Origin: Sulfurimonas sp.
GTDB lineage: Bacteria; Campylobacterota; Campylobacteria; Campylobacterales; Sulfurimonadaceae
Direction of reading: 5' to 3'
Length of the DNA stretch: 64,000 bases
Assembly (NCBI RefSeq): GCF_028694605.1
Contig: NZ_JAQVKP010000011.1
Span: forward strand, 1-64,000
A program made the position numbers and the translations under genes. Below are positions 1-64,000 of the stretch, in pieces (within the stretch, counting starts at the first letter, position 1; every line of letters starts with the position of its first letter). The notes beneath the pieces are model-generated. The model did no database searches. It had not been told where the DNA came from and saw only the letters and a program-made list of their open reading frames with translations.

Positions 1-42
1 TTAAGAAAATTGAGTTAATTAGAGCAAAACAACGCGAAAGCA

Positions 43-60
43 AAATGAGAATGATTTTTT
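43..60. promoter_or_regulatory. possible Fur-like operator upstream of the TonB receptor
   Basis: The A/T-rich stretch contains GAGAATGATTTTT, which loosely resembles GATAAT-type Fur half-sites. It lies about 90 bp before the receptor start, where a metal-responsive operator would be expected. The match is partial, so this is weak evidence. Because the receptor looks copper-related, another metal regulator is equally possible. Confidence 0.2.
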
Positions 61-151
61 TAAAGTAAAAAATAGCTACAATGAAAAATTAGCTACTTGG
101 TGGGGATTGAATTTGCAAGTGGCTCTAATTTTAAAAATTAAGGTTAATTAT

Positions 152-2146
152 ATGATAAGCAAAAAAATCATTCCTTTATCGTTAGTAACGGTAGCAGTTT
201 TAGGGGCAAATGAAGTTACGCTTCCAAATGTCAATGTCGAATCGACTACGATTACAGAAGTAAGCCAAAACGCACAACTCTCGGCGGATTTGGCACAAGC
301 ACTCAGCTCTAGCGTGCCGAGCATCGATATGAACCGCCGAAGCGGCATCGCAAACGACATCTATATCCGTGGGCAAAAAAGAGACAATATCTCTGTAAAT
401 GTTGACGGCACGAAAGTTTGCGGCGCATGTGTAAACAGAATGGATCCGCCGACTTCACATATCGTTACAAACCAGATTGACACAATCGAGGTAATTGAAG
501 GACCTTACGATGTTGAAAACTTTGGCACACTAAGCGGCGGACTTAAAATCACTACAAAAAAACCATCGATAAAGCCTCAAGGAGAACTTAACTTTGGAAT
601 GGGAAGCTGGGGATACAAAAAGATAGGAGTAAGCGGAAGCGGTGGCACAGAGCGCATCCGTGCACTTATCAGCGCATCTTACGAGACAAGCAATCAGTAT
701 GAAGATGGGGATGGAAACACACTTGCAGAACAAGTCGATAATGCCATTGCAAACGGAAGCGCTCCTTCTTCAGCAGCTTACCAAACACAATATCATGACG
801 TTGATTCATATACCAAAAAAAGTATCATGACAAAACTTTTCATTGAAACACTGCAAAACCAAGAGCTTCGCCTTAGCTACACGGGCAACAGAAGCGATGA
901 TGTTCTCTACGCAAACTCAAAGATGGACGCAGCGTATGATGACTCAAACATCTACAGCATTGAGTACAACATCGACGATGTGACAAAAGAGTACAAAAAC
1001 ATCAACATTCAGTACTACTACTCCGACGTTGACCATCCGATGGATACAAAATACAGAATATCAGGCGCTACAAGCTACAGCACGAACCATCTTAAAACTT
1101 CCATGCAGGGTGTGAAGCTTAAGAACAGTTTTGAGGTAGAAAGTTATAAATTTTTGCTCGGGCTTGATGGAAGCAAAAGAACATGGGAGGGTGAAAAATA
1201 CAGTACAAACGCAACTACCGGTGTTGTAACTCCGATGGGTGTTAGCTTAACCCACACCCAAACAGACAACAAAGCCATATTTGCAAAAGCAGAGAAGAGT
1301 TTTGGTGACCTAAAAATCCAAACAGGTGCGAGATTTGACACAACAGAGATAGATCCGGACGATATAACAAAAAATGAAAACGATTACACAGCTTTAAGTG
1401 CAAATGTATTGGCAACATACTCTTTGGATGCTAAAAACAGCATCTTTTTAGGCTTTGGCTCTTCTGCACGTGTTCCTGATGCAAGAGAACTCTATCCTGT
1501 TGTTGATAACATCACAGGAAATCAAAATCTCAAACAGACAAAAAACAGAGAGATAGACCTTGGATATGAGACAAAACAAGACAGTTTTACTTTCAAAGCA
1601 AAAACTTTTTACTCTATGCTTGAAGACTATATCTACCTTAAACATACAACGCCAACTGCTTACACCTTTGAAAACATAGACGGTACCGTCTATGGTGTAG
1701 AGCTGAGCGGCTCTTACTTTGTAACGGATGCCATGACAGTTGATGCAAGCGCTTCTTACAAAAGAGGTAAAAAAGCATCTACATCAACACAAAGCGACAG
1801 AGACCTCGCAGACATGGCTCCGCTAAGAGGAAAAGTGGCGCTCAACTATGAGTATATGAGAGACTCTATAGCAACTTTGGAGATGCAAGCATCTGACAGA
1901 TGGGACAACATAGACAGCAACAGCGGCGAACAAGAACTAAGCGGATGGAGCGTCTATAACGCAAAAGTAAAACATACACTTAGCAAAAGTGCAGATATAA
2001 CAGTCGGTGTCAACAACCTTTTTGACACAACATACATCCAAAGCAACTCCTATGTTGACTTGATTTTACTAAACTCAAGCGGTACGACAATGCTTCTTAA
2101 TGAACCGGGAAGATACTTCTATACAAACGTTAATTTCAAGTTCTAA
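152..2146 (+). CDS. TonB-dependent outer-membrane receptor, copper-receptor (OprC/NosA) type
   Basis: Outer-membrane beta-barrel receptor that would import a metal or metal chelate using TonB-ExbB-ExbD energy. The start chosen is the ATG at 152, preceded by AAGG, and gives 664 residues. A frame opening at 107 would place 15 extra residues before an obvious signal peptide (MISKKIIPLSL...). After it come a plug domain (about residues 35-135, with YIRGQ and IEVIEGP motifs) and a 22-strand-type barrel ending in the aromatic terminus NFKF. In the plug, GACVNRMDPPTS contains a CxxxM pair (C93, M97) inside the MDPPTS context, which I know from TonB-dependent copper receptors such as OprC and NosA. 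Copper specificity is therefore inferred from motif memory; the receptor class itself is certain. The gene is monocistronic, with structured non-coding DNA downstream. Confidence 0.9.
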   Translation: MISKKIIPLSLVTVAVLGANEVTLPNVNVESTTITEVSQNAQLSADLAQALSSSVPSIDMNRRSGIANDIYIRGQKRDNISVNVDGTKVCGACVNRMDPPTSHIVTNQIDTIEVIEGPYDVENFGTLSGGLKITTKKPSIKPQGELNFGMGSWGYKKIGVSGSGGTERIRALISASYETSNQYEDGDGNTLAEQVDNAIANGSAPSSAAYQTQYHDVDSYTKKSIMTKLFIETLQNQELRLSYTGNRSDDVLYANSKMDAAYDDSNIYSIEYNIDDVTKEYKNINIQYYYSDVDHPMDTKYRISGATSYSTNHLKTSMQGVKLKNSFEVESYKFLLGLDGSKRTWEGEKYSTNATTGVVTPMGVSLTHTQTDNKAIFAKAEKSFGDLKIQTGARFDTTEIDPDDITKNENDYTALSANVLATYSLDAKNSIFLGFGSSARVPDARELYPVVDNITGNQNLKQTKNREIDLGYETKQDSFTFKAKTFYSMLEDYIYLKHTTPTAYTFENIDGTVYGVELSGSYFVTDAMTVDASASYKRGKKASTSTQSDRDLADMAPLRGKVALNYEYMRDSIATLEMQASDRWDNIDSNSGEQELSGWSVYNAKVKHTLSKSADITVGVNNLFDTTYIQSNSYVDLILLNSSGTTMLLNEPGRYFYTNVNFKF

Positions 2147-2157
2147 AAGCCTTGCAG

Positions 2158-2174
2158 CCTGACTTTGCGTCAGG
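2158..2174 (+). terminator. small hairpin after the TonB receptor
   Basis: CCTGAC-tttgc-GTCAGG forms a perfect 6-bp stem 11 bp after the receptor stop. It has no clear T-run after it, so it is at best a weak terminator or a 3'-end stabiliser. Confidence 0.35.
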
Positions 2175-2178
2175 TGTA

Positions 2179-2207
2179 TTGACTTATTGATTTTAAATCA
2201 TTATACT
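2179..2207 (+). promoter_or_regulatory. strong sigma-70 promoter in the 2.2-kb intergenic region
   Basis: TTGACT (2179-2184), exactly 17 bp, then TATACT (2202-2207): one mismatch to consensus in each box. Start of transcription would be near 2214. The resulting RNA enters a long inverted repeat and a terminator within about 80 nt, so the promoter drives either a short RNA or an attenuated message for the small ORF at 2327. Such a complete -35 box is unusual in this phylum, where -35 boxes are normally poor. Confidence 0.6.
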
Positions 2208-2213
2208 TTCTTT

Positions 2214-2310
2214 GCTAATACAATTTTCTTCATGTGAACTATGGAGCGATAAATGAAGGTCGGGGGAGTAATTAACCTTCGGCCTTTTTTTTTGTCCTCC
2301 AAGTTCACAT
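2214..2310 (+). ncRNA. candidate structured small RNA / leader
   Basis: Downstream of the strong promoter, ATGTGAACT (2232-2240) and its perfect reverse complement AGTTCACAT (2302-2310) enclose an inner hairpin with a T-tract. The outer arms extend through TGGAG/CTCC with one bulge. The arrangement would give either an approximately 80-nt terminated RNA or, on read-through, a closed cruciform-like leader placed directly before a ribosome-binding site. No known riboswitch class is recognised. The assignment rests on structure alone. Confidence 0.4.
2256..2293 (+). terminator. intrinsic terminator inside the structured leader
   Basis: AAGGTCGGGGG (2256-2266) pairs with CCTTCGGCCTT (2276-2286) over 11 bp with three G-U wobbles and a 9-nt loop, followed by nine T. 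This is a textbook Rho-independent terminator on the plus strand. It sits within a larger inverted repeat (2232-2310), which suggests alternative folds and possible attenuation. Confidence 0.7.
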
Positions 2311-2326
2311 TTTGAAGGGGTTCTTT

Positions 2327-2386
2327 ATGGATAAGCTTGTATTAGCATTGCTGCTTATGTGCATCTTCGCACCGTTACTTAGGTAA
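2327..2386 (+). CDS. possible 19-residue hydrophobic peptide
   Basis: An ATG six nucleotides after a strong Shine-Dalgarno (GAAGGGG, 2314-2320) opens 19 codons reading MDKLVLALLLMCIFAPLLR and then TAA. The peptide is one hydrophobic segment with charges only near its ends, the style of single-span membrane peptides, including type I toxins of the Ibs kind (18-19 residues in the family). The RBS core AAGGGGT (2315-2321) is perfectly complementary to ACCCCTT at 2402-2408 behind the ORF, so a long-range interaction could close the start site. It could instead be a leader peptide for ispG, or not translated. No sequence homologue is claimed. Confidence 0.4.
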   Translation: MDKLVLALLLMCIFAPLLR

Positions 2387-2409
2387 CGCCAAGGGGTTTT
2401 TACCCCTTG
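2373..2409 (+). other. paired hairpins at the end of the small ORF
   Basis: CGTTAC-TTAG-GTAACG (2373-2388) covers the stop codon of the 19-codon ORF, and CAAGGGGT-TTTT-ACCCCTTG (2390-2409) follows at once. The left arm of the second hairpin repeats the RBS sequence of the small ORF, so the right arm could pair with either. Only a short T-run follows, after 11 bases, so termination here is uncertain. Confidence 0.5.
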
Positions 2410-2443
2410 CCCCCGTAAAAGCATTTTTTTATACCAATCTGGC

Positions 2444-2449
2444 TAAAAT
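2444..2449 (+). promoter_or_regulatory. -10-like element directly before ispG
   Basis: TAAAAT followed by exactly six bases and the ispG ATG. The same TATAAT-N6-ATG spacing occurs before three other genes in the window (20010, 20737, 43481). If used, transcription would start at or next to the initiation codon and give a leaderless mRNA. No convincing Shine-Dalgarno precedes this ATG. Confidence 0.4.
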
Positions 2450-2455
2450 CTCCTT

Positions 2456-3517
2456 ATGATAAAAAGATACCCAACCAAAAAAATATTTGTCGGCAGTGTT
2501 GCAGTTGGCGGTGATGCGCCCATAAGCGTGCAGTCTATGACATTTTCAAAAACTGCCGATGTGGCGAGTACGGTGGAGCAGATAAAACGCCTCCATTTTG
2601 CGGGGTGTGACATTGTGCGAGTCGCCGTTCCGGAGATGGAAGATGCACTCGCACTCAAATCCATCAAAGAGCAAATCTCACTTCCCCTTGTAGCAGATAT
2701 CCACTTTAACCACCGTCTAGCGCTTGTAGCAGCGGAAGTGGTTGACTGCATACGCATAAACCCCGGAAATATCGGTTCAAAAGAGCGTGTCAAAGAGGTA
2801 GTCAAGGCGTGTCAAGCACGCAACATCCCTATCCGTATCGGGGTTAATGCCGGAAGTTTGGAAAAAGAGTTTTTAAACAAACACGGACAGACTTCAGAGG
2901 GGATGGTAGCTTCTGCGGAGTACAACATCAAGTTTTTAGAAGATTTGGGGTTTGATAACCTCAAAATCTCTCTCAAAGCGAGTGATGTTCAAAGAACGGT
3001 TGATGCCTACAGAATGCTTCGTCCAAAAAACAGCTACCCTTTTCATCTGGGCGTTACGGAAGCGGGAACTCGTTTTCACGCAACCGTAAAAAGCGCTATC
3101 GGTCTTGGCGCACTTCTGCTTGATGGTATCGGCGATACGATGCGAGTGAGCATCACCGGAGAGCTTGAAGAGGAGATAAAAGTTGCCCGTGCCATCCTCA
3201 AAGACAGCGGTGCGGCAAAAGACGGGCTTAACATCATCTCATGCCCTACTTGCGGGCGTATTGAGGCGGATTTGGTAAGTGCGGTGGGAGAGATAGAGGA
3301 GAGAACGGCGCACATCAAAGCACCGCTCAATGTCTCTGTTATGGGGTGTGTCGTCAACGCTATCGGCGAGGCGGCGCATGCGGATGTTGCCATTGCCTAT
3401 GGTAAAGGAAAAGGACTTGTAATGGTCAAAGGCGAAGTAGTTGCAAATCTCGATGAGAGCGAACTTGTCGATAGATTTGTCAGCGAAGTCGAAAAAATGG
3501 CAAAAGAGTTGAACTAA
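2456..3517 (+). CDS. ispG: 4-hydroxy-3-methylbut-2-enyl diphosphate synthase (IspG/GcpE)
   Basis: Penultimate enzyme of the non-mevalonate (MEP) isoprenoid pathway. It reductively converts the cyclodiphosphate MEcPP to HMBPP using a [4Fe-4S] cluster. The 353 residues match the short bacterial type: an N-terminal TIM-barrel with the QSMT motif, and a C-terminal cluster domain with Cys263, Cys266 (SCPTCGR) and Cys298 (GCVVN), plus the ligand Glu305 in NAIGEA. The stop overlaps the dnaB start (TAATG), so the two are co-transcribed and probably translationally coupled. Product allylic diphosphates feed ispA further along the window. Confidence 0.97.
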
Positions 3518-4968
3518 TGCAAGAAAATCTTTACAATCTCGCTTTTGAGCGAAGCATTTTAAGCTCTATCATCTTTGAGCCAAGCCAGTTTGACGAGCTA
3601 AGTTCACAACTCAAAAAAGATGATTTTTACCTCCCTGCACATCAAGATATCTTTCATGCCATGACGCTTCTTTTACAAAAAGAACAGCCTATAGATGAAG
3701 AGTTTATCAAAAAAGAACTTATCCGCATGAAGAAGTTTGATGAGGGCGTGATGCTTGAAATCCTCTCCGCAAACCCTATCTCCAACACAAAAGCCTATGT
3801 CGATGAGATAAAAGACAAATCACTCAAACGCCACCTTCTAACCCTCACAACAGAGATAAAAAGAGTAACGGTTGAAGAGGAACTGCCAAGTGCGGATGTT
3901 ATCGACATAGTTGAGAGAAAACTCTATGAGATAACCCAAAACAGCCAAACAAGCGACTTTAAAGACTCTCCAAAGATGACTTTTGACACCATGGAGTACA
4001 TCAAAGAGATGAAAGCCCGCGGCAACAGCGTTTTAGTCGGCGTGGACACGGGTTTTCATGAACTCAACAAGATGACGACGGGTTTTGGCAAAGGGGATTT
4101 GGTTATCGTGGCGGCTAGGCCTGCGATGGGGAAAACGTCCTTTATACTAAACACCGTCAACAACCTTATTGTTCAAGGCAAAGGGGTGGCATTTTTCTCG
4201 CTTGAGATGCCCGCAGAGCAGTTGATGCTCAGGCTTTTGTCTATCCAAACTTCCATACCGCTTCAAAAACTGCGTGTCGGAGATATGAACGATGAGCAGT
4301 GGAGTTCACTAAACGGAGCGATTGACAGGATGAACGGCGCAAAACTCTATGTTGATGATACGGGAAGCATCAACATAAACCAGCTCCGCTCCAAACTGCG
4401 CAAACTAAAAAACCAACATCCCGAAATTGAGATAGCCGTTATCGACTACTTGCAGATTATGCAGGGGATTGGAAGTCAAGAGAGACACTTGCAGGTCTCA
4501 GATATTTCTCGTGGACTTAAGATGCTTGCCCGTGAGCTAAATATGCCTATCGTCGCACTATCTCAGCTCAACCGTGGACTTGAGAGCAGAAACGACAAAC
4601 GCCCGATGCTTAGCGACATCCGTGAATCCGGTTCTATCGAGCAGGATGCAGATATTATCCTTTTTGTTTACCGTGACGATGTTTACCTCTACAAAGAGGA
4701 AAAAGAGCGTGAAAAAGCGGCAAAAGCAGAGGGCAAAGAGTTTACTCCGACCTATATTGAGCGTGATGAAGAAGATGCGGAGATTATCATCGGCAAGCAG
4801 AGAAACGGTCCGACAGGACATGTGAAGCTTATCTTCCACAAAAAACTGACCCGTTTTGTTGATGCAACGCCGCATATCCGCTCCATTGAAACCGTCTTTG
4901 AAAATGTGGACACCCGTTCCGCAAACATCAGCTTTGGCAACGACACCATCTCAATGCCTCCTCTGTAG
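3517..4968 (+). CDS. dnaB: replicative DNA helicase DnaB
   Basis: Hexameric 5'-3' helicase that unwinds DNA ahead of the replisome. The 483 residues show an N-terminal helical domain (about 1-105), a linker, and a RecA-like motor domain with Walker A RPAMGKTS (201-208), Walker B region IDYLQIM, and the arginine-finger segment in LSDIRESGSIEQDAD. No intein is present, a common insertion in DnaB. The start overlaps the ispG stop by one base, and comEC begins immediately after the TAG stop, so ispG-dnaB-comEC form one unit. Confidence 0.97.
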   Translation: MQENLYNLAFERSILSSIIFEPSQFDELSSQLKKDDFYLPAHQDIFHAMTLLLQKEQPIDEEFIKKELIRMKKFDEGVMLEILSANPISNTKAYVDEIKDKSLKRHLLTLTTEIKRVTVEEELPSADVIDIVERKLYEITQNSQTSDFKDSPKMTFDTMEYIKEMKARGNSVLVGVDTGFHELNKMTTGFGKGDLVIVAARPAMGKTSFILNTVNNLIVQGKGVAFFSLEMPAEQLMLRLLSIQTSIPLQKLRVGDMNDEQWSSLNGAIDRMNGAKLYVDDTGSININQLRSKLRKLKNQHPEIEIAVIDYLQIMQGIGSQERHLQVSDISRGLKMLARELNMPIVALSQLNRGLESRNDKRPMLSDIRESGSIEQDADIILFVYRDDVYLYKEEKEREKAAKAEGKEFTPTYIERDEEDAEIIIGKQRNGPTGHVKLIFHKKLTRFVDATPHIRSIETVFENVDTRSANISFGNDTISMPPL

Positions 4969-6237
4969 ATGCTAGAGAGGGTTTCGCTTTTTAACTCATG
5001 GCGTGACATCTCTCTTTTTCTTTTTGCTTCCTTTTTTATCCTTTTTCTCTCCCTTTTTTTTGAGTACCGCAACTACAAAGAGTTTACCCGTTTTGACTCG
5101 GCACTCGTTGATGCCACCGTACTAAAGCAGTATGAGAAGCAAAACGGCAAAAGAACATACCAAGTGCTTAAACTCAAAAACAGTGACGGTATCACATTTT
5201 ATACAACCGCAAAAAAATCGCTTCAAGATATGAAAAACAGCCGCCTAAAAATGGAGATTTGGGCAAAAGAACTTACCTTTTTTAACTACCTCAACTCCTT
5301 TTATGCCTTTAGCAAAATCATCTCCATAGAGGAGAACAACACCACAAAAGAGAAGGTCAACGCTTTTATCGCCTCTGCACACGAAGATGCCTTGATGGGC
5401 AATATCTATCAAGCGCTCTACACTGCCGAGGAAGTGGACCAAAAGACGCAAACCGCATTTTCCAACCTCGGTGTATCGCATATCGTTGCTATCAGCGGGT
5501 TTCATCTTAGCATCTTAAGTGCGCTGCTCTACTTTTTACTAAAACCTCTCTATGGTTTTGCGCAAGAGCGGTTTTTTCCTTACAGAAACTCAAAAATGGA
5601 CATATTTGCAGTCGTTGCGGTTGTTCTTTTTGCCTATACGCTTTTTTTGGATGCACCGCCCTCGCTTGTACGCTCTTTTGCCATGTTTTTGGTAGGATTT
5701 TTTCTTTACGACAGAGGCATCAAAATCATCTCCATGCAGACACTTTTTGTTACCATCATACTTTTGCTTGCGTTTTTCCCGCGCCTTGCATTTTCTCTTG
5801 GTTTTTGGCTCTCCGCCGGCGGGGTTTTTTATATATTTTTATTTTTGATTCACTTCAAAAATCTCAACTTTTTTTGGCAAATGGTGGGCATCTCCGTACT
5901 TGTTTATCTCTACATGCTCCCTGTTTCGCTCTACATTTTTCAAAACTTCAGTATCTATCATCCCTCTTCCATCATCCTCTCCATGCTTTTTACGCCGTTT
6001 TACCCACTTAGCATATTGGCGCATTTGGTAGGATTTGGCGATTTTTGCGACCCTTTTTTACTTTGGCTTATGGAGCTTGGAGAAAACGGAACAAAAGTAG
6101 AACTTGCTCTCTACATCTTTTTACTCCACATAGCACTCTCTTTCGTCGCCATTTACAGCAAAATGGCGATGTGGGGATTAACCTTTTTCAGTACCCTTGT
6201 TTTCATATACGCTATGTATCAAGTGGCAGAGTTTTAA
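4969..6237 (+). CDS. comEC: ComEC/Rec2-family competence channel
   Basis: Inner-membrane channel proposed to pass single-stranded DNA into the cytoplasm during natural transformation. At 422 residues it is the short form: two N-terminal membrane segments (about 10-35), a small OB-like periplasmic part, and the multi-span Competence domain beginning near the family signature HIVAISGFHL (171-180). The C-terminal metallo-beta-lactamase-like domain of longer ComEC proteins is absent. It starts at the ATG directly abutting the dnaB stop. Its last 60 bp overlap the convergent brkB gene. A comEA-type DNA receptor is encoded at 45068-45319, so the uptake pathway looks present. Confidence 0.88.
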   Translation: MLERVSLFNSWRDISLFLFASFFILFLSLFFEYRNYKEFTRFDSALVDATVLKQYEKQNGKRTYQVLKLKNSDGITFYTTAKKSLQDMKNSRLKMEIWAKELTFFNYLNSFYAFSKIISIEENNTTKEKVNAFIASAHEDALMGNIYQALYTAEEVDQKTQTAFSNLGVSHIVAISGFHLSILSALLYFLLKPLYGFAQERFFPYRNSKMDIFAVVAVVLFAYTLFLDAPPSLVRSFAMFLVGFFLYDRGIKIISMQTLFVTIILLLAFFPRLAFSLGFWLSAGGVFYIFLFLIHFKNLNFFWQMVGISVLVYLYMLPVSLYIFQNFSIYHPSSIILSMLFTPFYPLSILAHLVGFGDFCDPFLLWLMELGENGTKVELALYIFLLHIALSFVAIYSKMAMWGLTFFSTLVFIYAMYQVAEF

Positions 6238-7002
6238 CCCGTAGATAAAGATAATCCACGACGCATAAATCCATAAAAAAAGAAACATAAGGATAGAAAA
6301 AGAGCCGTACATCGTCTCGTACGCCTTGTTGTAAAAAACATAGTAGATAAAGAGATTTTTGGCGATACTAAAGACAACCGAAGCGGCAAATGAGCTTATA
6401 AATGAAGCTTTGGCATTAACCTTTACATTTGGCGCTATCTGAAACACAAGAAAAAAGAGCGCCCAGAGGATAAGATAAGGAACATAAGGGAGGATATTTA
6501 TCTCAGCGGTATATTGACTGCTTGCCATCAGATTTGCCACATACCCCGTGATATAAAAAGAGACCCCAAGCCCAATGGGTGTGAGTGTAAGAAGCGTCCA
6601 AAAAGTAGTTACGCTTTCCCAAACTCCACGCACCTTTGCATGAAAAATTTTGTTTGCAATGTACTCAAAGTTTTGAAAAAAGAGAAGCGATGAGACGATA
6701 ACCGCCGCAAAACTTACCGTGCTCATCTCAACCGAGTTTTGTAAAAACCCGTTGATATGCTCCATCACCGCCTCAGAGTTGACAGGCATAATGTTAGAGA
6801 AGATAAAATCACGCAACTTCTCATAGTACTGGGCAAAATTTGGCAATGATGTAAAGAGAGTAAGCGTAATCAAAAGAAGCGGCACAAGCGTAAAGATAGT
6901 ATAAAAACTAAGGCTTGCCGCATAAAAAGCAAGGTCTTTATCTAAAAAGAGAGTAAAAAGTAACTTTACCTTCTCGTAGAGTTTTTTGCCCTCTATCATC
7001 AT
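6178..7002 (-). CDS. YihY/BrkB-family inner-membrane protein
   Basis: Member of the YihY/virulence factor BrkB family, polytopic inner-membrane proteins without a firmly established transport substrate. The 274 residues contain about six hydrophobic segments and the family opening FYAASLSFYTIFTLVPLLL. The start ATG overlaps the stop of the short HepT gene (ATGA), indicating coupling in the pgbA-glcD-mntA-hepT-brkB series. Its 3' end runs antisense into comEC for 60 bp, so the two transcripts are complementary at their ends. Confidence 0.88.
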   Translation of the reverse strand: MMIEGKKLYEKVKLLFTLFLDKDLAFYAASLSFYTIFTLVPLLLITLTLFTSLPNFAQYYEKLRDFIFSNIMPVNSEAVMEHINGFLQNSVEMSTVSFAAVIVSSLLFFQNFEYIANKIFHAKVRGVWESVTTFWTLLTLTPIGLGVSFYITGYVANLMASSQYTAEINILPYVPYLILWALFFLVFQIAPNVKVNAKASFISSFAASVVFSIAKNLFIYYVFYNKAYETMYGSFSILMFLFLWIYASWIIFIYGLKLCHLIHSVYENKGTEKG

Positions 7003-7178
7003 AATTTTAGGAGTTGTTCTTTTAGCTTAGGTATATGAACTCTAAGCACTATCTCTAAAATTTCATCATCCACGCTATCATAATCATGTGCTATAAAATT
7101 TCGAACAGCATTTAAACCCTTGAGGTCATTTTTATCTATTTGAGAGAGGAGTTCAAACTCATTTATTCTCTCTTTCAT
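6999..7178 (-). CDS. short HepT-like HEPN protein (putative RNase toxin)
   Basis: A 59-codon frame with a good RBS (GAGGAG). It starts in an ATGA overlap with the nucleotidyltransferase gene and ends in an ATGA overlap with brkB. The product carries the complete HEPN RNase motif R-x4-H-x-Y (R26, H31, Y33 in RNFIAHDY), then the typical tail DSVDDEILEIV and a leucine-rich helix. HepT proteins (DUF86) are usually about 110-140 residues, so the N-terminal half is missing. An in-frame TGA lies five codons upstream of the ATG, so no longer start exists. Either this is a decayed toxin kept by coupling or a genuinely minimal HEPN. The identity comes from motif and partner. Confidence 0.75.
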   Translation of the reverse strand: MKERINEFELLSQIDKNDLKGLNAVRNFIAHDYDSVDDEILEIVLRVHIPKLKEQLLKL

Positions 7179-7489
7179 ACCAAAATCTCCTCATTTTTTA
7201 GACTTTGCTGTATCAAGCTATTTTTACTGTTTGATGGTATAAAATCTATCTTTTTTTTCAGCTCTTTTTGCAGTTCTTCCTTAAATTCCTCTATTTTAAG
7301 AAGTTTTGCAAAAGCATTATCTTTAAAAAATCTCTCGTGATCCATCTTGTATGTCAAGTCTATATCACTAAAATCATCCGCATTTCCTCTAGCATAAGAG
7401 CCAAAGAGACTTACCACTCTAAAGCCCTCCTCTTGATGCGCTTCATTGAAATTTTTCAAAGCTTTTAGGATATTTTCTCTACTTAACAT
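7175..7489 (-). CDS. MntA-type minimal nucleotidyltransferase (antitoxin)
   Basis: Small nucleotidyltransferase of the MNT family, which neutralises HepT by adding AMP to the tyrosine of its RNase motif. The 104 residues show the signature GSYARG (from residue 30) followed by DIDL, with catalytic D42 and D44 in the GS-x10-DxD arrangement. A second start codon (GTG, 7492) is three bases upstream, but the ATG has better spacing from AAGGG. It begins nine bases after the glcD stop and overlaps hepT by four bases, the standard mnt-hept order. Being placed within a metabolic operon is unusual. Confidence 0.85.
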   Translation of the reverse strand: MLSRENILKALKNFNEAHQEEGFRVVSLFGSYARGNADDFSDIDLTYKMDHERFFKDNAFAKLLKIEEFKEELQKELKKKIDFIPSNSKNSLIQQSLKNEEILV

Positions 7490-7498
7490 CACTAACCC

Positions 7499-8884
7499 TT
7501 ACGACAATCCCATCTTATAAGGATTCAAGATATTATTAGGGTCAAATGCCATTTTGATAGATTTGAAAAGTGCCATCTCTTCTGGGGTAAATGCCATCTT
7601 CATATAAGGTGCTTTTGCAAGTCCTATGCCGTGTTCTCCGCTAAGCGTTCCGCCCAAATCTATAGTTGCCTGAAAAACTTCTTCTATGGCTTGATAAGCG
7701 ATTTTTACCTGCTCGGGGTCTTTGCCGTCAACCATGACGTTTGTATGCACATTGCCATCACCCGTATGCCCAAAACATGGGATTTTTACATTGTACTTGT
7801 CGGCTATGGCATAAAATTTCTCTAAAAGCTCCGGAAGCGCAGAGCGTGGGACTGTAACATCTTCATTAAGCTTTTTGCTTCCATAAACACTTAGTGAAGG
7901 AGATGCGTTGCGTCTTGCAAACCAGAGATCAGATGCTTCTTGCTTATCTTTTGCGATTTTAAACTCACTGCATCCGTTCTCTTTAAACACCTTCTCAATT
8001 TGTGCAAGCTGAAAGTCCAAATCCTCTTCCAAGTTTCCATCCACATCCGTTACCAAAAGAGCCCCCGCATCCACAGGCAGCCCTTTTTTGTAAGTCTGCT
8101 CCACTGCTCGTATGGTAAGGTTGTCCAAAAACTCCATCGCAACAGGCGTGATACCGCTTGCCATTGTTTTATAAACCGCATTCATCGCTTCACTCACGCT
8201 AGAAAAGATTCCCATCGCCGTTTTTGTCATCTTTGGTTTTGGGATAAGTTTCAAAGTTATCTCTGTCAAAACCGCCAAAGTTCCCTCGGAAGCTATCAAA
8301 ATCCCGCTGATATTATACCCCGCCACATCCTTAATGGTGCGTTTACCAGCTTTGATGATATCGCCGTTTGGAAGCACTGCACGAGTAGCCATCACATAAT
8401 CTTTTGTAATGCCGTACTTTGCCGCACGCATACCGCCGGCATTTTCGCTTACATTGCCGCCGATGCTGGAGTACTCTTGGCTTGCAGGGTCCGGCGGATA
8501 AAAAAGCCCCACCTCTTCAACCGCTTTTTGCAGATCCATATTGATAACACCGGGTTGCACAACAGCAACCATGTTTTTCATATCAATCTCTAGGATTTTG
8601 TTCATATGGCGTTCCATGGCAAGGACGATTCCCCCGCTGCTTGGAAGTGCCCCGCCCGTAAAACCGCTCCCCGCACCACGAGGAACTATGACGATACGAC
8701 GCTCATTACAATACTTTAAAATCTTACTTACATCATCTTCATTTCTTGGAAAGATTACCGCATCAGGCTCAAAATGCTCACGTGTCGCATCGTACGAGTA
8801 AGCGATAAGATGCGCCTTATCGCTATAGATATTTTCACTTCCTACAATCTGACTAAAATAGTCCAAATCTCTTTTTTCTATCAT
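7499..8884 (-). CDS. glcD: FAD-linked D-2-hydroxyacid dehydrogenase (GlcD-like)
   Basis: FAD enzyme of the GlcD/D-lactate dehydrogenase family, oxidising glycolate or D-lactate at the membrane. The 461 residues include the PCMH-type FAD-binding motif (PRGAGSGFTGGALPSSGG), and the C-terminal FAD-oxidase domain motifs GHTGDGNVH and GEHGIGLAK. The ATG at 8884 is preferred because GGAAAG precedes it and the 24 extra residues of the longer frame match nothing conserved. The start lies inside the 3' end of the pgbA-like gene (32-bp overlap). The pair pgbA-glcD next to an M23 peptidase matches the HP0506-HP0509 and Cj1213c-Cj1215 neighbourhoods. No GlcE/GlcF partner is seen here. Confidence 0.9.
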   Translation of the reverse strand: MIEKRDLDYFSQIVGSENIYSDKAHLIAYSYDATREHFEPDAVIFPRNEDDVSKILKYCNERRIVIVPRGAGSGFTGGALPSSGGIVLAMERHMNKILEIDMKNMVAVVQPGVINMDLQKAVEEVGLFYPPDPASQEYSSIGGNVSENAGGMRAAKYGITKDYVMATRAVLPNGDIIKAGKRTIKDVAGYNISGILIASEGTLAVLTEITLKLIPKPKMTKTAMGIFSSVSEAMNAVYKTMASGITPVAMEFLDNLTIRAVEQTYKKGLPVDAGALLVTDVDGNLEEDLDFQLAQIEKVFKENGCSEFKIAKDKQEASDLWFARRNASPSLSVYGSKKLNEDVTVPRSALPELLEKFYAIADKYNVKIPCFGHTGDGNVHTNVMVDGKDPEQVKIAYQAIEEVFQATIDLGGTLSGEHGIGLAKAPYMKMAFTPEEMALFKSIKMAFDPNNILNPYKMGLS

Positions 8885-9695
8885 CTTTCTTTCCTTCAAA
8901 ATCAAACTCTTTAAGTAAATCTTCAAATCTCTCGCCACCGCTCTTAAGTATCTCATAAAGCCCTTTATGACCGCGGTTTGCTTCTACCATCAGCTCATAA
9001 TAGTACGGCTCATACTCCTTAAGCTCATTACTTCCCTCTCCCCACCAAGCAGCATCAATCTTTTCAATTCTTGTGTAAAAAGGGAGCTTTATCTCTTTTT
9101 GCTCCACTTTAGCATCCGTAATTGCCAAAATCTTAAAGCTCTTTGCATCCAGCGTAAAAACCCTGTTTTGCAAAAATAGAAAAACAAGCCCCACCGAACT
9201 CTCGGTACTCATCTGTGAAAAGTCGCTTCTTAATGGTGTCGGGTGTCCATTAAAAGAGAGCAGCGCAGCAAAAAGATCCGGATGTACCCACCCAAGAGCA
9301 GAACTCTTTGTGATTCTGTAGTAAATCTCCTCGCTTGGAGCTATCAGAAGTCCTCTGGTGTAGCCAAAAGCCAAAACAACCTCATCGCCAACTTCGACAC
9401 TCCACTTCCCCTTTGGCAATGAGCCGCTGCTAAGCGCATCATACTCGCCTATGGAGAGTTTTGCTTTTTTTGTACTTGCGTCAAAGCTCTCAACTACAAC
9501 ACTTGCGACAATACTTCTCTTGTCGTTAGCTATTTTATGCACCACAAAACCGCTCACGCCTACATCAATCTTATCAACCTGAATCGTCACTTCGGTTGCA
9601 CCCTCATTGACGCTTACAACAGGAGATTGTACAACTGCTCCAAAGAGCTGCAACACTGCTAGAACCGATAAAAATAAATACTTCATTTTTTTCAC
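8853..9695 (-). CDS. pgbA: secreted protein of the PgbA N-terminal family
   Basis: A 280-residue protein with a clear signal peptide (MKKMKYLFLSVLAVLQLFGAV) and otherwise a soluble, beta-rich body ending in a charged tail. The family assignment to plasminogen-binding protein PgbA (N-terminal domain) comes mainly from its position before glcD and beside a Csd3-type peptidase, as in Helicobacter pylori. In a free-living organism plasminogen is not a plausible ligand, so a cell-envelope role is more likely. It lacks the long lysine-rich C-terminal extension of H. pylori PgbA. Confidence 0.6.
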   Translation of the reverse strand: MKKMKYLFLSVLAVLQLFGAVVQSPVVSVNEGATEVTIQVDKIDVGVSGFVVHKIANDKRSIVASVVVESFDASTKKAKLSIGEYDALSSGSLPKGKWSVEVGDEVVLAFGYTRGLLIAPSEEIYYRITKSSALGWVHPDLFAALLSFNGHPTPLRSDFSQMSTESSVGLVFLFLQNRVFTLDAKSFKILAITDAKVEQKEIKLPFYTRIEKIDAAWWGEGSNELKEYEPYYYELMVEANRGHKGLYEILKSGGERFEDLLKEFDFEGKKDDRKKRFGLF

Positions 9696-9715
9696 TTTGC
9701 AAATAATATAGTGCG

Positions 9716-9721
9716 ATTATA
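9716..9721 (-). promoter_or_regulatory. -10 element for the pgbA-glcD-mntA-hepT-brkB series
   Basis: TATAAT on the minus strand 21 bp before the pgbA-like start, preceded by the T-rich context usual for this phylum and no clear -35 box. Being the only good promoter in this divergent 94-bp gap, it probably drives the whole leftward series. Confidence 0.45.
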
Positions 9722-9789
9722 GCAAACAAACCTCACACTAAGGCAAATTTTGTTAAAGTTTTAAAAATTCATAGTTACGGTTTTACAGT

Positions 9790-10995
9790 ATGGTACGATT
9801 ATTCCTTTTTTTACTTTTGACGATTTCTCTCTATGGCGCACGTGTCGAGACATTTCGTTGGAGTAACGGTGAGACATATCTCTCCTTTTTAGAGAGAAAC
9901 AAACTCCCGCTCAAACCTCTTTTTTATAGCCTTGATGAAGATGAAAAACAGCTTACAGAAGAGATTATCTCCGGTGTTCACTGCAAAGAGACAAGGGACA
10001 AAGACGGCTCTGTTTTGCAAGTTTTCATTCCACTAAATGAAGAGCTGCAAATCCATATCTATAAAAAAAAAGAGGAGTATTTCTTTGAGACTATTCCTAT
10101 CATAAGCGAAACAAGAACAGAGGCGTTTATTTTAAAAATCCAAAACTCCCCGTATCAAGATATACTTGATGAAACAGGGTCTAAAAAACTTGCTACTATT
10201 TTCGTGGAAGGATTTCAAAACTCTCTTAACTTTAGAAAAGACCTCAAAAAAGGGGACACGCTTGTAATGGTTTATGAACAAAAATACCGCTTAGGACAGC
10301 CTTTTTCAATGCCTACACTCAAAGCTTCGATGATAGAAGTCCATGGAAAAAACCACTATATCTATTTGGGTGCTGATGAAAGATACTATAACCAAGACGG
10401 AAACGAACTTCAAGGCTATTTTTTAGGAATTCCTGTAAAAAACGCAAGAATATCTTCTGAATTTACAAAAAAAAGATTCCATCCCATACTTAAAAAGTAT
10501 CGTGCCCATTTAGGCGTGGACTATGCAGCAGGACGCGGCACTCCCATATACTCTGCCGGGGATGGAAGGATTTCGTTTATAGGAGATTCGGCAGGATATG
10601 GAAAGGTAACCAAGATTCAACATAGCGATGGATATCTCACTCTCTATGCACACCAAAACTCTTTCAAAAAAGGGCTGAGGAGCGGCTCAAATATCAAAAA
10701 AGGAGAAGTTATTGGCTATGTAGGAAGCACAGGACTCTCCACAGGACCACATCTTCACTTTGGTCTCTATAAAGATGGCGAAGCCATCGACCCGCTGCGC
10801 GTGGTACAAGTCGCAACAAAAAAGATTTCATCCAAAGAGAGAGAAGCCTTTTTCAAACTTAAAGAAAACTACAACAAAGATATAGATTCCCATATCACCA
10901 ATGAGACAAAATTTGTAAGAGCCTCAATGCCGGAAAATGTCTGCTACTTTTTTGATGAAGATACCAAACATGAGCAATCTTCTCCGGCGGGTTAA
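9790..10995 (+). CDS. csd3: M23 (LytM) peptidoglycan peptidase, Csd3-like
   Basis: Zinc peptidase acting on peptidoglycan cross-links or stem peptides in the periplasm; the Csd3/HdpA group shapes helical cells. The 401 residues are close to H. pylori Csd3. An N-terminal signal peptide (MVRLFLFLLLTISLYG), two inhibitory or linking domains, then a LytM domain with zinc ligands H240 and D244 (HLGVD), H288 and the HLHFG motif (H321, H323). The divergent pgbA-glcD neighbours repeat the H. pylori order. Its stop shares the palindrome TTAATTAA with the stop of priA on the other strand. Confidence 0.88.
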   Translation: MVRLFLFLLLTISLYGARVETFRWSNGETYLSFLERNKLPLKPLFYSLDEDEKQLTEEIISGVHCKETRDKDGSVLQVFIPLNEELQIHIYKKKEEYFFETIPIISETRTEAFILKIQNSPYQDILDETGSKKLATIFVEGFQNSLNFRKDLKKGDTLVMVYEQKYRLGQPFSMPTLKASMIEVHGKNHYIYLGADERYYNQDGNELQGYFLGIPVKNARISSEFTKKRFHPILKKYRAHLGVDYAAGRGTPIYSAGDGRISFIGDSAGYGKVTKIQHSDGYLTLYAHQNSFKKGLRSGSNIKKGEVIGYVGSTGLSTGPHLHFGLYKDGEAIDPLRVVQVATKKISSKEREAFFKLKENYNKDIDSHITNETKFVRASMPENVCYFFDEDTKHEQSSPAG

Positions 10996-12857
10996 TTAAA
11001 CTCTACTGGATCCATATCTATTTCTGCAAGAGCATTTTTACACACACTAACCGCTTTGATAATCTCCGTACTCTTATCTGAGCGTAAAAGTATCTCAAAG
11101 CGGTACTTGTCCGCCACTCTCTCAATACCGCACTTTCCAAAGCCGACAATCTCTACGCCTGCAAACGCACGCAAGCACTCCGCCATCTCATGCATCGCCT
11201 CTTGCGCCTTCACTCCGTTTTTGTGTGAAAACAGAACTCTGCAAAGCTTTTTGTAGGGCGGATAAAGCTCTTTGCGATACTCTTTTTCTTCTTCTAAAAA
11301 CGCCTCATAATCTTGCACGAAGGTTTTAAAAAACTCCTCATTAAAGCTCTGCACAAGCACTTTGGCACTCTCTTTGCGCCCGCATCTGCCCGCTACTTGT
11401 ACAAGTGTGGAGAGTGCTTTTTCTCTTGCTCTATAGTCGCTCATGCCAAGCATATTGTCCATTCCCAAGACCACCGCCAACGCCACACCGTGATAGTCAT
11501 GCCCCTTGCTGAGCATCTGCGTACCTATGAGGACATCTATCTCTTTGGCATTAAATCGCTCCAACATCTCTTCAAGCTTTTTGGCGGTGGTAATGGTATC
11601 TCTGTCAAACTGTTCTACTCTGGCATCACTTATCTGCTCTCGTACCTCTTTGAGCGCTTCTGCCGTCCCTAGTCTGGAACTGACAAGATGCTCACTGCCA
11701 CACTCTGAGCACTTTTGCGGTATAGCTTGTGCAAAGTTACAGTAATGGCACTTCAAAGAGCGGGTCTTTTGATGCACACTCATCCCCACACTGCAAAAAA
11801 CACACTTGTATGTATGCCCGCAATCACCGCAAATAAGATACTTAAAGTTCGCACGTGTTGGGAGAAAAAGGATGGACTGCTCTTTTTGCTCCACACTTTT
11901 TTGCAAATGCTTAACTACAAGCGGTGAGAGACTTTCCACGCTCCGCTCATAGATAAACTCTTTTTGGGCGTTGAAGTAACCGCCTTTAAGCCTAAAATAC
12001 GGAAACTTAACATAGCTGGTCAAACTCGGCGTCGCACTTCCAAGCACCACAGGCACATCATAGAGTTTTCCCATATAGATGGCGATATCTCGGGCATTGT
12101 AGCGTGGACGGGAAGAGGATTTATAGCTATCGTCATGCTCCTCATCCACCACTATCAGCCCCAAATCCCTAAGCGGCAAAAAGAGAGCCGAGCGCGGACC
12201 CGCTACTATCATCGCACTTCCGTCATAGATAGATAAGAGTGCTTTTTTCTTCTGAGACGGCGAGAGTTTAGAGTGCCAAAAAACAACGCTATCGCCAAAG
12301 TGAAGCTTGAGCCGTTTACTCATCTGAGGCGTAAGTGAGATTTCCGGCATAAGAAAGATAGAACGCTTTTTTTGCGCAATCATCTCCTCAAAGTACCGCA
12401 TATAAATTTCTGTTTTACCACTTCCAGTATCGCCAAAAAGCACAGAGACAGGATGTTTTTTCAAAAACGCCAACGCCTCGTTTTGTTTGTCTGAGAGCCG
12501 GATGCCAGATTCCAAATCAAGTTTGGAATGACGACTGTCGTCATTCTGAACTTGATTCAGGATCTCCCCACCCCCAAAAGCCACCATTACCCCCAGTGCC
12601 TCACCAAGCGAACAAAAGTAGTAAGAAGCCATAAAAATTGCTATTTCAAGCTGCTTTGGCGAATAGTGAAATGAACCTGTCTCTAAAATCTCCAAACACT
12701 CAAACGACGGCTCATTACACACCGCCACAACCACACCCTCAACTTCTTTACCACGCATAGCAACGCTTACTTTTGCGCCAACAAGGGTGGTATGCCGACT
12801 TTGGTATGTTAAGAGTTCTAGCGGTGAGTTAAGAAGTGCGATGTTATAGTAATTCAA
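10992..12857 (-). CDS. priA: primosomal helicase PriA (N')
   Basis: Superfamily 2 helicase that reloads the replisome at stalled forks. The 621 residues comprise an N-terminal DNA-binding domain, the motor with Walker A GDTGSGKTE (142-150) and DEEHD, and four CxxC pairs forming two zinc sites (CGDCG to CSECG). The start is a TTG; an in-frame stop lies seven codons upstream and the next Met is residue 34. Epsilonproteobacterial PriA begins with a similar xxFY..LL.S..E.LTYQS stretch. Residues about 98-117 are encoded by a 59-bp palindromic repeat (12507-12565) inserted in frame just before the helicase domain. The gene starts 18 bp after the RelE-like toxin. Confidence 0.95.
   Translation of the reverse strand: MNYYNIALLNSPLELLTYQSRHTTLVGAKVSVAMRGKEVEGVVVAVCNEPSFECLEILETGSFHYSPKQLEIAIFMASYYFCSLGEALGVMVAFGGGEILNQVQNDDSRHSKLDLESGIRLSDKQNEALAFLKKHPVSVLFGDTGSGKTEIYMRYFEEMIAQKKRSIFLMPEISLTPQMSKRLKLHFGDSVVFWHSKLSPSQKKKALLSIYDGSAMIVAGPRSALFLPLRDLGLIVVDEEHDDSYKSSSRPRYNARDIAIYMGKLYDVPVVLGSATPSLTSYVKFPYFRLKGGYFNAQKEFIYERSVESLSPLVVKHLQKSVEQKEQSILFLPTRANFKYLICGDCGHTYKCVFCSVGMSVHQKTRSLKCHYCNFAQAIPQKCSECGSEHLVSSRLGTAEALKEVREQISDARVEQFDRDTITTAKKLEEMLERFNAKEIDVLIGTQMLSKGHDYHGVALAVVLGMDNMLGMSDYRAREKALSTLVQVAGRCGRKESAKVLVQSFNEEFFKTFVQDYEAFLEEEKEYRKELYPPYKKLCRVLFSHKNGVKAQEAMHEMAECLRAFAGVEIVGFGKCGIERVADKYRFEILLRSDKSTEIIKAVSVCKNALAEIDMDPVEFN
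12507..12565. repeat. 59-bp palindromic element inserted in frame in priA
   Basis: Two 29-bp arms around a single central base (T12536). The inner 10 bp are a perfect inverted repeat (GAATGACGAC / GTCGTCATTC) and 24 of 29 positions pair overall. Read in the priA frame it encodes about 20 polar residues (...NQVQNDDSRHSKLDLES) between the DNA-binding and helicase domains without breaking the gene. A single-arm copy, 26 of 28 bases identical, lies at 14559-14586. This behaviour resembles Rickettsia palindromic elements (RPE). The family name here is not known to me. Confidence 0.8.
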
Positions 12858-12875
12858 AGGTTTTTGTTCAAATTT

Positions 12876-13160
12876 TCAATCATAAGCATTTTGTCGATGC
12901 TTAAAATCAACCACCACGACTACGACTTTTTCATTCTCTACAAGATAAAAAAGTCTATAGTTTCCGATGCGATAGCGATAGTATTCCTCAAACTCACCTT
13001 TGAGTTTTTTGATATTCGTCCCAAAAAATGGATTTCTTTTTAACTGCGGATAAACAACATTGACTATTTTATCGTACTGTTTTTTATCAATTTCATTTTT
13101 AATTTTTATAAAAGAGTTAGCTTCTGCAATTAAAAAATCAGACAACTGTATAATCCCCAT
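12876..13160 (-). CDS. RelE/ParE-family toxin
   Basis: Probable mRNA-cleaving or gyrase-targeting toxin of the RelE/ParE superfamily. The 94 residues show the fold's typical central run (LKRNPFFGTNIKKLKG) and the C-terminal strands YRYRIGNYRLFYLVEN...VVVVDFKHRQNAY, in which R, K and H residues would form the active site. The start codon lies 23 bp inside the antitoxin gene, the usual antitoxin-first arrangement. priA follows only 18 bp after the stop. Whether it acts on the ribosome cannot be told from sequence. Confidence 0.85.
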   Translation of the reverse strand: MGIIQLSDFLIAEANSFIKIKNEIDKKQYDKIVNVVYPQLKRNPFFGTNIKKLKGEFEEYYRYRIGNYRLFYLVENEKVVVVVVDFKHRQNAYD

Positions 13161-13374
13161 TTTTTAGCTCAGAAAACCCATTTCTTAGGCTCTTTACTAA
13201 CTCTTTGTCATTCATAATTTCACTCATTTCATTATCATCTACATATTGAGATGATGAAAGATACTGCATTGTGGCAAATTCTATAAAATTAGAAATATTT
13301 CTTCTTTGTCCATCAGCGGCAAGTTTTATCATTTCATAAATGGAATCATCAATCTTCATTGTTAAAGTTTTCAT
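13138..13374 (-). CDS. ribbon-helix-helix-type antitoxin (RelB/CopG-like)
   Basis: Partner of the downstream RelE/ParE toxin. The 78 residues start with a short strand plus helix pattern (MKTLTMKIDDSIYEMIKLAADGQ..NISNFIEFA) typical of RHH DNA-binding antitoxins, followed by an acidic toxin-binding tail. It probably represses its own promoter; a TATAAT is present at 13395-13400 just upstream. The 3' end overlaps the toxin start by 23 bp. Confidence 0.8.
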   Translation of the reverse strand: MKTLTMKIDDSIYEMIKLAADGQRRNISNFIEFATMQYLSSSQYVDDNEMSEIMNDKELVKSLRNGFSELKNGDYTVV

Positions 13375-13394
13375 AATTAAGTTCCTTTTGGAAT

Positions 13395-13400
13395 ATTATA
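13395..13400 (-). promoter_or_regulatory. -10 element of the toxin-antitoxin operon
   Basis: Minus-strand TATAAT 20 bp before the antitoxin ATG, in A/T-rich DNA without a clear -35 box. It would give a very short leader containing AAAAGGAA as the ribosome-binding site. Confidence 0.45.
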
Positions 13401-13474
13401 ACTAAAATCTCTAATTATATAAATTGCTAATTTTTAACCTGATATAAAATTGTTGTATCTAGCATAATCTATTT

Positions 13475-13903
13475 CTAATTGGTAAGTTGATTGCAGTATG
13501 TACCGCTTGTACATCCAAAAGAGCCTGTCGTGGCATTATAATCAAATTGCGTAGAAGTTGAGCCAACCCAGTATCTGTAGGAGCCGTTACCGTTTGCTCC
13601 ATTGTTGTCCCAGTGACCTGAAGTGGAACTTGGCGTCATTGGAGTTATAAGAACTCCGCCAAAAAGCCCGCCGGTGTCCAAGTTTGCGGCAGTTATATAA
13701 CTTCCGCCGCTGCCCAGCACCACATTTTTTTGTCTGTTGTTTGCTATGGCAGCCCTGATGGTAGCAACATCGCCTTTGCCTTTGGCTATATCCGCCTGTT
13801 CTCTCACACCTGCAAATTTTGGGAGTGCCACCGAAGCGAGTATGCCAAGCACCACGATGACAAAGATAAGCTCAATAACGGTAAAAGCGTGGGAGCGTTT
13901 CAT
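13475..13903 (-). CDS. type IV pilin-like protein (pseudopilin) with alanine before the cleavage site
   Basis: 142-residue protein with a short basic leader (MKRSHA) and the N-methylation motif FTVIELIFVIVVLGILA that forms the pilin helix. Prepilin peptidase normally cleaves after glycine; here the residue before the phenylalanine is alanine, which the enzyme may tolerate. The globular part is small, with two cysteines near the end (C..YC) that could form the D-loop disulfide. It may be a minor pilin or GspG/H-like pseudopilin. A second pilin-like gene lies just upstream in the same orientation. Confidence 0.8.
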   Translation of the reverse strand: MKRSHAFTVIELIFVIVVLGILASVALPKFAGVREQADIAKGKGDVATIRAAIANNRQKNVVLGSGGSYITAANLDTGGLFGGVLITPMTPSSTSGHWDNNGANGNGSYRYWVGSTSTQFDYNATTGSFGCTSGTYCNQLTN

Positions 13904-13971
13904 AGAAGACCTTGCGTAATAATTTTAAAATTATCCTCAGACAACTTTAAAATGATTACCCTCTATATGCA

Positions 13972-13997
13972 TTCCACCTCTGGAGAGGTGGAACGAG
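13972..13997. repeat. palindromic repeat after the upstream pilin gene
   Basis: TTCCACCTCT-GG-AGAGGTGGAA is a perfect 10-bp palindrome ending in CGAG, 8 bp after the stop of the pilin-like gene. Its right arm AGAGGTGGAACGAG (13984-13997) occurs as an exact 14-base inverted copy at 14531-14544 on the far side of that gene. No T-run follows on the minus strand, so it looks like a dispersed repeat rather than a simple terminator. Confidence 0.65.
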
Positions 13998-14001
13998 GAA
14001 A

Positions 14002-14415
14002 TTACCATGTAGTAACAGCACCCGAAGCAGTATCTGAAACCTTCCATCTTGGAGCACTTGTCGCATTGCCATCCATAAAATCCACACCAAATTTCCCACC
14101 AGCTGTAGTATTTGCATCAAAAGTACAATCATTCTGATGTGAAAGCTCTTCAGGAATTGTATCAAGTTGCAATAACAACTCCGCTTGAGTATCGCATAAT
14201 GTAGTAACAAGTCCTGTTCCTATCGTACCACTAATAGACTGAGCCCACAGAGCAGGACCAACAGTTCTATTCAACGTACCAACAAAAGCATCAACTTTAC
14301 TATTGTGTGCTTGCTCAGAAACACCAATAAACTTCGGCAATGCAACCGCAGCCAAAATACCCAAAATTACGATTACGAAAATCAACTCTATCATAGTAAA
14401 ACCAGCTCTTTTCAT
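14002..14415 (-). CDS. type IV pilin-like protein
   Basis: 137-residue prepilin with a canonical leader and cleavage site (MKRAG before FTMIELIFVIVILGILAAVALPKF), including the conserved Glu at +5. The mature protein would form a long helix and small globular head with two Cys (C..DC) spaced as a D-loop. It may be a minor pilin for type IV pili or a type II secretion pseudopilin; comEC and comEA elsewhere in the window make a competence pilus possible. It is flanked by inverted copies of a short palindromic repeat. Confidence 0.85.
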   Translation of the reverse strand: MKRAGFTMIELIFVIVILGILAAVALPKFIGVSEQAHNSKVDAFVGTLNRTVGPALWAQSISGTIGTGLVTTLCDTQAELLLQLDTIPEELSHQNDCTFDANTTAGGKFGVDFMDGNATSAPRWKVSDTASGAVTTW

Positions 14416-14530
14416 AAGAACTCCTTTTGTAGAAAAATTTGGGTTACACTTATAACCTTAAGAGCTATTATGAAACATAGAAGATTAATTGTTGCTTAAT
14501 GTGATATTTCTTTTCGTTTTTCTAGTTTTT

Positions 14531-14586
14531 CTCGTTCCACCTCTCCCGAGGTGTCCTCTCGTCATCCTGAACTTGATTTAGGATCT
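14531..14586. repeat. composite of two dispersed repeat families
   Basis: CTCGTTCCACCTCT (14531-14544) is the exact inverted copy of 13984-13997 and folds with GAGGTG to a small hairpin. It is followed directly by TCGTCATCCTGAACTTGATT... (14559-14586), which matches one arm of the priA palindrome at 26 of 28 positions. Both repeats thus meet in the spacer between the pilin and flagellar genes. It looks like a chimaeric remnant or a preferred insertion spot. Confidence 0.65.
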
Positions 14587-14624
14587 TTGGTTTGCAAGAA
14601 GTCTATTAAATAAAAAATCCATTT

Positions 14625-14640
14625 TGGAACTATATTTGCT
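14625..14640 (+). promoter_or_regulatory. sigma-54 promoter of flgBC-fliE
   Basis: TGGAAC-TATAT-TTGCT has the GG (-24) and GC (-12) dinucleotides separated by exactly 10 bp and closely follows the TGGCAC-N5-TTGCW consensus. Transcription would begin about 12 bp further on, before the flgB RBS (AGAGGAG). Rod genes are RpoN-controlled in Helicobacter and Campylobacter, so dependence on RpoN and an FlgR-type activator is expected. Confidence 0.8.
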
Positions 14641-14667
14641 TATGATAGAGAAAAAAGAGGAGTTTTC

Positions 14668-15099
14668 ATGAGCATACAGGTTTCAGCTACGCAAGAACTT
14701 GCTGCAAAAGCGCTTGATTATAGGGCTATTCGTCAGGACATGATATCTTCAAATATCGCAAATGCCGATACTCCTTTTTATAGACCTCGTGATATCCGTT
14801 TTGAAGATATGCTAGCGCAAGAAAAGGCAAAAGTGCTTGGGACTGGCAGCCCAAAACTTGAGATGGCACAAACAAGCAGTGCGCATTTTGCCCTTCAAGA
14901 AGAGCAGAGTACATCCAAGGCAAAGACATTTTTTCGTGATGGACATATGGCGCGCAATGACGGAAACAGTGTCGATTTGGATGTTGAGACTACGGAGATG
15001 AGCAAAAACTCTGTTATGTTCAACGCTCTTGTCAATGCGATGAAAAAAGATAGCGGCATCTATAAGAGCGTTATTGATTCATCTTCAAAAATCAGTTAA
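14668..15099 (+). CDS. flgB: flagellar proximal rod protein FlgB
   Basis: Component of the proximal rod of the flagellar basal body. The 143 residues include the rod-family N-terminal motif (ISSNIANADTPFYRPRDI) and a conserved C-terminal helix. First gene of the flgB-flgC-fliE set behind a sigma-54 promoter, with a good RBS (AGAGGAG). The order followed by ftsI matches HP1559-HP1556 in Helicobacter pylori. Confidence 0.95.
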   Translation: MSIQVSATQELAAKALDYRAIRQDMISSNIANADTPFYRPRDIRFEDMLAQEKAKVLGTGSPKLEMAQTSSAHFALQEEQSTSKAKTFFRDGHMARNDGNSVDLDVETTEMSKNSVMFNALVNAMKKDSGIYKSVIDSSSKIS

Positions 15100-15112
15100 A
15101 GGTTTCATAAGT

Positions 15113-15607
15113 ATGTCAAATTTTTTAAACAGCTTTGATATCAGCGGTTATGGACTCTCTGCACAGCGTGTGCGTGTCAACACCATTTCGCAAAACATCG
15201 CCAATGCACACACGACAAGAACGGACGAGGGCGGACCATACAGACGCAAAGAGGTGGTTTTTAAAGCTATCGACTTTAACGAGCAGTTTAACAAAGCCCT
15301 TGATGCTATGAGCGAGAGCGCAAAGTATGAAGACCCGCTGAGCGAGGGGGCATACGGCACAAAGGTAAATCCTGCTATAATGAGTGTTATAGTTGACAAA
15401 ATATCCAGAGACGACAAAGCGCCGCTGATGAAGTTTGAGCCAAACCATCCCGATGCAGATGCAAACGGGTATGTCGCATACCCAAACATTAACCCCGTTA
15501 TCGAAATGGCCGATTTAGTAGAAGCAACACGGAGTTATCAAGCCAATGTAGCGGCTTTTGAGAGTTCAAAAAACATGGCAAACAGTGCGATTTCACTGTT
15601 GCAGTAA
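15113..15607 (+). CDS. flgC: flagellar proximal rod protein FlgC
   Basis: Proximal rod protein, 164 residues. The ATG at 15113 gives the family N-terminus (SNFLNSFDISGYGLSAQRVRVN) with the rod motif ISQNIANAHTTR; a longer frame from 15074 would overlap flgB and adds nothing conserved. AAAGG precedes the chosen start. The C-terminal VEATRSYQANVAAFE helix is typical. It lies 13 bp after flgB and 16 bp before fliE in one operon. Confidence 0.95.
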   Translation: MSNFLNSFDISGYGLSAQRVRVNTISQNIANAHTTRTDEGGPYRRKEVVFKAIDFNEQFNKALDAMSESAKYEDPLSEGAYGTKVNPAIMSVIVDKISRDDKAPLMKFEPNHPDADANGYVAYPNINPVIEMADLVEATRSYQANVAAFESSKNMANSAISLLQ

Positions 15608-15623
15608 ATAAAAGAGGAAGAGT

Positions 15624-15923
15624 ATGAGTCCAATTGACGGTATATCGGGCATTTCGTCTGCCGAACTATTAAAACAAAAAAGTGCTGTTGAGAGCAGTGG
15701 CGGAGAAGATTTTGCGCAACATCTCAAATCTGCTATTAGCGATGTTAATGATTTGCAGAAAAAAAGTGAAAAAGCACTTGGTGACATGGCAACAGGACAA
15801 GTAAAAGATCTGCATCAAGCAGCACTCGCTATAGGAAAAGCAGAAACAAGCATGAAGCTTATGCTTGAGATAAGAAACAAAGCACTCAGTGCTTATAAAG
15901 AATTAGGTAGAACTCAGCTATAA
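15624..15923 (+). CDS. fliE: flagellar hook-basal body protein FliE
   Basis: Adapter between the MS ring and the rod. The 99 residues contain the FliE-typical pattern FAQHLKSAISDVNDLQKKSE and the C-terminal LMLEIRNKALSAYKELGRTQL. It is exported through the flagellar type III apparatus. Third gene of the operon; ftsI follows 33 bp later, after a TATAAT-like element near 15918 that might give ftsI its own promoter. Confidence 0.95.
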   Translation: MSPIDGISGISSAELLKQKSAVESSGGEDFAQHLKSAISDVNDLQKKSEKALGDMATGQVKDLHQAALAIGKAETSMKLMLEIRNKALSAYKELGRTQL

Positions 15924-15956
15924 TCTTTTTTTTAAAAACCAATTTAGCCAAGAAGT

Positions 15957-17747
15957 ATGATTAACCAAAACAAAAGCAAAAAAATAGCCATTCTCTACGC
16001 CTTACTAGTTGTTGGTTTTTTGCTTTTTTTAGCAGCGGTACTCGCTACCGTACTCAAATCGCGCGACCTTCCGTCCCTTTACACAAAAAACAGCTCCAAG
16101 GCAACACGCGGCTCTATCATCAGTGCGGATGGCTACCGCATTGCAACTACTGTTAAGCTCTACAAAGCCATCGTCAACACACACTATATAGACCCTCTTA
16201 AAAAAGAGCTTTTTGTCAAACTTTTTAGTATCTACTCCGAGATAGACGCCAAAGAGATAGAAAAAAAACTCAATACACAAAAAGGGGTGGCAGTTCTTAG
16301 CTACAATATCCCGCAAAAGCAGGCACAATACCTCAAACAGCTTGCCTATGAGCTGCGAAGGTTAAAAGTTTTTATGGAGATAAAAAATCCTCTTACAGGC
16401 AGAACTTCGCTTCATGGGCTTAGTATTATTGAGAGCGGCGAAAGCAGAGAGTACGCTTATGGCAAACTTCTTACCCCTATTTTGGGCTATCCTCACAAGG
16501 TAGAAGAGGATGGATACACACTTATCAAAGGGATAAAGGGGCTAGAGAAAAGATTTGAAAATGAGCTTCAAGCAAAAGAGGATGAGTTAAGCCAAGGGCT
16601 AAGAGACGTTAACAGCTACATCATCCTAAACAAAAACAGCTTTACAAAACAAGAGGTAAACGGGCTTGACGTAAAACTTACTATTCCGATTTCTCTTCAG
16701 ATACGTGTAGAAAATATGCTTGATGAAATGAAAGAGGATTTACGTGCCAAAGAGATTATGGTAAGTGTTATGGAAGCTTCTAGCGGAAAAATTCTCGCCA
16801 TGGCAAGCTCCAATAGATTTTTGCCAAAAAATATAGAAACCGAGGATTATAAATCACTCAACAGCTCAATGATAGAGTATAGTTTTGAACCTGGAAGCGT
16901 TGTAAAAACCGTCACTTTTGCACTTCTGCTTGACAAAGGGCGTGTCAATCCTTATGATATGGTAAATGGGCACGGCGGACGTTATACTATAGGTAAAAAA
17001 ACAATTACGGATGAACATAAATTTGACCGCTTAAGCGCTGAAGATATTATTGTACACTCCTCAAACGTAGGTATAGCCCAACTTGCTCAAAAACTGACAG
17101 GCGGAGAGTTTAACCAAGGGCTTATGGATTTTGGCTTTTCAAAAGCTTCTACGCCTGATTTGGTTTATGAGAGAGTTGGTTCCATACCAAGCACGATGCA
17201 GCTAAACAGCGAAATATATAAAGCTACATGTTCATACGGGTATGGCATGCGTGTAAATCTAATGCAGCTTATCCGTGCGTATAGTGTTTTTAATAATAAC
17301 GGAAGAATTGTTACACCAAAAATCGTTGACACTTTTATCGATAGCCGCAGAAAAGAGATTGCCACACCGTACGAGGAGCAAGCGCAAGTTGTCAGTACTG
17401 CGACTGCGCAACGCATAAAAGATATTCTTATAAAAACGGTCAAAGAGGGGACTGGTACAAAGGCACAGACAGAGGGGCTTGAAGTCGGCGGTAAAACAGG
17501 AACGGCACATATCGTTGAGGGCGGGAGATATGTTAGCGAGTATAACACGGCTTTTATGGGATTCGCAAACGATATGAAAAATAAATATACTATAGGCGTT
17601 ATCGTTATCAGACCTAAAAAAAGCCAGTTTGCCGCACAAACGGCAGTGCCTGTCTATAAAAAAATTATTGACTTGCTTGTTGAAGAGGAGTACTTAAAGC
17701 CAAATATTGTCGAGCAGCCTAGTCCCCCCAACAACAACCTCCACTAA
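15957..17747 (+). CDS. ftsI: division transpeptidase FtsI (PBP3-type)
   Basis: Class B penicillin-binding protein that cross-links septal peptidoglycan. The 596 residues have one N-terminal membrane span (about 10-33), the PBP dimerisation domain and a transpeptidase domain with SVVK (S314 nucleophile, K317), SSN (368-370) and KTG (513-515). No PASTA domains. It is placed after fliE exactly as in Helicobacter, linking a flagellar and a division gene. The last 54 bp overlap panC on the other strand. Confidence 0.93.
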   Translation: MINQNKSKKIAILYALLVVGFLLFLAAVLATVLKSRDLPSLYTKNSSKATRGSIISADGYRIATTVKLYKAIVNTHYIDPLKKELFVKLFSIYSEIDAKEIEKKLNTQKGVAVLSYNIPQKQAQYLKQLAYELRRLKVFMEIKNPLTGRTSLHGLSIIESGESREYAYGKLLTPILGYPHKVEEDGYTLIKGIKGLEKRFENELQAKEDELSQGLRDVNSYIILNKNSFTKQEVNGLDVKLTIPISLQIRVENMLDEMKEDLRAKEIMVSVMEASSGKILAMASSNRFLPKNIETEDYKSLNSSMIEYSFEPGSVVKTVTFALLLDKGRVNPYDMVNGHGGRYTIGKKTITDEHKFDRLSAEDIIVHSSNVGIAQLAQKLTGGEFNQGLMDFGFSKASTPDLVYERVGSIPSTMQLNSEIYKATCSYGYGMRVNLMQLIRAYSVFNNNGRIVTPKIVDTFIDSRRKEIATPYEEQAQVVSTATAQRIKDILIKTVKEGTGTKAQTEGLEVGGKTGTAHIVEGGRYVSEYNTAFMGFANDMKNKYTIGVIVIRPKKSQFAAQTAVPVYKKIIDLLVEEEYLKPNIVEQPSPPNNNLH

Positions 17748-18515
17748 AATGATAGTATTGCCAAGCTCTACTCTGGAAATTTGAACAAACTCGCGATTAA
17801 CGATTGCTACGTAAGAGATTTGAAGCGGCGATAAAATCTCTCTCATATTTTCTACTATAGCGTTTGCATCCAAAACTCCTCGCATCACCATTGCAGTCGC
17901 ACTGCGAAGAGATGTGGCGATTTTGAGTGCTTCTTGCCTCTCTTGTGCATTTAAGTAAGCATTGCGGCTGCTAAGAGCCAAGCCATCTTTTTCTCTTACC
18001 GTATCTACTGCAACGATAATTACGTTCATAAAGAGCTGTTTTACCATGAGTGTTATGAGATTGAGCTGTTGCGCATCTTTTTTGCCGAAGTATGCTCTTG
18101 TCGGATTTACTATGTTAAGAAGTTTCATAACCACAGTCAAAACACCGTTAAAATGCCCGGGGCGGCTCTCTCCCTCCAAGATATAGCCTCGCACCTTTGG
18201 GGCAAGAAGCGAAACCTCATCATTGCCATACATATCCTCTGCCTGCGGCAAAAAGAGCACATCCACTCCGCTAAGTTTGCATATAAGCTTATCTGCTTCA
18301 TCTTTTTTAGGATACTTATCCAAATCCTCCCCCTTTAAAAACTGTGTAGGATTTAAAAAGATAGAGACAACAACAACCTCATTCTCCTCTTTTGCTCTTA
18401 AGATAAGTGCCCTATGACCCTCATGCAAAGCGCCCATCGTCGGAACAAAACCTACAGTTTGTGTCTCGTTTTTAAGGTACTCTTTTAACTCAAAGGGGGT
18501 AGATATAATCTTCAT
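17694..18515 (-). CDS. panC: pantothenate synthetase PanC
   Basis: ATP-dependent ligation of pantoate and beta-alanine to pantothenate. 273 residues with [10 protein letters not shown] at the N-terminus (HIGH-like ATP site), the GKKDAQQ segment and the [10 protein letters not shown] motif. The ATG at 18515 follows TAAGG by seven bases; the upstream in-frame start adds ten non-conserved residues. The beta-alanine comes from panD at 49606-49971. The 3' end overlaps ftsI. Confidence 0.95.
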
Positions 18516-18569
18516 TTTAAGCCTTACTTTAATATAATCGCGCAATTATACAACAATGGAATTACATTT

Positions 18570-19667
18570 ATGGACAACTACGAGTACACCGAACTTTTAA
18601 AAGATCTTTCAAAAAAAATGAGCAATATTACGGGTGTTGTTGAACCCGACAAACTTGAGACGAGGCTTCAAGAGATAGATGCGCTTGAGAACTCTCAAGA
18701 TTTTTGGAATGATGCAGAACAAGCCGCAGTCATACAAAAAGAAAAAACCCAGTGCGAACGCAAACTCAAAAAATACAACCTTGCTAAAAACGCCATCAAT
18801 GACGCAAAAGAGCTTTACGAGATGGCAAAAGCGGAAAATGACGAAGAGCTTATCAATGAGGCGTATGACGGCGCAAGCCATCTTGAAGATTTGATTCGCA
18901 CCATGGAGATCGAGGTACTGCTTAGCAATGAAACAGACAGCAATAATGCCATCTTGTCTATCCACCCGGGAGCTGGCGGAACAGAATCGCAAGATTGGGC
19001 TTCCATGCTTCTTCGCATGTACAAACGCTTTGCGGAGCGACGTGGATGGAGCATAGAAGTACTTGACTATCAAGCGGGAGATGAAGCAGGGATAAAAGAT
19101 GTCTCTTTGCTTGTCAGCGGCGAAAATGCGTATGGCTACCTTAAAGCAGAAAACGGGATTCATAGACTTGTGCGTATCTCTCCTTTTGACTCCAACGCAA
19201 AAAGACACACCTCTTTTACATCTGTTATGGTCTCGCCCGAAGTTGACGACAATATCAACATAGAGATTGAGGATAAAGACATCCGCGTGGACACATACCG
19301 CTCAAGCGGCGCAGGTGGGCAACATGTCAACAAAACTGAATCAGCCATCCGAATCACCCATCTTGCCACGGGCGTAGTCGTACAGTGCCAAAACGACAGA
19401 AGCCAGCACAAAAACAGAGCAACCGCTATGAAGATGCTCAAGTCTAGGCTTTATGAACTTGAACTTGAAGCACAAAAAGCAGCAGCAGACGGAACCCCAA
19501 AGAGCGAAATAGGATGGGGGCATCAAATCAGAAGCTACGTTATGCAGCCATATCAACAGATAAAAGATACAAGAAGCAACATCGCCTACTCAAATGTTGC
19601 AGCAATTCTTGACGGAGATATCGACAAAATGATAGAGGATGTGCTTATTTCTCAGAATCGTTCTTAG
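18570..19667 (+). CDS. prfB: peptide chain release factor 2
   Basis: Releases completed peptides at UGA and UAA. The 365 residues include the stop-codon reading SPF motif (204-206), which identifies RF2 rather than RF1, and the catalytic GGQ (249-251). The frame is uninterrupted from the ATG, so the programmed +1 frameshift of Escherichia coli prfB is absent. The 3' end overlaps a convergent small membrane-protein gene by 23 bp. Confidence 0.97.
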
Positions 19668-19980
19668 GAAGAAAACTATAGCCTAAAAAAAGAGCTCCAA
19701 AAATCATGGTTATCATGGTTAAATATTGCATTTGTGCTTCTTGGGTATTTTTAAGCTCCTCTACAAATTTAGAGCTTGAGGACTCTTCTTTGTGCTTTGC
19801 AGTTGCTCCGCCGCCACGAACACTTGCCTCCATCCGTGCTATATTTGCAGCGGCAATTTCATTTTCACTCATAACTTCTTTAGGCGCACTCCAAAAATAT
19901 GCCACCATACCCACAAACAGCATGAACGCACCCAATAATCTAAAAATAACTACCTTGTGCTTATAAAATATCTCTTTCAT
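19645..19980 (-). CDS. small two-span membrane protein, unknown function
   Basis: 111 residues with two predicted membrane helices (about 12-30 and 86-103) and a polar, charged middle with GGG and SSSS runs (about 55-70) that would face one side of the membrane. I do not recognise the family. It is convergent with prfB (23-bp overlap) and divergent from bpt with a 29-bp gap, so it has its own short promoter region. Confidence 0.65.
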
Positions 19981-19997
19981 TCTTCTTCTTTTTTTCC

Positions 19998-20003
19998 TAT
20001 AAT
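19998..20003 (+). promoter_or_regulatory. -10 element giving a putative leaderless bpt mRNA
   Basis: TATAAT followed by six bases (TTTATT) and the bpt ATG. The last promoter base would be near -7, so transcription should begin at the A of the start codon. No Shine-Dalgarno sequence is present, in agreement with leaderless translation. Confidence 0.5.
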
Positions 20004-20009
20004 TTTATT

Positions 20010-20723
20010 ATGAATATACTTAAAGAGTTTCAACTAGAAGACAAATGCTCCTACCTTGATGGCAAACATCAGACAACACATTATAAAGCAATTGAGGAGT
20101 GTTCCGCCTCTTTTTGTCAAGAGCTTATTGAGCGTGGCTATAGAAGGTTTGGTAAAATCTTTTTCCGCCCTGTTTGCGCTACTTGCACTGAATGCCAAAG
20201 CATCAAAATTGATGTGCAAAATTTTCACTTCTCTAAATCTAAAAGGAGAGTGCTACACAAAGCTTTCGACATTAAAAGTTATATCCGCAAACCGTCTCTA
20301 AGCAAAGAGCATCTCGAACTTTTTGAAAAATACCACCTTTATATGCAAGAAAAAAAAGGGTGGGAGCACACACCAAAAAGTGCGCAAACTTACTACAGCT
20401 CTTTTGTGGATGCACATTACGACTTTGGATATGAAGTTTTATACTATTTGAATGAAAAACTTATCGGAGTGGATCTTATAGACATTTTAGAAGATGGTAT
20501 CTCGTCTATCTACTTTTACTATGATCCTGACTACTCAAGCTACTCCTTAGGAAGGCTCTCGCTCTACAACCAGATACTTTTTGCACAGCGTTGGAACAAG
20601 AGATGGATTTACCTCGGTTACTATGTTCAAGATTGCCCTTCTCTCTCTTATAAATCACACTATACCCCATATCTTACCCTTAAGGGGAGACCAAATTTAG
20701 AAGAAGAAGCGATTTGGATTTAG
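20010..20723 (+). CDS. bpt: aminoacyl-tRNA-protein transferase (Bpt/Ate)
   Basis: N-degron enzyme that transfers leucine (bacterial Bpt) or arginine (Ate) from tRNA to acidic N-terminal residues, marking proteins for ClpAP. 237 residues with the N-terminal cysteine motif (CATCTECQS), RRFGKIFFRP, and the C-terminal GNAT-like half with the YLGYYV and SYKSHYTP motifs. A TATAAT box six bases before the ATG suggests a leaderless message. A small membrane-protein gene follows 13 bp later. Confidence 0.9.
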   Translation: MNILKEFQLEDKCSYLDGKHQTTHYKAIEECSASFCQELIERGYRRFGKIFFRPVCATCTECQSIKIDVQNFHFSKSKRRVLHKAFDIKSYIRKPSLSKEHLELFEKYHLYMQEKKGWEHTPKSAQTYYSSFVDAHYDFGYEVLYYLNEKLIGVDLIDILEDGISSIYFYYDPDYSSYSLGRLSLYNQILFAQRWNKRWIYLGYYVQDCPSLSYKSHYTPYLTLKGRPNLEEEAIWI

Positions 20724-20724
20724 C

Positions 20725-20730
20725 TATAAT
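20725..20730 (+). promoter_or_regulatory. -10 element overlapping the end of bpt
   Basis: TATAAT, six bases, ATG of the next gene: the same spacing as for bpt, and it overlaps the last codons and stop of bpt. It could allow leaderless expression of the small membrane protein separately from bpt. Confidence 0.45.
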
Positions 20731-20736
20731 TCCATT

Positions 20737-20967
20737 ATGAAAAAGATACTGACAGAAATACTTTACTTTATGGCACTATTGTTGATTCTCGCACTCTTGC
20801 AGCATCCCGATTTACTCTCCTCACCTCTTGAGAGAGCAGCTCGTATGACGGAAAAAGGGAATTTTATTCATCCATTTTTATGGACATCGGGCGTTTACTT
20901 GGCAGTTGGTCTTGTACGATTGGTAGTAAAATATGCGCTTTACTTAAAGAATAGAAAGAAAAAATAG
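20737..20967 (+). CDS. small membrane protein, unknown function
   Basis: 76 residues with two hydrophobic helices (about 6-24 and 47-66) separated by a polar loop and a basic C-terminus (KNRKKK) that should stay cytoplasmic. I do not recognise the family. It is encoded just after bpt in the same direction and ends before the fusA terminator. Confidence 0.6.
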   Translation: MKKILTEILYFMALLLILALLQHPDLLSSPLERAARMTEKGNFIHPFLWTSGVYLAVGLVRLVVKYALYLKNRKKK

Positions 20968-21000
20968 GAAAGGATTTTATACGGTTTTTTTAAAAGAGAA

Positions 21001-21027
21001 AGAGATGCTTCCAAAGGTAGCATCTCT
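21001..21027 (-). terminator. terminator of the rpsL-rpsG-fusA operon
   Basis: AGAGATGCT / AGCATCTCT form a perfect 9-bp stem with a 9-base loop, followed on the minus strand by TTCTCTTTT. It lies nine bp after the fusA stop, as expected for the end of the str operon. Confidence 0.7.
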
Positions 21028-21035
21028 AGGCTTGT

Positions 21036-23126
21036 CTAGCCGTTTCTCTTCTTGATAATCTCTTCAGAAACATTTCTTGGAACTTCTTCATAGTGATGGA
21101 ACTCCATCGCATATGTTGCTCTTCCTTGTGTCGCTGAACGAAGATCTGTTGAATAGCCAAACATCTCAGCAAGTGGAACGTATGCATCGATAGTTTTGTT
21201 TCCGGCTCTGTCACCCATAGCACTTACTTGACCACGGCGACGGTTAAGGTCACCGATAACATCTCCCATATAGTCCTCAGGAACTTCAACTTCAACTTTC
21301 ATGATTGGCTCTAGTATCGCAGGATTTGCTTTTCTACAACCCTCTTTAAAGCCCATTGAAGCAGCAAGTTTAAATGCCATCTCGTTAGAGTCAACCTCAT
21401 GGTATGAACCATCATAAAGAGTGATATCCATATCTTCCATCGGGTAGCCCGCAAGAACACCGTTTGCCATAGTCTCGGCACAACCTTTTTCAACCGCAGG
21501 AATATACTCTTTTGGAACAACCCCGCCTTTGATTTCGTTATGGAAGACAAAACCTGTACCTGCTTCGCCCGGCTTGATTCTAAGATATACGTGACCGAAT
21601 GCACCGCGTCCACCGGACTGCTTAGCATACTTGTACTCTTGCTCAACTTCTTTTCTGATAGTTTCACGGTAAGAAACTTGCGGTGCACCAACTTCAGCTT
21701 CTACTTTAAACTCTCTTTTCATACGGTCAACGATGATTTCAAGGTGTAGCTCACCCATTCCTGAGATGATTGTTTGACCTGTCTCTTCATCTGTATGAAC
21801 TCTAAAAGATGGATCCTCAGCAGCAAGTTTTCCAAGAGCTAGTCCCATTTTTTCTTGGTCAGCTTTTGTTTTTGGCTCAACCGCAACAGAGATAACCGGC
21901 TCTGGGAATACCATACGCTCTAGGATAACTTTATCATCTTCTGAACAAAGGGTATCTCCCGTAGTTGTGTACTTAAGACCAACAACAGCAGCGATTTCTC
22001 CGGCATAAACCTCTTTAACCTCTTCACGCTTGATAGCATGCATCTTCACGATACGACCAATACGCTCTTTTTTGTCTTTTGTAGAGTTGTGAACAAAAGA
22101 ACCTGCCTCTAATGAACCACGATAAACACGGATAAATGTCAATGTTCCAACAAACGGGTCTGTCATGATTTTAAATGCAAGTGAAGCAAAAGGACCTTTG
22201 TCTGTTGATTCAACAACAACTTCTTCATCTTCATCATCCATTTTTGTACCACGGATCGCCGCACACTCAGTCGGTGCAGGAAGGTAAGCAACAACTGCAT
22301 CAAGAAGAGTTTGAACACCTTTGTTCTTAAATGCAGTACCTGCAGTCATTGGAACGATGTGCATATTGATTGTAGCAGATTTGATTCCATCAACAATCTC
22401 TTCTTCCGTAAGCTCTTCGCCCTCTAGGTATTTTTCTGCAAGATGCTCATTACCGTCAACTTCAGAGATAGATTCAATCATCTTTTCACGATACTCGGCA
22501 GCTTTGTCAAGCATATCTGCGGGAATCTCTTCTACATGGTAGTTTGAGCCCATAGCAGCATCTTGATCCCATACGATAGCTTTCATCTTTACAAGATCGA
22601 TAACGCCTGCGAAACGCTCTTCTTCGCCGATTGGCAACTGAATAGGAACCGGATTGCCTTTTAAACGTGTACGGATTTGATCCTCAACCGCATAAAAGTT
22701 AGCTCCCGTTCTATCCATTTTATTAACAAATACTATCGATGGTACGCCATAACGATTTCTTTGTCTCCAAACAGTCTCAGATTGTGGCTGAACACCGCCA
22801 ACTGCACAGAAAACTGAAACAGCACCGTCAAGAACACGCATAGAACGCTCAACTTCGATAGTAAAGTCAACGTGGCCCGGAGTGTCGATAATGTTTATCT
22901 GCTTACCGGCCCATTCACAAGTTGTAGCTGCAGAAGTAATCGTGATACCTCTCTCTTGCTCTTGCTCCATCCAGTCCATAGTAGCAGCGCCATCATGAAC
23001 CTCACCGATTTTATGCTCACGACCTGTATAGAATAAAATTCTCTCAGTCGTTGTAGTTTTACCCGCATCAATGTGAGCAGCAATCCCGATATTTCTTACA
23101 TCTTCTAATTTATGTGATCTTGCCAT
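21036..23126 (-). CDS. fusA: elongation factor G
   Basis: Translocation GTPase. 696 residues, the normal length, with P-loop AHIDAGKT (17-24), the DTPGHVD G3 motif, NKMD, and domains II-V. Last gene of the rpsL-rpsG-fusA operon, 11 bp after rpsG. In this window tuf is not in the operon but lies at the head of the rRNA-unrelated tRNA-tuf-secE-nusG cluster. Confidence 0.98.
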
Positions 23127-23137
23127 AATAATTCCTA

Positions 23138-23617
<480 letters not shown>

Positions 23618-23731
23618 TTACTTCAATTTTTTTTAAATTTACTCAAAACATACCACTTAAGGCATATCCTGTGCTCTTTTGCTATTTTGCTTTGCTTCGT
23701 ATCTTAGGATGAGCAGAGCCAACTTAAGTTA

Positions 23732-24112
23732 TTACTTTTTTGCTTTAGGTCTCTTAGTTCCGTATTTAGAACGAGAAACAGTACGGTTTGCAACACCTGC
23801 GGTATCAAGTGCACCACGCACGATATGGTACTTAACACCCGGTAAGTCTTTGATACGACCGCCACGAACAAGAACGATAGAGTGCTCTTGAAGGTTGTGT
23901 CCCTCACCCATGATATAAGAGATAACTTCAAAACCAGAAGTTAAACGAACCTTTGCAACTTTTCTTAAAGCCGAGTTAGGTTTTTTAGGTGTTGTCGTAT
24001 AAACACGAGTACAAACACCGCGACGCTGTGGACATGATACAAGAGCAGGTGATTTTGATTTCTTAACCACTTTTTGACGCTCTTTTCTAATCAATTGATT
24101 AATTGTAGGCAT
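23732..24112 (-). CDS. rpsL: 30S ribosomal protein S12
   Basis: Decoding-centre protein. 126 residues with the [10 protein letters not shown] loop (K43, K44) and the [11 protein letters not shown] loop. The residues associated with streptomycin resistance (K43 and the second-loop K) are wild type. First gene of the str operon, with a promoter-bearing spacer before it and the rpoC terminator upstream. Confidence 0.98.
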
Positions 24113-24180
24113 ACAATTCCTTTACTTAATTTTTCCAGTAGAATTTAACTCACTAAATTTTAGGGAGTTATAGACGCGTG

Positions 24181-24186
24181 ATTATA
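24181..24186 (-). promoter_or_regulatory. -10 element of the rpsL operon
   Basis: Minus-strand TATAAT about 70 bp before rpsL in a very A/T-rich stretch without a clear -35 box, which is usual for the vegetative promoter of this phylum. It lies after the rpoC terminator, so the str operon is likely separately initiated. Confidence 0.5.
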
Positions 24187-24277
24187 ATAAAAATATAATA
24201 AAAAATAGCTTATTTTAAGTGTAGATTAATAAAAGAAACTCGCTATGTAGAAAATAGTAGAATTTTATAAAGGATTT

Positions 24278-24301
24278 AAAAAATAGGGGAAACCCTATTT
24301 T

Positions 24302-24303
<2 letters not shown>
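24278..24303 (-). terminator. terminator overlapping the end of rpoC
   Basis: AAAAAATAGGG-GAAA-CCCTATTTTTT is a perfect 11-bp stem that includes the first two bases of the rpoC stop region. On the minus strand it ends in a T-run and separates the rplKAJL-rpoBC transcription unit from rpsL. The symmetric A/T ends mean it could also work on the plus strand. Confidence 0.75.
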
Positions 24304-32954
<8,651 letters not shown>

Positions 32955-33006
32955 CTACCTCGGTGAGTTGTTATTAAGACCTAACCTTAAAAGATTAAGT
33001 TATCGT

Positions 33007-33024
33007 ATCTAGGCGTCCCTAGAT
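33007..33024 (-). other. small hairpin in the rpoB leader
   Basis: ATCTAGG-CGTC-CCTAGAT, a perfect 7-bp inverted repeat with a 4-base loop, about 55 bp before rpoB. It belongs to a series of folds in the rplL-rpoB spacer. No function can be read from it alone. Confidence 0.4.
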
Positions 33025-33078
33025 GATTTTTAGCTCAAAAAGTAAGAGCTTTTTTTACAGTGCTTATAAACGACATAA

Positions 33079-33122
33079 GGGCACTTTTACGAAAAGATTT
33101 TTATCTTCTCATAAAAGCGCCC
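33079..33122 (-). promoter_or_regulatory. 20-bp hairpin in the rplL-rpoB spacer
   Basis: Two 20-base arms (33079-33098 and 33103-33122) pair along their full length around a 4-base loop, with three G-U wobbles in the RNA. Downstream bases on the minus strand are not a T-run. Length and position match the RNase III-processed and attenuated rplL-rpoB spacer known from Escherichia coli. It may set the ratio between ribosomal protein and polymerase expression. Confidence 0.6.
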
Positions 33123-33175
33123 AAAAGTACGTGACTTTAGGGGAAAACCCCTTCAATCACGCGTAGGTAGTAAAA

Positions 33176-33544
33176 TTATTTAACTTCTACTTTTGCGCCA
33201 GCTTCTTCAAGCTCTTTCTTAGCGTTCATAGCAGTCTCTTTATCAACACCCTCTTTGATTGTTGAAGGTACGTTTTCAGTTGCATCTTTAGCTTCTTTTA
33301 GTCCAAGACCAGTAAGAGCACGAACAACTTTAATTACGTTGATTTTCTTATCACCTGCATCAACGATAACAACGTTAAATTCAGTTTGCTCTTCAACAGG
33401 AGCAGCAGCTACAGCACCGCCAGCAACAGCAACAGGCTGTGCAGAAACACCGAATTTCTCTTCGAACTCTTTTACCAATTCAGAAAGTTCTAATACAGAA
33501 AGTCCTGAAATAAACTCTAATACATCTTCTTTTGTTATTGCCAT
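33176..33544 (-). CDS. rplL: 50S ribosomal protein L7/L12
   Basis: Stalk protein recruiting translation GTPases. 122 residues: N-terminal dimerisation helix ([22 protein letters not shown]), Ala/Val-rich hinge (about 36-52) and the conserved C-terminal domain ([17 protein letters not shown]). Follows rplJ by 56 bp and precedes the structured spacer before rpoB. Confidence 0.98.
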
Positions 33545-33600
33545 AATAATTCTCCATTATGAAATTTTTAATGATTGCTCATTTTTATTGTTAAAGGCAA

Positions 33601-34080
33601 TTACGCCTCTTCTCTTTTTTGTCTCAATGCGTCCAAACCAATTGTAAAGTTTCTGATTGGTCCCATCCAAACAGATGCAAGCATACCAAGTAGTTCTTCA
33701 CGTCCTGGAAGTTTAGCAAACGCTTCGACTTTAGCAGCATCGGCAGGTTCACGGTCAATATAAGCAGATTTGATAACAAATTTATCGTTATCTTTTGCAA
33801 AATCTGCAGCAACTTTTGAAGTAGAAATAGAATCTGCACCCCAAACTAAGATGTTAGTGTCTTTTAATGCAACACCTGTAAGTTCTGCATTTGTTAATGC
33901 GATAGTTGCTAAAGTATTTTTAACAACCTGAACTTTTGCATCTTTAGCGCGAGCCATTTTTCTCAATGCTTCAAGTTTAGAAACACTCAAACCTTTGTAA
34001 TCACAAAAGATTACACTCTGAGCATCCTTGAATTCATTTGAAAGTACTTCAATAATTTCAGCTTTTTGTGTTTTTGTCAT
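33601..34080 (-). CDS. rplJ: 50S ribosomal protein L10
   Basis: Base of the L7/L12 stalk. 159 residues from MTKTQKAEIIEVL, chosen because GGAG lies upstream of this ATG; a ten-residue longer frame has no RBS. Conserved SVIFCDYKGLSV and RxxNTL segments are present. It is preceded by a 150-bp leader with hairpins, probably the L10(L12)4 autoregulatory site. Confidence 0.97.
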   Translation of the reverse strand: MTKTQKAEIIEVLSNEFKDAQSVIFCDYKGLSVSKLEALRKMARAKDAKVQVVKNTLATIALTNAELTGVALKDTNILVWGADSISTSKVAADFAKDNDKFVIKSAYIDREPADAAKVEAFAKLPGREELLGMLASVWMGPIRNFTIGLDALRQKREEA

Positions 34081-34104
34081 AGAATATCTCCTTTCCAGAC
34101 AACA

Positions 34105-34217
34105 CTTCAACAGGAACGCCGATAAATCAGCATATTAAGCTTCCGCTCCTATATCTTCAGTCCATAAAATGCAGTTACCAAAGCAGTAACTTGATAGTGC
34201 TTTACGAATAAAGCACT
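34105..34217 (-). promoter_or_regulatory. candidate L10 leader upstream of rplJ
   Basis: The 150-bp rplA-rplJ spacer carries AGTGCTTTA-TTCG-TAAAGCACT (34196-34217), a perfect 9-bp stem with a TTCG tetraloop, and AGTTAC-N7-GTAACT (34174-34192). In many bacteria L10 bound to L12 represses translation by binding a kink-turn leader here. I infer the function from position; the kink-turn bases were not verified. Confidence 0.5.
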
Positions 34218-34230
34218 AAAAATTACTCAA

Positions 34231-34923
34231 TTATTTCATCTCTGCCAATTGCATAACATCAAGTTTAAGAGCCGGACTCATTGTTAAACTAAGTGCACAA
34301 TTTTTAATATAACGACCTTTTGCTGACGCAGGCTTATGTCTATTTATAGCTTTTACAAAAGTTACTAGATTTTCAGCGATTTTATCCGCAGCAAAACTTG
34401 CTTTACCTATTCCTGCGTGGATATTTCCTTTTTTGTCAACACGGAAATTTACTTGTCCACCTTTTACATTTTTAACAGCAGTTGCAACATCTGGAGTTAC
34501 AGTACCTGTTTTAGGGTTTGGCATCATACCTTTTGGTCCTAAAATACGACCAATTTGTCCTACAAGACCCATACAGTCAGGTGCAGCAACTACGATATCA
34601 AAATTAAAGATACCATCTTTGATTTGTTGTACTAAATCGTCTGTTCCAACAATATCAGCACCGGCAGCTTTAGCCTCATCAGCTTTAACGCCTTTTGCAA
34701 AAACTGCAACACGAACTGTTTTTCCAGTTCCATGAGGAAGTACTATAGCACCACGAATCATCTGATCTGCATGTCTTGGGTCAACATTTAAGTTAAATGC
34801 TACTTCAACAGTCTCATCAAACTTTGCGCTTATCAACTCTTTTACCAGTGCTGAAGCTTCATCAACACCATATGCTTTTGCAACATCAATTTTTTCAATT
34901 AGTTGTTTATATCTTTTGCTCAT
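34231..34923 (-). CDS. rplA: 50S ribosomal protein L1
   Basis: L1-stalk protein. 230 residues beginning [13 protein letters not shown]; the ATG at 34923 has AGGAG nine bases upstream, while the TTG six bases earlier is too close. Conserved [17 protein letters not shown] is present. It lies between rplK and rplJ, and L1 may repress the rplK-rplA message. Confidence 0.97.
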
Positions 34924-34991
34924 TTTCAAATTCTCCTATAAATTCTGCCACAAAATTTTACATCACTGTGGTCGGTGATAAGATGCAGATA

Positions 34992-35417
34992 TTAATCTAC
35001 GATTTCAATACCCATCGAACGTGCTGAACCAGCGATTGTATTTGCTGCTGCTTCTTTGTCGTCAGTATTCATATCTTCAATTTTTCTATTGACGATTTCC
35101 ATTACTTGTGCACGTGTAAGCTTTCCAACTTTATTTTTAAGCGGATTGCTTGAACCGCCTTTTAAACCTGCTGCATGTAAAATAAGTGCAGTAGCAGGCG
35201 GCTGCTTTACAACAAATGTAAAACTTTTATCAGTGTAAACAGTAATAACTACAGGAACTTTAAATCCCATCTTGTCTTTTGTTTTTTCGTTGAAGTTTTT
35301 AGTAAACTCCATAATGTTAACACCACGTTGACCGAGCGCAGGACCTACTGGAGGAGCAGGTGTTGCTTTTCCAGCTTCAATTTGCAGCTTGATATAGCCC
35401 ATAATTTTTTTTGCCAT
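34992..35417 (-). CDS. rplK: 50S ribosomal protein L11
   Basis: GTPase-associated-centre protein. 141 residues with the N-terminal proline-rich motif [19 protein letters not shown] and the rRNA-binding C-terminal domain ending [13 protein letters not shown]. Eighteen bp after nusG. Target of L11-linked antibiotics and stringent-response sensing. Confidence 0.97.
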
Positions 35418-35435
35418 CTTTTTTCCTTTGTAAAA

Positions 35436-35978
35436 TTAAATTATTTTTTCAACTTGCGTATAAGCAATATCCACAGGAGTTGCTCTTCCGAAAATCGAAA
35501 CATTTAGTTTTAGAGTTCCGTGCTCTAAATCATACTCATCTACAGTTGCCGTGAAGTTTGCAAAAGGACCTTCTGTAATACGGACTGTCTCACCACTATC
35601 GAAAAATACTCTTGGCTTAGGTGCTGCACGATTCGAAACGCGATCTAATATTACGTTAATGTCATGCTCGCTAAGCGGAGTGGGAGTATTGCCCTCTCCG
35701 ATGAATCCAGACACTTTTGGTATAGTCTGAATAAGATGCTGAATCTCTGTATTAAGATCTATTCTTGCAAAAACATACCCTGAATAAAGAGATCTTTCGG
35801 TGATTTTTTTCTTACCGTCTTTTACTTCGATTACATCTTCAGTAGGTACAATAACATCTGTTATCACATCTTGAAGCCTCATCTCTTCAATCATATTTAA
35901 AATTGCTAAACGAACTGTTCTCTCATTTCCGTATGTTTGGATAGAGTACCATTGATGATTGCTTTTTTTCTTCTCCAT
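35436..35978 (-). CDS. nusG: transcription elongation factor NusG
   Basis: Pause and termination factor coupling RNA polymerase with ribosome or Rho. 180 residues: NGN domain (QWYSIQTYGNERTVR ... VFARIDL) and KOW domain (ITEGPFANFTATVDEYD). The ATG at 35978 follows AAAGG by eight bases; the GTG six bases earlier is inside that site. Between secE and rplK as usual. Confidence 0.97.
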   Translation of the reverse strand: MEKKKSNHQWYSIQTYGNERTVRLAILNMIEEMRLQDVITDVIVPTEDVIEVKDGKKKITERSLYSGYVFARIDLNTEIQHLIQTIPKVSGFIGEGNTPTPLSEHDINVILDRVSNRAAPKPRVFFDSGETVRITEGPFANFTATVDEYDLEHGTLKLNVSIFGRATPVDIAYTQVEKII

Positions 35979-35987
35979 TGACACCCT

Positions 35988-36167
35988 TTATCCTAATATT
36001 GCCGATACTATTGACGACATAACCAAATCAACAAGCGCTAAAAAAGCAGTTATTACAGTTACAACAATAATGACAGAGACATAAGCTTGCTTTACTTGAC
36101 CTTTAGTAGGAAAAATAACCTTGCTTAATTCTAATCTTGCATTTTTAATATGTGAACCTAAATTCAT
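35988..36167 (-). CDS. secE: SecE, preprotein translocase subunit
   Basis: 59-residue single-span subunit that clamps SecY in the Sec channel. The frame reads M-NLGSHIKNARLELSKVIFPTKGQVKQAY then one hydrophobic helix (about 32-52). The KVIFPTK..V segment is the conserved amphipathic SecE motif. It starts 64 bp after tRNA-Trp and ends nine bp before nusG. The short form without extra helices is usual outside enterobacteria. Confidence 0.95.
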   Translation of the reverse strand: MNLGSHIKNARLELSKVIFPTKGQVKQAYVSVIIVVTVITAFLALVDLVMSSIVSAILG

Positions 36168-36231
36168 TCAAGCTTCCTAATTACTCATTGATTATATATA
36201 AAGCTCAAAAGCTTTACAAATAATAAATGTA

Positions 36232-36308
36232 TGGCAGGCGTAGAGAGATTCGAACTCCCAACACCCGGATTTGGAATCCGGTGCTCTAACCGTTGGAGCT
36301 ACACGCCT
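36232..36308 (-). tRNA. tRNA-Trp (CCA)
   Basis: 77 nt including the encoded CCA end. Acceptor AGGCGTG pairs with the 3' strand, the D-arm GCTC..GAGC, the anticodon loop TTCCAAA with anticodon CCA, and T-arm GGGAGTTCGAATCTC are all complete. Located between rpmG and secE. Confidence 0.97.
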
Positions 36309-36362
36309 ATTTTAAACAAAAAAAGCCAAGTCAAAAGACTTAAGCTTCTATTTGCAACTATA

Positions 36363-36515
36363 TTAGAGTTTCATCTCTTTATGAACAGTATGCTCACGAC
36401 AAAACTTACAATATTTTTTTACTGAAAATTTCTCAGTATGAGTCTTTTTGTTTTTAGTTGTGTGATAGTTACGACGTGTACACTTCTCACATCCTAAATG
36501 TATTGCTTCTCTCAT
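36363..36515 (-). CDS. rpmG: 50S ribosomal protein L33
   Basis: 50 residues, Cys4 type, with C9-x2-C12 and C38-x2-C41 (GCEKC and YCKFC). This zinc-binding form is the non-C-minus paralogue. It sits between tuf and tRNA-Trp as in related genomes. A ribosome-binding AAAGG precedes the start. Confidence 0.95.
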   Translation of the reverse strand: MREAIHLGCEKCTRRNYHTTKNKKTHTEKFSVKKYCKFCREHTVHKEMKL

Positions 36516-36559
36516 ATTATTAACCTTTTAAGGGATTTTGCATATTTCGCTAAAGCGAA

Positions 36560-37759
36560 TTATGCAAGAATCTCAGCTACAACACCGGCACCAACAGTTC
36601 TTCCACCCTCACGAATAGCAAACTTAGTACCTTTTTCCATAGCGATTGGGTGAATTAGTTCAACAGTAATGCTTACGTTATCACCTGGCATAACCATCTC
36701 AGTACCTTCTGGTAATGTGATTGCACCTGTTACGTCTGTTGTACGAACGTAGAATTGTGGGCGATAGTTACTAAAGAATGGAGTATGGCGACCACCTTCC
36801 TCTTTACTTAGTACGTAAATCTCAGCTGTAAATTTAGTGTGAGGAGTGATGCTCTTTGGCTTACAAAGAACCTGACCACGCTCAACACCATCTTTAGTAA
36901 TACCGCGTAGCAATAGACCACAGTTATCACCAGCTTGACCTTGATCCATCTCTTTACGGAACATCTCAATACCAGTTACTGTAGTTGTTTGTGTATCGCG
37001 AATACCTACGATTTCAATAGTATCGCCAATCTTAACAACACCACGCTCGATACGACCAGTAACAACTGTTCCACGACCAGAGATTGAGAAAACGTCTTCA
37101 ACTGGCATCAAGAAATCTTTATCAGTTTCACGAGTCGGCTCAGGAATATACTCATCTACCGCAGCCATAAGCTTTTGGATTTTTGCAGACCATGGTCCAA
37201 GTGTACCGCTTTTTGCTTCTTCAAGAGCTTCTTTTGCAGAACCAGCTACGATTGGAGTATCGTCACCTGGGAAATCATACATATCAAGAAGTTCACGGAT
37301 TTCCATTTCAACTAGCTCTAAAAGCTCTTCATCATCAACCATATCTTCTTTGTTCATGAAAACAACGATATAAGGAACGCCTACTTGCTTAGAAAGAAGA
37401 ATGTGCTCACGAGTTTGTGGCATCGGGCCGTCCGCTGCAGAAACAACAAGAATAGCACCGTCCATTTGAGCAGCACCTGTAATCATGTTTTTAACGTAGT
37501 CCGCGTGACCTGGACAGTCAACGTGTGCATAGTGACGCTTATCTGTTTCATACTCTACGTGCGATGTAGCAATTGTAATACCACGCTCACGCTCTTCAGG
37601 AGCATTGTCGATTTGATCGTAATCCATCATTTTTGCACCGTTTGTTACTGCAAGAACCGCAGTAATTGCAGCTGTCAGTGTTGTCTTACCGTGGTCAACG
37701 TGACCAATAGTACCAATGTTTACGTGCGGTTTATTACGCGAAAACTTTTCTTTTGCCAT
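36560..37759 (-). CDS. tuf: elongation factor Tu
   Basis: GTPase delivering aminoacyl-tRNA. 399 residues from [14 protein letters not shown] (start at 37759, RBS GGAGG), with P-loop GHVDHGKT (19-26), [15 protein letters not shown] and the C-terminal barrel domains. Only tuf copy in the window, positioned behind four tRNA genes. Elfamycin-type contact residues look unchanged at a glance, though I did not check each. Confidence 0.98.
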
Positions 37760-37848
37760 AGTGTCCTCCGACTTAATTTGTGAATAGAGATGGAATTGTA
37801 CCCAAAAATTATTCAATTATTGCTTAAATTTTACCCGCGCTTCTTTTA

Positions 37849-37923
37849 TGGAGCTCACGAGCGGATTTGAACCGCCGACCTCTTCCTTACCAAGGAAGTG
37901 CTCTGCCCCTGAGCTACGAGAGC
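37849..37923 (-). tRNA. tRNA-Thr (GGT)
   Basis: 75 nt with encoded CCA. Anticodon loop TTGGTAA reads anticodon GGT within stem TTCC/GGAA. Acceptor stem has one T-T mismatch; D-arm and T-arm are regular. Last of four tRNAs before tuf. Confidence 0.95.
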
Positions 37924-38084
37924 GGACAAATAGAGTAAAAACACTAAGCAATAATTGCATAATTTTATAAATATATATATATTAGTTTTTTTGTGTAGAT
38001 ATAGCTATATATAGACGCTACTGCTTTAAAGACAATAGGTTTATGAAGTAGGTTGAAATTGTACTTCAGCTTCCAGAATCTCAA

Positions 38085-38161
38085 TGGAGCGGGTGAAGGG
38101 ACTCGAACCCTCGACCCTCAGCTTGGAAGGCTGACGCTCTAGCCAACTGAGCTACGCCCGC
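38085..38161 (-). tRNA. tRNA-Gly (TCC)
   Basis: 77 nt with encoded CCA. Anticodon loop CTTCCAA gives TCC (Gly). Acceptor GCGGGCG pairs fully with the 3' strand. The 161-bp gap to tRNA-Thr(GGT) holds A/T-rich DNA with no gene. Confidence 0.96.
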
Positions 38162-38174
38162 ATCTGCCATTGAG

Positions 38175-38259
38175 TGGTGGTGAGTGGTGGATTCGAACCA
38201 CCGAACCCGGAGGGAGCGGATTTACAGTCCGCCGTCGTTGGCCACTTGACTAACTCACC
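38175..38259 (-). tRNA. tRNA-Tyr (GTA)
   Basis: 85 nt with encoded CCA and a long class II variable arm. Anticodon loop CTGTAAA gives GTA (Tyr). It lies 13 bp upstream of tRNA-Gly and is separated from the next tRNA by 55 bp, so the set is co-transcribed. Confidence 0.96.
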
Positions 38260-38314
38260 ATAACTTATTATGTTTAATCTGGTCTAACACTGTTTCTAAT
38301 ATTCTCTCATTCAA

Positions 38315-38391
38315 TGGTGCCGGCACGAGGATTTGAACCCCGGGCCTGCTGATTACAAATCAGCTGCTCTAGCCAACTGAGCTATGCCGGC
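38315..38391 (-). tRNA. tRNA-Thr (TGT)
   Basis: 77 nt with encoded CCA. Anticodon loop TTTGTAA gives TGT (Thr, ACA). First RNA of the tRNA-tuf operon, starting 17 bp after the -10 box of a perfect sigma-70 promoter. The processing site on its 5' side is therefore near the transcript start. Confidence 0.96.
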
Positions 38392-38408
38392 GTTGAATTT
38401 GAGCCAGA

Positions 38409-38437
38409 ATTATAGTGCAATCTTTTTCCAATGTCAA
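38409..38437 (-). promoter_or_regulatory. consensus sigma-70 promoter of the tRNA-tuf-rpoBC operon
   Basis: On the minus strand TTGACA (38437-38432), exactly 17 bp, TATAAT (38414-38409): a full consensus in both boxes and the spacer. It is the most complete promoter in the window and presumably the main driver of the long leftward transcription unit, at least for tRNAs and tuf. Confidence 0.85.
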
Positions 38438-38527
38438 GAGTTTTGCTCTTAAATTTAAAATATCTTGCAATTTATGTAAAAAAGGGTACGATTTGAGCAA
38501 ATTTTGGATTTTTTAAAAGGCTTCTTA

Positions 38528-39256
38528 ATGTTAAAAATACTGTTTTCTCCGGCTGAAAATAAAAAGAGCGGCGGCAATGAAGAGAAAAAAGAGCTTTTTG
38601 GCGCTTATGGTTCACGGGATATTATTTTAAATGAGTATAACTCTATTGTACAAAGTGGCGATATGCAAAAAATAAAAGAACTTTTCGGTCTAAAAAAAGA
38701 GAGCGACTGCACTCCATATATTGCAGATATCTTTCATACACCGCTTATGCATGCTATTGAGCGTTATGACGGCGTAGCATACGACTATCTTAATTTTAAT
38801 TCATTGCATAAAGATGCAAAAGAGTATCTCAAATCAAATACAATAATATTTTCAAATCTCTATGGACCGTTGCTCGGAGGCGATACAATAGCCAACTATA
38901 AAGTGAAACAAGGAAACAGTATCGGCAAGTACGCACCGGACAAGTTTTATAAAGATAGATTTTCCTATCAACTTGATCTTTATCTTGGAAATTGTGAGAT
39001 TTTGGATTTACGTGCCGGATACTATGAAAATTTTTATGAGATTAAAAAGCCATACACAATGCTGAAATTCTTAAAAGATGGCAAAGTTGTAAGCCATTGG
39101 GCAAAGGCATATAGGGGCTTGGTTTTAAGAGCGGTTGCACAAAATGGCATAAACTCTATGAAGGAGTTTATGGCTTTGGAGATAGATGGCTTAAGCATTG
39201 CAGAGATTAGAGTTGTAAAAAACAAAACAGAAATCATCTACAACATTGTGAACTAA
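38528..39256 (+). CDS. yaaA: YaaA-family peroxide-stress protein
   Basis: Member of the UPF0246/YaaA family, which limits peroxide damage to DNA, by lowering free iron in Escherichia coli. 242 residues from MLKILFSPAENKK, the family start; AAAAGG precedes it, so the longer frame from 38504 is rejected. Motifs PLLGGDTIANYK and YRGLVLRAVAQNGI, then a beta-rich end, are typical. It is transcribed away from the tRNA promoter and convergent with copA. Confidence 0.85.
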   Translation: MLKILFSPAENKKSGGNEEKKELFGAYGSRDIILNEYNSIVQSGDMQKIKELFGLKKESDCTPYIADIFHTPLMHAIERYDGVAYDYLNFNSLHKDAKEYLKSNTIIFSNLYGPLLGGDTIANYKVKQGNSIGKYAPDKFYKDRFSYQLDLYLGNCEILDLRAGYYENFYEIKKPYTMLKFLKDGKVVSHWAKAYRGLVLRAVAQNGINSMKEFMALEIDGLSIAEIRVVKNKTEIIYNIVN

Positions 39257-39271
39257 TGACATGTAAAGTGC

Positions 39272-41632
39272 TTACAGTTTTATTCCCCTAAGTCTAAGCG
39301 AATTGGCAATTACGGAAACAGAACTAAAACTCATTGCCGCCGCGGCTATCATCGGTGAGAGCAGTATTCCAAAGAACGGATAGATTAGTCCCGCGGCAAT
39401 CGGGATCCCCGCCGAGTTGTAAAAGAAGGAGAAAAAGAGATTTTGTCTGATATTTTGCATTGTTGCTCTACTTAGAACTCTTGCTCTGACTATACCTCTT
39501 AAATCACCCTTTACCAAAGTGACACCGGCACTCTCCATCGCAACATCGGTTCCCGTTCCCATAGCAATGCCGACATGTGCAAGTGCAAGTGCAGGAGCAT
39601 CGTTTATGCCATCACCTGCCATCGCAACGATACGCCCCCCGGCTTGAAGTTTTTTAATAATCTCTGCTTTTTGCTCAGGCAACACCTCGGCATACACTTC
39701 GTCTATGCCGAGTTTTCTTGCAACAATCTCCGCTGTAGTACGATTATCGCCTGTAAGCATCACTACCCTTATGCCTTGTACATGTAGATTACGAATAGCT
39801 TCTGCCGTATTCTCTTTGATTGGGTCAGCAACAACAATAAAACCCGCTGCTTTTAAACCTACTGCAACCAACATTACAATATTGCCATCAGAGCGCTCTA
39901 TATCTGCTTTTTTTGACAACTCAAGTGCATTTATATTTAAACTCTCAAACAGTTTTAGATTACCGACTGAAACTGCCTGTCCGTCAACTTTGCCTGTAAT
40001 CCCCATTCCGCTTAGAGAGTTAAAGTTATCAGCTTTAACCAACTCAACCTCTCTATCTCTCGCCCCGTTTACGATAGCTTCTGCCAAAGGATGCTCACTC
40101 GCTCTCTCCAGACTTGCAACCAAACGCAAGAGTTCGTTTTCACCAAATCCATCTTCTACATGTACCTTTATAAGTTTAGGCTTTCCCTCTGTCAGCGTTC
40201 CTGTTTTATCGACTACAAGAGTATCAACCTTTTCCATTACTTCCAAAGCTTCCGCATTTTTGATTAATACTCCGCTTGTTGCACCTCGTCCTGTTCCTAC
40301 CATTATGGAGATAGGCGTAGCAAGACCGAGTGCACACGGACATGCAATGATAAGTACAGAAACAGCGCTTACTACGGCATATGCCAGACGAGGCTCACTC
40401 CCCCATATCCACCATACAAAAAATGTTATTACACTGATACCGATAACAGCCGGAACGAAATAAGAAGATACTACATCAGCCAATTTTTGTATGGGTGCTC
40501 TTGAGCGTTGAGCTTTTGAGACCATATCTATGATTTGTGAGAGCAGAGTATCCGCACCGATTTTCTGGGTTCTCATCAGCAGCGTACCGTTTGAGTTAAT
40601 AGTCGCACCTATAAGTTTTTCGCCTGCAAATTTCTTAACTGCAATAGGCTCACCCGTAACCATCGACTCATCAACATTACTTTCGCCTTCTATAACTATC
40701 CCGTCAACTGGAATTTTCTCGCCGGGACGGATACGCAGGATATCTCCTACATTTACTTTCTCTAGCGATATATCTTCCTCATTGCCGTTTTCTTTTACTA
40801 TACGTGCCGTGTTAGGAGCAAGTCCAAGCAGGAGTTTGATTGCTACGTTTGTTTGTGAACGGGCACGAAGCTCAAGAACCTGTCCCAGAAGAACAAGCGT
40901 TGTTATTACTGCCGCTGCTTCAAAATATACATGTACCAAACCATTGCTCATCTGCATCAAAGGCGGAAAAATATGCGGCATGAACATTGCCACCACGCTA
41001 TAACTCCAAGCAACAAAAACACCGATAGCAATCAGCGTGAACATGTTCAAATTCATTGTTTGCAGAGATTTATACCCTCGTACAAAAAATGGCCAGCCTC
41101 CCCAAAATACAATAGGCGCAGAGAGTAAAAACTCTATCCACTGAATCATTTTCATGCTTAATAAATTCGGCAATAATGCAGGCAATAAGTCTGCTATCAT
41201 TGCCAAAGCAAACACGGGAATAGAAAGAGCCGTACTAACCCAAAAACGGCGACTCATATCTATAAGTTCTTCATTTTTTTCTTCTGCTGCTTTTACGACA
41301 ATAGGCTCAAGTGCCATGCCGCATTTAGGACAGCTTCCGGGATGGTCTTGAACTATTTCTGGATGCATTGGACAGGTATAAGTTACTTGTTTCTCTGCTT
41401 TATGATGAGCTTGAGCATTTACATGGCAGAGTTTTGTATCCGTGCAAACTGGCTCGTTATAAACATGTATATATTTTTGAGGATTTTCTTTAAATTTAGC
41501 AAGACAATGTTCACTACAAAAGTAGTATTCTTTATTTTCATAACCGTATGAATATTTTGAGTCACTAGAAACACTCATACCGCAAATCAAATCTTTAAGT
41601 TCATTAGCTTTAATATGCATATCACTATTCAT
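39272..41632 (-). CDS. copA: copper-exporting P1B-type ATPase with YHS domain
   Basis: Heavy-metal ATPase exporting Cu(I). 786 residues. The N-terminus has a YHS domain (about 10-55, with ICGM and FCSEHC) and an HMBD zinc-ribbon-like domain ([14 protein letters not shown], 85-108). The usual HMA domain with GMxCxxC is absent. Core motifs: TGEP (326-329), CPC (431-433) in membrane helix six, DKTGT (475-479), HP (514-515) and GDGIND (673-678). It begins eight bp inside the upstream gene of unknown function. The plasma-membrane copper exporter pairs conceptually with the copper-type TonB receptor at the window start. Confidence 0.93.
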
Positions 41633-42227
41633 CTTTTTTTTCCTCTAAATCTTTAAAGTCGATTCTTCTTTTTTCAAGCTCTCTTCGATACGTTTCATAA
41701 TCACCAAAATCAAAAAACTTATCATATCTTGAGTGCTTCTCTTTTTGCGCTCTTGAGTGTTTGATAGGACACCAAAACTGCTCGGTTCTGGCAGCTATCT
41801 CTCTAGTGTAAGCAATAACACCGTTAAAATATTCGCAATACCAGCAGTTTATCTTCTCTACTCTGTCAAGATAAAAGAGGTTGTATCTATCCATGATAAC
41901 ATAATCGCCTCTCTTAACTTTGGGAATTTTATAGATAGGGAAACAGACTGTCTGATAAATGGTTACGAAGATATCCACAAGAAGAGCAGGCAGCATCATA
42001 GACCAGATAAAGGGAATAGTAAAAACTGCTGATACCGGGAAAGAGGAGAGATACTTTATGGAGCTTACTATTCTACTTCTCCCCTCTTTTACTACACTCT
42101 CTTGGAATTTCACTTTTTTATCTTCAAGCGTATAGAAAAATTCATCCTGCTTTTTTCTAAGTTCTTGCATAAGTTCATCTTCAAGAGTTTTTATCTGGGC
42201 GGCTATCTCTTCTATTTTGTTATCCAT
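41625..42227 (-). CDS. conserved membrane protein, unknown function
   Basis: 200 residues from ATG 42227 (the 53-residue longer frame has no RBS and is A/T-coded). An N-terminal coiled coil rich in E and K (about 1-45), then two hydrophobic segments (about 55-90), and a C-terminal soluble part with a CxxC-like CWYC and WCPIKH. The last stretch with [17 protein letters not shown] recurs in proteobacterial hypothetical proteins in my memory, without a function. Overlaps the copA start by eight bp, so co-transcription with copper export is likely. Confidence 0.65.
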
Positions 42228-42333
42228 TGTCTCTTCTTTTTTATAGAGTATAGCAGAAATCTTTTCTATTCGACAGGAAAAATAGTGTAGAATCATAAGT
42301 AAGAGATAGTAACTAATAAAAAGAGGGTTGTTT

Positions 42334-43083
42334 TTGGAAGATTCACAAGAGTACAAAAAGAAGAAAGCATATTTTGAAAAAATCATAACACTTTACGGCA
42401 GAAATGTCGTCGTAGAAGTTTTGCAAGAGAGCGGCATTGAGGTACATAAGGTACATATGGCAAACTCAAACAAGCCTGATGGTGTGATTGAGACGATTCT
42501 TAAACTTGCAAAAGAGAGAAATATAGAAGTCGCCTATCACGATAAAGCCGCACTCAGCAGAATCAGCAAAAACGCAAAACAAGATCAAGGAGTAGCTGTC
42601 GATATAATTGCTTCCTCCTACCAAAATGCAAACGAGATAAAAAACCTCAAAAGTTTTAAACTTCTTGCGCTTGATGGTATCCAAAATCCTCAAAACTTGG
42701 GGATGATTATCCGCTCATGTGCAGCTGGTTATGTCGATGGAATTATTCTTCCTAAAAAAAACAGTGCAAAAATCTCTCCACTTGTTATAAAAGCGAGTGC
42801 CGGAACGCTTTTTAGAGTTCCTATCTACTACTGCAACACTCTTGATGAAGTTTTAAGAGAGCTAAAAGAGGCAAAAATCTATCTGCTTTCTTCGCATGCA
42901 AAAAACAGTATATACAATATACAAAGAAGTGAAAAATCAATTTTTGTGCTTGGAAACGAGAGTGAGGGTGTTTCAAAAGAGATTGAAAAACTTTGCAACG
43001 ACTCTCTATCTATTCCAATGAACAGAGGTGTTGAGTCTCTTAATGTTGCAGTTACGGCTTCTCTTATTGCTTTTATGAAGTAG
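42334..43083 (+). CDS. TrmH/SpoU-family rRNA or tRNA 2'-O-methyltransferase
   Basis: SAM-dependent methyltransferase with a trefoil-knotted fold. 249 residues: an N-terminal substrate-binding domain (about 1-95) and the SPOUT domain with the three family motifs (ALDGIQNPQNLGMIIRSC; FVLGNESEGVS; IPMNRGVESLNVAVTASL). RlmB-like 23S rRNA G2251 methylation is likely but a tRNA target cannot be excluded. The start is a TTG six bases after GAGGG; an earlier TTG at 42328 touches that site. Confidence 0.88.
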   Translation: MEDSQEYKKKKAYFEKIITLYGRNVVVEVLQESGIEVHKVHMANSNKPDGVIETILKLAKERNIEVAYHDKAALSRISKNAKQDQGVAVDIIASSYQNANEIKNLKSFKLLALDGIQNPQNLGMIIRSCAAGYVDGIILPKKNSAKISPLVIKASAGTLFRVPIYYCNTLDEVLRELKEAKIYLLSSHAKNSIYNIQRSEKSIFVLGNESEGVSKEIEKLCNDSLSIPMNRGVESLNVAVTASLIAFMK

Positions 43084-43105
43084 CAATAGTTAGCTGAGTT
43101 TGGTA

Positions 43106-43426
43106 TTAGCTCATCATAATTTCATAAGGTCGCTTAATCTCCCGTACAACCTCATCTACGCTCATGTGGCGTGATTTTCTTAAAAACTCACGCCCATCTA
43201 AAAAGAGCAGAACCGTAGGGATAGTAAAAACACTAAAGTATGCCGCTATCTCCTGCTCCACAGAAGTATCGATACTAAGAATCTTAAACTCCCTGAAATT
43301 ACTCTCAATCGCTTCTAAAAGTTTTGGTTTTAGTGCGTGGCAAACGTTGCATGTCGGGGCTGAGAAGTAAAGCATTACCGCCCGATTTTCTTTTATACTC
43401 TTGTCTATATCTTCTATTGTTTGCAT
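43106..43426 (-). CDS. thioredoxin-family protein
   Basis: 106 residues, thioredoxin fold without signal peptide, with active site CNVC (Cys in APTCNVCHAL) and cis-proline segment IPTVLLF. The non-canonical NV dipeptide and lack of other conserved Trx residues suggest a thioredoxin-like protein rather than the main thioredoxin. Divergent from the AEC permease with a 54-bp gap. Confidence 0.85.
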   Translation of the reverse strand: MQTIEDIDKSIKENRAVMLYFSAPTCNVCHALKPKLLEAIESNFREFKILSIDTSVEQEIAAYFSVFTIPTVLLFLDGREFLRKSRHMSVDEVVREIKRPYEIMMS

Positions 43427-43468
43427 AGAACCATCCCCTATTTTGGTGTGAAATTATACTCTATTTGC

Positions 43469-43474
43469 TATAAT
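43469..43474 (+). promoter_or_regulatory. -10 element giving a putative leaderless AEC mRNA
   Basis: TATAAT, six bases (CCCCCA), then the ATG of the AEC transporter at 43481. No purine-rich RBS is present between them. Third strict instance of the TATAAT-N6-ATG arrangement in this window. Confidence 0.5.
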
Positions 43475-43480
43475 CCCCCA

Positions 43481-44389
43481 ATGAGTTCAATACTATTTTC
43501 CATTCTGGCTATTTATATATTTATTGTCATCGGTTTTGTTGCAAAAATGAGCTTCAAAGAGAGGATTGATGACAAAACTATCACGCTTCTTAATGTCTAT
43601 TTTTTACAGGTTTTTCTTACATTTTGGGGACTTCTTATCCGTCCTGTCGATGTAACGCTTATTTTTGCACCCTCCATCTATCTTTTTATCACTCTTTTGG
43701 TTTTACTACTTGCAGCACTCTTTGCAAAAAAGTTGTTTCGAGATCAAAAAGAGTACTCTATAGCAACAGTTGCCGCAATTATAGGCAATACGGGCAATCT
43801 CGGCATTCCGCTTAACATAGCCATCTTCGGCGAGGAGTCGATTCCATACACAACCGTTATCAATCTTATGAATGTCTTTATAGTCTATACTGTTGGTGTT
43901 TACTACTACTCAAGAGGAAGTTTTGATATAAAAACATCACTCACAAACATTATCAAGCTTCCCATCCTGTGGGCGGCGATGGTGGCGATTTTGCTTAGCA
44001 TCTATGGCTATAAGCCAAGCGAAGAGATTATGAAAACTCTTATGATGGGAGCTTATGCTTCCATTGTTATGCAGCTTCTTTTATTTGGTATCTATCTATA
44101 TGGCACGAAAATAAGTGAGATTAGCAAAATGCTTACGCTATGGGTTATGGGCATAAAGTTTCTTTTTTTACCTGCTGTTGCATTTATCATACTCTCTTTT
44201 GTTGAACTTGACTCAATGATAAAAGGGATTATTTTTATAGAAATTTTAGTCCCTCTTGCCATTGCCAATGTAAATTTTGCCTCACTATACGAGTGTAAAC
44301 CAAAAATCGTCACTGCGCTTGTTTTTATCTCCTCTCTTCTATTTTTAGGCATCATCTTTATCGGTGTCAAGATACTCTCTTATCTATGA
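43481..44389 (+). CDS. AEC-family permease (auxin efflux carrier type)
   Basis: 302-residue membrane transporter with about ten spans. The start at 43481 gives a hydrophobic first helix (SSILFSILAIYIFIVIGF) and sits six bases after TATAAT. The sequence has the inverted-repeat pattern with the conserved GNTGNLGIPLN loop. Substrates of bacterial AEC proteins include malonate and other anions; none can be assigned here. Overlaps the magIII-like gene by four bp (ATGA). Confidence 0.85.
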   Translation: MSSILFSILAIYIFIVIGFVAKMSFKERIDDKTITLLNVYFLQVFLTFWGLLIRPVDVTLIFAPSIYLFITLLVLLLAALFAKKLFRDQKEYSIATVAAIIGNTGNLGIPLNIAIFGEESIPYTTVINLMNVFIVYTVGVYYYSRGSFDIKTSLTNIIKLPILWAAMVAILLSIYGYKPSEEIMKTLMMGAYASIVMQLLLFGIYLYGTKISEISKMLTLWVMGIKFLFLPAVAFIILSFVELDSMIKGIIFIEILVPLAIANVNFASLYECKPKIVTALVFISSLLFLGIIFIGVKILSYL

Positions 44390-45063
44390 ACAAAATATAT
44401 AAAATCTATAAGCTATTGTATAAAAAATATGGAGCTCAGGGATGGTGGCCTATCATCGGGTATGGATACCATAAACAAGACTACAGTTTTCCAAGAGATG
44501 AAAATGAGGTCTTTGAAGTTTGTTTGGGTTCTATATTGACACAAAATACAACATTTACTTCTGTAGTAAAATCTTTGAATAATCTATATGCAAAAAACGC
44601 CATTAGCGCTTCTGCAATCTTATTAATGGACATTAACGAACTTAAAGAAGCCATAAGACCATCGGGATACTTTAACCAAAAAGCAAGGTACATTTTGGAG
44701 TTTACCAAATTTTATACCACTCTTTATGGTGCAACTCCAACACGTGAGGCGCTTTTAGATGTTGTTGGTATCGGGGAAGAGACTGCTGATTCCATGCTAT
44801 TGTACGGTTACAATCAAAGAGAGTTTAAAGTCGATGCTTACACAAAACGCATACTGCTTGCGCTTGGGATTATAGAGCAAAAAAACAGTTATTGCGAAAT
44901 AAAGAAGCTTATGGAGAGTTCGCTAAAAGAGTGCATCAACGATGAGAAAGAACTTCTAAAAGTCTATCAGGAGTTCCATGCTCTTTTGGTAGAGCATGGC
45001 AAAAAGTTTTATTCCAAAAAGCCTTATGGCGTTGGGTGCTTTTTAAAGGAGCATCTCCGCTAA
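44386..45063 (+). CDS. MagIII-like 3-methyladenine DNA glycosylase
   Basis: HhH-GPD DNA glycosylase, 225 residues, most like H. pylori MagIII. Motifs LTQNTTF (51-57) and RPSGYFNQKA (91-100), the HhH region GIGEETAD (128-135) and catalytic Asp150 (VDAYTKR). In endonuclease III the HhH has a lysine (K120) for the beta-lyase step; here Glu132 stands at that place, and the C-terminal [4Fe-4S] cysteines are absent. Both features indicate a monofunctional glycosylase. The start overlaps the AEC stop by four bp. Confidence 0.85.
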   Translation: MNKIYKIYKLLYKKYGAQGWWPIIGYGYHKQDYSFPRDENEVFEVCLGSILTQNTTFTSVVKSLNNLYAKNAISASAILLMDINELKEAIRPSGYFNQKARYILEFTKFYTTLYGATPTREALLDVVGIGEETADSMLLYGYNQREFKVDAYTKRILLALGIIEQKNSYCEIKKLMESSLKECINDEKELLKVYQEFHALLVEHGKKFYSKKPYGVGCFLKEHLR

Positions 45064-45067
45064 TAAC

Positions 45068-45319
45068 CTATTTTTTACAGCTGCTAACCGTCATATTGAT
45101 TCTGTTTTTTTGCAAAAACTTATCTCCAAGCCCTTTTACCTCTTTAATCTCGTCAACTTTACTAAAACAGTTGTGCTTCTTTCTATACTCCAAAATAGCA
45201 TTTGCTTTTGCCTCTCCAACGCCATTGAGTGTCATAAGCTCCGTTTTATTTGCTTTGTTAATATCTACTGCTCCAAAACTAAGTGAAACTCCTAAAATCA
45301 ACAGTGACAACCATCTCAT
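45068..45319 (-). CDS. ComEA-like secreted DNA-binding protein
   Basis: 83 residues: a signal peptide (MRWLSLLILGVSLSFGAV) and two helix-hairpin-helix motifs (DINKANKTELMTLNGVGEAKANAILEYR; VDEIKEVKGLGDKFLQK in two parts). This matches the periplasmic ComEA group that retains incoming DNA for ComEC. Its stop lies five bp from the convergent glycosylase gene's end. A long, A/T-rich spacer without a gene precedes it. Confidence 0.85.
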   Translation of the reverse strand: MRWLSLLILGVSLSFGAVDINKANKTELMTLNGVGEAKANAILEYRKKHNCFSKVDEIKEVKGLGDKFLQKNRINMTVSSCKK

Positions 45320-45485
45320 ATATAACTCCTTATAATTTTAAATGTTTTATTTTATACTTAAAAACAAAAATATTTATCTATTTTTAACAAAATTTATTAA
45401 ATTTTCCGCAAACTAGTCTATTTTGTAACATGATAGAATTTAAATATAAGAAAAATTAAATATTTGAGAGAAGAATCAAGAGAGC

Positions 45486-45504
45486 AAGAGGCGTTTTGCC
45501 CCTT
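45486..45504 (-). terminator. possible terminator of tkt
   Basis: On the minus strand AAGGGGC-AAAAC-GCCTCTT pairs over seven bp with one G-U, seven bp after the tkt stop and followed by TGCTCTCTTGATTCTTCTC. The T-run is broken, so strength is uncertain. Confidence 0.4.
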
Positions 45505-45511
45505 ACGAGAT

Positions 45512-47434
45512 TTAGATGATTTTTGCCAAAACTGCTTCCACAGAGAAACCAAATTTTACAAAAAGCTTGTCTGCGGGAGCCGAAGCGCCGAATGTGTCCA
45601 TACCGATTACCTCATCTGCTAGGCGGTACCACTCTAAACCACGGGCTGCTTCAATAGCCACTTTTTTAGTTTGTGATTTGATAACTGAATCTATATAAGA
45701 TTTTTCTTGCTCTATAAAAAGGTCATAACACGGAACAGAAACAACATCTGCCTTAACACCTTTTACATTTAACGCATCTTTTACTTTAAGAGCAAGCTCC
45801 ACTTCGCTGCCGCTTGCCATAAGAGTTATAGTCGCATCTGCATCACTGGCAAGCAAGTATCCGCCCTGAGCTACACTCCCTTTTATCGGAGAAGGAAGAA
45901 CTGAAAGATTTTGTCTTGAGCAGACGAAAGCAGACGGAGATTTTTTCATCTCTAGCGCCACCTTCCAAGCTTCTACATTTTCCACGCCGTCAGCCGGTCT
46001 CCAAACATAGAAGTTTGGAAGCGCACGGAATTGGCTTAGATGCTCAATAGGCTGGTGTGTCGGTCCGTCTTCGCCTACCCCAATACTGTCATGCGTCCAA
46101 ATAAAGAAGTGCTGAATGCCAGATAGAGCTGCGATGCGTGCCGCCGGTTTGAGATAATCAGAAAAGACAAAGAACGTAGCTGAAAATGGCATGAGTGGCC
46201 CATAAAGAGCGATTGCATTGGTAATTGAAGCCATTGCATGCTCACGGATTCCAAAGTAGATATTTCTTCCCTTTGGATAAGTACCCATATCAACAAGTTC
46301 GGTTTTGTTTGACGGGCTAAGATCTGCAGAGCCGCCTAAAAAACAAGGAAGCGCTTTTGCGATTGCATTTAAGATTTTGCCGTTTGTATTTCTCGTTGCA
46401 TCAGCTTTTTCAAAAGCAGGCCACTGGATACGGGAAAAATCAGGATTTTGCAGAGCTGCCAAAGCCTCATTTTGCTCTGAAAGCGGAAGAGTTTTAAGAG
46501 AGTGAATCCACTCACGTTCTAACAAGTCACCCTTTTCTACTGCACATCTAAAGCGAGTCATCACATCTTCATCTACGTGAAAACATCTCTGCGCATCAAA
46601 TCCACAAGCACTTTTTGCCTCAGAGATAACATCGCCACCTAGCGGAGCACCGTGAGAGTGGTGAGAGCCTTCAAGTTTGCCTGCACCTTTTGCGATAGTC
46701 GTATTTGCGATGATGATGGTAGGCTTAGAGTTGGATTTTGCAGTAGTGATTGCGCTGTCAATCTCATCAAAATTATGACCGTCACACTCCAAAACATCCC
46801 AGCCTTGCGATTCAAAACGAAGACGAATATTTTCACTAATACTTAAACTCGTTGAACCCTCAATGGTGATGCGGTTGGAGTCGTAAATAAGTATGAGATT
46901 GTCAAGTTTGTTGTGTCCAGCGATAGAACATGCCTCATAGCTCACACCCTCTTCCAAATCTCCGTCACCGCACAAGCAGTAAACATTGTGGTTAATAACT
47001 TTTGCTGTCTCAGAATTAACTTGTGCACCGACAAACTTTGAAGCCATTGCAAAACCAACCGCATTGGCTATACCTTGCCCAAGCGGACCGGTTGTGATTT
47101 CAATCCCCTCGGTATGTCCAAATTCTGGATGCCCCGGAGTTTTTGAGTCAAGTTGGCGAAAGTTTTTCAAATCATCAACAGTGAGGCCATACCCCCAAAG
47201 ATAGTAAAGCGAGTAGATAAGCCCTGTCGCATGCCCGCCGGAAAAAACAAGTCTGTCGCGGTTTAACCAAGATGGGTTTTTTGGATTATGGTTTAGATGT
47301 TCGCTTAAAACTACTGCAATATCTGCAAGCCCCATCGGTGCACCGGGATGTCCGGAGTTTGCCTGCTGCACCATATCTGCCGCTAAAAATCTAATCGTAT
47401 CTGCCATTTTTTGGCGCATCATATTGTTGTCCAT
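45512..47434 (-). CDS. tkt: transketolase
   Basis: Thiamine-diphosphate enzyme of the pentose-phosphate and related pathways. 640 residues with N-terminal HPGAPMG, ThDP-binding GDGDLEEGVSYEACSIAG, and the C-terminal pyrimidine-binding and transketolase-C domains (GVGEDGPTHQPIEHL). First gene of this leftward block downstream of ispA, 20 bp apart. Confidence 0.95.
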   Translation of the reverse strand: MDNNMMRQKMADTIRFLAADMVQQANSGHPGAPMGLADIAVVLSEHLNHNPKNPSWLNRDRLVFSGGHATGLIYSLYYLWGYGLTVDDLKNFRQLDSKTPGHPEFGHTEGIEITTGPLGQGIANAVGFAMASKFVGAQVNSETAKVINHNVYCLCGDGDLEEGVSYEACSIAGHNKLDNLILIYDSNRITIEGSTSLSISENIRLRFESQGWDVLECDGHNFDEIDSAITTAKSNSKPTIIIANTTIAKGAGKLEGSHHSHGAPLGGDVISEAKSACGFDAQRCFHVDEDVMTRFRCAVEKGDLLEREWIHSLKTLPLSEQNEALAALQNPDFSRIQWPAFEKADATRNTNGKILNAIAKALPCFLGGSADLSPSNKTELVDMGTYPKGRNIYFGIREHAMASITNAIALYGPLMPFSATFFVFSDYLKPAARIAALSGIQHFFIWTHDSIGVGEDGPTHQPIEHLSQFRALPNFYVWRPADGVENVEAWKVALEMKKSPSAFVCSRQNLSVLPSPIKGSVAQGGYLLASDADATITLMASGSEVELALKVKDALNVKGVKADVVSVPCYDLFIEQEKSYIDSVIKSQTKKVAIEAARGLEWYRLADEVIGMDTFGASAPADKLFVKFGFSVEAVLAKII

Positions 47435-47454
47435 ATTTGTTACCTTTATTTGAT

Positions 47455-48300
47455 TTATCTATGTCTGTTGATATAGTGTGTTAAAAGAGGTGAAAGCTCA
47501 TCTTTGAGCTTTGCATCAAAACTCTCAAGCTCTTCTGTGACTTCTTGCGCCAACTCGTTTGCTTCATTCATAGCCACGCCAAGACCAAGAAGCGTTACAA
47601 AACTATTTTTTGCTTCGTCGTTATTTGTGAGTTTTCCGGCTGTTTCACTACTTTGCGTTACATCCAAAATATCATCTTGAATCTGAAAAAGAAGTCCAAG
47701 TTTTATCCCGAACTCATAAAGTCGTTCTCCCAGCTTTTCATCGCCAATAATAATTGCTCCCATCTTAAGTGATGCGGCAATCAATTTTGCAGTTTTGTTA
47801 ATATGCAAAACTCTTACATCCTCTATGTCAAGCGGTTTGTTTTCAAAATAACAGTCTATCGCTTGTCCAAGCACCATGCCGTTCAAACCGCCATTAACAG
47901 CAAGCTCTCTCATGAGTGCCACCCTTGTAGCATCTGAAAAAGGAGCGTCACATAAAACTTCAAAGGAGTAGGTATTGAGTGCATCACCCGCCAAGATGGC
48001 AGTTACCTCGTCAAAAGCAACATGAAGTGTCGGTTCTCCACGTCGAAGCGGCGAATTATCCATTGCAGGTAAATCATCATGAATTAAGGAGTATGTGTGT
48101 AGAAGCTCTATAGCATACGCACCATAGTATGCTCCGCCAACCAATAGCGGATTATATGCATTGACGACACTCAAAAGAAGTGCCGGACGAAATCTTTTCC
48201 CACCTGCAATAAGCATCTTTTGGAGTGCTTTCTCGTAAGTCGGATGAATGCTCTTAGAAGTCGGTAAGTGATTTAGTAAAAAATTCTCAAAGTTTTGCAT
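47455..48300 (-). CDS. ispA: farnesyl/geranyl diphosphate synthase
   Basis: Short-chain prenyl transferase condensing IPP with allylic diphosphates. 281 residues with the first aspartate-rich motif DDLPAMDNSPLRRG and the second DDILDVT. The KxxRP motif (KRFRPAL) near the N-terminus is present. Follows the PDZ protein by 12 bp and precedes tkt by 20 bp. Substrate comes from the MEP pathway (see ispG). Confidence 0.93.
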   Translation of the reverse strand: MQNFENFLLNHLPTSKSIHPTYEKALQKMLIAGGKRFRPALLLSVVNAYNPLLVGGAYYGAYAIELLHTYSLIHDDLPAMDNSPLRRGEPTLHVAFDEVTAILAGDALNTYSFEVLCDAPFSDATRVALMRELAVNGGLNGMVLGQAIDCYFENKPLDIEDVRVLHINKTAKLIAASLKMGAIIIGDEKLGERLYEFGIKLGLLFQIQDDILDVTQSSETAGKLTNNDEAKNSFVTLLGLGVAMNEANELAQEVTEELESFDAKLKDELSPLLTHYINRHR

Positions 48301-48312
48301 GCGAAATTGTAT

Positions 48313-49293
48313 CTAATTTAGTTTCACAAAAAACTGAAAATTTTCTCTTTCAAATAGAAGATTAACCTCATTTTTTGGCTTATTTATCTGTGTAAAGATA
48401 TCATCATAAGCTCTTAAGTCTTTTTTATTTATCTGCATCAATCTATCGCCTGTTTTTAAACCGTAGCGCGCCGCATGCCTCTCAATATTTATTATTTGTA
48501 GATTTTTATCAAAAGAGAGTCCTAAAAACTCTAAAAACACATCAGCTTTGTATCCTCCGCCGGCTCTTTTTTGTGTAGCTGCTTTATGCACGGCTACTTT
48601 ATCAGCTCTTTTAACCTTCAAAGTGTGCTTAGAACCTATAGGACTAAAAAGTATATCTCGCATTAACTGCGCACTCTCTTTGACCTTTTTGCCATCAAAT
48701 TCAAGTACAATATCTCCCACTTGGATAAGATTGCCTTGAATGAAAGGGTTAGAACTTGTCACAACAACAGCTCCGTTTTCATCTTTTACTCTAATACCTA
48801 TATCGCCGTAAGAGACCTCTTTTGTCTTTAAAAATCTCTCTATATACTCTTTTTCTATGATGCCGCGCTCAGTTACAATCCCCTCTAATACACAGCAGCT
48901 ATTTAGAAGAAGGCTAGGTGCTGATAGTGGTTCACTGAAGGTTGCAAGAGTGTTTAAACCGATCTGTTTTTTTACGATTTTGCCCTCTACAACCCGTTTG
49001 TTATCGACACCTATCAGACCAAGAGCTACGTTCATGTTTATAAGAAATGGATATTTGAATTTTTTTTCATCCTCTATAAGATAAAGGGAAAGATATGAAT
49101 CATGTTTTATGATTTTTGCATTTGGTGGAGTTGCGGAAAAAACTAATCTTTGATTGTTTTTAAGAGGAATTTGAACTGTTTGTTCTACAATTGACTCAGA
49201 ATCTACTACTTTTTGTCTGCAAGAGTCCAAACCGTCTTGACATGCATAAAGGCTTAAAAAAAAGAGGTGCAGCGCTACTAATAGCCTAAGCAC
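48313..49293 (-). CDS. secreted PDZ-domain protein
   Basis: 326 residues with a signal peptide (MLRLLVALHLFFLSLYA) and two PDZ-like modules, one around residues 168-215 (ISVGDIGIRVKDENG..VVTSSNPF..GDIVLEFDGKK) and one near 250-310 (GLSFDKNLQIINIERH..GLKTGDRLMQINKKDLRAY). It lacks protease or chaperone domains. The GTG start directly abuts the ybaB stop with GGGAG ten bases upstream. Probably a scaffold or adaptor in the periplasm of this phylum; a precise role is unknown. Confidence 0.75.
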   Translation of the reverse strand: MLRLLVALHLFFLSLYACQDGLDSCRQKVVDSESIVEQTVQIPLKNNQRLVFSATPPNAKIIKHDSYLSLYLIEDEKKFKYPFLINMNVALGLIGVDNKRVVEGKIVKKQIGLNTLATFSEPLSAPSLLLNSCCVLEGIVTERGIIEKEYIERFLKTKEVSYGDIGIRVKDENGAVVVTSSNPFIQGNLIQVGDIVLEFDGKKVKESAQLMRDILFSPIGSKHTLKVKRADKVAVHKAATQKRAGGGYKADVFLEFLGLSFDKNLQIINIERHAARYGLKTGDRLMQINKKDLRAYDDIFTQINKPKNEVNLLFERENFQFFVKLN

Positions 49294-49602
49294 CTACTTG
49301 CTCCCAAAAGGGTTAATGCCGCCTAGCATACCCAAAGCACTATTTTGCCTATTGTCTTCTACCATCTTGTTAGCATCATTTATGGCACCGATAAGTAAAA
49401 TCTGCAGAGCGTCTTTATCTTCAAGAAGTGAGTCATCAATATTTATATCTGTTACCTCACCTTTGCCGTTTATGGTTACTTCAACCATACCGCCGCCGCT
49501 TTTTACCGTAAAATTTTTTGACTCTAGTTCAGTTTGAAGTTTTTTAGCGTTCTCTTGCATGCTCTCAAGCATTTTGCCCATCTCGCCTAAATTTCCAAAC
49601 AT
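49294..49602 (-). CDS. YbaB/EbfC nucleoid-associated protein
   Basis: 102-residue DNA-binding protein of the YbaB/EbfC family, which acts as a dimer with a tweezers-like shape. N-terminal coiled region (MFGNLGEMGKMLESMQENAKKLQ) and the beta strands MVEVTINGKGEVTDINID are typical. It starts three bp after panD and ends against the PDZ gene start. Confidence 0.92.
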   Translation of the reverse strand: MFGNLGEMGKMLESMQENAKKLQTELESKNFTVKSGGGMVEVTINGKGEVTDINIDDSLLEDKDALQILLIGAINDANKMVEDNRQNSALGMLGGINPFGSK

Positions 49603-49605
49603 CGC

Positions 49606-49971
49606 CTAAATCTCTTCTAAAATTTCTTCTATATCGTTGTCTTCATTGACCAAAACAACCCTTGGCTTATATGCCGCAAGTTCACTCTCATCATAAGTAG
49701 CATACGCAACGATAATTATTTTATCGCCTTTATGAACTTTTCTAGCAGCAGCTCCGTTAAGGCAGATATCTCTCTTACCGCGCTCACCTAAAATAATATA
49801 CGTTGAAAATCTTTCACCATTGTTGATATTTAAAATTTCAACTTTTTGTCCAACCCTCATCTTTGAAGCTTCTAAAAGTTCCTCATCTACAGTAATAGAA
49901 CCAACATAATTGAGGTTGGCATCTGTTACAGTAGCGCGATGAATTTTGCTGTACAGCATCTCTATTGTCAT
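49606..49971 (-). CDS. panD: aspartate 1-decarboxylase (PanD)
   Basis: Makes beta-alanine from aspartate for pantothenate. 121-residue pro-enzyme that cleaves itself at Gly24-Ser25 (YVGSITVD) to create the pyruvoyl group. The [12 protein letters not shown] opening matches H. pylori PanD. Together with panC (17694-18515) it covers beta-alanine to pantothenate. One of several closely packed leftward genes. Confidence 0.95.
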
Positions 49972-49973
49972 TT

Positions 49974-50348
49974 TTACATTCCCATCTGTTTTTTCATCTC
50001 ACATGGAGAAATTGGCTCACCCCACATATCTTCGCTAATCAAATACTCTTTGACAACGTTTCCGCCGATAAGGTGCTCCTCGATAATTCTGTCAATCTTC
50101 TCTTTTGTAAGTGCGGCATACATAAAATGCCCTGGTTCTACAAGCATAACAGGACCTGCAAGACAGCGGTTAAGGCATGAAGTACGAATCGGCTGTACAG
50201 TACCCATAATCCCCTCTTTCATCAACTTTTGTGCCAAATGTTGAAACAAGTCCTGCGTTTGCGGGTTAACACACGATGGCTTAGGCATCCCCGGAGGAGA
50301 TGATTGTTCACATTTAAATATATAAAATGCCGGCTGAGGAATCCCCAT
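49974..50348 (-). CDS. thioredoxin-like [2Fe-2S] ferredoxin
   Basis: 124 residues of the thioredoxin-like ferredoxin family, with cluster ligands C13, C26, C58 and C62 (CX12C and CX3C). Such proteins carry electrons for anaerobic or hydrogenase-type reactions; the partner is not visible here. Starts 106 bp after murE's end and ends three bp from panD. Confidence 0.85.
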
Positions 50349-50454
50349 AAAAACCTTCCTTTTAAAAAATTTTGCAATTGTAACAAAAAAGTAACCCTAA
50401 AATGATAATAAGCCCAAATAAGTTCATTTATTTAAGTTTAGGATACCTCTTATG

Positions 50455-51750
50455 TTACTTACTGGCAAGTATCTCTCTTACCACTTCTCTATCATCAAAA
50501 GGAAACATCTGTTCATATATTATCTGATAGGTTTCATCCCCTTTTCCAAGAATAACAACAACTTCATCTTCTTTTTGGTCATTAAGTGCCATCTCAATGG
50601 CTTTTCTTCTGTTTAACTCTACACTTACTATACTTTTATCTTCTATGCCTTCCAAAATATCATTAACTATATCTTGTGGCTCTTCATTTCTCGGGTTGTC
50701 GCTTGTTATATAAACTTTTTTTGCCAAACTTGCCGCAACTCTGCCCATCAAAGGTCTTTTTGTTCTGTCTCTGTCTCCGCCTGCACCAAAAACAACTAAA
50801 AGTTCTTTCTCTTTTAGTGCATTAAGAACTTGTGCCATTCCATCAGGCGTATGAGCAAAATCAACGATAACATTTGGAACTTCGCTTACCTGCTCCATTC
50901 GTCCGCTCACACCCGCAAAGTTATCAACCACTTCACATACCTCTTCAAGTTTTTTACCGCTTAAAAGATGCGTTGCTGCGATTGCAGCCATTAAGTTATA
51001 GAGATTAAAAAAACCATGCAATGCAGAAGTAAAAGGAACGACTTGTCCAAAGTGCTGTATAATGCCGCTAGTTGCGTTGTTGAGCGAATAAGCTATCAAT
51101 CTATAAGTTGCTGCATTTTCAATCCCATAAGTAAAAGTATTTTTGATTGCAAAGGATGCCTTTGGTTCATCTTTGTTGATTAGTTTTTTACCGTCATCTT
51201 GAAAGAAACTGTTTTTTGTAGCTATATATTCGCCTATTGTTTTATGAAAATCAAGATGGTCTTGCGTGATATTTGTTAAAATTTTCAGTTCAAAATTAAG
51301 CCCCTCAACCCTTTTTTGTGCTATTGCATGAGAGCTTACTTCCATGATAAAAAATTCGCACCCCTCACTTACCGCTTGATATATATGCTTATACGTATTG
51401 AGCAGTGACGGCGTTGTGAGTGTTTTTCCCTCAACAGTTCTGTCGTTCATAAAAAAACCGCGAGTTCCCTGAAATGCCGCTTTATACCCCAAATCCAAAA
51501 GAAATGAGTAGATGGCACTTGCGGTTGTAGTTTTACCATTTGTTCCTGTAATACCTACAATTTTTATCCTATCTATGCCAAAAAGTCTTGCTACCTCTTT
51601 AATGTTAATAATAGAGTGTGCACCTCTCGCTTTTGCATCTTTAAGATACTTCTCATTTTGCGGTGTTAAAACAAATGCCGTCTCCGCGTCACACTCTTTT
51701 GAGTCTTCTGTTATGTACCTAAACGCTTCCTCTGGAAGTTCAATTTTCAA
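50455..51750 (-). CDS. murE: UDP-MurNAc-L-Ala-D-Glu ligase MurE
   Basis: Adds the third amino acid to the peptidoglycan precursor. 431 residues with the ATP site GITGTNGKTTT (about 66-76), central domain and C-terminal DNPRNEEP motif, which marks meso-diaminopimelate specificity. The start is TTG, eight bases after AAGG and 11 bp inside the TPR gene end. The protein is slightly shorter than typical MurE at the N-terminus. Confidence 0.94.
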   Translation of the reverse strand: MKIELPEEAFRYITEDSKECDAETAFVLTPQNEKYLKDAKARGAHSIINIKEVARLFGIDRIKIVGITGTNGKTTTASAIYSFLLDLGYKAAFQGTRGFFMNDRTVEGKTLTTPSLLNTYKHIYQAVSEGCEFFIMEVSSHAIAQKRVEGLNFELKILTNITQDHLDFHKTIGEYIATKNSFFQDDGKKLINKDEPKASFAIKNTFTYGIENAATYRLIAYSLNNATSGIIQHFGQVVPFTSALHGFFNLYNLMAAIAATHLLSGKKLEEVCEVVDNFAGVSGRMEQVSEVPNVIVDFAHTPDGMAQVLNALKEKELLVVFGAGGDRDRTKRPLMGRVAASLAKKVYITSDNPRNEEPQDIVNDILEGIEDKSIVSVELNRRKAIEMALNDQKEDEVVVILGKGDETYQIIYEQMFPFDDREVVREILASK

Positions 51751-52330
51751 CTTTTTTGCCTTGTGCTAATTTTTTGAGAAGTTTTCTGAGAAGCTTATCG
51801 CTGGGATAAACACTCAAGGCATTTTCAAGATATGTAAGCGCCATCTCCGCAAAACCATGTTCTATCAGCTTGTCTAAAAAATCTATAAAATCCTCTTTTT
51901 GCGTGATAATAACACGTGTTGAAAACATGATATTTTCAAAAATTTCTTTAAAATCTCCACCCTCATCTACAAGAGTTTTAAAATCTTGGTATAAAATCCC
52001 ATCTTCAAACTCAATTCTATCTCGCAGAGGTTCTGCAAAAACTTCTCTAAGCTTCTCTAACGAGCCATCCATATTTTTTAGTATCTCGCTCATAATAATA
52101 TCTGCCTGCTCTTTGTCCTCTTCTTTTAGTACCTCATAGTAGTCAAATAGAGCCTCAGCCCCACCCTCTCCGCTTAGTGCCATCTCTGCCAAAATAACAC
52201 CGTTATAAGCCTCTTGAGAGTTAGGAAAATTTTGCAAAACAGCAGCAAACTTCTCTAATGCATTTTTATAATCTGAGCGAGAGAAGCTCTCTTTTGCTTG
52301 TGTTAATGTCTTATATTTGCTCATAGCCAT
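51740..52330 (-). CDS. TPR-type protein, unknown function
   Basis: 196 residues, all-helical, with repeated 34-residue-type helices (YKNALEKFAAVLQNFPNSQEAYNGVILAEMAL in two parts and EMALTYLENALSVYPSDKLLRKLLKKL) resembling tetratricopeptide repeats. I do not recognise a named family. It overlaps murE by 11 bp and follows the NifU-like gene by 15 bp; two ATGs (52330, 52324) are possible starts. Confidence 0.65.
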   Translation of the reverse strand: MAMSKYKTLTQAKESFSRSDYKNALEKFAAVLQNFPNSQEAYNGVILAEMALSGEGGAEALFDYYEVLKEEDKEQADIIMSEILKNMDGSLEKLREVFAEPLRDRIEFEDGILYQDFKTLVDEGGDFKEIFENIMFSTRVIITQKEDFIDFLDKLIEHGFAEMALTYLENALSVYPSDKLLRKLLKKLAQGKKVEN

Positions 52331-52345
52331 TTTTTATACATCCGT

Positions 52346-52621
52346 TTATAAATTATCTATATCATTTTCCATACCCAGAGGAACATTAATCACTATTAAC
52401 TCTGGATGAATATCCATCTTTAATTGTCTCTCAACTCCATACTTAAGAGTAGTTCCACTGCTAGCACACCCTATGCATGCACCACGTAGCTGTATATATA
52501 CTTTTGAATTTTTCACTGTTATAAATTTTATATCTCCACCATCAAGCGCTAAAGACGGACGAACTTTGTCAATAACCTTTCCTACTGGACTCATTAACTC
52601 TTCATCTGTAAATGGAATCAT
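52346..52621 (-). CDS. NifU C-terminal-like iron-sulfur protein
   Basis: 91 residues of the NifU C-terminal family (Nfu type) that carries a labile [4Fe-4S] cluster to client proteins. The signature CIGCASSG is present with LALDGGDIKFI. The ATG at 52621 follows AAAGG by seven bases; the in-frame GTG six bases earlier is too close. No NifS partner is adjacent. Confidence 0.88.
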   Translation of the reverse strand: MIPFTDEELMSPVGKVIDKVRPSLALDGGDIKFITVKNSKVYIQLRGACIGCASSGTTLKYGVERQLKMDIHPELIVINVPLGMENDIDNL

Positions 52622-52678
52622 AACCACCCTTTAAAAAAATATATACTCGCACTATTAGCTTTCATAAGATATGACAAA

Positions 52679-52695
52679 ATCGCTTAACAAGCGAT
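52679..52695 (-). terminator. terminator after the aldo/keto reductase
   Basis: Minus-strand ATCGCTT-GTT-AAGCGAT, a perfect 7-bp stem with a 3-base loop followed by TTTGTC, 13 bp after the reductase stop. It separates that gene from the nifU-murE series. Confidence 0.55.
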
Positions 52696-52707
52696 AAAAA
52701 ATATGAC

Positions 52708-53940
52708 CTATTCTCCCACGGCAAGAATTTGATGCACATAAGACGGCTTTCGCATACCCACAAGAATAACATCGACATTTTTGGTTTGCATTAAAAATCT
52801 CATTGCACACTCCTGCATTGAGACAAAACACTCTTTAAAAAAATCTTCTAGTTCTGTCCGCGTTCTCTTTGAGCACTCATAAGCCACCATTTTTTTATAT
52901 TCTATAAGATACGTATCCAAAAAACCGATAAGCTCTTCACTCTCATTTATATCAATATTTTCTAGCGTTTTTCGTATAAGAGGAACAATTTGAGTATAAA
53001 GAAATATATCATAATCGCCTATCCAGTCAAACTTATACATTGTTGCATCAAGCTGTTCAACAAGATTATAAAGTGTCTTTAGCTCTTCATTATCACAAAG
53101 CTCTAAAAGTTCGTTAAAGTGGTGATAGTACTCTCTGCTCTCTTCATAATCGGCTAAACGGTACATCTTGTTATTGTACTTTGCATTGAGTGGTCTATTT
53201 GCCAACACACGAAGTCCATTTTTTTTAGCCCAAGCTGCACATTTCAGTCCATCTCTCTCTAAGATATTAACCGGAAGCTCAATTGTGGTAAAACTATGCT
53301 TTTTATTGCCTACAAGCATTGCCGCATTTTGAGCCAGTGTCAGTAAATCCTCATACGGCAAAAATTCTTCGCTTGATTCCGGAAGGGCAAAGCTATTTGA
53401 GCTAATGCCATACGAGTTGATTCTTCCACTCTCAATCTCTTTTTCAAGACCGACAAAAGCCTCTTGCAGCCTCGCATACATCCCATCCAGTCTCTCATCT
53501 TTACCGACACTTCTATTGATAGCATCTAAAAGATAATATTCCGGATTATGTATCAAATAACACTCTATCGAATCTCTCTTAAGTCTCTTAAGCGAGAGTG
53601 TTAGTTGTTCCCGCATAAAAGAGCTAGAGATAGAGTGGTAGCACTCCTGTGAATATTTCACCATTTCATAGGAATTTTCAATAATAGAAGAATCTTGGAG
53701 ATACTCTCGAAGAAGCGCACCTTGAATATAACCATACTTACTTATAATCTCAATCTCTTCTTGTACATCATGGTCAAATTCAGCTAGAGCGATTGCTACG
53801 GCACGCTCTGCGCCGCCGTCCATATAGTTTGAAGATGTATCTATGATTTTTATGCCATAACGTATTGCCTCTTTAAGTGCTTGAATATGTTGTGGATTGG
53901 AATCGCTTATTCTGTAAGTTCCAAATGCAAAAGTACTCAT
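52708..53940 (-). CDS. aldo/keto reductase with C-terminal extension
   Basis: NADPH-dependent oxidoreductase of the aldo/keto reductase superfamily. The catalytic tetrad is visible: D34 and Y39 (IIDTSSNYMDG), K68 (IISKYG) and H131 (YLIHNP). At 410 residues it is about 90 longer than the standard barrel, the extra portion being helical and located around residues 255-360. The substrate is unknown. It is followed by its own terminator. Confidence 0.85.
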   Translation of the reverse strand: MSTFAFGTYRISDSNPQHIQALKEAIRYGIKIIDTSSNYMDGGAERAVAIALAEFDHDVQEEIEIISKYGYIQGALLREYLQDSSIIENSYEMVKYSQECYHSISSSFMREQLTLSLKRLKRDSIECYLIHNPEYYLLDAINRSVGKDERLDGMYARLQEAFVGLEKEIESGRINSYGISSNSFALPESSEEFLPYEDLLTLAQNAAMLVGNKKHSFTTIELPVNILERDGLKCAAWAKKNGLRVLANRPLNAKYNNKMYRLADYEESREYYHHFNELLELCDNEELKTLYNLVEQLDATMYKFDWIGDYDIFLYTQIVPLIRKTLENIDINESEELIGFLDTYLIEYKKMVAYECSKRTRTELEDFFKECFVSMQECAMRFLMQTKNVDVILVGMRKPSYVHQILAVGE

Positions 53941-53987
53941 ACTATCTCTCTTAAGTAGTTTGGAATGTGGAAAGTGTGGAGTTTTAC

Positions 53988-54035
53988 AGCAGGAGCTGTC
54001 CTGCTGATTATCGAATTAGATTATACTAATTCGAT
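53988..54035 (-). terminator. two hairpins at the end of rplQ
   Basis: ATCGAATTAG-ATTATA-CTAATTCGAT (54010-54035), a perfect 10-bp stem spanning the rplQ stop, then AGCAGGA-CAGC-TCCTGCT (53988-54005). Neither has a strong T-run on the minus strand, but together they mark the alpha-operon end. Confidence 0.5.
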
Positions 54036-54371
54036 AAATGCCATAGTTGTAGCGTCACCACGGCGGATACGTGTTCTAGTAATTCTCGTATAACCACCGG
54101 CACGATCAACATACTTAGGTGCTATCTCATTTACTAGGCTCTTTGTTGCTTCTTTGCTTTGAAGCGCCGCAAATACTGCTTTATGAGCATTTGAATCACC
54201 TTTACCTGCAACAGTAATTAGTTTTTCAATATAAGAGCGTAACTCTTTTGCTTTTTCTACAGTAGTTTCAATTTTACCATGTTCAATTAACGAAATGCTA
54301 AGGTTCTTAAGTAAAGCAGCACGGTGTGCACTTGTGCGACCTAGCTTACGGTATCCATGACAATGTCTCAT
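54021..54371 (-). CDS. rplQ: 50S ribosomal protein L17
   Basis: 116 residues from [23 protein letters not shown] to TMAFIELV, typical for the family, last gene of the alpha operon, 20 bp after rpoA. Conserved GRTSAHR and [13 protein letters not shown] motifs are present. Confidence 0.97.
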
Positions 54372-54391
54372 CTCTAATTCCTCTATTTAGC

Positions 54392-55384
54392 TTACAAAGC
54401 TTCTATTTTCTTTTTTAATGCACTAACTACATCATCTGCTAAATCGCCGCCAACTTCATATCCAAATTCTTGAAGTTTTTCAACGATTTCATCATATGAT
54501 TTCTTACCTAGATTCTTAACATTTTTAAGATCATTTGTACTCATCAATGCTATTTCACCAATTAGTTTAATGTTTGAGCGGTCAAGACAGTTAAAACTTC
54601 TTGCGCTTAAACCCAAACTGTCAATATGTGCACTCAATCTCTTAAGATCCGGATTCTCTTCACTTCTTTCAATTGCTGCCGGAGCTTTTACGCTAATTTC
54701 GCTGTTAAATACCGCTAACTGTGCGTACATAACTTCCAACGAGTTTCTAAATGCATCAAGCGGGGAAATCTGACCATCAGTTCTGATATTTAAAATCACT
54801 CTCTCAAAGTTAGGATTATCCTCAACAAGTACATTTTCAATCTTGTATGTTGCGCTGCGAACAGGTGTAAAATAAGCATCTAATGCTATATAACCATCTT
54901 CAAGCTCATCATATGTATATTCACTAGCAACATAACCGATGCCTTGAGCGATTCTAATACTGAAGTTAAGCGTAGAATCCTCATTTAATGTAGCAAGATG
55001 AGCATCAGGAGTTACTATTTCCACTTCATTATTTGTAAGATCACTGCCCTTAATTGTGCATGGACCGGCAAAATTATAATTAATCTCTGCTTCTGTAGCA
55101 CCGCCAAGCAGCTTAAAACGAATCTCTTTCAGATTTAAAATAAAATCTGAAATATCTTCAAGCATACCACGCACTGAGTCAAACTCATGTTTAGCACCTT
55201 CAATTTTAATAGCTATTGGTGCATAACCAACAGAGCTACTTAACAAAAAACGGCGAAGTGGATGAGCTAAAGAGATAGCATATCCTGTTTCAAACGGATA
55301 CGCCACTATATTTGCTTCATTCTCACTAATCTGCTCTACCTCAAATTCTCGAGGAGCAAGTGGAGTAGTTTTAATCTTTTTCAT
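54392..55384 (-). CDS. rpoA: RNA polymerase alpha subunit
   Basis: 330 residues: N-terminal dimerisation domain (about 1-230, with [12 protein letters not shown]) and a C-terminal DNA- and activator-contact domain (250-310) with [18 protein letters not shown] and [11 protein letters not shown]. Lies between rpsD and rplQ as usual in the alpha operon. Confidence 0.97.
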
Positions 55385-55410
55385 ATCTCTTACGCCTTTT
55401 ATTTTAACTA

Positions 55411-56037
55411 TTATTTCGAGTAAAGCTCAACGATTAAACGCTCTTCTACAGGGATAACAACTTCTTCACGCTCCGGTAGGCGAGTAAAGATACCGAATTT
55501 TTTATCAGCATCAATATCAACCCATGGAGCCAAGCCAGTCTGGTTTGTTAGTTCGATAGCACGAACTATCTGAGAGTTGTTTTTGCTGCTCTCACGAACT
55601 TCAACTTTTTGTCCCGGTCTTACACGGTAAGAAGGAATATCAAGTTTCTTTCCATCTACCAAAATATGACCATGTGTTACAAGCTGGCGTGCAAAACGAC
55701 GTGTTGTTGCAAATCCCATTCTGTAAATAACATTGTCAAGTCTTTGCTCAATTAGAGTTACAAGGTTTGTACCTGTATTTCCTTCTCTTCTTTTTGCTTC
55801 AACGAATAATGCACGGAACTGCTTTTCAGAAATACCGTACATAAACTTCGCTTTTTGCTTTTCATTAAGCTGTAAACCATACTCAGATGGTTTTTTACGA
55901 CGCTGACCATGTTGACCTGGAGCATACGGGCGTTTTTCTAATGCAGATTTTCCTGCTAAACGGCGCTCTCCTTTGAGGTTAAGACTAACTCCAAATCTTC
56001 TTTCGATTTTTTCTACTGGGCCTCTATATCTTGCCAT
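55411..56037 (-). CDS. rpsD: 30S ribosomal protein S4
   Basis: 208 residues, primary 16S rRNA binder and likely operon regulator. The S4 domain (about 90-155: [30 protein letters not shown]) is intact; no N-terminal zinc cysteines, so this is the C-minus form. Between rpsK and rpoA. Confidence 0.97.
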
Positions 56038-56049
56038 AAGTTAATCTCC

Positions 56050-56442
56050 TTACACTCTACGGCGCTTAGGCGCACGACATCCATTGTGTGGTAGCGGAGT
56101 AACATCTTTCATAAATGTTACACGGATACCTTCAATAGAACCTACTGCTTTAGTTGCAGTTTCTCTTCCTGAACCAGGACCTTGAACTTTAATACCAAGT
56201 TCTTTTATACCATGTACTTGAGCTTTTGCTACTGCATCTTCTACTGCTGCTTGCGCTGCAAACGGAGTAGATTTTTTGCTGCCTTTAAATCCAAGGCTAC
56301 CAGCTGAACTCCAAGCAATCATGTTACCCATCTCATCTGTAATAGTTACAAGAGTATTGTTAAATGATGCAGAGATGTGGCAGATACCACGTGCAATATT
56401 TTTCTTTACTACTTTTTTTCTAACAGCTTTTCTTTTTGCCAT
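56050..56442 (-). CDS. rpsK: 30S ribosomal protein S11
   Basis: 130 residues with the basic N-terminus and conserved [11 protein letters not shown] end. Contacts the platform of the 30S subunit near the E site. Seven bp separate it from rpsM upstream side and 12 from rpsD. Confidence 0.97.
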
Positions 56443-56452
56443 CTGTTAATCC

Positions 56453-56815
56453 TTACGCTGCGCCGACAGTTTTACGCTTGCCCTTACGAGTGCGCGCATT
56501 TGTCTTAGTTTTTTGACCACGGCATGGAAGACCACGACGGTGACGAAGACCTCTGTATGAACCTAAGTCCATAAGTGCTTTAATATCCATTGCAACTTGT
56601 TTACGAAGATCACCCTCTACAACATGGTTTGCACGAATCTCTTTTGTGATTGCCGCAACATCATCTTCGCTTAGTTCGTAAACTCTTTTGTTATAGTCAA
56701 TACCCGTTGCGTCAAGAATTTGACGAGAAGCGTATAGACCGATTCCATAGACGTATGTTAGACCATACTCTATTCTTTTTTTCTTTGGTAAATCAACACC
56801 TGAAATACGAGCCAT
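56453..56815 (-). CDS. rpsM: 30S ribosomal protein S13
   Basis: 120 residues with N-terminal [19 protein letters not shown] and the basic tail [14 protein letters not shown]. Located two bp after rpmJ; the HhH-like GIG motif is present. Bridges the 30S head and 50S. Confidence 0.97.
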
Positions 56816-56817
56816 GG

Positions 56818-56931
56818 TTATCCTTGTCTCTGTTTATGTTTTTTAACTTTGCAGATTACTCTTACAATGCCTTTTCTCTTAATGACTTTACAGTCATCAC
56901 ACATCTTCTTAACTGAAGCTCTTACTTTCAT
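56818..56931 (-). CDS. rpmJ: 50S ribosomal protein L36
   Basis: 37 residues, zinc form: CDDC, a third Cys (VICKVK) and a downstream His, that is C-x2-C-x12-C-x4-H. RBS AAGGA precedes the ATG. First gene of the alpha operon here. In most relatives infA directly precedes it; here infA is 2.4 kb away. Confidence 0.95.
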
Positions 56932-56956
56932 TGAAAGTCCTTACAATAAATTCTTA

Positions 56957-57111
56957 TAAAACCTAATCGGTTTTATCTCTTCACCAAAGCCGCACAAGCG
57001 TACAAGAATCAATGAAACCTAATAAATCCATGTTCCTTGCTATTTTTAGGTAAATCTTTTTTGTATCTACCAATACTTTTATCTTTAATAAATATATTTA
57101 TAGAGATAAAA
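56957..57111 (-). promoter_or_regulatory. structured leader upstream of rpmJ
   Basis: Two inverted repeats: TAAAACC-N5-GGTTTTA (56957-56975) and TTTTATCT/AGATAAAA (57077-57084 and 57104-57111) around a palindromic A/T core. With the -10 box at 57151 they form a leader of about 200 nt before the alpha operon, a place where ribosomal protein S4 often binds. The autoregulatory role is inferred from position. Confidence 0.4.
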
Positions 57112-57150
57112 ACACTCTTATTTTTTGTTAAAACAGCAAAGCGGATGTGG

Positions 57151-57156
57151 ATTATA
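57151..57156 (-). promoter_or_regulatory. -10 element of the alpha operon
   Basis: TATAAT on the minus strand in A/T-rich DNA, with no good -35 box. The 301-bp gap it lies in holds no gene, only this box and the leader hairpins before rpmJ. Confidence 0.45.
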
Positions 57157-57232
57157 CACAAAAAAATGTAAAAGATTTATTAAGCTGCTTTTATTTACAC
57201 ATTATATTTCTTAATCAGCTATTTTTTTTACA

Positions 57233-57577
57233 CTATTCCCATAAAACACTTACACCGTATTCAGGATGCAAAATAATATTTTTGCTGTAGTAATTTTTTT
57301 TACCATACTTTTTACTCAAAAACTCAACTTCTAGCGATTGATTTTCCAAAAGCTCTCTTATATCTTTAAACGAGAGCCATTTTCCATACCGGGAGAGTGC
57401 ATTTTGCCAGATTCGAAACCCGCATGACGCATCTTCTCTTAGCTCAAACAATTCGCCATCCTCTGTTTTCCAGTGCGCATTTGTACATGCATATAGTTTG
57501 ACTTTTTTTCCTTGAATCTCCTTATCCCTTATCTCAATCATTCCGCAATTGCAATACGGGCACTTTCCTAAAGTCAT
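57233..57577 (-). CDS. zinc-ribbon protein resembling topoisomerase C-terminal domains
   Basis: 114 residues with CPYCNCG near the N-terminus and C-x..-H further on (CTNAHW), similar to the zinc fingers appended to type I topoisomerases. The rest is mixed alpha/beta with ELREDASCGFRIWQNAL. I cannot give a function. It lies alone between the alpha operon promoter and a cluster of hairpins. Confidence 0.6.
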   Translation of the reverse strand: MTLGKCPYCNCGMIEIRDKEIQGKKVKLYACTNAHWKTEDGELFELREDASCGFRIWQNALSRYGKWLSFKDIRELLENQSLEVEFLSKKYGKKNYYSKNIILHPEYGVSVLWE

Positions 57578-57600
57578 AAGACCTTCTCCTCTTTAATTAT

Positions 57601-57735
57601 AGTTCTTGCAGAACTCAATTTTGAACGCTAAAGGAACTCATCCCTTTAGCTACGCTTACGCCACTCGCTATGGCGACTAAAGCTTACTTCTTTGAAGTAA
57701 GACAACTTCTTACAAAACAAGATTTTGCAAGAAGT
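57601..57735. repeat. cluster of four small hairpins
   Basis: AGTTCT-TGC-AGAACT (57601-57615); GCTAAAGG-N8-CCTTTAGC (57627-57650); CTTACTTC-TTT-GAAGTAAG (57683-57701); and ACTTCTTaCAAAA...ATTTTGCAAGAAGT (57705-57735, one mismatch). A GCCA/TGGC pair lies in between. The 308-bp gap has no gene. Together they look like a dispersed or decayed mobile repeat or a structured RNA. Nothing ties them to a known class. Confidence 0.55.
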
Positions 57736-57885
57736 GTATTTTAAAAATAGTACTGTTTTTAATTTTTAAATACAAAAAATATTGCAAAATGCCATATTTT
57801 TCCAATCAATATTTCATAGGCGTATCAAAGCAAAACAAGGGTACAATATATCTCTATATAGTTACGGAATTACCAAGGAATTACG

Positions 57886-58731
57886 ATGCCACAAAACAAA
57901 CACCTTGAGCTTGGGTATATCAATACTCTTAAAATCGACCGTGATACGCCACACGGACTTTTTTTAAAAGCGCTTGATGAGAAAGATGTTCTCCTCCCAA
58001 AAGCTTATGTTACACCCAATATGTACATTGATGATTTAGTGGACGTTTTTTTATATACTGACTCAGAAGATAGGCTTGTAGCAACTACGCTTAAACCAAA
58101 AGCAATGCTTGATGGTTTTGCGCTTTTTGAAGTAGTTGATACCGCTCCTTTTGGCGCTTTTGTCAACTGGGGTCTTGCAAAGGATCTTTTTGTTCCAAAT
58201 ATGTTTCAAAAAACACCTTTTAAAGTTGGCGAAAAAAGATTTCTCAAAGTTGTCTATGATGAAAAAACTCATCGTCTTGTTGGAAGCGAAAAGCTGGGAA
58301 ACTTTTTTGACAAACGCCCAAAAGGTCTATCTCCGCACAAAGAAGTTAGCATTCTTATCATTGCAAAGACTCCGCTTGGCTATAAATGTATTGTGCAAGA
58401 GCGCTACGAGGGATTGATATACCACAATGAGATATTTGAAAAAATCGAACTTGGCATGCAAAAGAGAGCCTATATCAAAACGGTGAGAAAAGATGGCTGC
58501 ATCGACCTGACATTGCAGCCAAACAAAGAGAAGAGAAAAGATGCTTCCGCGGAAAAAATTCTTGTATTGTTGCGCCAAAGCGGCGGAAGTATGCCATATA
58601 ACTACAAAAGTGACGCGGAATTGATTCAAGATGTTTTTGGTCTCAGCAAAAAAGAGTTTAAGCGCTCACTTACATCACTTCAAGATAATGGAACTATTGA
58701 AGTAAAAGAGACGGGTATCTACCTCAAGTAA
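57886..58731 (+). CDS. CvfB-like S1 RNA-binding protein
   Basis: 281 residues of the CvfB/YitL family: three or so S1-like OB repeats and a C-terminal winged-helix (about 225-280, LLRQSGGSMPYNYKSDAELIQDVFGLSKKEFKRSL in two parts). The family binds RNA and affects virulence or stress genes in Firmicutes; its role in this phylum is unclear. It is on the plus strand inside a leftward ribosomal region, so it must have its own promoter. Confidence 0.8.
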   Translation: MPQNKHLELGYINTLKIDRDTPHGLFLKALDEKDVLLPKAYVTPNMYIDDLVDVFLYTDSEDRLVATTLKPKAMLDGFALFEVVDTAPFGAFVNWGLAKDLFVPNMFQKTPFKVGEKRFLKVVYDEKTHRLVGSEKLGNFFDKRPKGLSPHKEVSILIIAKTPLGYKCIVQERYEGLIYHNEIFEKIELGMQKRAYIKTVRKDGCIDLTLQPNKEKRKDASAEKILVLLRQSGGSMPYNYKSDAELIQDVFGLSKKEFKRSLTSLQDNGTIEVKETGIYLK

Positions 58732-58732
58732 A

Positions 58733-58939
58733 ATGGCAAAAGAGAAAAAAAGTATTAATTTAACTGAGTATAACATCTCTTTCTTTGTACAAAAAAGCAC
58801 TTTTAAAGTACTACGTTTTCATCCTGCAAAAATGACAGTAGATGTTGCGGTTTATGAAAATGAGACAAAAACAGAAACAAAAACGCTTCCTTTTGCACAT
58901 CTGCCAAAAGAGATAAAAAAAAGAATCAAACCTAATTGA
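58733..58939 (+). CDS. small protein, unknown function
   Basis: 68 residues, basic and soluble, starting one base after the cvfB-like stop. Alternating beta-like strands (VLRFHPAKMTVDVAVYENETKT) and a KK-rich end. Not recognised. Its tight placement suggests co-expression with the RNA-binding protein. Confidence 0.6.
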   Translation: MAKEKKSINLTEYNISFFVQKSTFKVLRFHPAKMTVDVAVYENETKTETKTLPFAHLPKEIKKRIKPN

Positions 58940-58993
58940 AATTATTGTCTCTTTTTTGTTACTATACCCTACTAAATAATGGAGAGAGTACCT

Positions 58994-59296
58994 ATGGCAG
59001 AAGTTAAAAAATGCGCATCCCTTGAAGAGGTGAGAAGCGAAATAGACAAGATTGATGATTTGATTGTTGAGCTTATTTCACAAAGAAGTCATTTGGTCCG
59101 CCAAGCTGCATCTTTTAAAAATAGCATTGAAGAGGTCAAAGCCGAGGATAGGGTTGATTATATTTTACAAAAAGTTCGCCACGCTGCCATTAAAGCAGAT
59201 GTCTCCCCAAATATGATTTCTGATCTTTTTAAAATCATGATTAATGAAATGGTTGAGACAGAAATATCAGAATTTAGAAATACTCAAACATTCTAA
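58994..59296 (+). CDS. chorismate mutase (AroQ type)
   Basis: 100-residue helical chorismate mutase converting chorismate to prephenate for Phe/Tyr. Residues such as R near the N-terminus (LEEVRSEIDKIDDLIVELI) and the K/R/E pattern of AroQ are present. Start at the ATG after GGAGAG; the ATG at 58979 has no RBS. It is a stand-alone mutase, not fused to prephenate dehydratase. Convergent with infA, 21 bp apart. Confidence 0.85.
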   Translation: MAEVKKCASLEEVRSEIDKIDDLIVELISQRSHLVRQAASFKNSIEEVKAEDRVDYILQKVRHAAIKADVSPNMISDLFKIMINEMVETEISEFRNTQTF

Positions 59297-59317
59297 GCTA
59301 TCTCAATCAAAGATAGC

Positions 59318-59536
59318 TTATTTGTATCTGTAAGTGATACGACCTTTATCTAGTGAGTATGGAGTTAACTCAAGTTTCACTTTATCACCCGGCAATATCT
59401 TAATATAGTGCATACGCATCTTTCCTGCAATATGGCATAATATAATATGTCCGTTCTCTAACTCAACACGAAATGTTGCATTTGGCAAAGCCTCTATAAT
59501 CTTGCCATCAACTTCGATAACATCCGATTTAGCCAT
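59318..59536 (-). CDS. infA: translation initiation factor IF-1
   Basis: 72-residue OB-fold protein with the family sequence [31 protein letters not shown] and GRITYRYK. Last gene of the spc operon in this genome; usually it is followed at once by rpmJ. Its 3' end is 21 bp from the convergent chorismate mutase gene. Confidence 0.96.
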
Positions 59537-59548
59537 TTTAATCCTTTT

Positions 59549-60307
59549 TTATGCAATAGATAAAATTTCAGCTTTACCATTGACAATTGCAACAGTATGC
59601 TCGTAGTGTGAACCGCGTAAACCATCGGCACTAACAACATCCCACTTGTTTTCTAAGATTAGTGGTTTTGAATCCTTTTGACATATCATAGGCTCAATAC
59701 AAAAAACCATACCGTTTTTAATCTTTGGTCCGCTTTTTGCATCTTTACCCTCTAAATAGTTTGGAATCTCCGGTTCTTCATGCGGCTTTCTGCCAATACC
59801 GTGACCGCAAAAGCTGTACAATGGCACAAAACCCCGTAATCGAATCGAATTTTCCAAAATTTCAGAGAGCTCTTTAAACCGCATTCCAACTTTAATCGCT
59901 GCGATTGCTTCATAAAGAGTATCCTTTGCACATGCTATAAGCTCTTCGTCTCTAGCACTAACCGTTCCGACCGGAACTGTTATTGCGGCATCGCCGAACC
60001 ATCCGTCAAGCTCTACGCCAATATCATAGCCGATAATATCACCCTCTTGAAGTTTATACTCTGATGGAATACCATGAATAATAACCTGATTGAGTGAGCA
60101 GCAGACAGAGTTAGGAAAGCCATAGAGACCCTTAAAAGATGGTCTTGCACCATGGGAGAGGATATAATCTTCTGCCATGGCATCAAGCTCTTTAAGCGAA
60201 GCCCCTACTTTTGTATTTTGACGCAGTAGTTCAAGAGCGCCGCCAACGATTTTATTGGCAGCACGAAGTTTTTCAATCTCTTTTGGTTGTCTTAGCGCTA
60301 TGGCCAT
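59549..60307 (-). CDS. map: methionine aminopeptidase type I
   Basis: Removes the initiator Met from nascent proteins. 252 residues; metal ligands lie in GYDIGVELDGWFGDAA (two Asp), GHGIGRKPHEEPEIP (His, Glu) and the last Glu before HTVAIV. Three bp after the secY stop; the start codon ATG is in the ATGGCC context. Between secY and infA, the usual order. Confidence 0.96.
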   Translation of the reverse strand: MAIALRQPKEIEKLRAANKIVGGALELLRQNTKVGASLKELDAMAEDYILSHGARPSFKGLYGFPNSVCCSLNQVIIHGIPSEYKLQEGDIIGYDIGVELDGWFGDAAITVPVGTVSARDEELIACAKDTLYEAIAAIKVGMRFKELSEILENSIRLRGFVPLYSFCGHGIGRKPHEEPEIPNYLEGKDAKSGPKIKNGMVFCIEPMICQKDSKPLILENKWDVVSADGLRGSHYEHTVAIVNGKAEILSIA

Positions 60308-60310
60308 CAG

Positions 60311-61573
60311 TTAAAGACCAACTGCACTAAGTGTCTCATATTTACTCATGTAAATTTGAGCTTCAATTTTTCTCATCGTATCAAGGGCCACTTGAACAAC
60401 AATCATAACCGCGGTACCGCCAAAGAAGAATGGAACCCCCATTCCTTTAATAATCATAAAAGGAAGCGTAGCCACAAGACCAAGGTAAAGCGCGCCTGTA
60501 AAGGTCAAATTACTCGCTGTTGTATTTAAAAACTCAGCCGTAGCATTTCCGGTTCTTATCCCCGGTATAAAACCACCCTGTTTTTTAAGATTTTCAGAGA
60601 TGTCTTTTGAGTTGAAAGTAATCGATGCATAAAAAAACGCAAAGAAAACAACAAACACAAATGTCATAAAGTTAAAAAAGTAACTATTTGGGTTAAGATA
60701 ATCTGCTATTGCCAAAATAGTCGGATTTGTACTACTTGATAAAACAGTCATTGGAAACATCAATATCGCACTTGCAAAAATAACAGGGATAACACCCGCT
60801 AAGTTTACCTTGATAGGTATATAGTTCATAACTCTTTTATTTTGATTTTGAATGATAACTTTTTTAGCGTATGTTACCGGAATACGGCGTTCGCCTAGTT
60901 CAACGTAAATAATAACAGCTATTGTTCCAAAGATTAGAGCAAGAATTGCCAATACAGTTAAAAAGCTCATCGCACCTGTATTTACCATTGTAACTGTTTG
61001 ACCGATTGCACTTGGAATTGCAGATACAATTCCGGCAAAAATAATCAATGAGATACCGTTGCCGATACCGCTTTGTGTAATTTGTTCACCAATCCACATC
61101 AGAAGCATTGTTCCAGCCAACATCGAAACAGCCGAAACCATAATAAACGTGTTGTGATCGACTAAAATCGCACTGTTTCCATTTGGTCCGGTTAAACTCT
61201 GAAGTCCAACACTTATACCAACTGCCTGAACGATAGTTATTGCAATAGTTGCATAGCGGATAATCTGCATATATTTTACCATGCCGTCACGCTCTTTTTT
61301 CATCTGTCCAAGATTTGGAAATGTCGCAGCAAGAAGCTCCATGATGATAGATGCAGTGATGTAAGGCATAATACCAAGAGCGATGATAGACATTCTCTCA
61401 ACGGCGTTACCGCTGAACATATTGAATAAACCGAGTGCGTCTGATTGGTGTGAATCGAAGAATGAAGCTATAACAGCAGTGTCAACGCCTGGTACCGGCA
61501 CGTATGCCAGTAGGCGATAAATAAATAAAAACCCGATAGTAATAAATATCTTATTTACTAGATTTTTATTCAC
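60311..61573 (-). CDS. secY: SecY, preprotein translocase channel
   Basis: 420-residue Sec channel with ten membrane helices. The plug helix region, the LGIMPYITASI motif and the conserved cytoplasmic loop GERRIPVTYAKK are present. The partner SecE is at 35988-36167. Stops three bp before map and begins two bp after rplO. Confidence 0.96.
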   Translation of the reverse strand: MNKNLVNKIFITIGFLFIYRLLAYVPVPGVDTAVIASFFDSHQSDALGLFNMFSGNAVERMSIIALGIMPYITASIIMELLAATFPNLGQMKKERDGMVKYMQIIRYATIAITIVQAVGISVGLQSLTGPNGNSAILVDHNTFIMVSAVSMLAGTMLLMWIGEQITQSGIGNGISLIIFAGIVSAIPSAIGQTVTMVNTGAMSFLTVLAILALIFGTIAVIIYVELGERRIPVTYAKKVIIQNQNKRVMNYIPIKVNLAGVIPVIFASAILMFPMTVLSSSTNPTILAIADYLNPNSYFFNFMTFVFVVFFAFFYASITFNSKDISENLKKQGGFIPGIRTGNATAEFLNTTASNLTFTGALYLGLVATLPFMIIKGMGVPFFFGGTAVMIVVQVALDTMRKIEAQIYMSKYETLSAVGL

Positions 61574-61575
61574 GA

Positions 61576-61974
61576 CTATTTACCTGTTGAAGTAACGTTG
61601 TCGTCTTTAATTTTTGATGCCAACTCTTTTGCAGATGCACCAACTAACTTAACTTTCGTTACAGATGCAACCATCTTGTGAACACCACGGATACTCTCCA
61701 TAGTTATCTCAGCCAGCTCTGCAACTGCTTTAATCTTATCTACGTTGATTACATATGGTTTTACAACACGAGATGTAAATCCGATTTTAGGCAATCTTCT
61801 TGCAAGCGGAGTTTGTCCACCTTCGAAATTTCTCTTTCTTGAGTTACCACTTCTTGCAGTTTGACCTTTTCCGCCACGTGTAGAAGTCTTACCCATCCCT
61901 GAACCACATCCGCGTCCAACTCTCTTAATATCTTTTACAGAACCCTCAGCAGGAGTTAAATTTTCAATACCCAT
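61576..61974 (-). CDS. rplO: 50S ribosomal protein L15
   Basis: 132 residues with the Gly-rich N-terminus ([19 protein letters not shown]) and family C-terminal domain. It follows rpsE by only three bp, so the rpmD (L30) gene that lies between them in many bacteria is absent. Confidence 0.97.
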
Positions 61975-61977
61975 AAT

Positions 61978-62421
61978 CTATCCTTTTAAGCGACCTAGTG
62001 CTTCAACTGTTGCGCGCACTAGTGTACCTGGATTATTTGAACCAATTGACTTTGTAAGTACATCTTTTATACCTGCAAGTTCAAGAACAGGACGAGTTGC
62101 ACCACCCGCGATTACCCCTGTACCCTCTGATGCAGGTTTTAAGATAACACGGCTAGCGTTATATTTATGCTCAACATCATGTGCTATAGTAGTACCTTTG
62201 ATACTTACTTTGCTTAAGTTTTTAAATGCATTATCTACCGCTTTTTTGATAGCATCCGGAACTTCTTTAGCTTTTCCGGCACCAAAACCGATAGTACCTT
62301 TTTTATCACCTACTACTACAAGTGCTGTAAAACGGAAACGGCGCCCGCCCTTTACAACTTTTGTAACACGGCCTATATTAACGATTGATTCTTCAAAATC
62401 TTCTCTATTGATTTCTAACAT
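61978..62421 (-). CDS. rpsE: 30S ribosomal protein S5
   Basis: 147 residues: dsRNA-binding-type N-terminal domain with [18 protein letters not shown] (the spectinomycin loop) and a C-terminal S5 domain. Eight bp after rplR. Directly followed by rplO. Confidence 0.97.
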
Positions 62422-62429
62422 AATAGCCC

Positions 62430-62786
62430 CTAGAACTTAATTTCGTTTGCACGAAGTGCGTCACCAAATGCAGCGATAACACCATGGTATTGGTAACCGT
62501 TACGATCAAATACAATCTCAGATATACTAACTTCTTTAAGTTTTGCAGCAAATGCAGCACCTAAAGCAGCAGCTCCATCTTTGTTTGCACTATGACCAAT
62601 AGCTTTTGAGTTTAAAGATGCCAATGTTACAGAAGCTGCATCATCAATAGCTTGAACACTCAAATAACGATTTGAACGAAACACAGAAACACGAGGAAGT
62701 GAAGCACAACCAGATATTTTTGCACGAATACGGCGCTTACGCTTTAGGCGATTAGCGATTTTGCTTTTTAATACTTTTGCTTTCAT
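62430..62786 (-). CDS. rplR: 50S ribosomal protein L18
   Basis: 118 residues with basic N-terminus ([14 protein letters not shown]) and the conserved [18 protein letters not shown] core, ending [16 protein letters not shown]. Binds 5S rRNA. Thirteen bp after rplF. Confidence 0.97.
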
Positions 62787-62799
62787 CTATACCCCTTTC

Positions 62800-63336
62800 C
62801 TATTTTTTAGAAGTTTTACCGGCTTTACGCACGATAGTCTCTTCAGCATATTTTACACCTTTACCTTTGTAAGGCTCTGGTGGACGGAATGCTCTTATCT
62901 CAGCAGCGACTTGACCAAGTGCTTGCTTGTCATGACCCTTAAGAGTAATAACATTCTTTTCAACTGTTGCTTCGATACCTTCTGGCAATTCATAGTTGAT
63001 ATCATGAGAAAAACCAAGTTGGAGGTTGAGTACTTTGCCATTTACCGCAGCACGGTAACCAACACCGTTAATCTCTAGTGCTTTTGTATATCCGGTTGTT
63101 AAACCAGTTACGATATTTGCAGCAAGTGCACGATATGTTCCCCAAAATGCTCTATGTGTGCGAGCATCTGAAAGAGTAGCAAAAGTTAAAACATTTCCAT
63201 CAATAGAGAAAGCAACATTTCCTTTTGTATCTAAATCAACACTATTTTTGCCTTTAGCAAAAGTTATAACATTCCCATTTGCACTTACATTAACATCAGC
63301 TGCAAATTGTACAGGTAATTTACCTATTCTTGACAT
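62800..63336 (-). CDS. rplF: 50S ribosomal protein L6
   Basis: 178 residues with duplicated L6 domains and the C-terminal [18 protein letters not shown] motif. Between rpsH and rplR. Length is normal. Confidence 0.97.
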
Positions 63337-63345
63337 GTTATCTCC

Positions 63346-63741
63346 TTACCAAATCGTACACATAACTTCACCACCAACGCCAAGCGCATACGCTTTGTCA
63401 TTTGGTAGAATGCCATGTGATGTACTTACAATAATAGTTCCGTAACCATTTTTGAAACGCTTAATCTCTTCCTTGCCCTTATAAACACGACGTCCAGGCT
63501 TTGAAATTCTCTTCATTTCATTGATAACGCTTTTACCATTGTCAGCATACTTTAATACAACATTGATAGTTTTTTTAACGCCGTCTTCAACAACGTTGCA
63601 GCTCTCAATATAACCTTTTTCAACTAGGATATTTGCCATAGCTTCAATACTCTTAGAGTGTACAAGCGTAGTAGTATCCAGTCTTCTCATACCAGCATTA
63701 CGAATGCGTGTTAACGCATCCGATACTAAATCATTAATCAT
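63346..63741 (-). CDS. rpsH: 30S ribosomal protein S8
   Basis: 131 residues from [16 protein letters not shown] with the C-terminal [20 protein letters not shown]. It binds 16S helix 21 and, in enterobacteria, represses the spc operon. Forty-seven bp after rpsN. Confidence 0.97.
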
Positions 63742-63788
63742 TTTTTTCCTTTGCTAATCACTAGAAGTTTCAAGCGGCGGCGTAATGC

Positions 63789-63974
63789 TTACCAGCTTGA
63801 CTTTCTAACGCCTGGGATTAATCCCTCATTTGCCATTTTTCTAAAACATACACGACAGATTCCAAAGTCACGGATGACAGAGTGTGGACGACCACAAACC
63901 TGACATCTTGTATAGCCGCGAACTTTGAACTTAGGCTCTCTTGCTGCTTTAGCAATCATCGATTTCTTAGCCAT
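63789..63974 (-). CDS. rpsN: 30S ribosomal protein S14, zinc type
   Basis: 61 residues with two CxxC pairs (CQVC and CRVC, 12 residues apart), the short zinc-binding form. The start overlaps the rplE stop (TAATG), so translation is coupled. Confidence 0.97.
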
Positions 63975-64000
63975 TAGTTGCTCCCTTTACTAAAAGGCAT
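63974..64000 (-). CDS. rplE: 50S ribosomal protein L5, C-terminal end (partial)
   Basis: Only the last eight codons and the stop (MPFSKGSN) are inside the window. MPF is the usual L5 terminus. The TAA shares its final base with the rpsN ATG. Confidence 0.8.

What the first reader, a model, noticed from the sequence alone, without database searches (positions are those of the whole stretch)
2179..2409. Structured locus with strong promoter and a 19-residue hydrophobic peptide
Within 230 bp lie a near-consensus promoter (TTGACT-N17-TATACT), a terminator nested in a long inverted repeat, a strong RBS and a 19-codon ORF for one hydrophobic segment, then two hairpins. The RBS core AAGGGGT (2315-2321) is complementary to ACCCCTT (2402-2408) behind the ORF, and the left arm of the last hairpin duplicates the RBS. 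Such end-to-end pairing that closes the start site is a feature of type I toxin mRNAs. A minus-strand extended -10 (TGGTATAAA, 2436-2428) is placed to make an antisense RNA over the ORF. Peptide size resembles Ibs toxins. All parts except the function are visible; the toxin idea is inference.
Basis: partly seen in the sequence, partly recalled or inferred. Interest (0 to 1): 0.65.

Follow-up and report, generated by a model that had tools for sequence, protein, structure and literature searches.

The report
Self-antisense hydrophobic mini-toxin RNA module
A 240-base bacterial gene cassette encodes a 19-residue membrane peptide, probably a toxin, and carries its own matching 'antidote' RNA upstream on the same strand behind a transcription stop signal; it is repeated and conserved across sulfur-oxidising relatives of Helicobacter and Campylobacter and has not, as far as I could find, been described.

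Summary
The 19-codon ORF is under coding constraint (second codon position nearly fixed, first and third free), while its codons also form covarying RNA hairpins. The Shine-Dalgarno (SD) pairs with a C-rich element behind the ORF; that pairing covaries. A type I-toxin-like mRNA is therefore well supported.

The proposed antisense promoter is not part of the module: it lies in the ispG upstream region, which genomes lacking the module share. No conserved minus-strand promoter was found.

What I did find is that the transcript's first ~11 nt are complementary to ORF nt 11-21, the loop of an ORF hairpin, copy by copy (10.2 bp cognate, 5.4 non-cognate). The next ~13 nt pair with the bases before the SD, also copy-specifically. 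An intrinsic terminator with exactly nine T in 60/60 intact copies follows these segments. I infer that premature termination makes a ~78-nt antitoxin RNA, and read-through makes the toxin mRNA, from one promoter on one strand. Toxicity and trans-action are untested.

The parts
2179..2207 (+). Promoter TTGACT-N17-TATACT
   Evidence: a -10-like hexamer lies about 112-137 nt before the ATG in 60/60 intact family members
2213..2223 (+). Transcript 5' end TGCTAATACAA, antisense to ORF nt 11-21
   Evidence: 11-nt perfect complement of 2337-2347; cognate mean 10.2 bp vs 5.4 non-cognate and 6.0 with synonymous-randomised ORFs; starts 5-6 nt after the -10 in 47/56
2228..2246 (+). 5' arm of the outer stem (CTTCATGTGAACT + GGAG), complementary to the pre-SD region
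   Evidence: cognate duplex -13.5 vs non-cognate -4.4 kcal/mol
2256..2293 (+). Intrinsic-terminator-like hairpin followed by T9 (2285-2293)
   Evidence: hairpin MFE mean -16.7 kcal/mol; exactly 9 T in 60/60 intact members
2297..2317 (+). 3' arm of the outer stem, running into the SD
2315..2320 (+). Shine-Dalgarno AAGGGG
2327..2386 (+). 19-codon ORF MDKLVLALLLMCIFAPLLR, putative membrane toxin
   Evidence: 19 codons in 61 of the 62 loci where an ORF was recognised (70 loci in all); codon-position entropy 1.53/0.29/1.35 for codons 4-9
2331..2358 (+). ORF hairpin 1: ATAAGC (2331-2336) with GCTTAT (2353-2358), 16-nt loop holding the antisense target 2337-2347
   Evidence: 96% of cells paired, covarying
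2359..2372 (+). ORF hairpin 2: GTGC with GCAC
   Evidence: 98% of cells paired, TGC..GCA covaries with TGT..ACA
2374..2387 (+). Hairpin 3, GTTAC with GTAAC over the stop codon
2390..2409 (+). SD-mimic hairpin CAAGGGG..CCCCTTG
2410..2414 (+). 3' anti-SD element CCCCC
   Evidence: SD:3' perfect pairing of 5 bp or more in 93% of 72 members vs 31% shuffled; sequence types covary

Best explanation
A single-strand, single-promoter type I-like toxin module. Shown by sequence and comparison: (a) a conserved 19-aa hydrophobic ORF; (b) an mRNA whose SD pairs with a 3' C-rich element; (c) a leader whose first ~11 nt are complementary to the loop of a hairpin inside the ORF, and whose next segment is complementary to the bases just before the SD, both covarying copy by copy; (d) an intrinsic terminator with an invariant T9 between these antisense segments and the ORF. 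Inferred: most transcripts stop at T9 and give a ~78-nt RNA with both antisense segments unpaired. This RNA binds toxin mRNA bodies at the pre-SD region and the ORF loop and blocks translation, so it is the antitoxin. The toxin mRNA is the read-through product; it is made inert because its own leader wraps the ribosome-binding site and its 3' end covers the SD, and it becomes translatable only after 5' and 3' trimming. Terminator strength would then set the antitoxin:toxin ratio, which would explain the invariant T9. The peptide would depolarise the inner membrane.
For: 5'-end:ORF complement 10.2 bp cognate vs 5.4 non-cognate vs 6.0 synonymous-randomised; 8 bp or more in 93% vs 6% vs 12%; the covariance model that found the members starts downstream of the 5' end, so they were not selected for it. 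Its position is fixed at the predicted transcription start and at the first bases of the ORF loop. Outer-arm duplex is cognate-specific. Computed leader:processed-mRNA gain -20.2 cognate vs -6.1 kcal/mol non-cognate. T9 in 60/60 intact copies; shorter T-runs appear in several copies whose ORF is lost or broken. SD:3' covariation reaches other families. ORF hairpins covary, 0/500 shuffles. No conserved minus-strand promoter. Copies are intergenic in 56/60, with different neighbours for the three copies in this genome, a tandem pair in another, and one on an IMG/VR viral contig, as for addiction-type modules. Some distant members keep the frame but have lost the start codon (L095, L109).
Against: No RNA or toxicity data exist here. 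The same complementarities could act only in cis. Antisense pairing is no weaker between paralogs of one genome than between genomes, so I have no sign of selection for mutual orthogonality. Transcription-start and termination sites are predicted, not mapped. A trans-encoded antitoxin elsewhere cannot be excluded.
Confidence: 0.55

Rival explanations
1. Cis-only lock: the leader never acts in trans. The terminator simply lowers transcription, and the rare read-through mRNA is held inert by its own 5' leader and 3' end until it is processed or some signal opens it.
For: All pairings form in the full-length RNA; full-length SD unpaired probability 0.16 vs 0.47 after trimming; no within-genome orthogonality signal.
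Against: It does not explain why the antisense segments lie upstream of a terminator whose T-run is invariant, where most transcripts would carry them unpaired, nor why the ORF target sits in a hairpin loop, the usual way of presenting an antisense target.
Confidence: 0.27
2. Conventional type I TA with a separate antisense antitoxin, transcribed from the minus strand or elsewhere, that was missed here.
For: AapA/IsoA of the same phylum works so (PMC6733600); the window has a minus-strand -10-like site at 2436-2428.
Against: That site belongs to the ispG flank; no conserved minus-strand -10 in 60 members; the two trans matches to the start region in this genome lie at chance level in coding DNA.
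Confidence: 0.1
3. The peptide is not toxic but a regulatory or structural small membrane protein under tight RNA control.
For: No toxicity assay was possible; many conserved small membrane proteins are benign (general knowledge).
Against: Layered translation locks, multicopy dispersal, patchy presence and repeated ORF loss by deletion or lost start codons with the leader kept fit a harmful product better.
Confidence: 0.07
4. Non-functional dispersed repeat (MITE-like).
For: Multicopy, intergenic, mobile between sites.
Against: Coding constraint and extensive covariation.
Confidence: 0.01

Closest known systems
AapA/IsoA type I TA (Helicobacter; PMC6733600)
   Same: Same phylum; short membrane toxin; multicopy; SD locked by a 5'-3' long-distance interaction plus upstream and intra-ORF structures.
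   Different: AapA1 is about 30 aa and shows no resemblance to this peptide (from memory); IsoA is a cis-overlapping antisense RNA. Here no antisense promoter was found, and the antisense segments sit upstream on the same strand before a terminator.
Ibs/Sib type I TA (Enterobacteriaceae)
   Same: 19-aa toxin of one hydrophobic segment; multicopy and partly tandem; SibC recognises ibsC through two target domains (PMC8309996), as the leader has two here.
   Different: Pfam Ibs_toxin does not match the window peptide; no Rfam match at all in the locus; Sib is made from the opposite strand (from memory).
TisB/IstR-1 and TimP/TimR
   Same: Inert primary mRNA or alternative fold; IstR-1 acts on a stand-by site upstream of the SD (PMC11228461).
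   Different: There the antitoxin is a separate sRNA gene; here it would be the attenuated 5' part of the same transcript.
Attenuator-derived leader sRNAs (terminated leaders or riboswitches that act in trans)
   Same: A terminated leader RNA made from an mRNA promoter.
   Different: Here the leader would be antisense to the very mRNA that lies downstream, and the system would be a toxin-antitoxin pair. Resemblance recalled from memory, not tested.

Membership tests
Type I toxin-antitoxin | small hydrophobic peptide of conserved length and coding constraint | tested here: met
Type I toxin-antitoxin | peptide is toxic when expressed | not testable with these tools
   needs an expression assay
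Type I toxin-antitoxin | antitoxin is an RNA complementary to the toxin mRNA | tested here: inconclusive
   a copy-specific complementary segment exists in the same-strand leader; its action in trans was not tested
Type I toxin-antitoxin | translationally locked primary toxin transcript | tested here: met
   predicted and covarying SD:3' and leader pairing; no probing data
AapA/IsoA | antisense RNA promoter on the opposite strand over the toxin gene | tested here: not met
   no conserved minus-strand -10
AapA/IsoA | 5'-3' long-distance interaction over the SD | tested here: met
AapA/IsoA | AapA-like peptide (about 30 aa) | tested here: not met
   length 19 throughout the genus; AapA length from memory
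Ibs/Sib | Ibs_toxin profile PF13956 | tested here: not met
   no match for the window peptide; best E = 1.1 for one distant relative
Ibs/Sib | Rfam match of the RNA | tested here: not met
   no Rfam family reached its gathering score in the locus
Intrinsic terminator / attenuator | GC-rich hairpin followed directly by a U-run | tested here: met
   termination itself not measured

The most novel reading that the evidence does not exclude
A toxin-antitoxin system in which antitoxin RNA and toxin mRNA come from one promoter on one strand: the antitoxin is the prematurely terminated leader, antisense to the ribosome-binding region and to a loop in the ORF it precedes, so that terminator efficiency alone fixes the antitoxin:toxin ratio.
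Probability: 0.5. Interest if true: 0.85.

Novelty: new variant of a known kind. Interest (0 to 1): 0.74.

Why it matters
Type I systems are generally described as a toxin gene plus a separately transcribed antisense RNA. A design in which attenuation of one transcript makes both halves would be a minimal, self-balancing addiction module and would show how such systems could arise from a simple inverted duplication. It would also be, as far as these searches show, the first such family in Sulfurimonas and its relatives, dominant sulfur oxidisers of marine redox zones, with several copies in many genomes that standard annotation is unlikely to call because the ORF has 19 codons.

Tried and rejected
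Antisense RNA from the minus-strand -10 at 2436-2428: rejected, flank sequence of ispG. Conserved antisense promoter inside the module: none found. Trans-encoded antitoxin in the own genome: two short complementary matches at E 1-2, both in coding genes. Selection for orthogonal pairing among paralogs of one genome: no signal. Ibs and other Pfam or NCBIfam families: no significant match; OppC_N, conotoxin and TatA hits are low-complexity hydrophobic noise. Rfam: nothing. Plasmid and phage collections: no nucleotide match. The palindromic terminator loop (TAATTA/TCATGA/TTCGAA) was considered as a kissing-dimer site; types switch almost freely relative to an ORF tree, which recombination could also explain, so it stays open. 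The first LDI test used a badly placed 3' window and was redone.

Full report
What is in the window. No Rfam family matches.

It is a family. BLASTN finds two more copies in the same genome and others in the genus. A covariance model from seven copies finds the module in 37 of 135 genus genomes, up to eight matches per genome, about 65 of them strong. Named hosts of close relatives are Sulfurimonas and Sulfuricurvum, with further MAGs labelled Helicobacteraceae or Campylobacterales; that the window genome is Sulfurimonas is my inference. Divergent relatives occur in other families of the order. One copy lies on an IMG/VR contig beside a gene that looks like a phage antirepressor (by eye, no profile search). 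Copies are intergenic in 56 of 60 cases, and genomes that lack the copy at ispG share only the ispG-proximal sequence there.

The ORF is coding. Of 70 loci, an ORF was recognised in 62, and it has 19 codons in 61 of these. In codons 4-9 the second position is nearly fixed (entropy 0.29) while the first and third are free (1.53 and 1.35), the pattern of a hydrophobic-residue constraint. Codons outside that loop are held by RNA structure as well: codon 10 is CTT in 60/61; TGT at codon 12 goes with ACA at codon 15 in most cases even though this changes Ala to Thr. Two ORF hairpins keep 97% of cells paired with 30 double changes, above all 500 shuffles and all slid controls.

The 3' lock. The SD is complementary to a C-rich element just behind the last hairpin: 5 perfect bp or more in 93% of 72 members against 31% in shuffles. 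The types covary: GGGGG/CCCCC, GGGAGA/TCTCCC, GGGGA/TCCCC, AGGAGGAG/CTCCTCCT, and up to 11 bp in other families such as GAAGGGGGCAA/TTGCCCCCTTC. For the window copy itself the perfect G-C run is only 4 bp (GGGG/CCCC). This is the kind of 5'-3' interaction known for AapA mRNAs (PMC6733600). The covariance model includes some of these SD pairs, so members are mildly selected for them.

The upstream part. A -10-like hexamer lies about 112-137 nt before the ATG in 60/60. The outer stem pairs leader bases with the bases before the SD in a copy-specific way (-13.5 cognate vs -4.4 kcal/mol non-cognate). Between its arms lies a terminator hairpin with exactly nine T in all 60 intact copies; copies with a lost or broken ORF have T9, T8, T7 or T5. 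Most important, the first ~11 nt of the predicted transcript are complementary to ORF nt 11-21. In the window these are 2213-2223 and 2337-2347. The longest perfect match averages 10.2 bp for cognate pairs, 5.4 for non-cognate pairs and 6.0 when the ORF is recoded synonymously; 8 bp or more occurs in 93%, 6% and 12%. The segment starts 5-6 nt after the -10 in 47 of 56, and its target is the start of the 16-nt loop of ORF hairpin 1. The covariance model does not contain the 5' end, so members were not chosen for this property. Members of another family (L207, L208, L210, L211) have a 5'-end segment complementary to the start of their ORF too, more weakly supported (p 0.005-0.025 against shuffles; L209, L212 and L214 not significant).

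Mechanism. The two antisense segments precede a conserved terminator. A terminated leader of about 78 nt would carry both segments unpaired, and its computed binding to a trimmed toxin mRNA is strong and cognate (-20.2 vs -6.1 kcal/mol). No conserved antisense promoter exists in the module. The simplest reading is that premature termination makes the antitoxin and read-through makes the toxin mRNA, which is inert until trimmed at both ends. Canonical type I systems also combine an inert primary mRNA with an antitoxin that targets the processed form (PMC11228461). Shown: anatomy, conservation, covariation, copy-specific complementarity. Inferred: termination in vivo, trans-action, processing, toxicity. 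The chief rival is a cis-only lock.

Novelty. I found no paper describing this family or a type I system with both RNAs from one promoter, within an open-access library that lacks most subscription journals. It works like a type I system and resembles AapA/IsoA and Ibs/Sib in parts, but fails tested defining features of both, so I file it as a new variant of a known kind.

Noticed in passing
window 2421-2456: Sequence upstream of ispG (GCATTTTTTTATACCAATCTGGCTAAAATCTCCTTATG) is conserved in genomes without the module; TGGCTAAAAT so close to the ATG suggests an ispG promoter with a very short or no leader.
   Followed up: partly
leader hairpin loop, window 2267-2275, and L003, L012 and other members: The terminator loop holds a 6-nt palindrome in most members (TAATTA, TCATGA or TTCGAA); the changing positions are too close to pair within one molecule. 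Possible kissing dimer or recombining cassette; types are almost uncoupled from the ORF tree.
   Followed up: partly
L084 1001-1117, L086 1001-1117: Copies whose ORF is missing between the SD (AAGGGG) and its mimic in the 3' hairpin, as if lost by recombination of these short repeats; the leader is kept.
   Followed up: partly
L095 about 1591, L109 about 1592: Distant members with an intact frame but a destroyed start codon (GCG, ATA), as if silenced by mutation.
   Followed up: no
   Followed up: no
L009 625-1414: The second copy of this genome lies next to two small genes that look like phage-type regulators (ORF6N-like and Cro-like by eye).
   Followed up: no
L177 10997-11971: A viral contig carries the module directly beside a gene that looks like an AntA-type antirepressor (by eye).
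   Followed up: no
L210, L211, L214 near 1501-1710: In the distant family with 20-aa peptides the leader motif GGAGTGATTA is complementary to TAATCACTCC behind the ORF, a different 5'-3' contact from that of the main family.
   Followed up: partly
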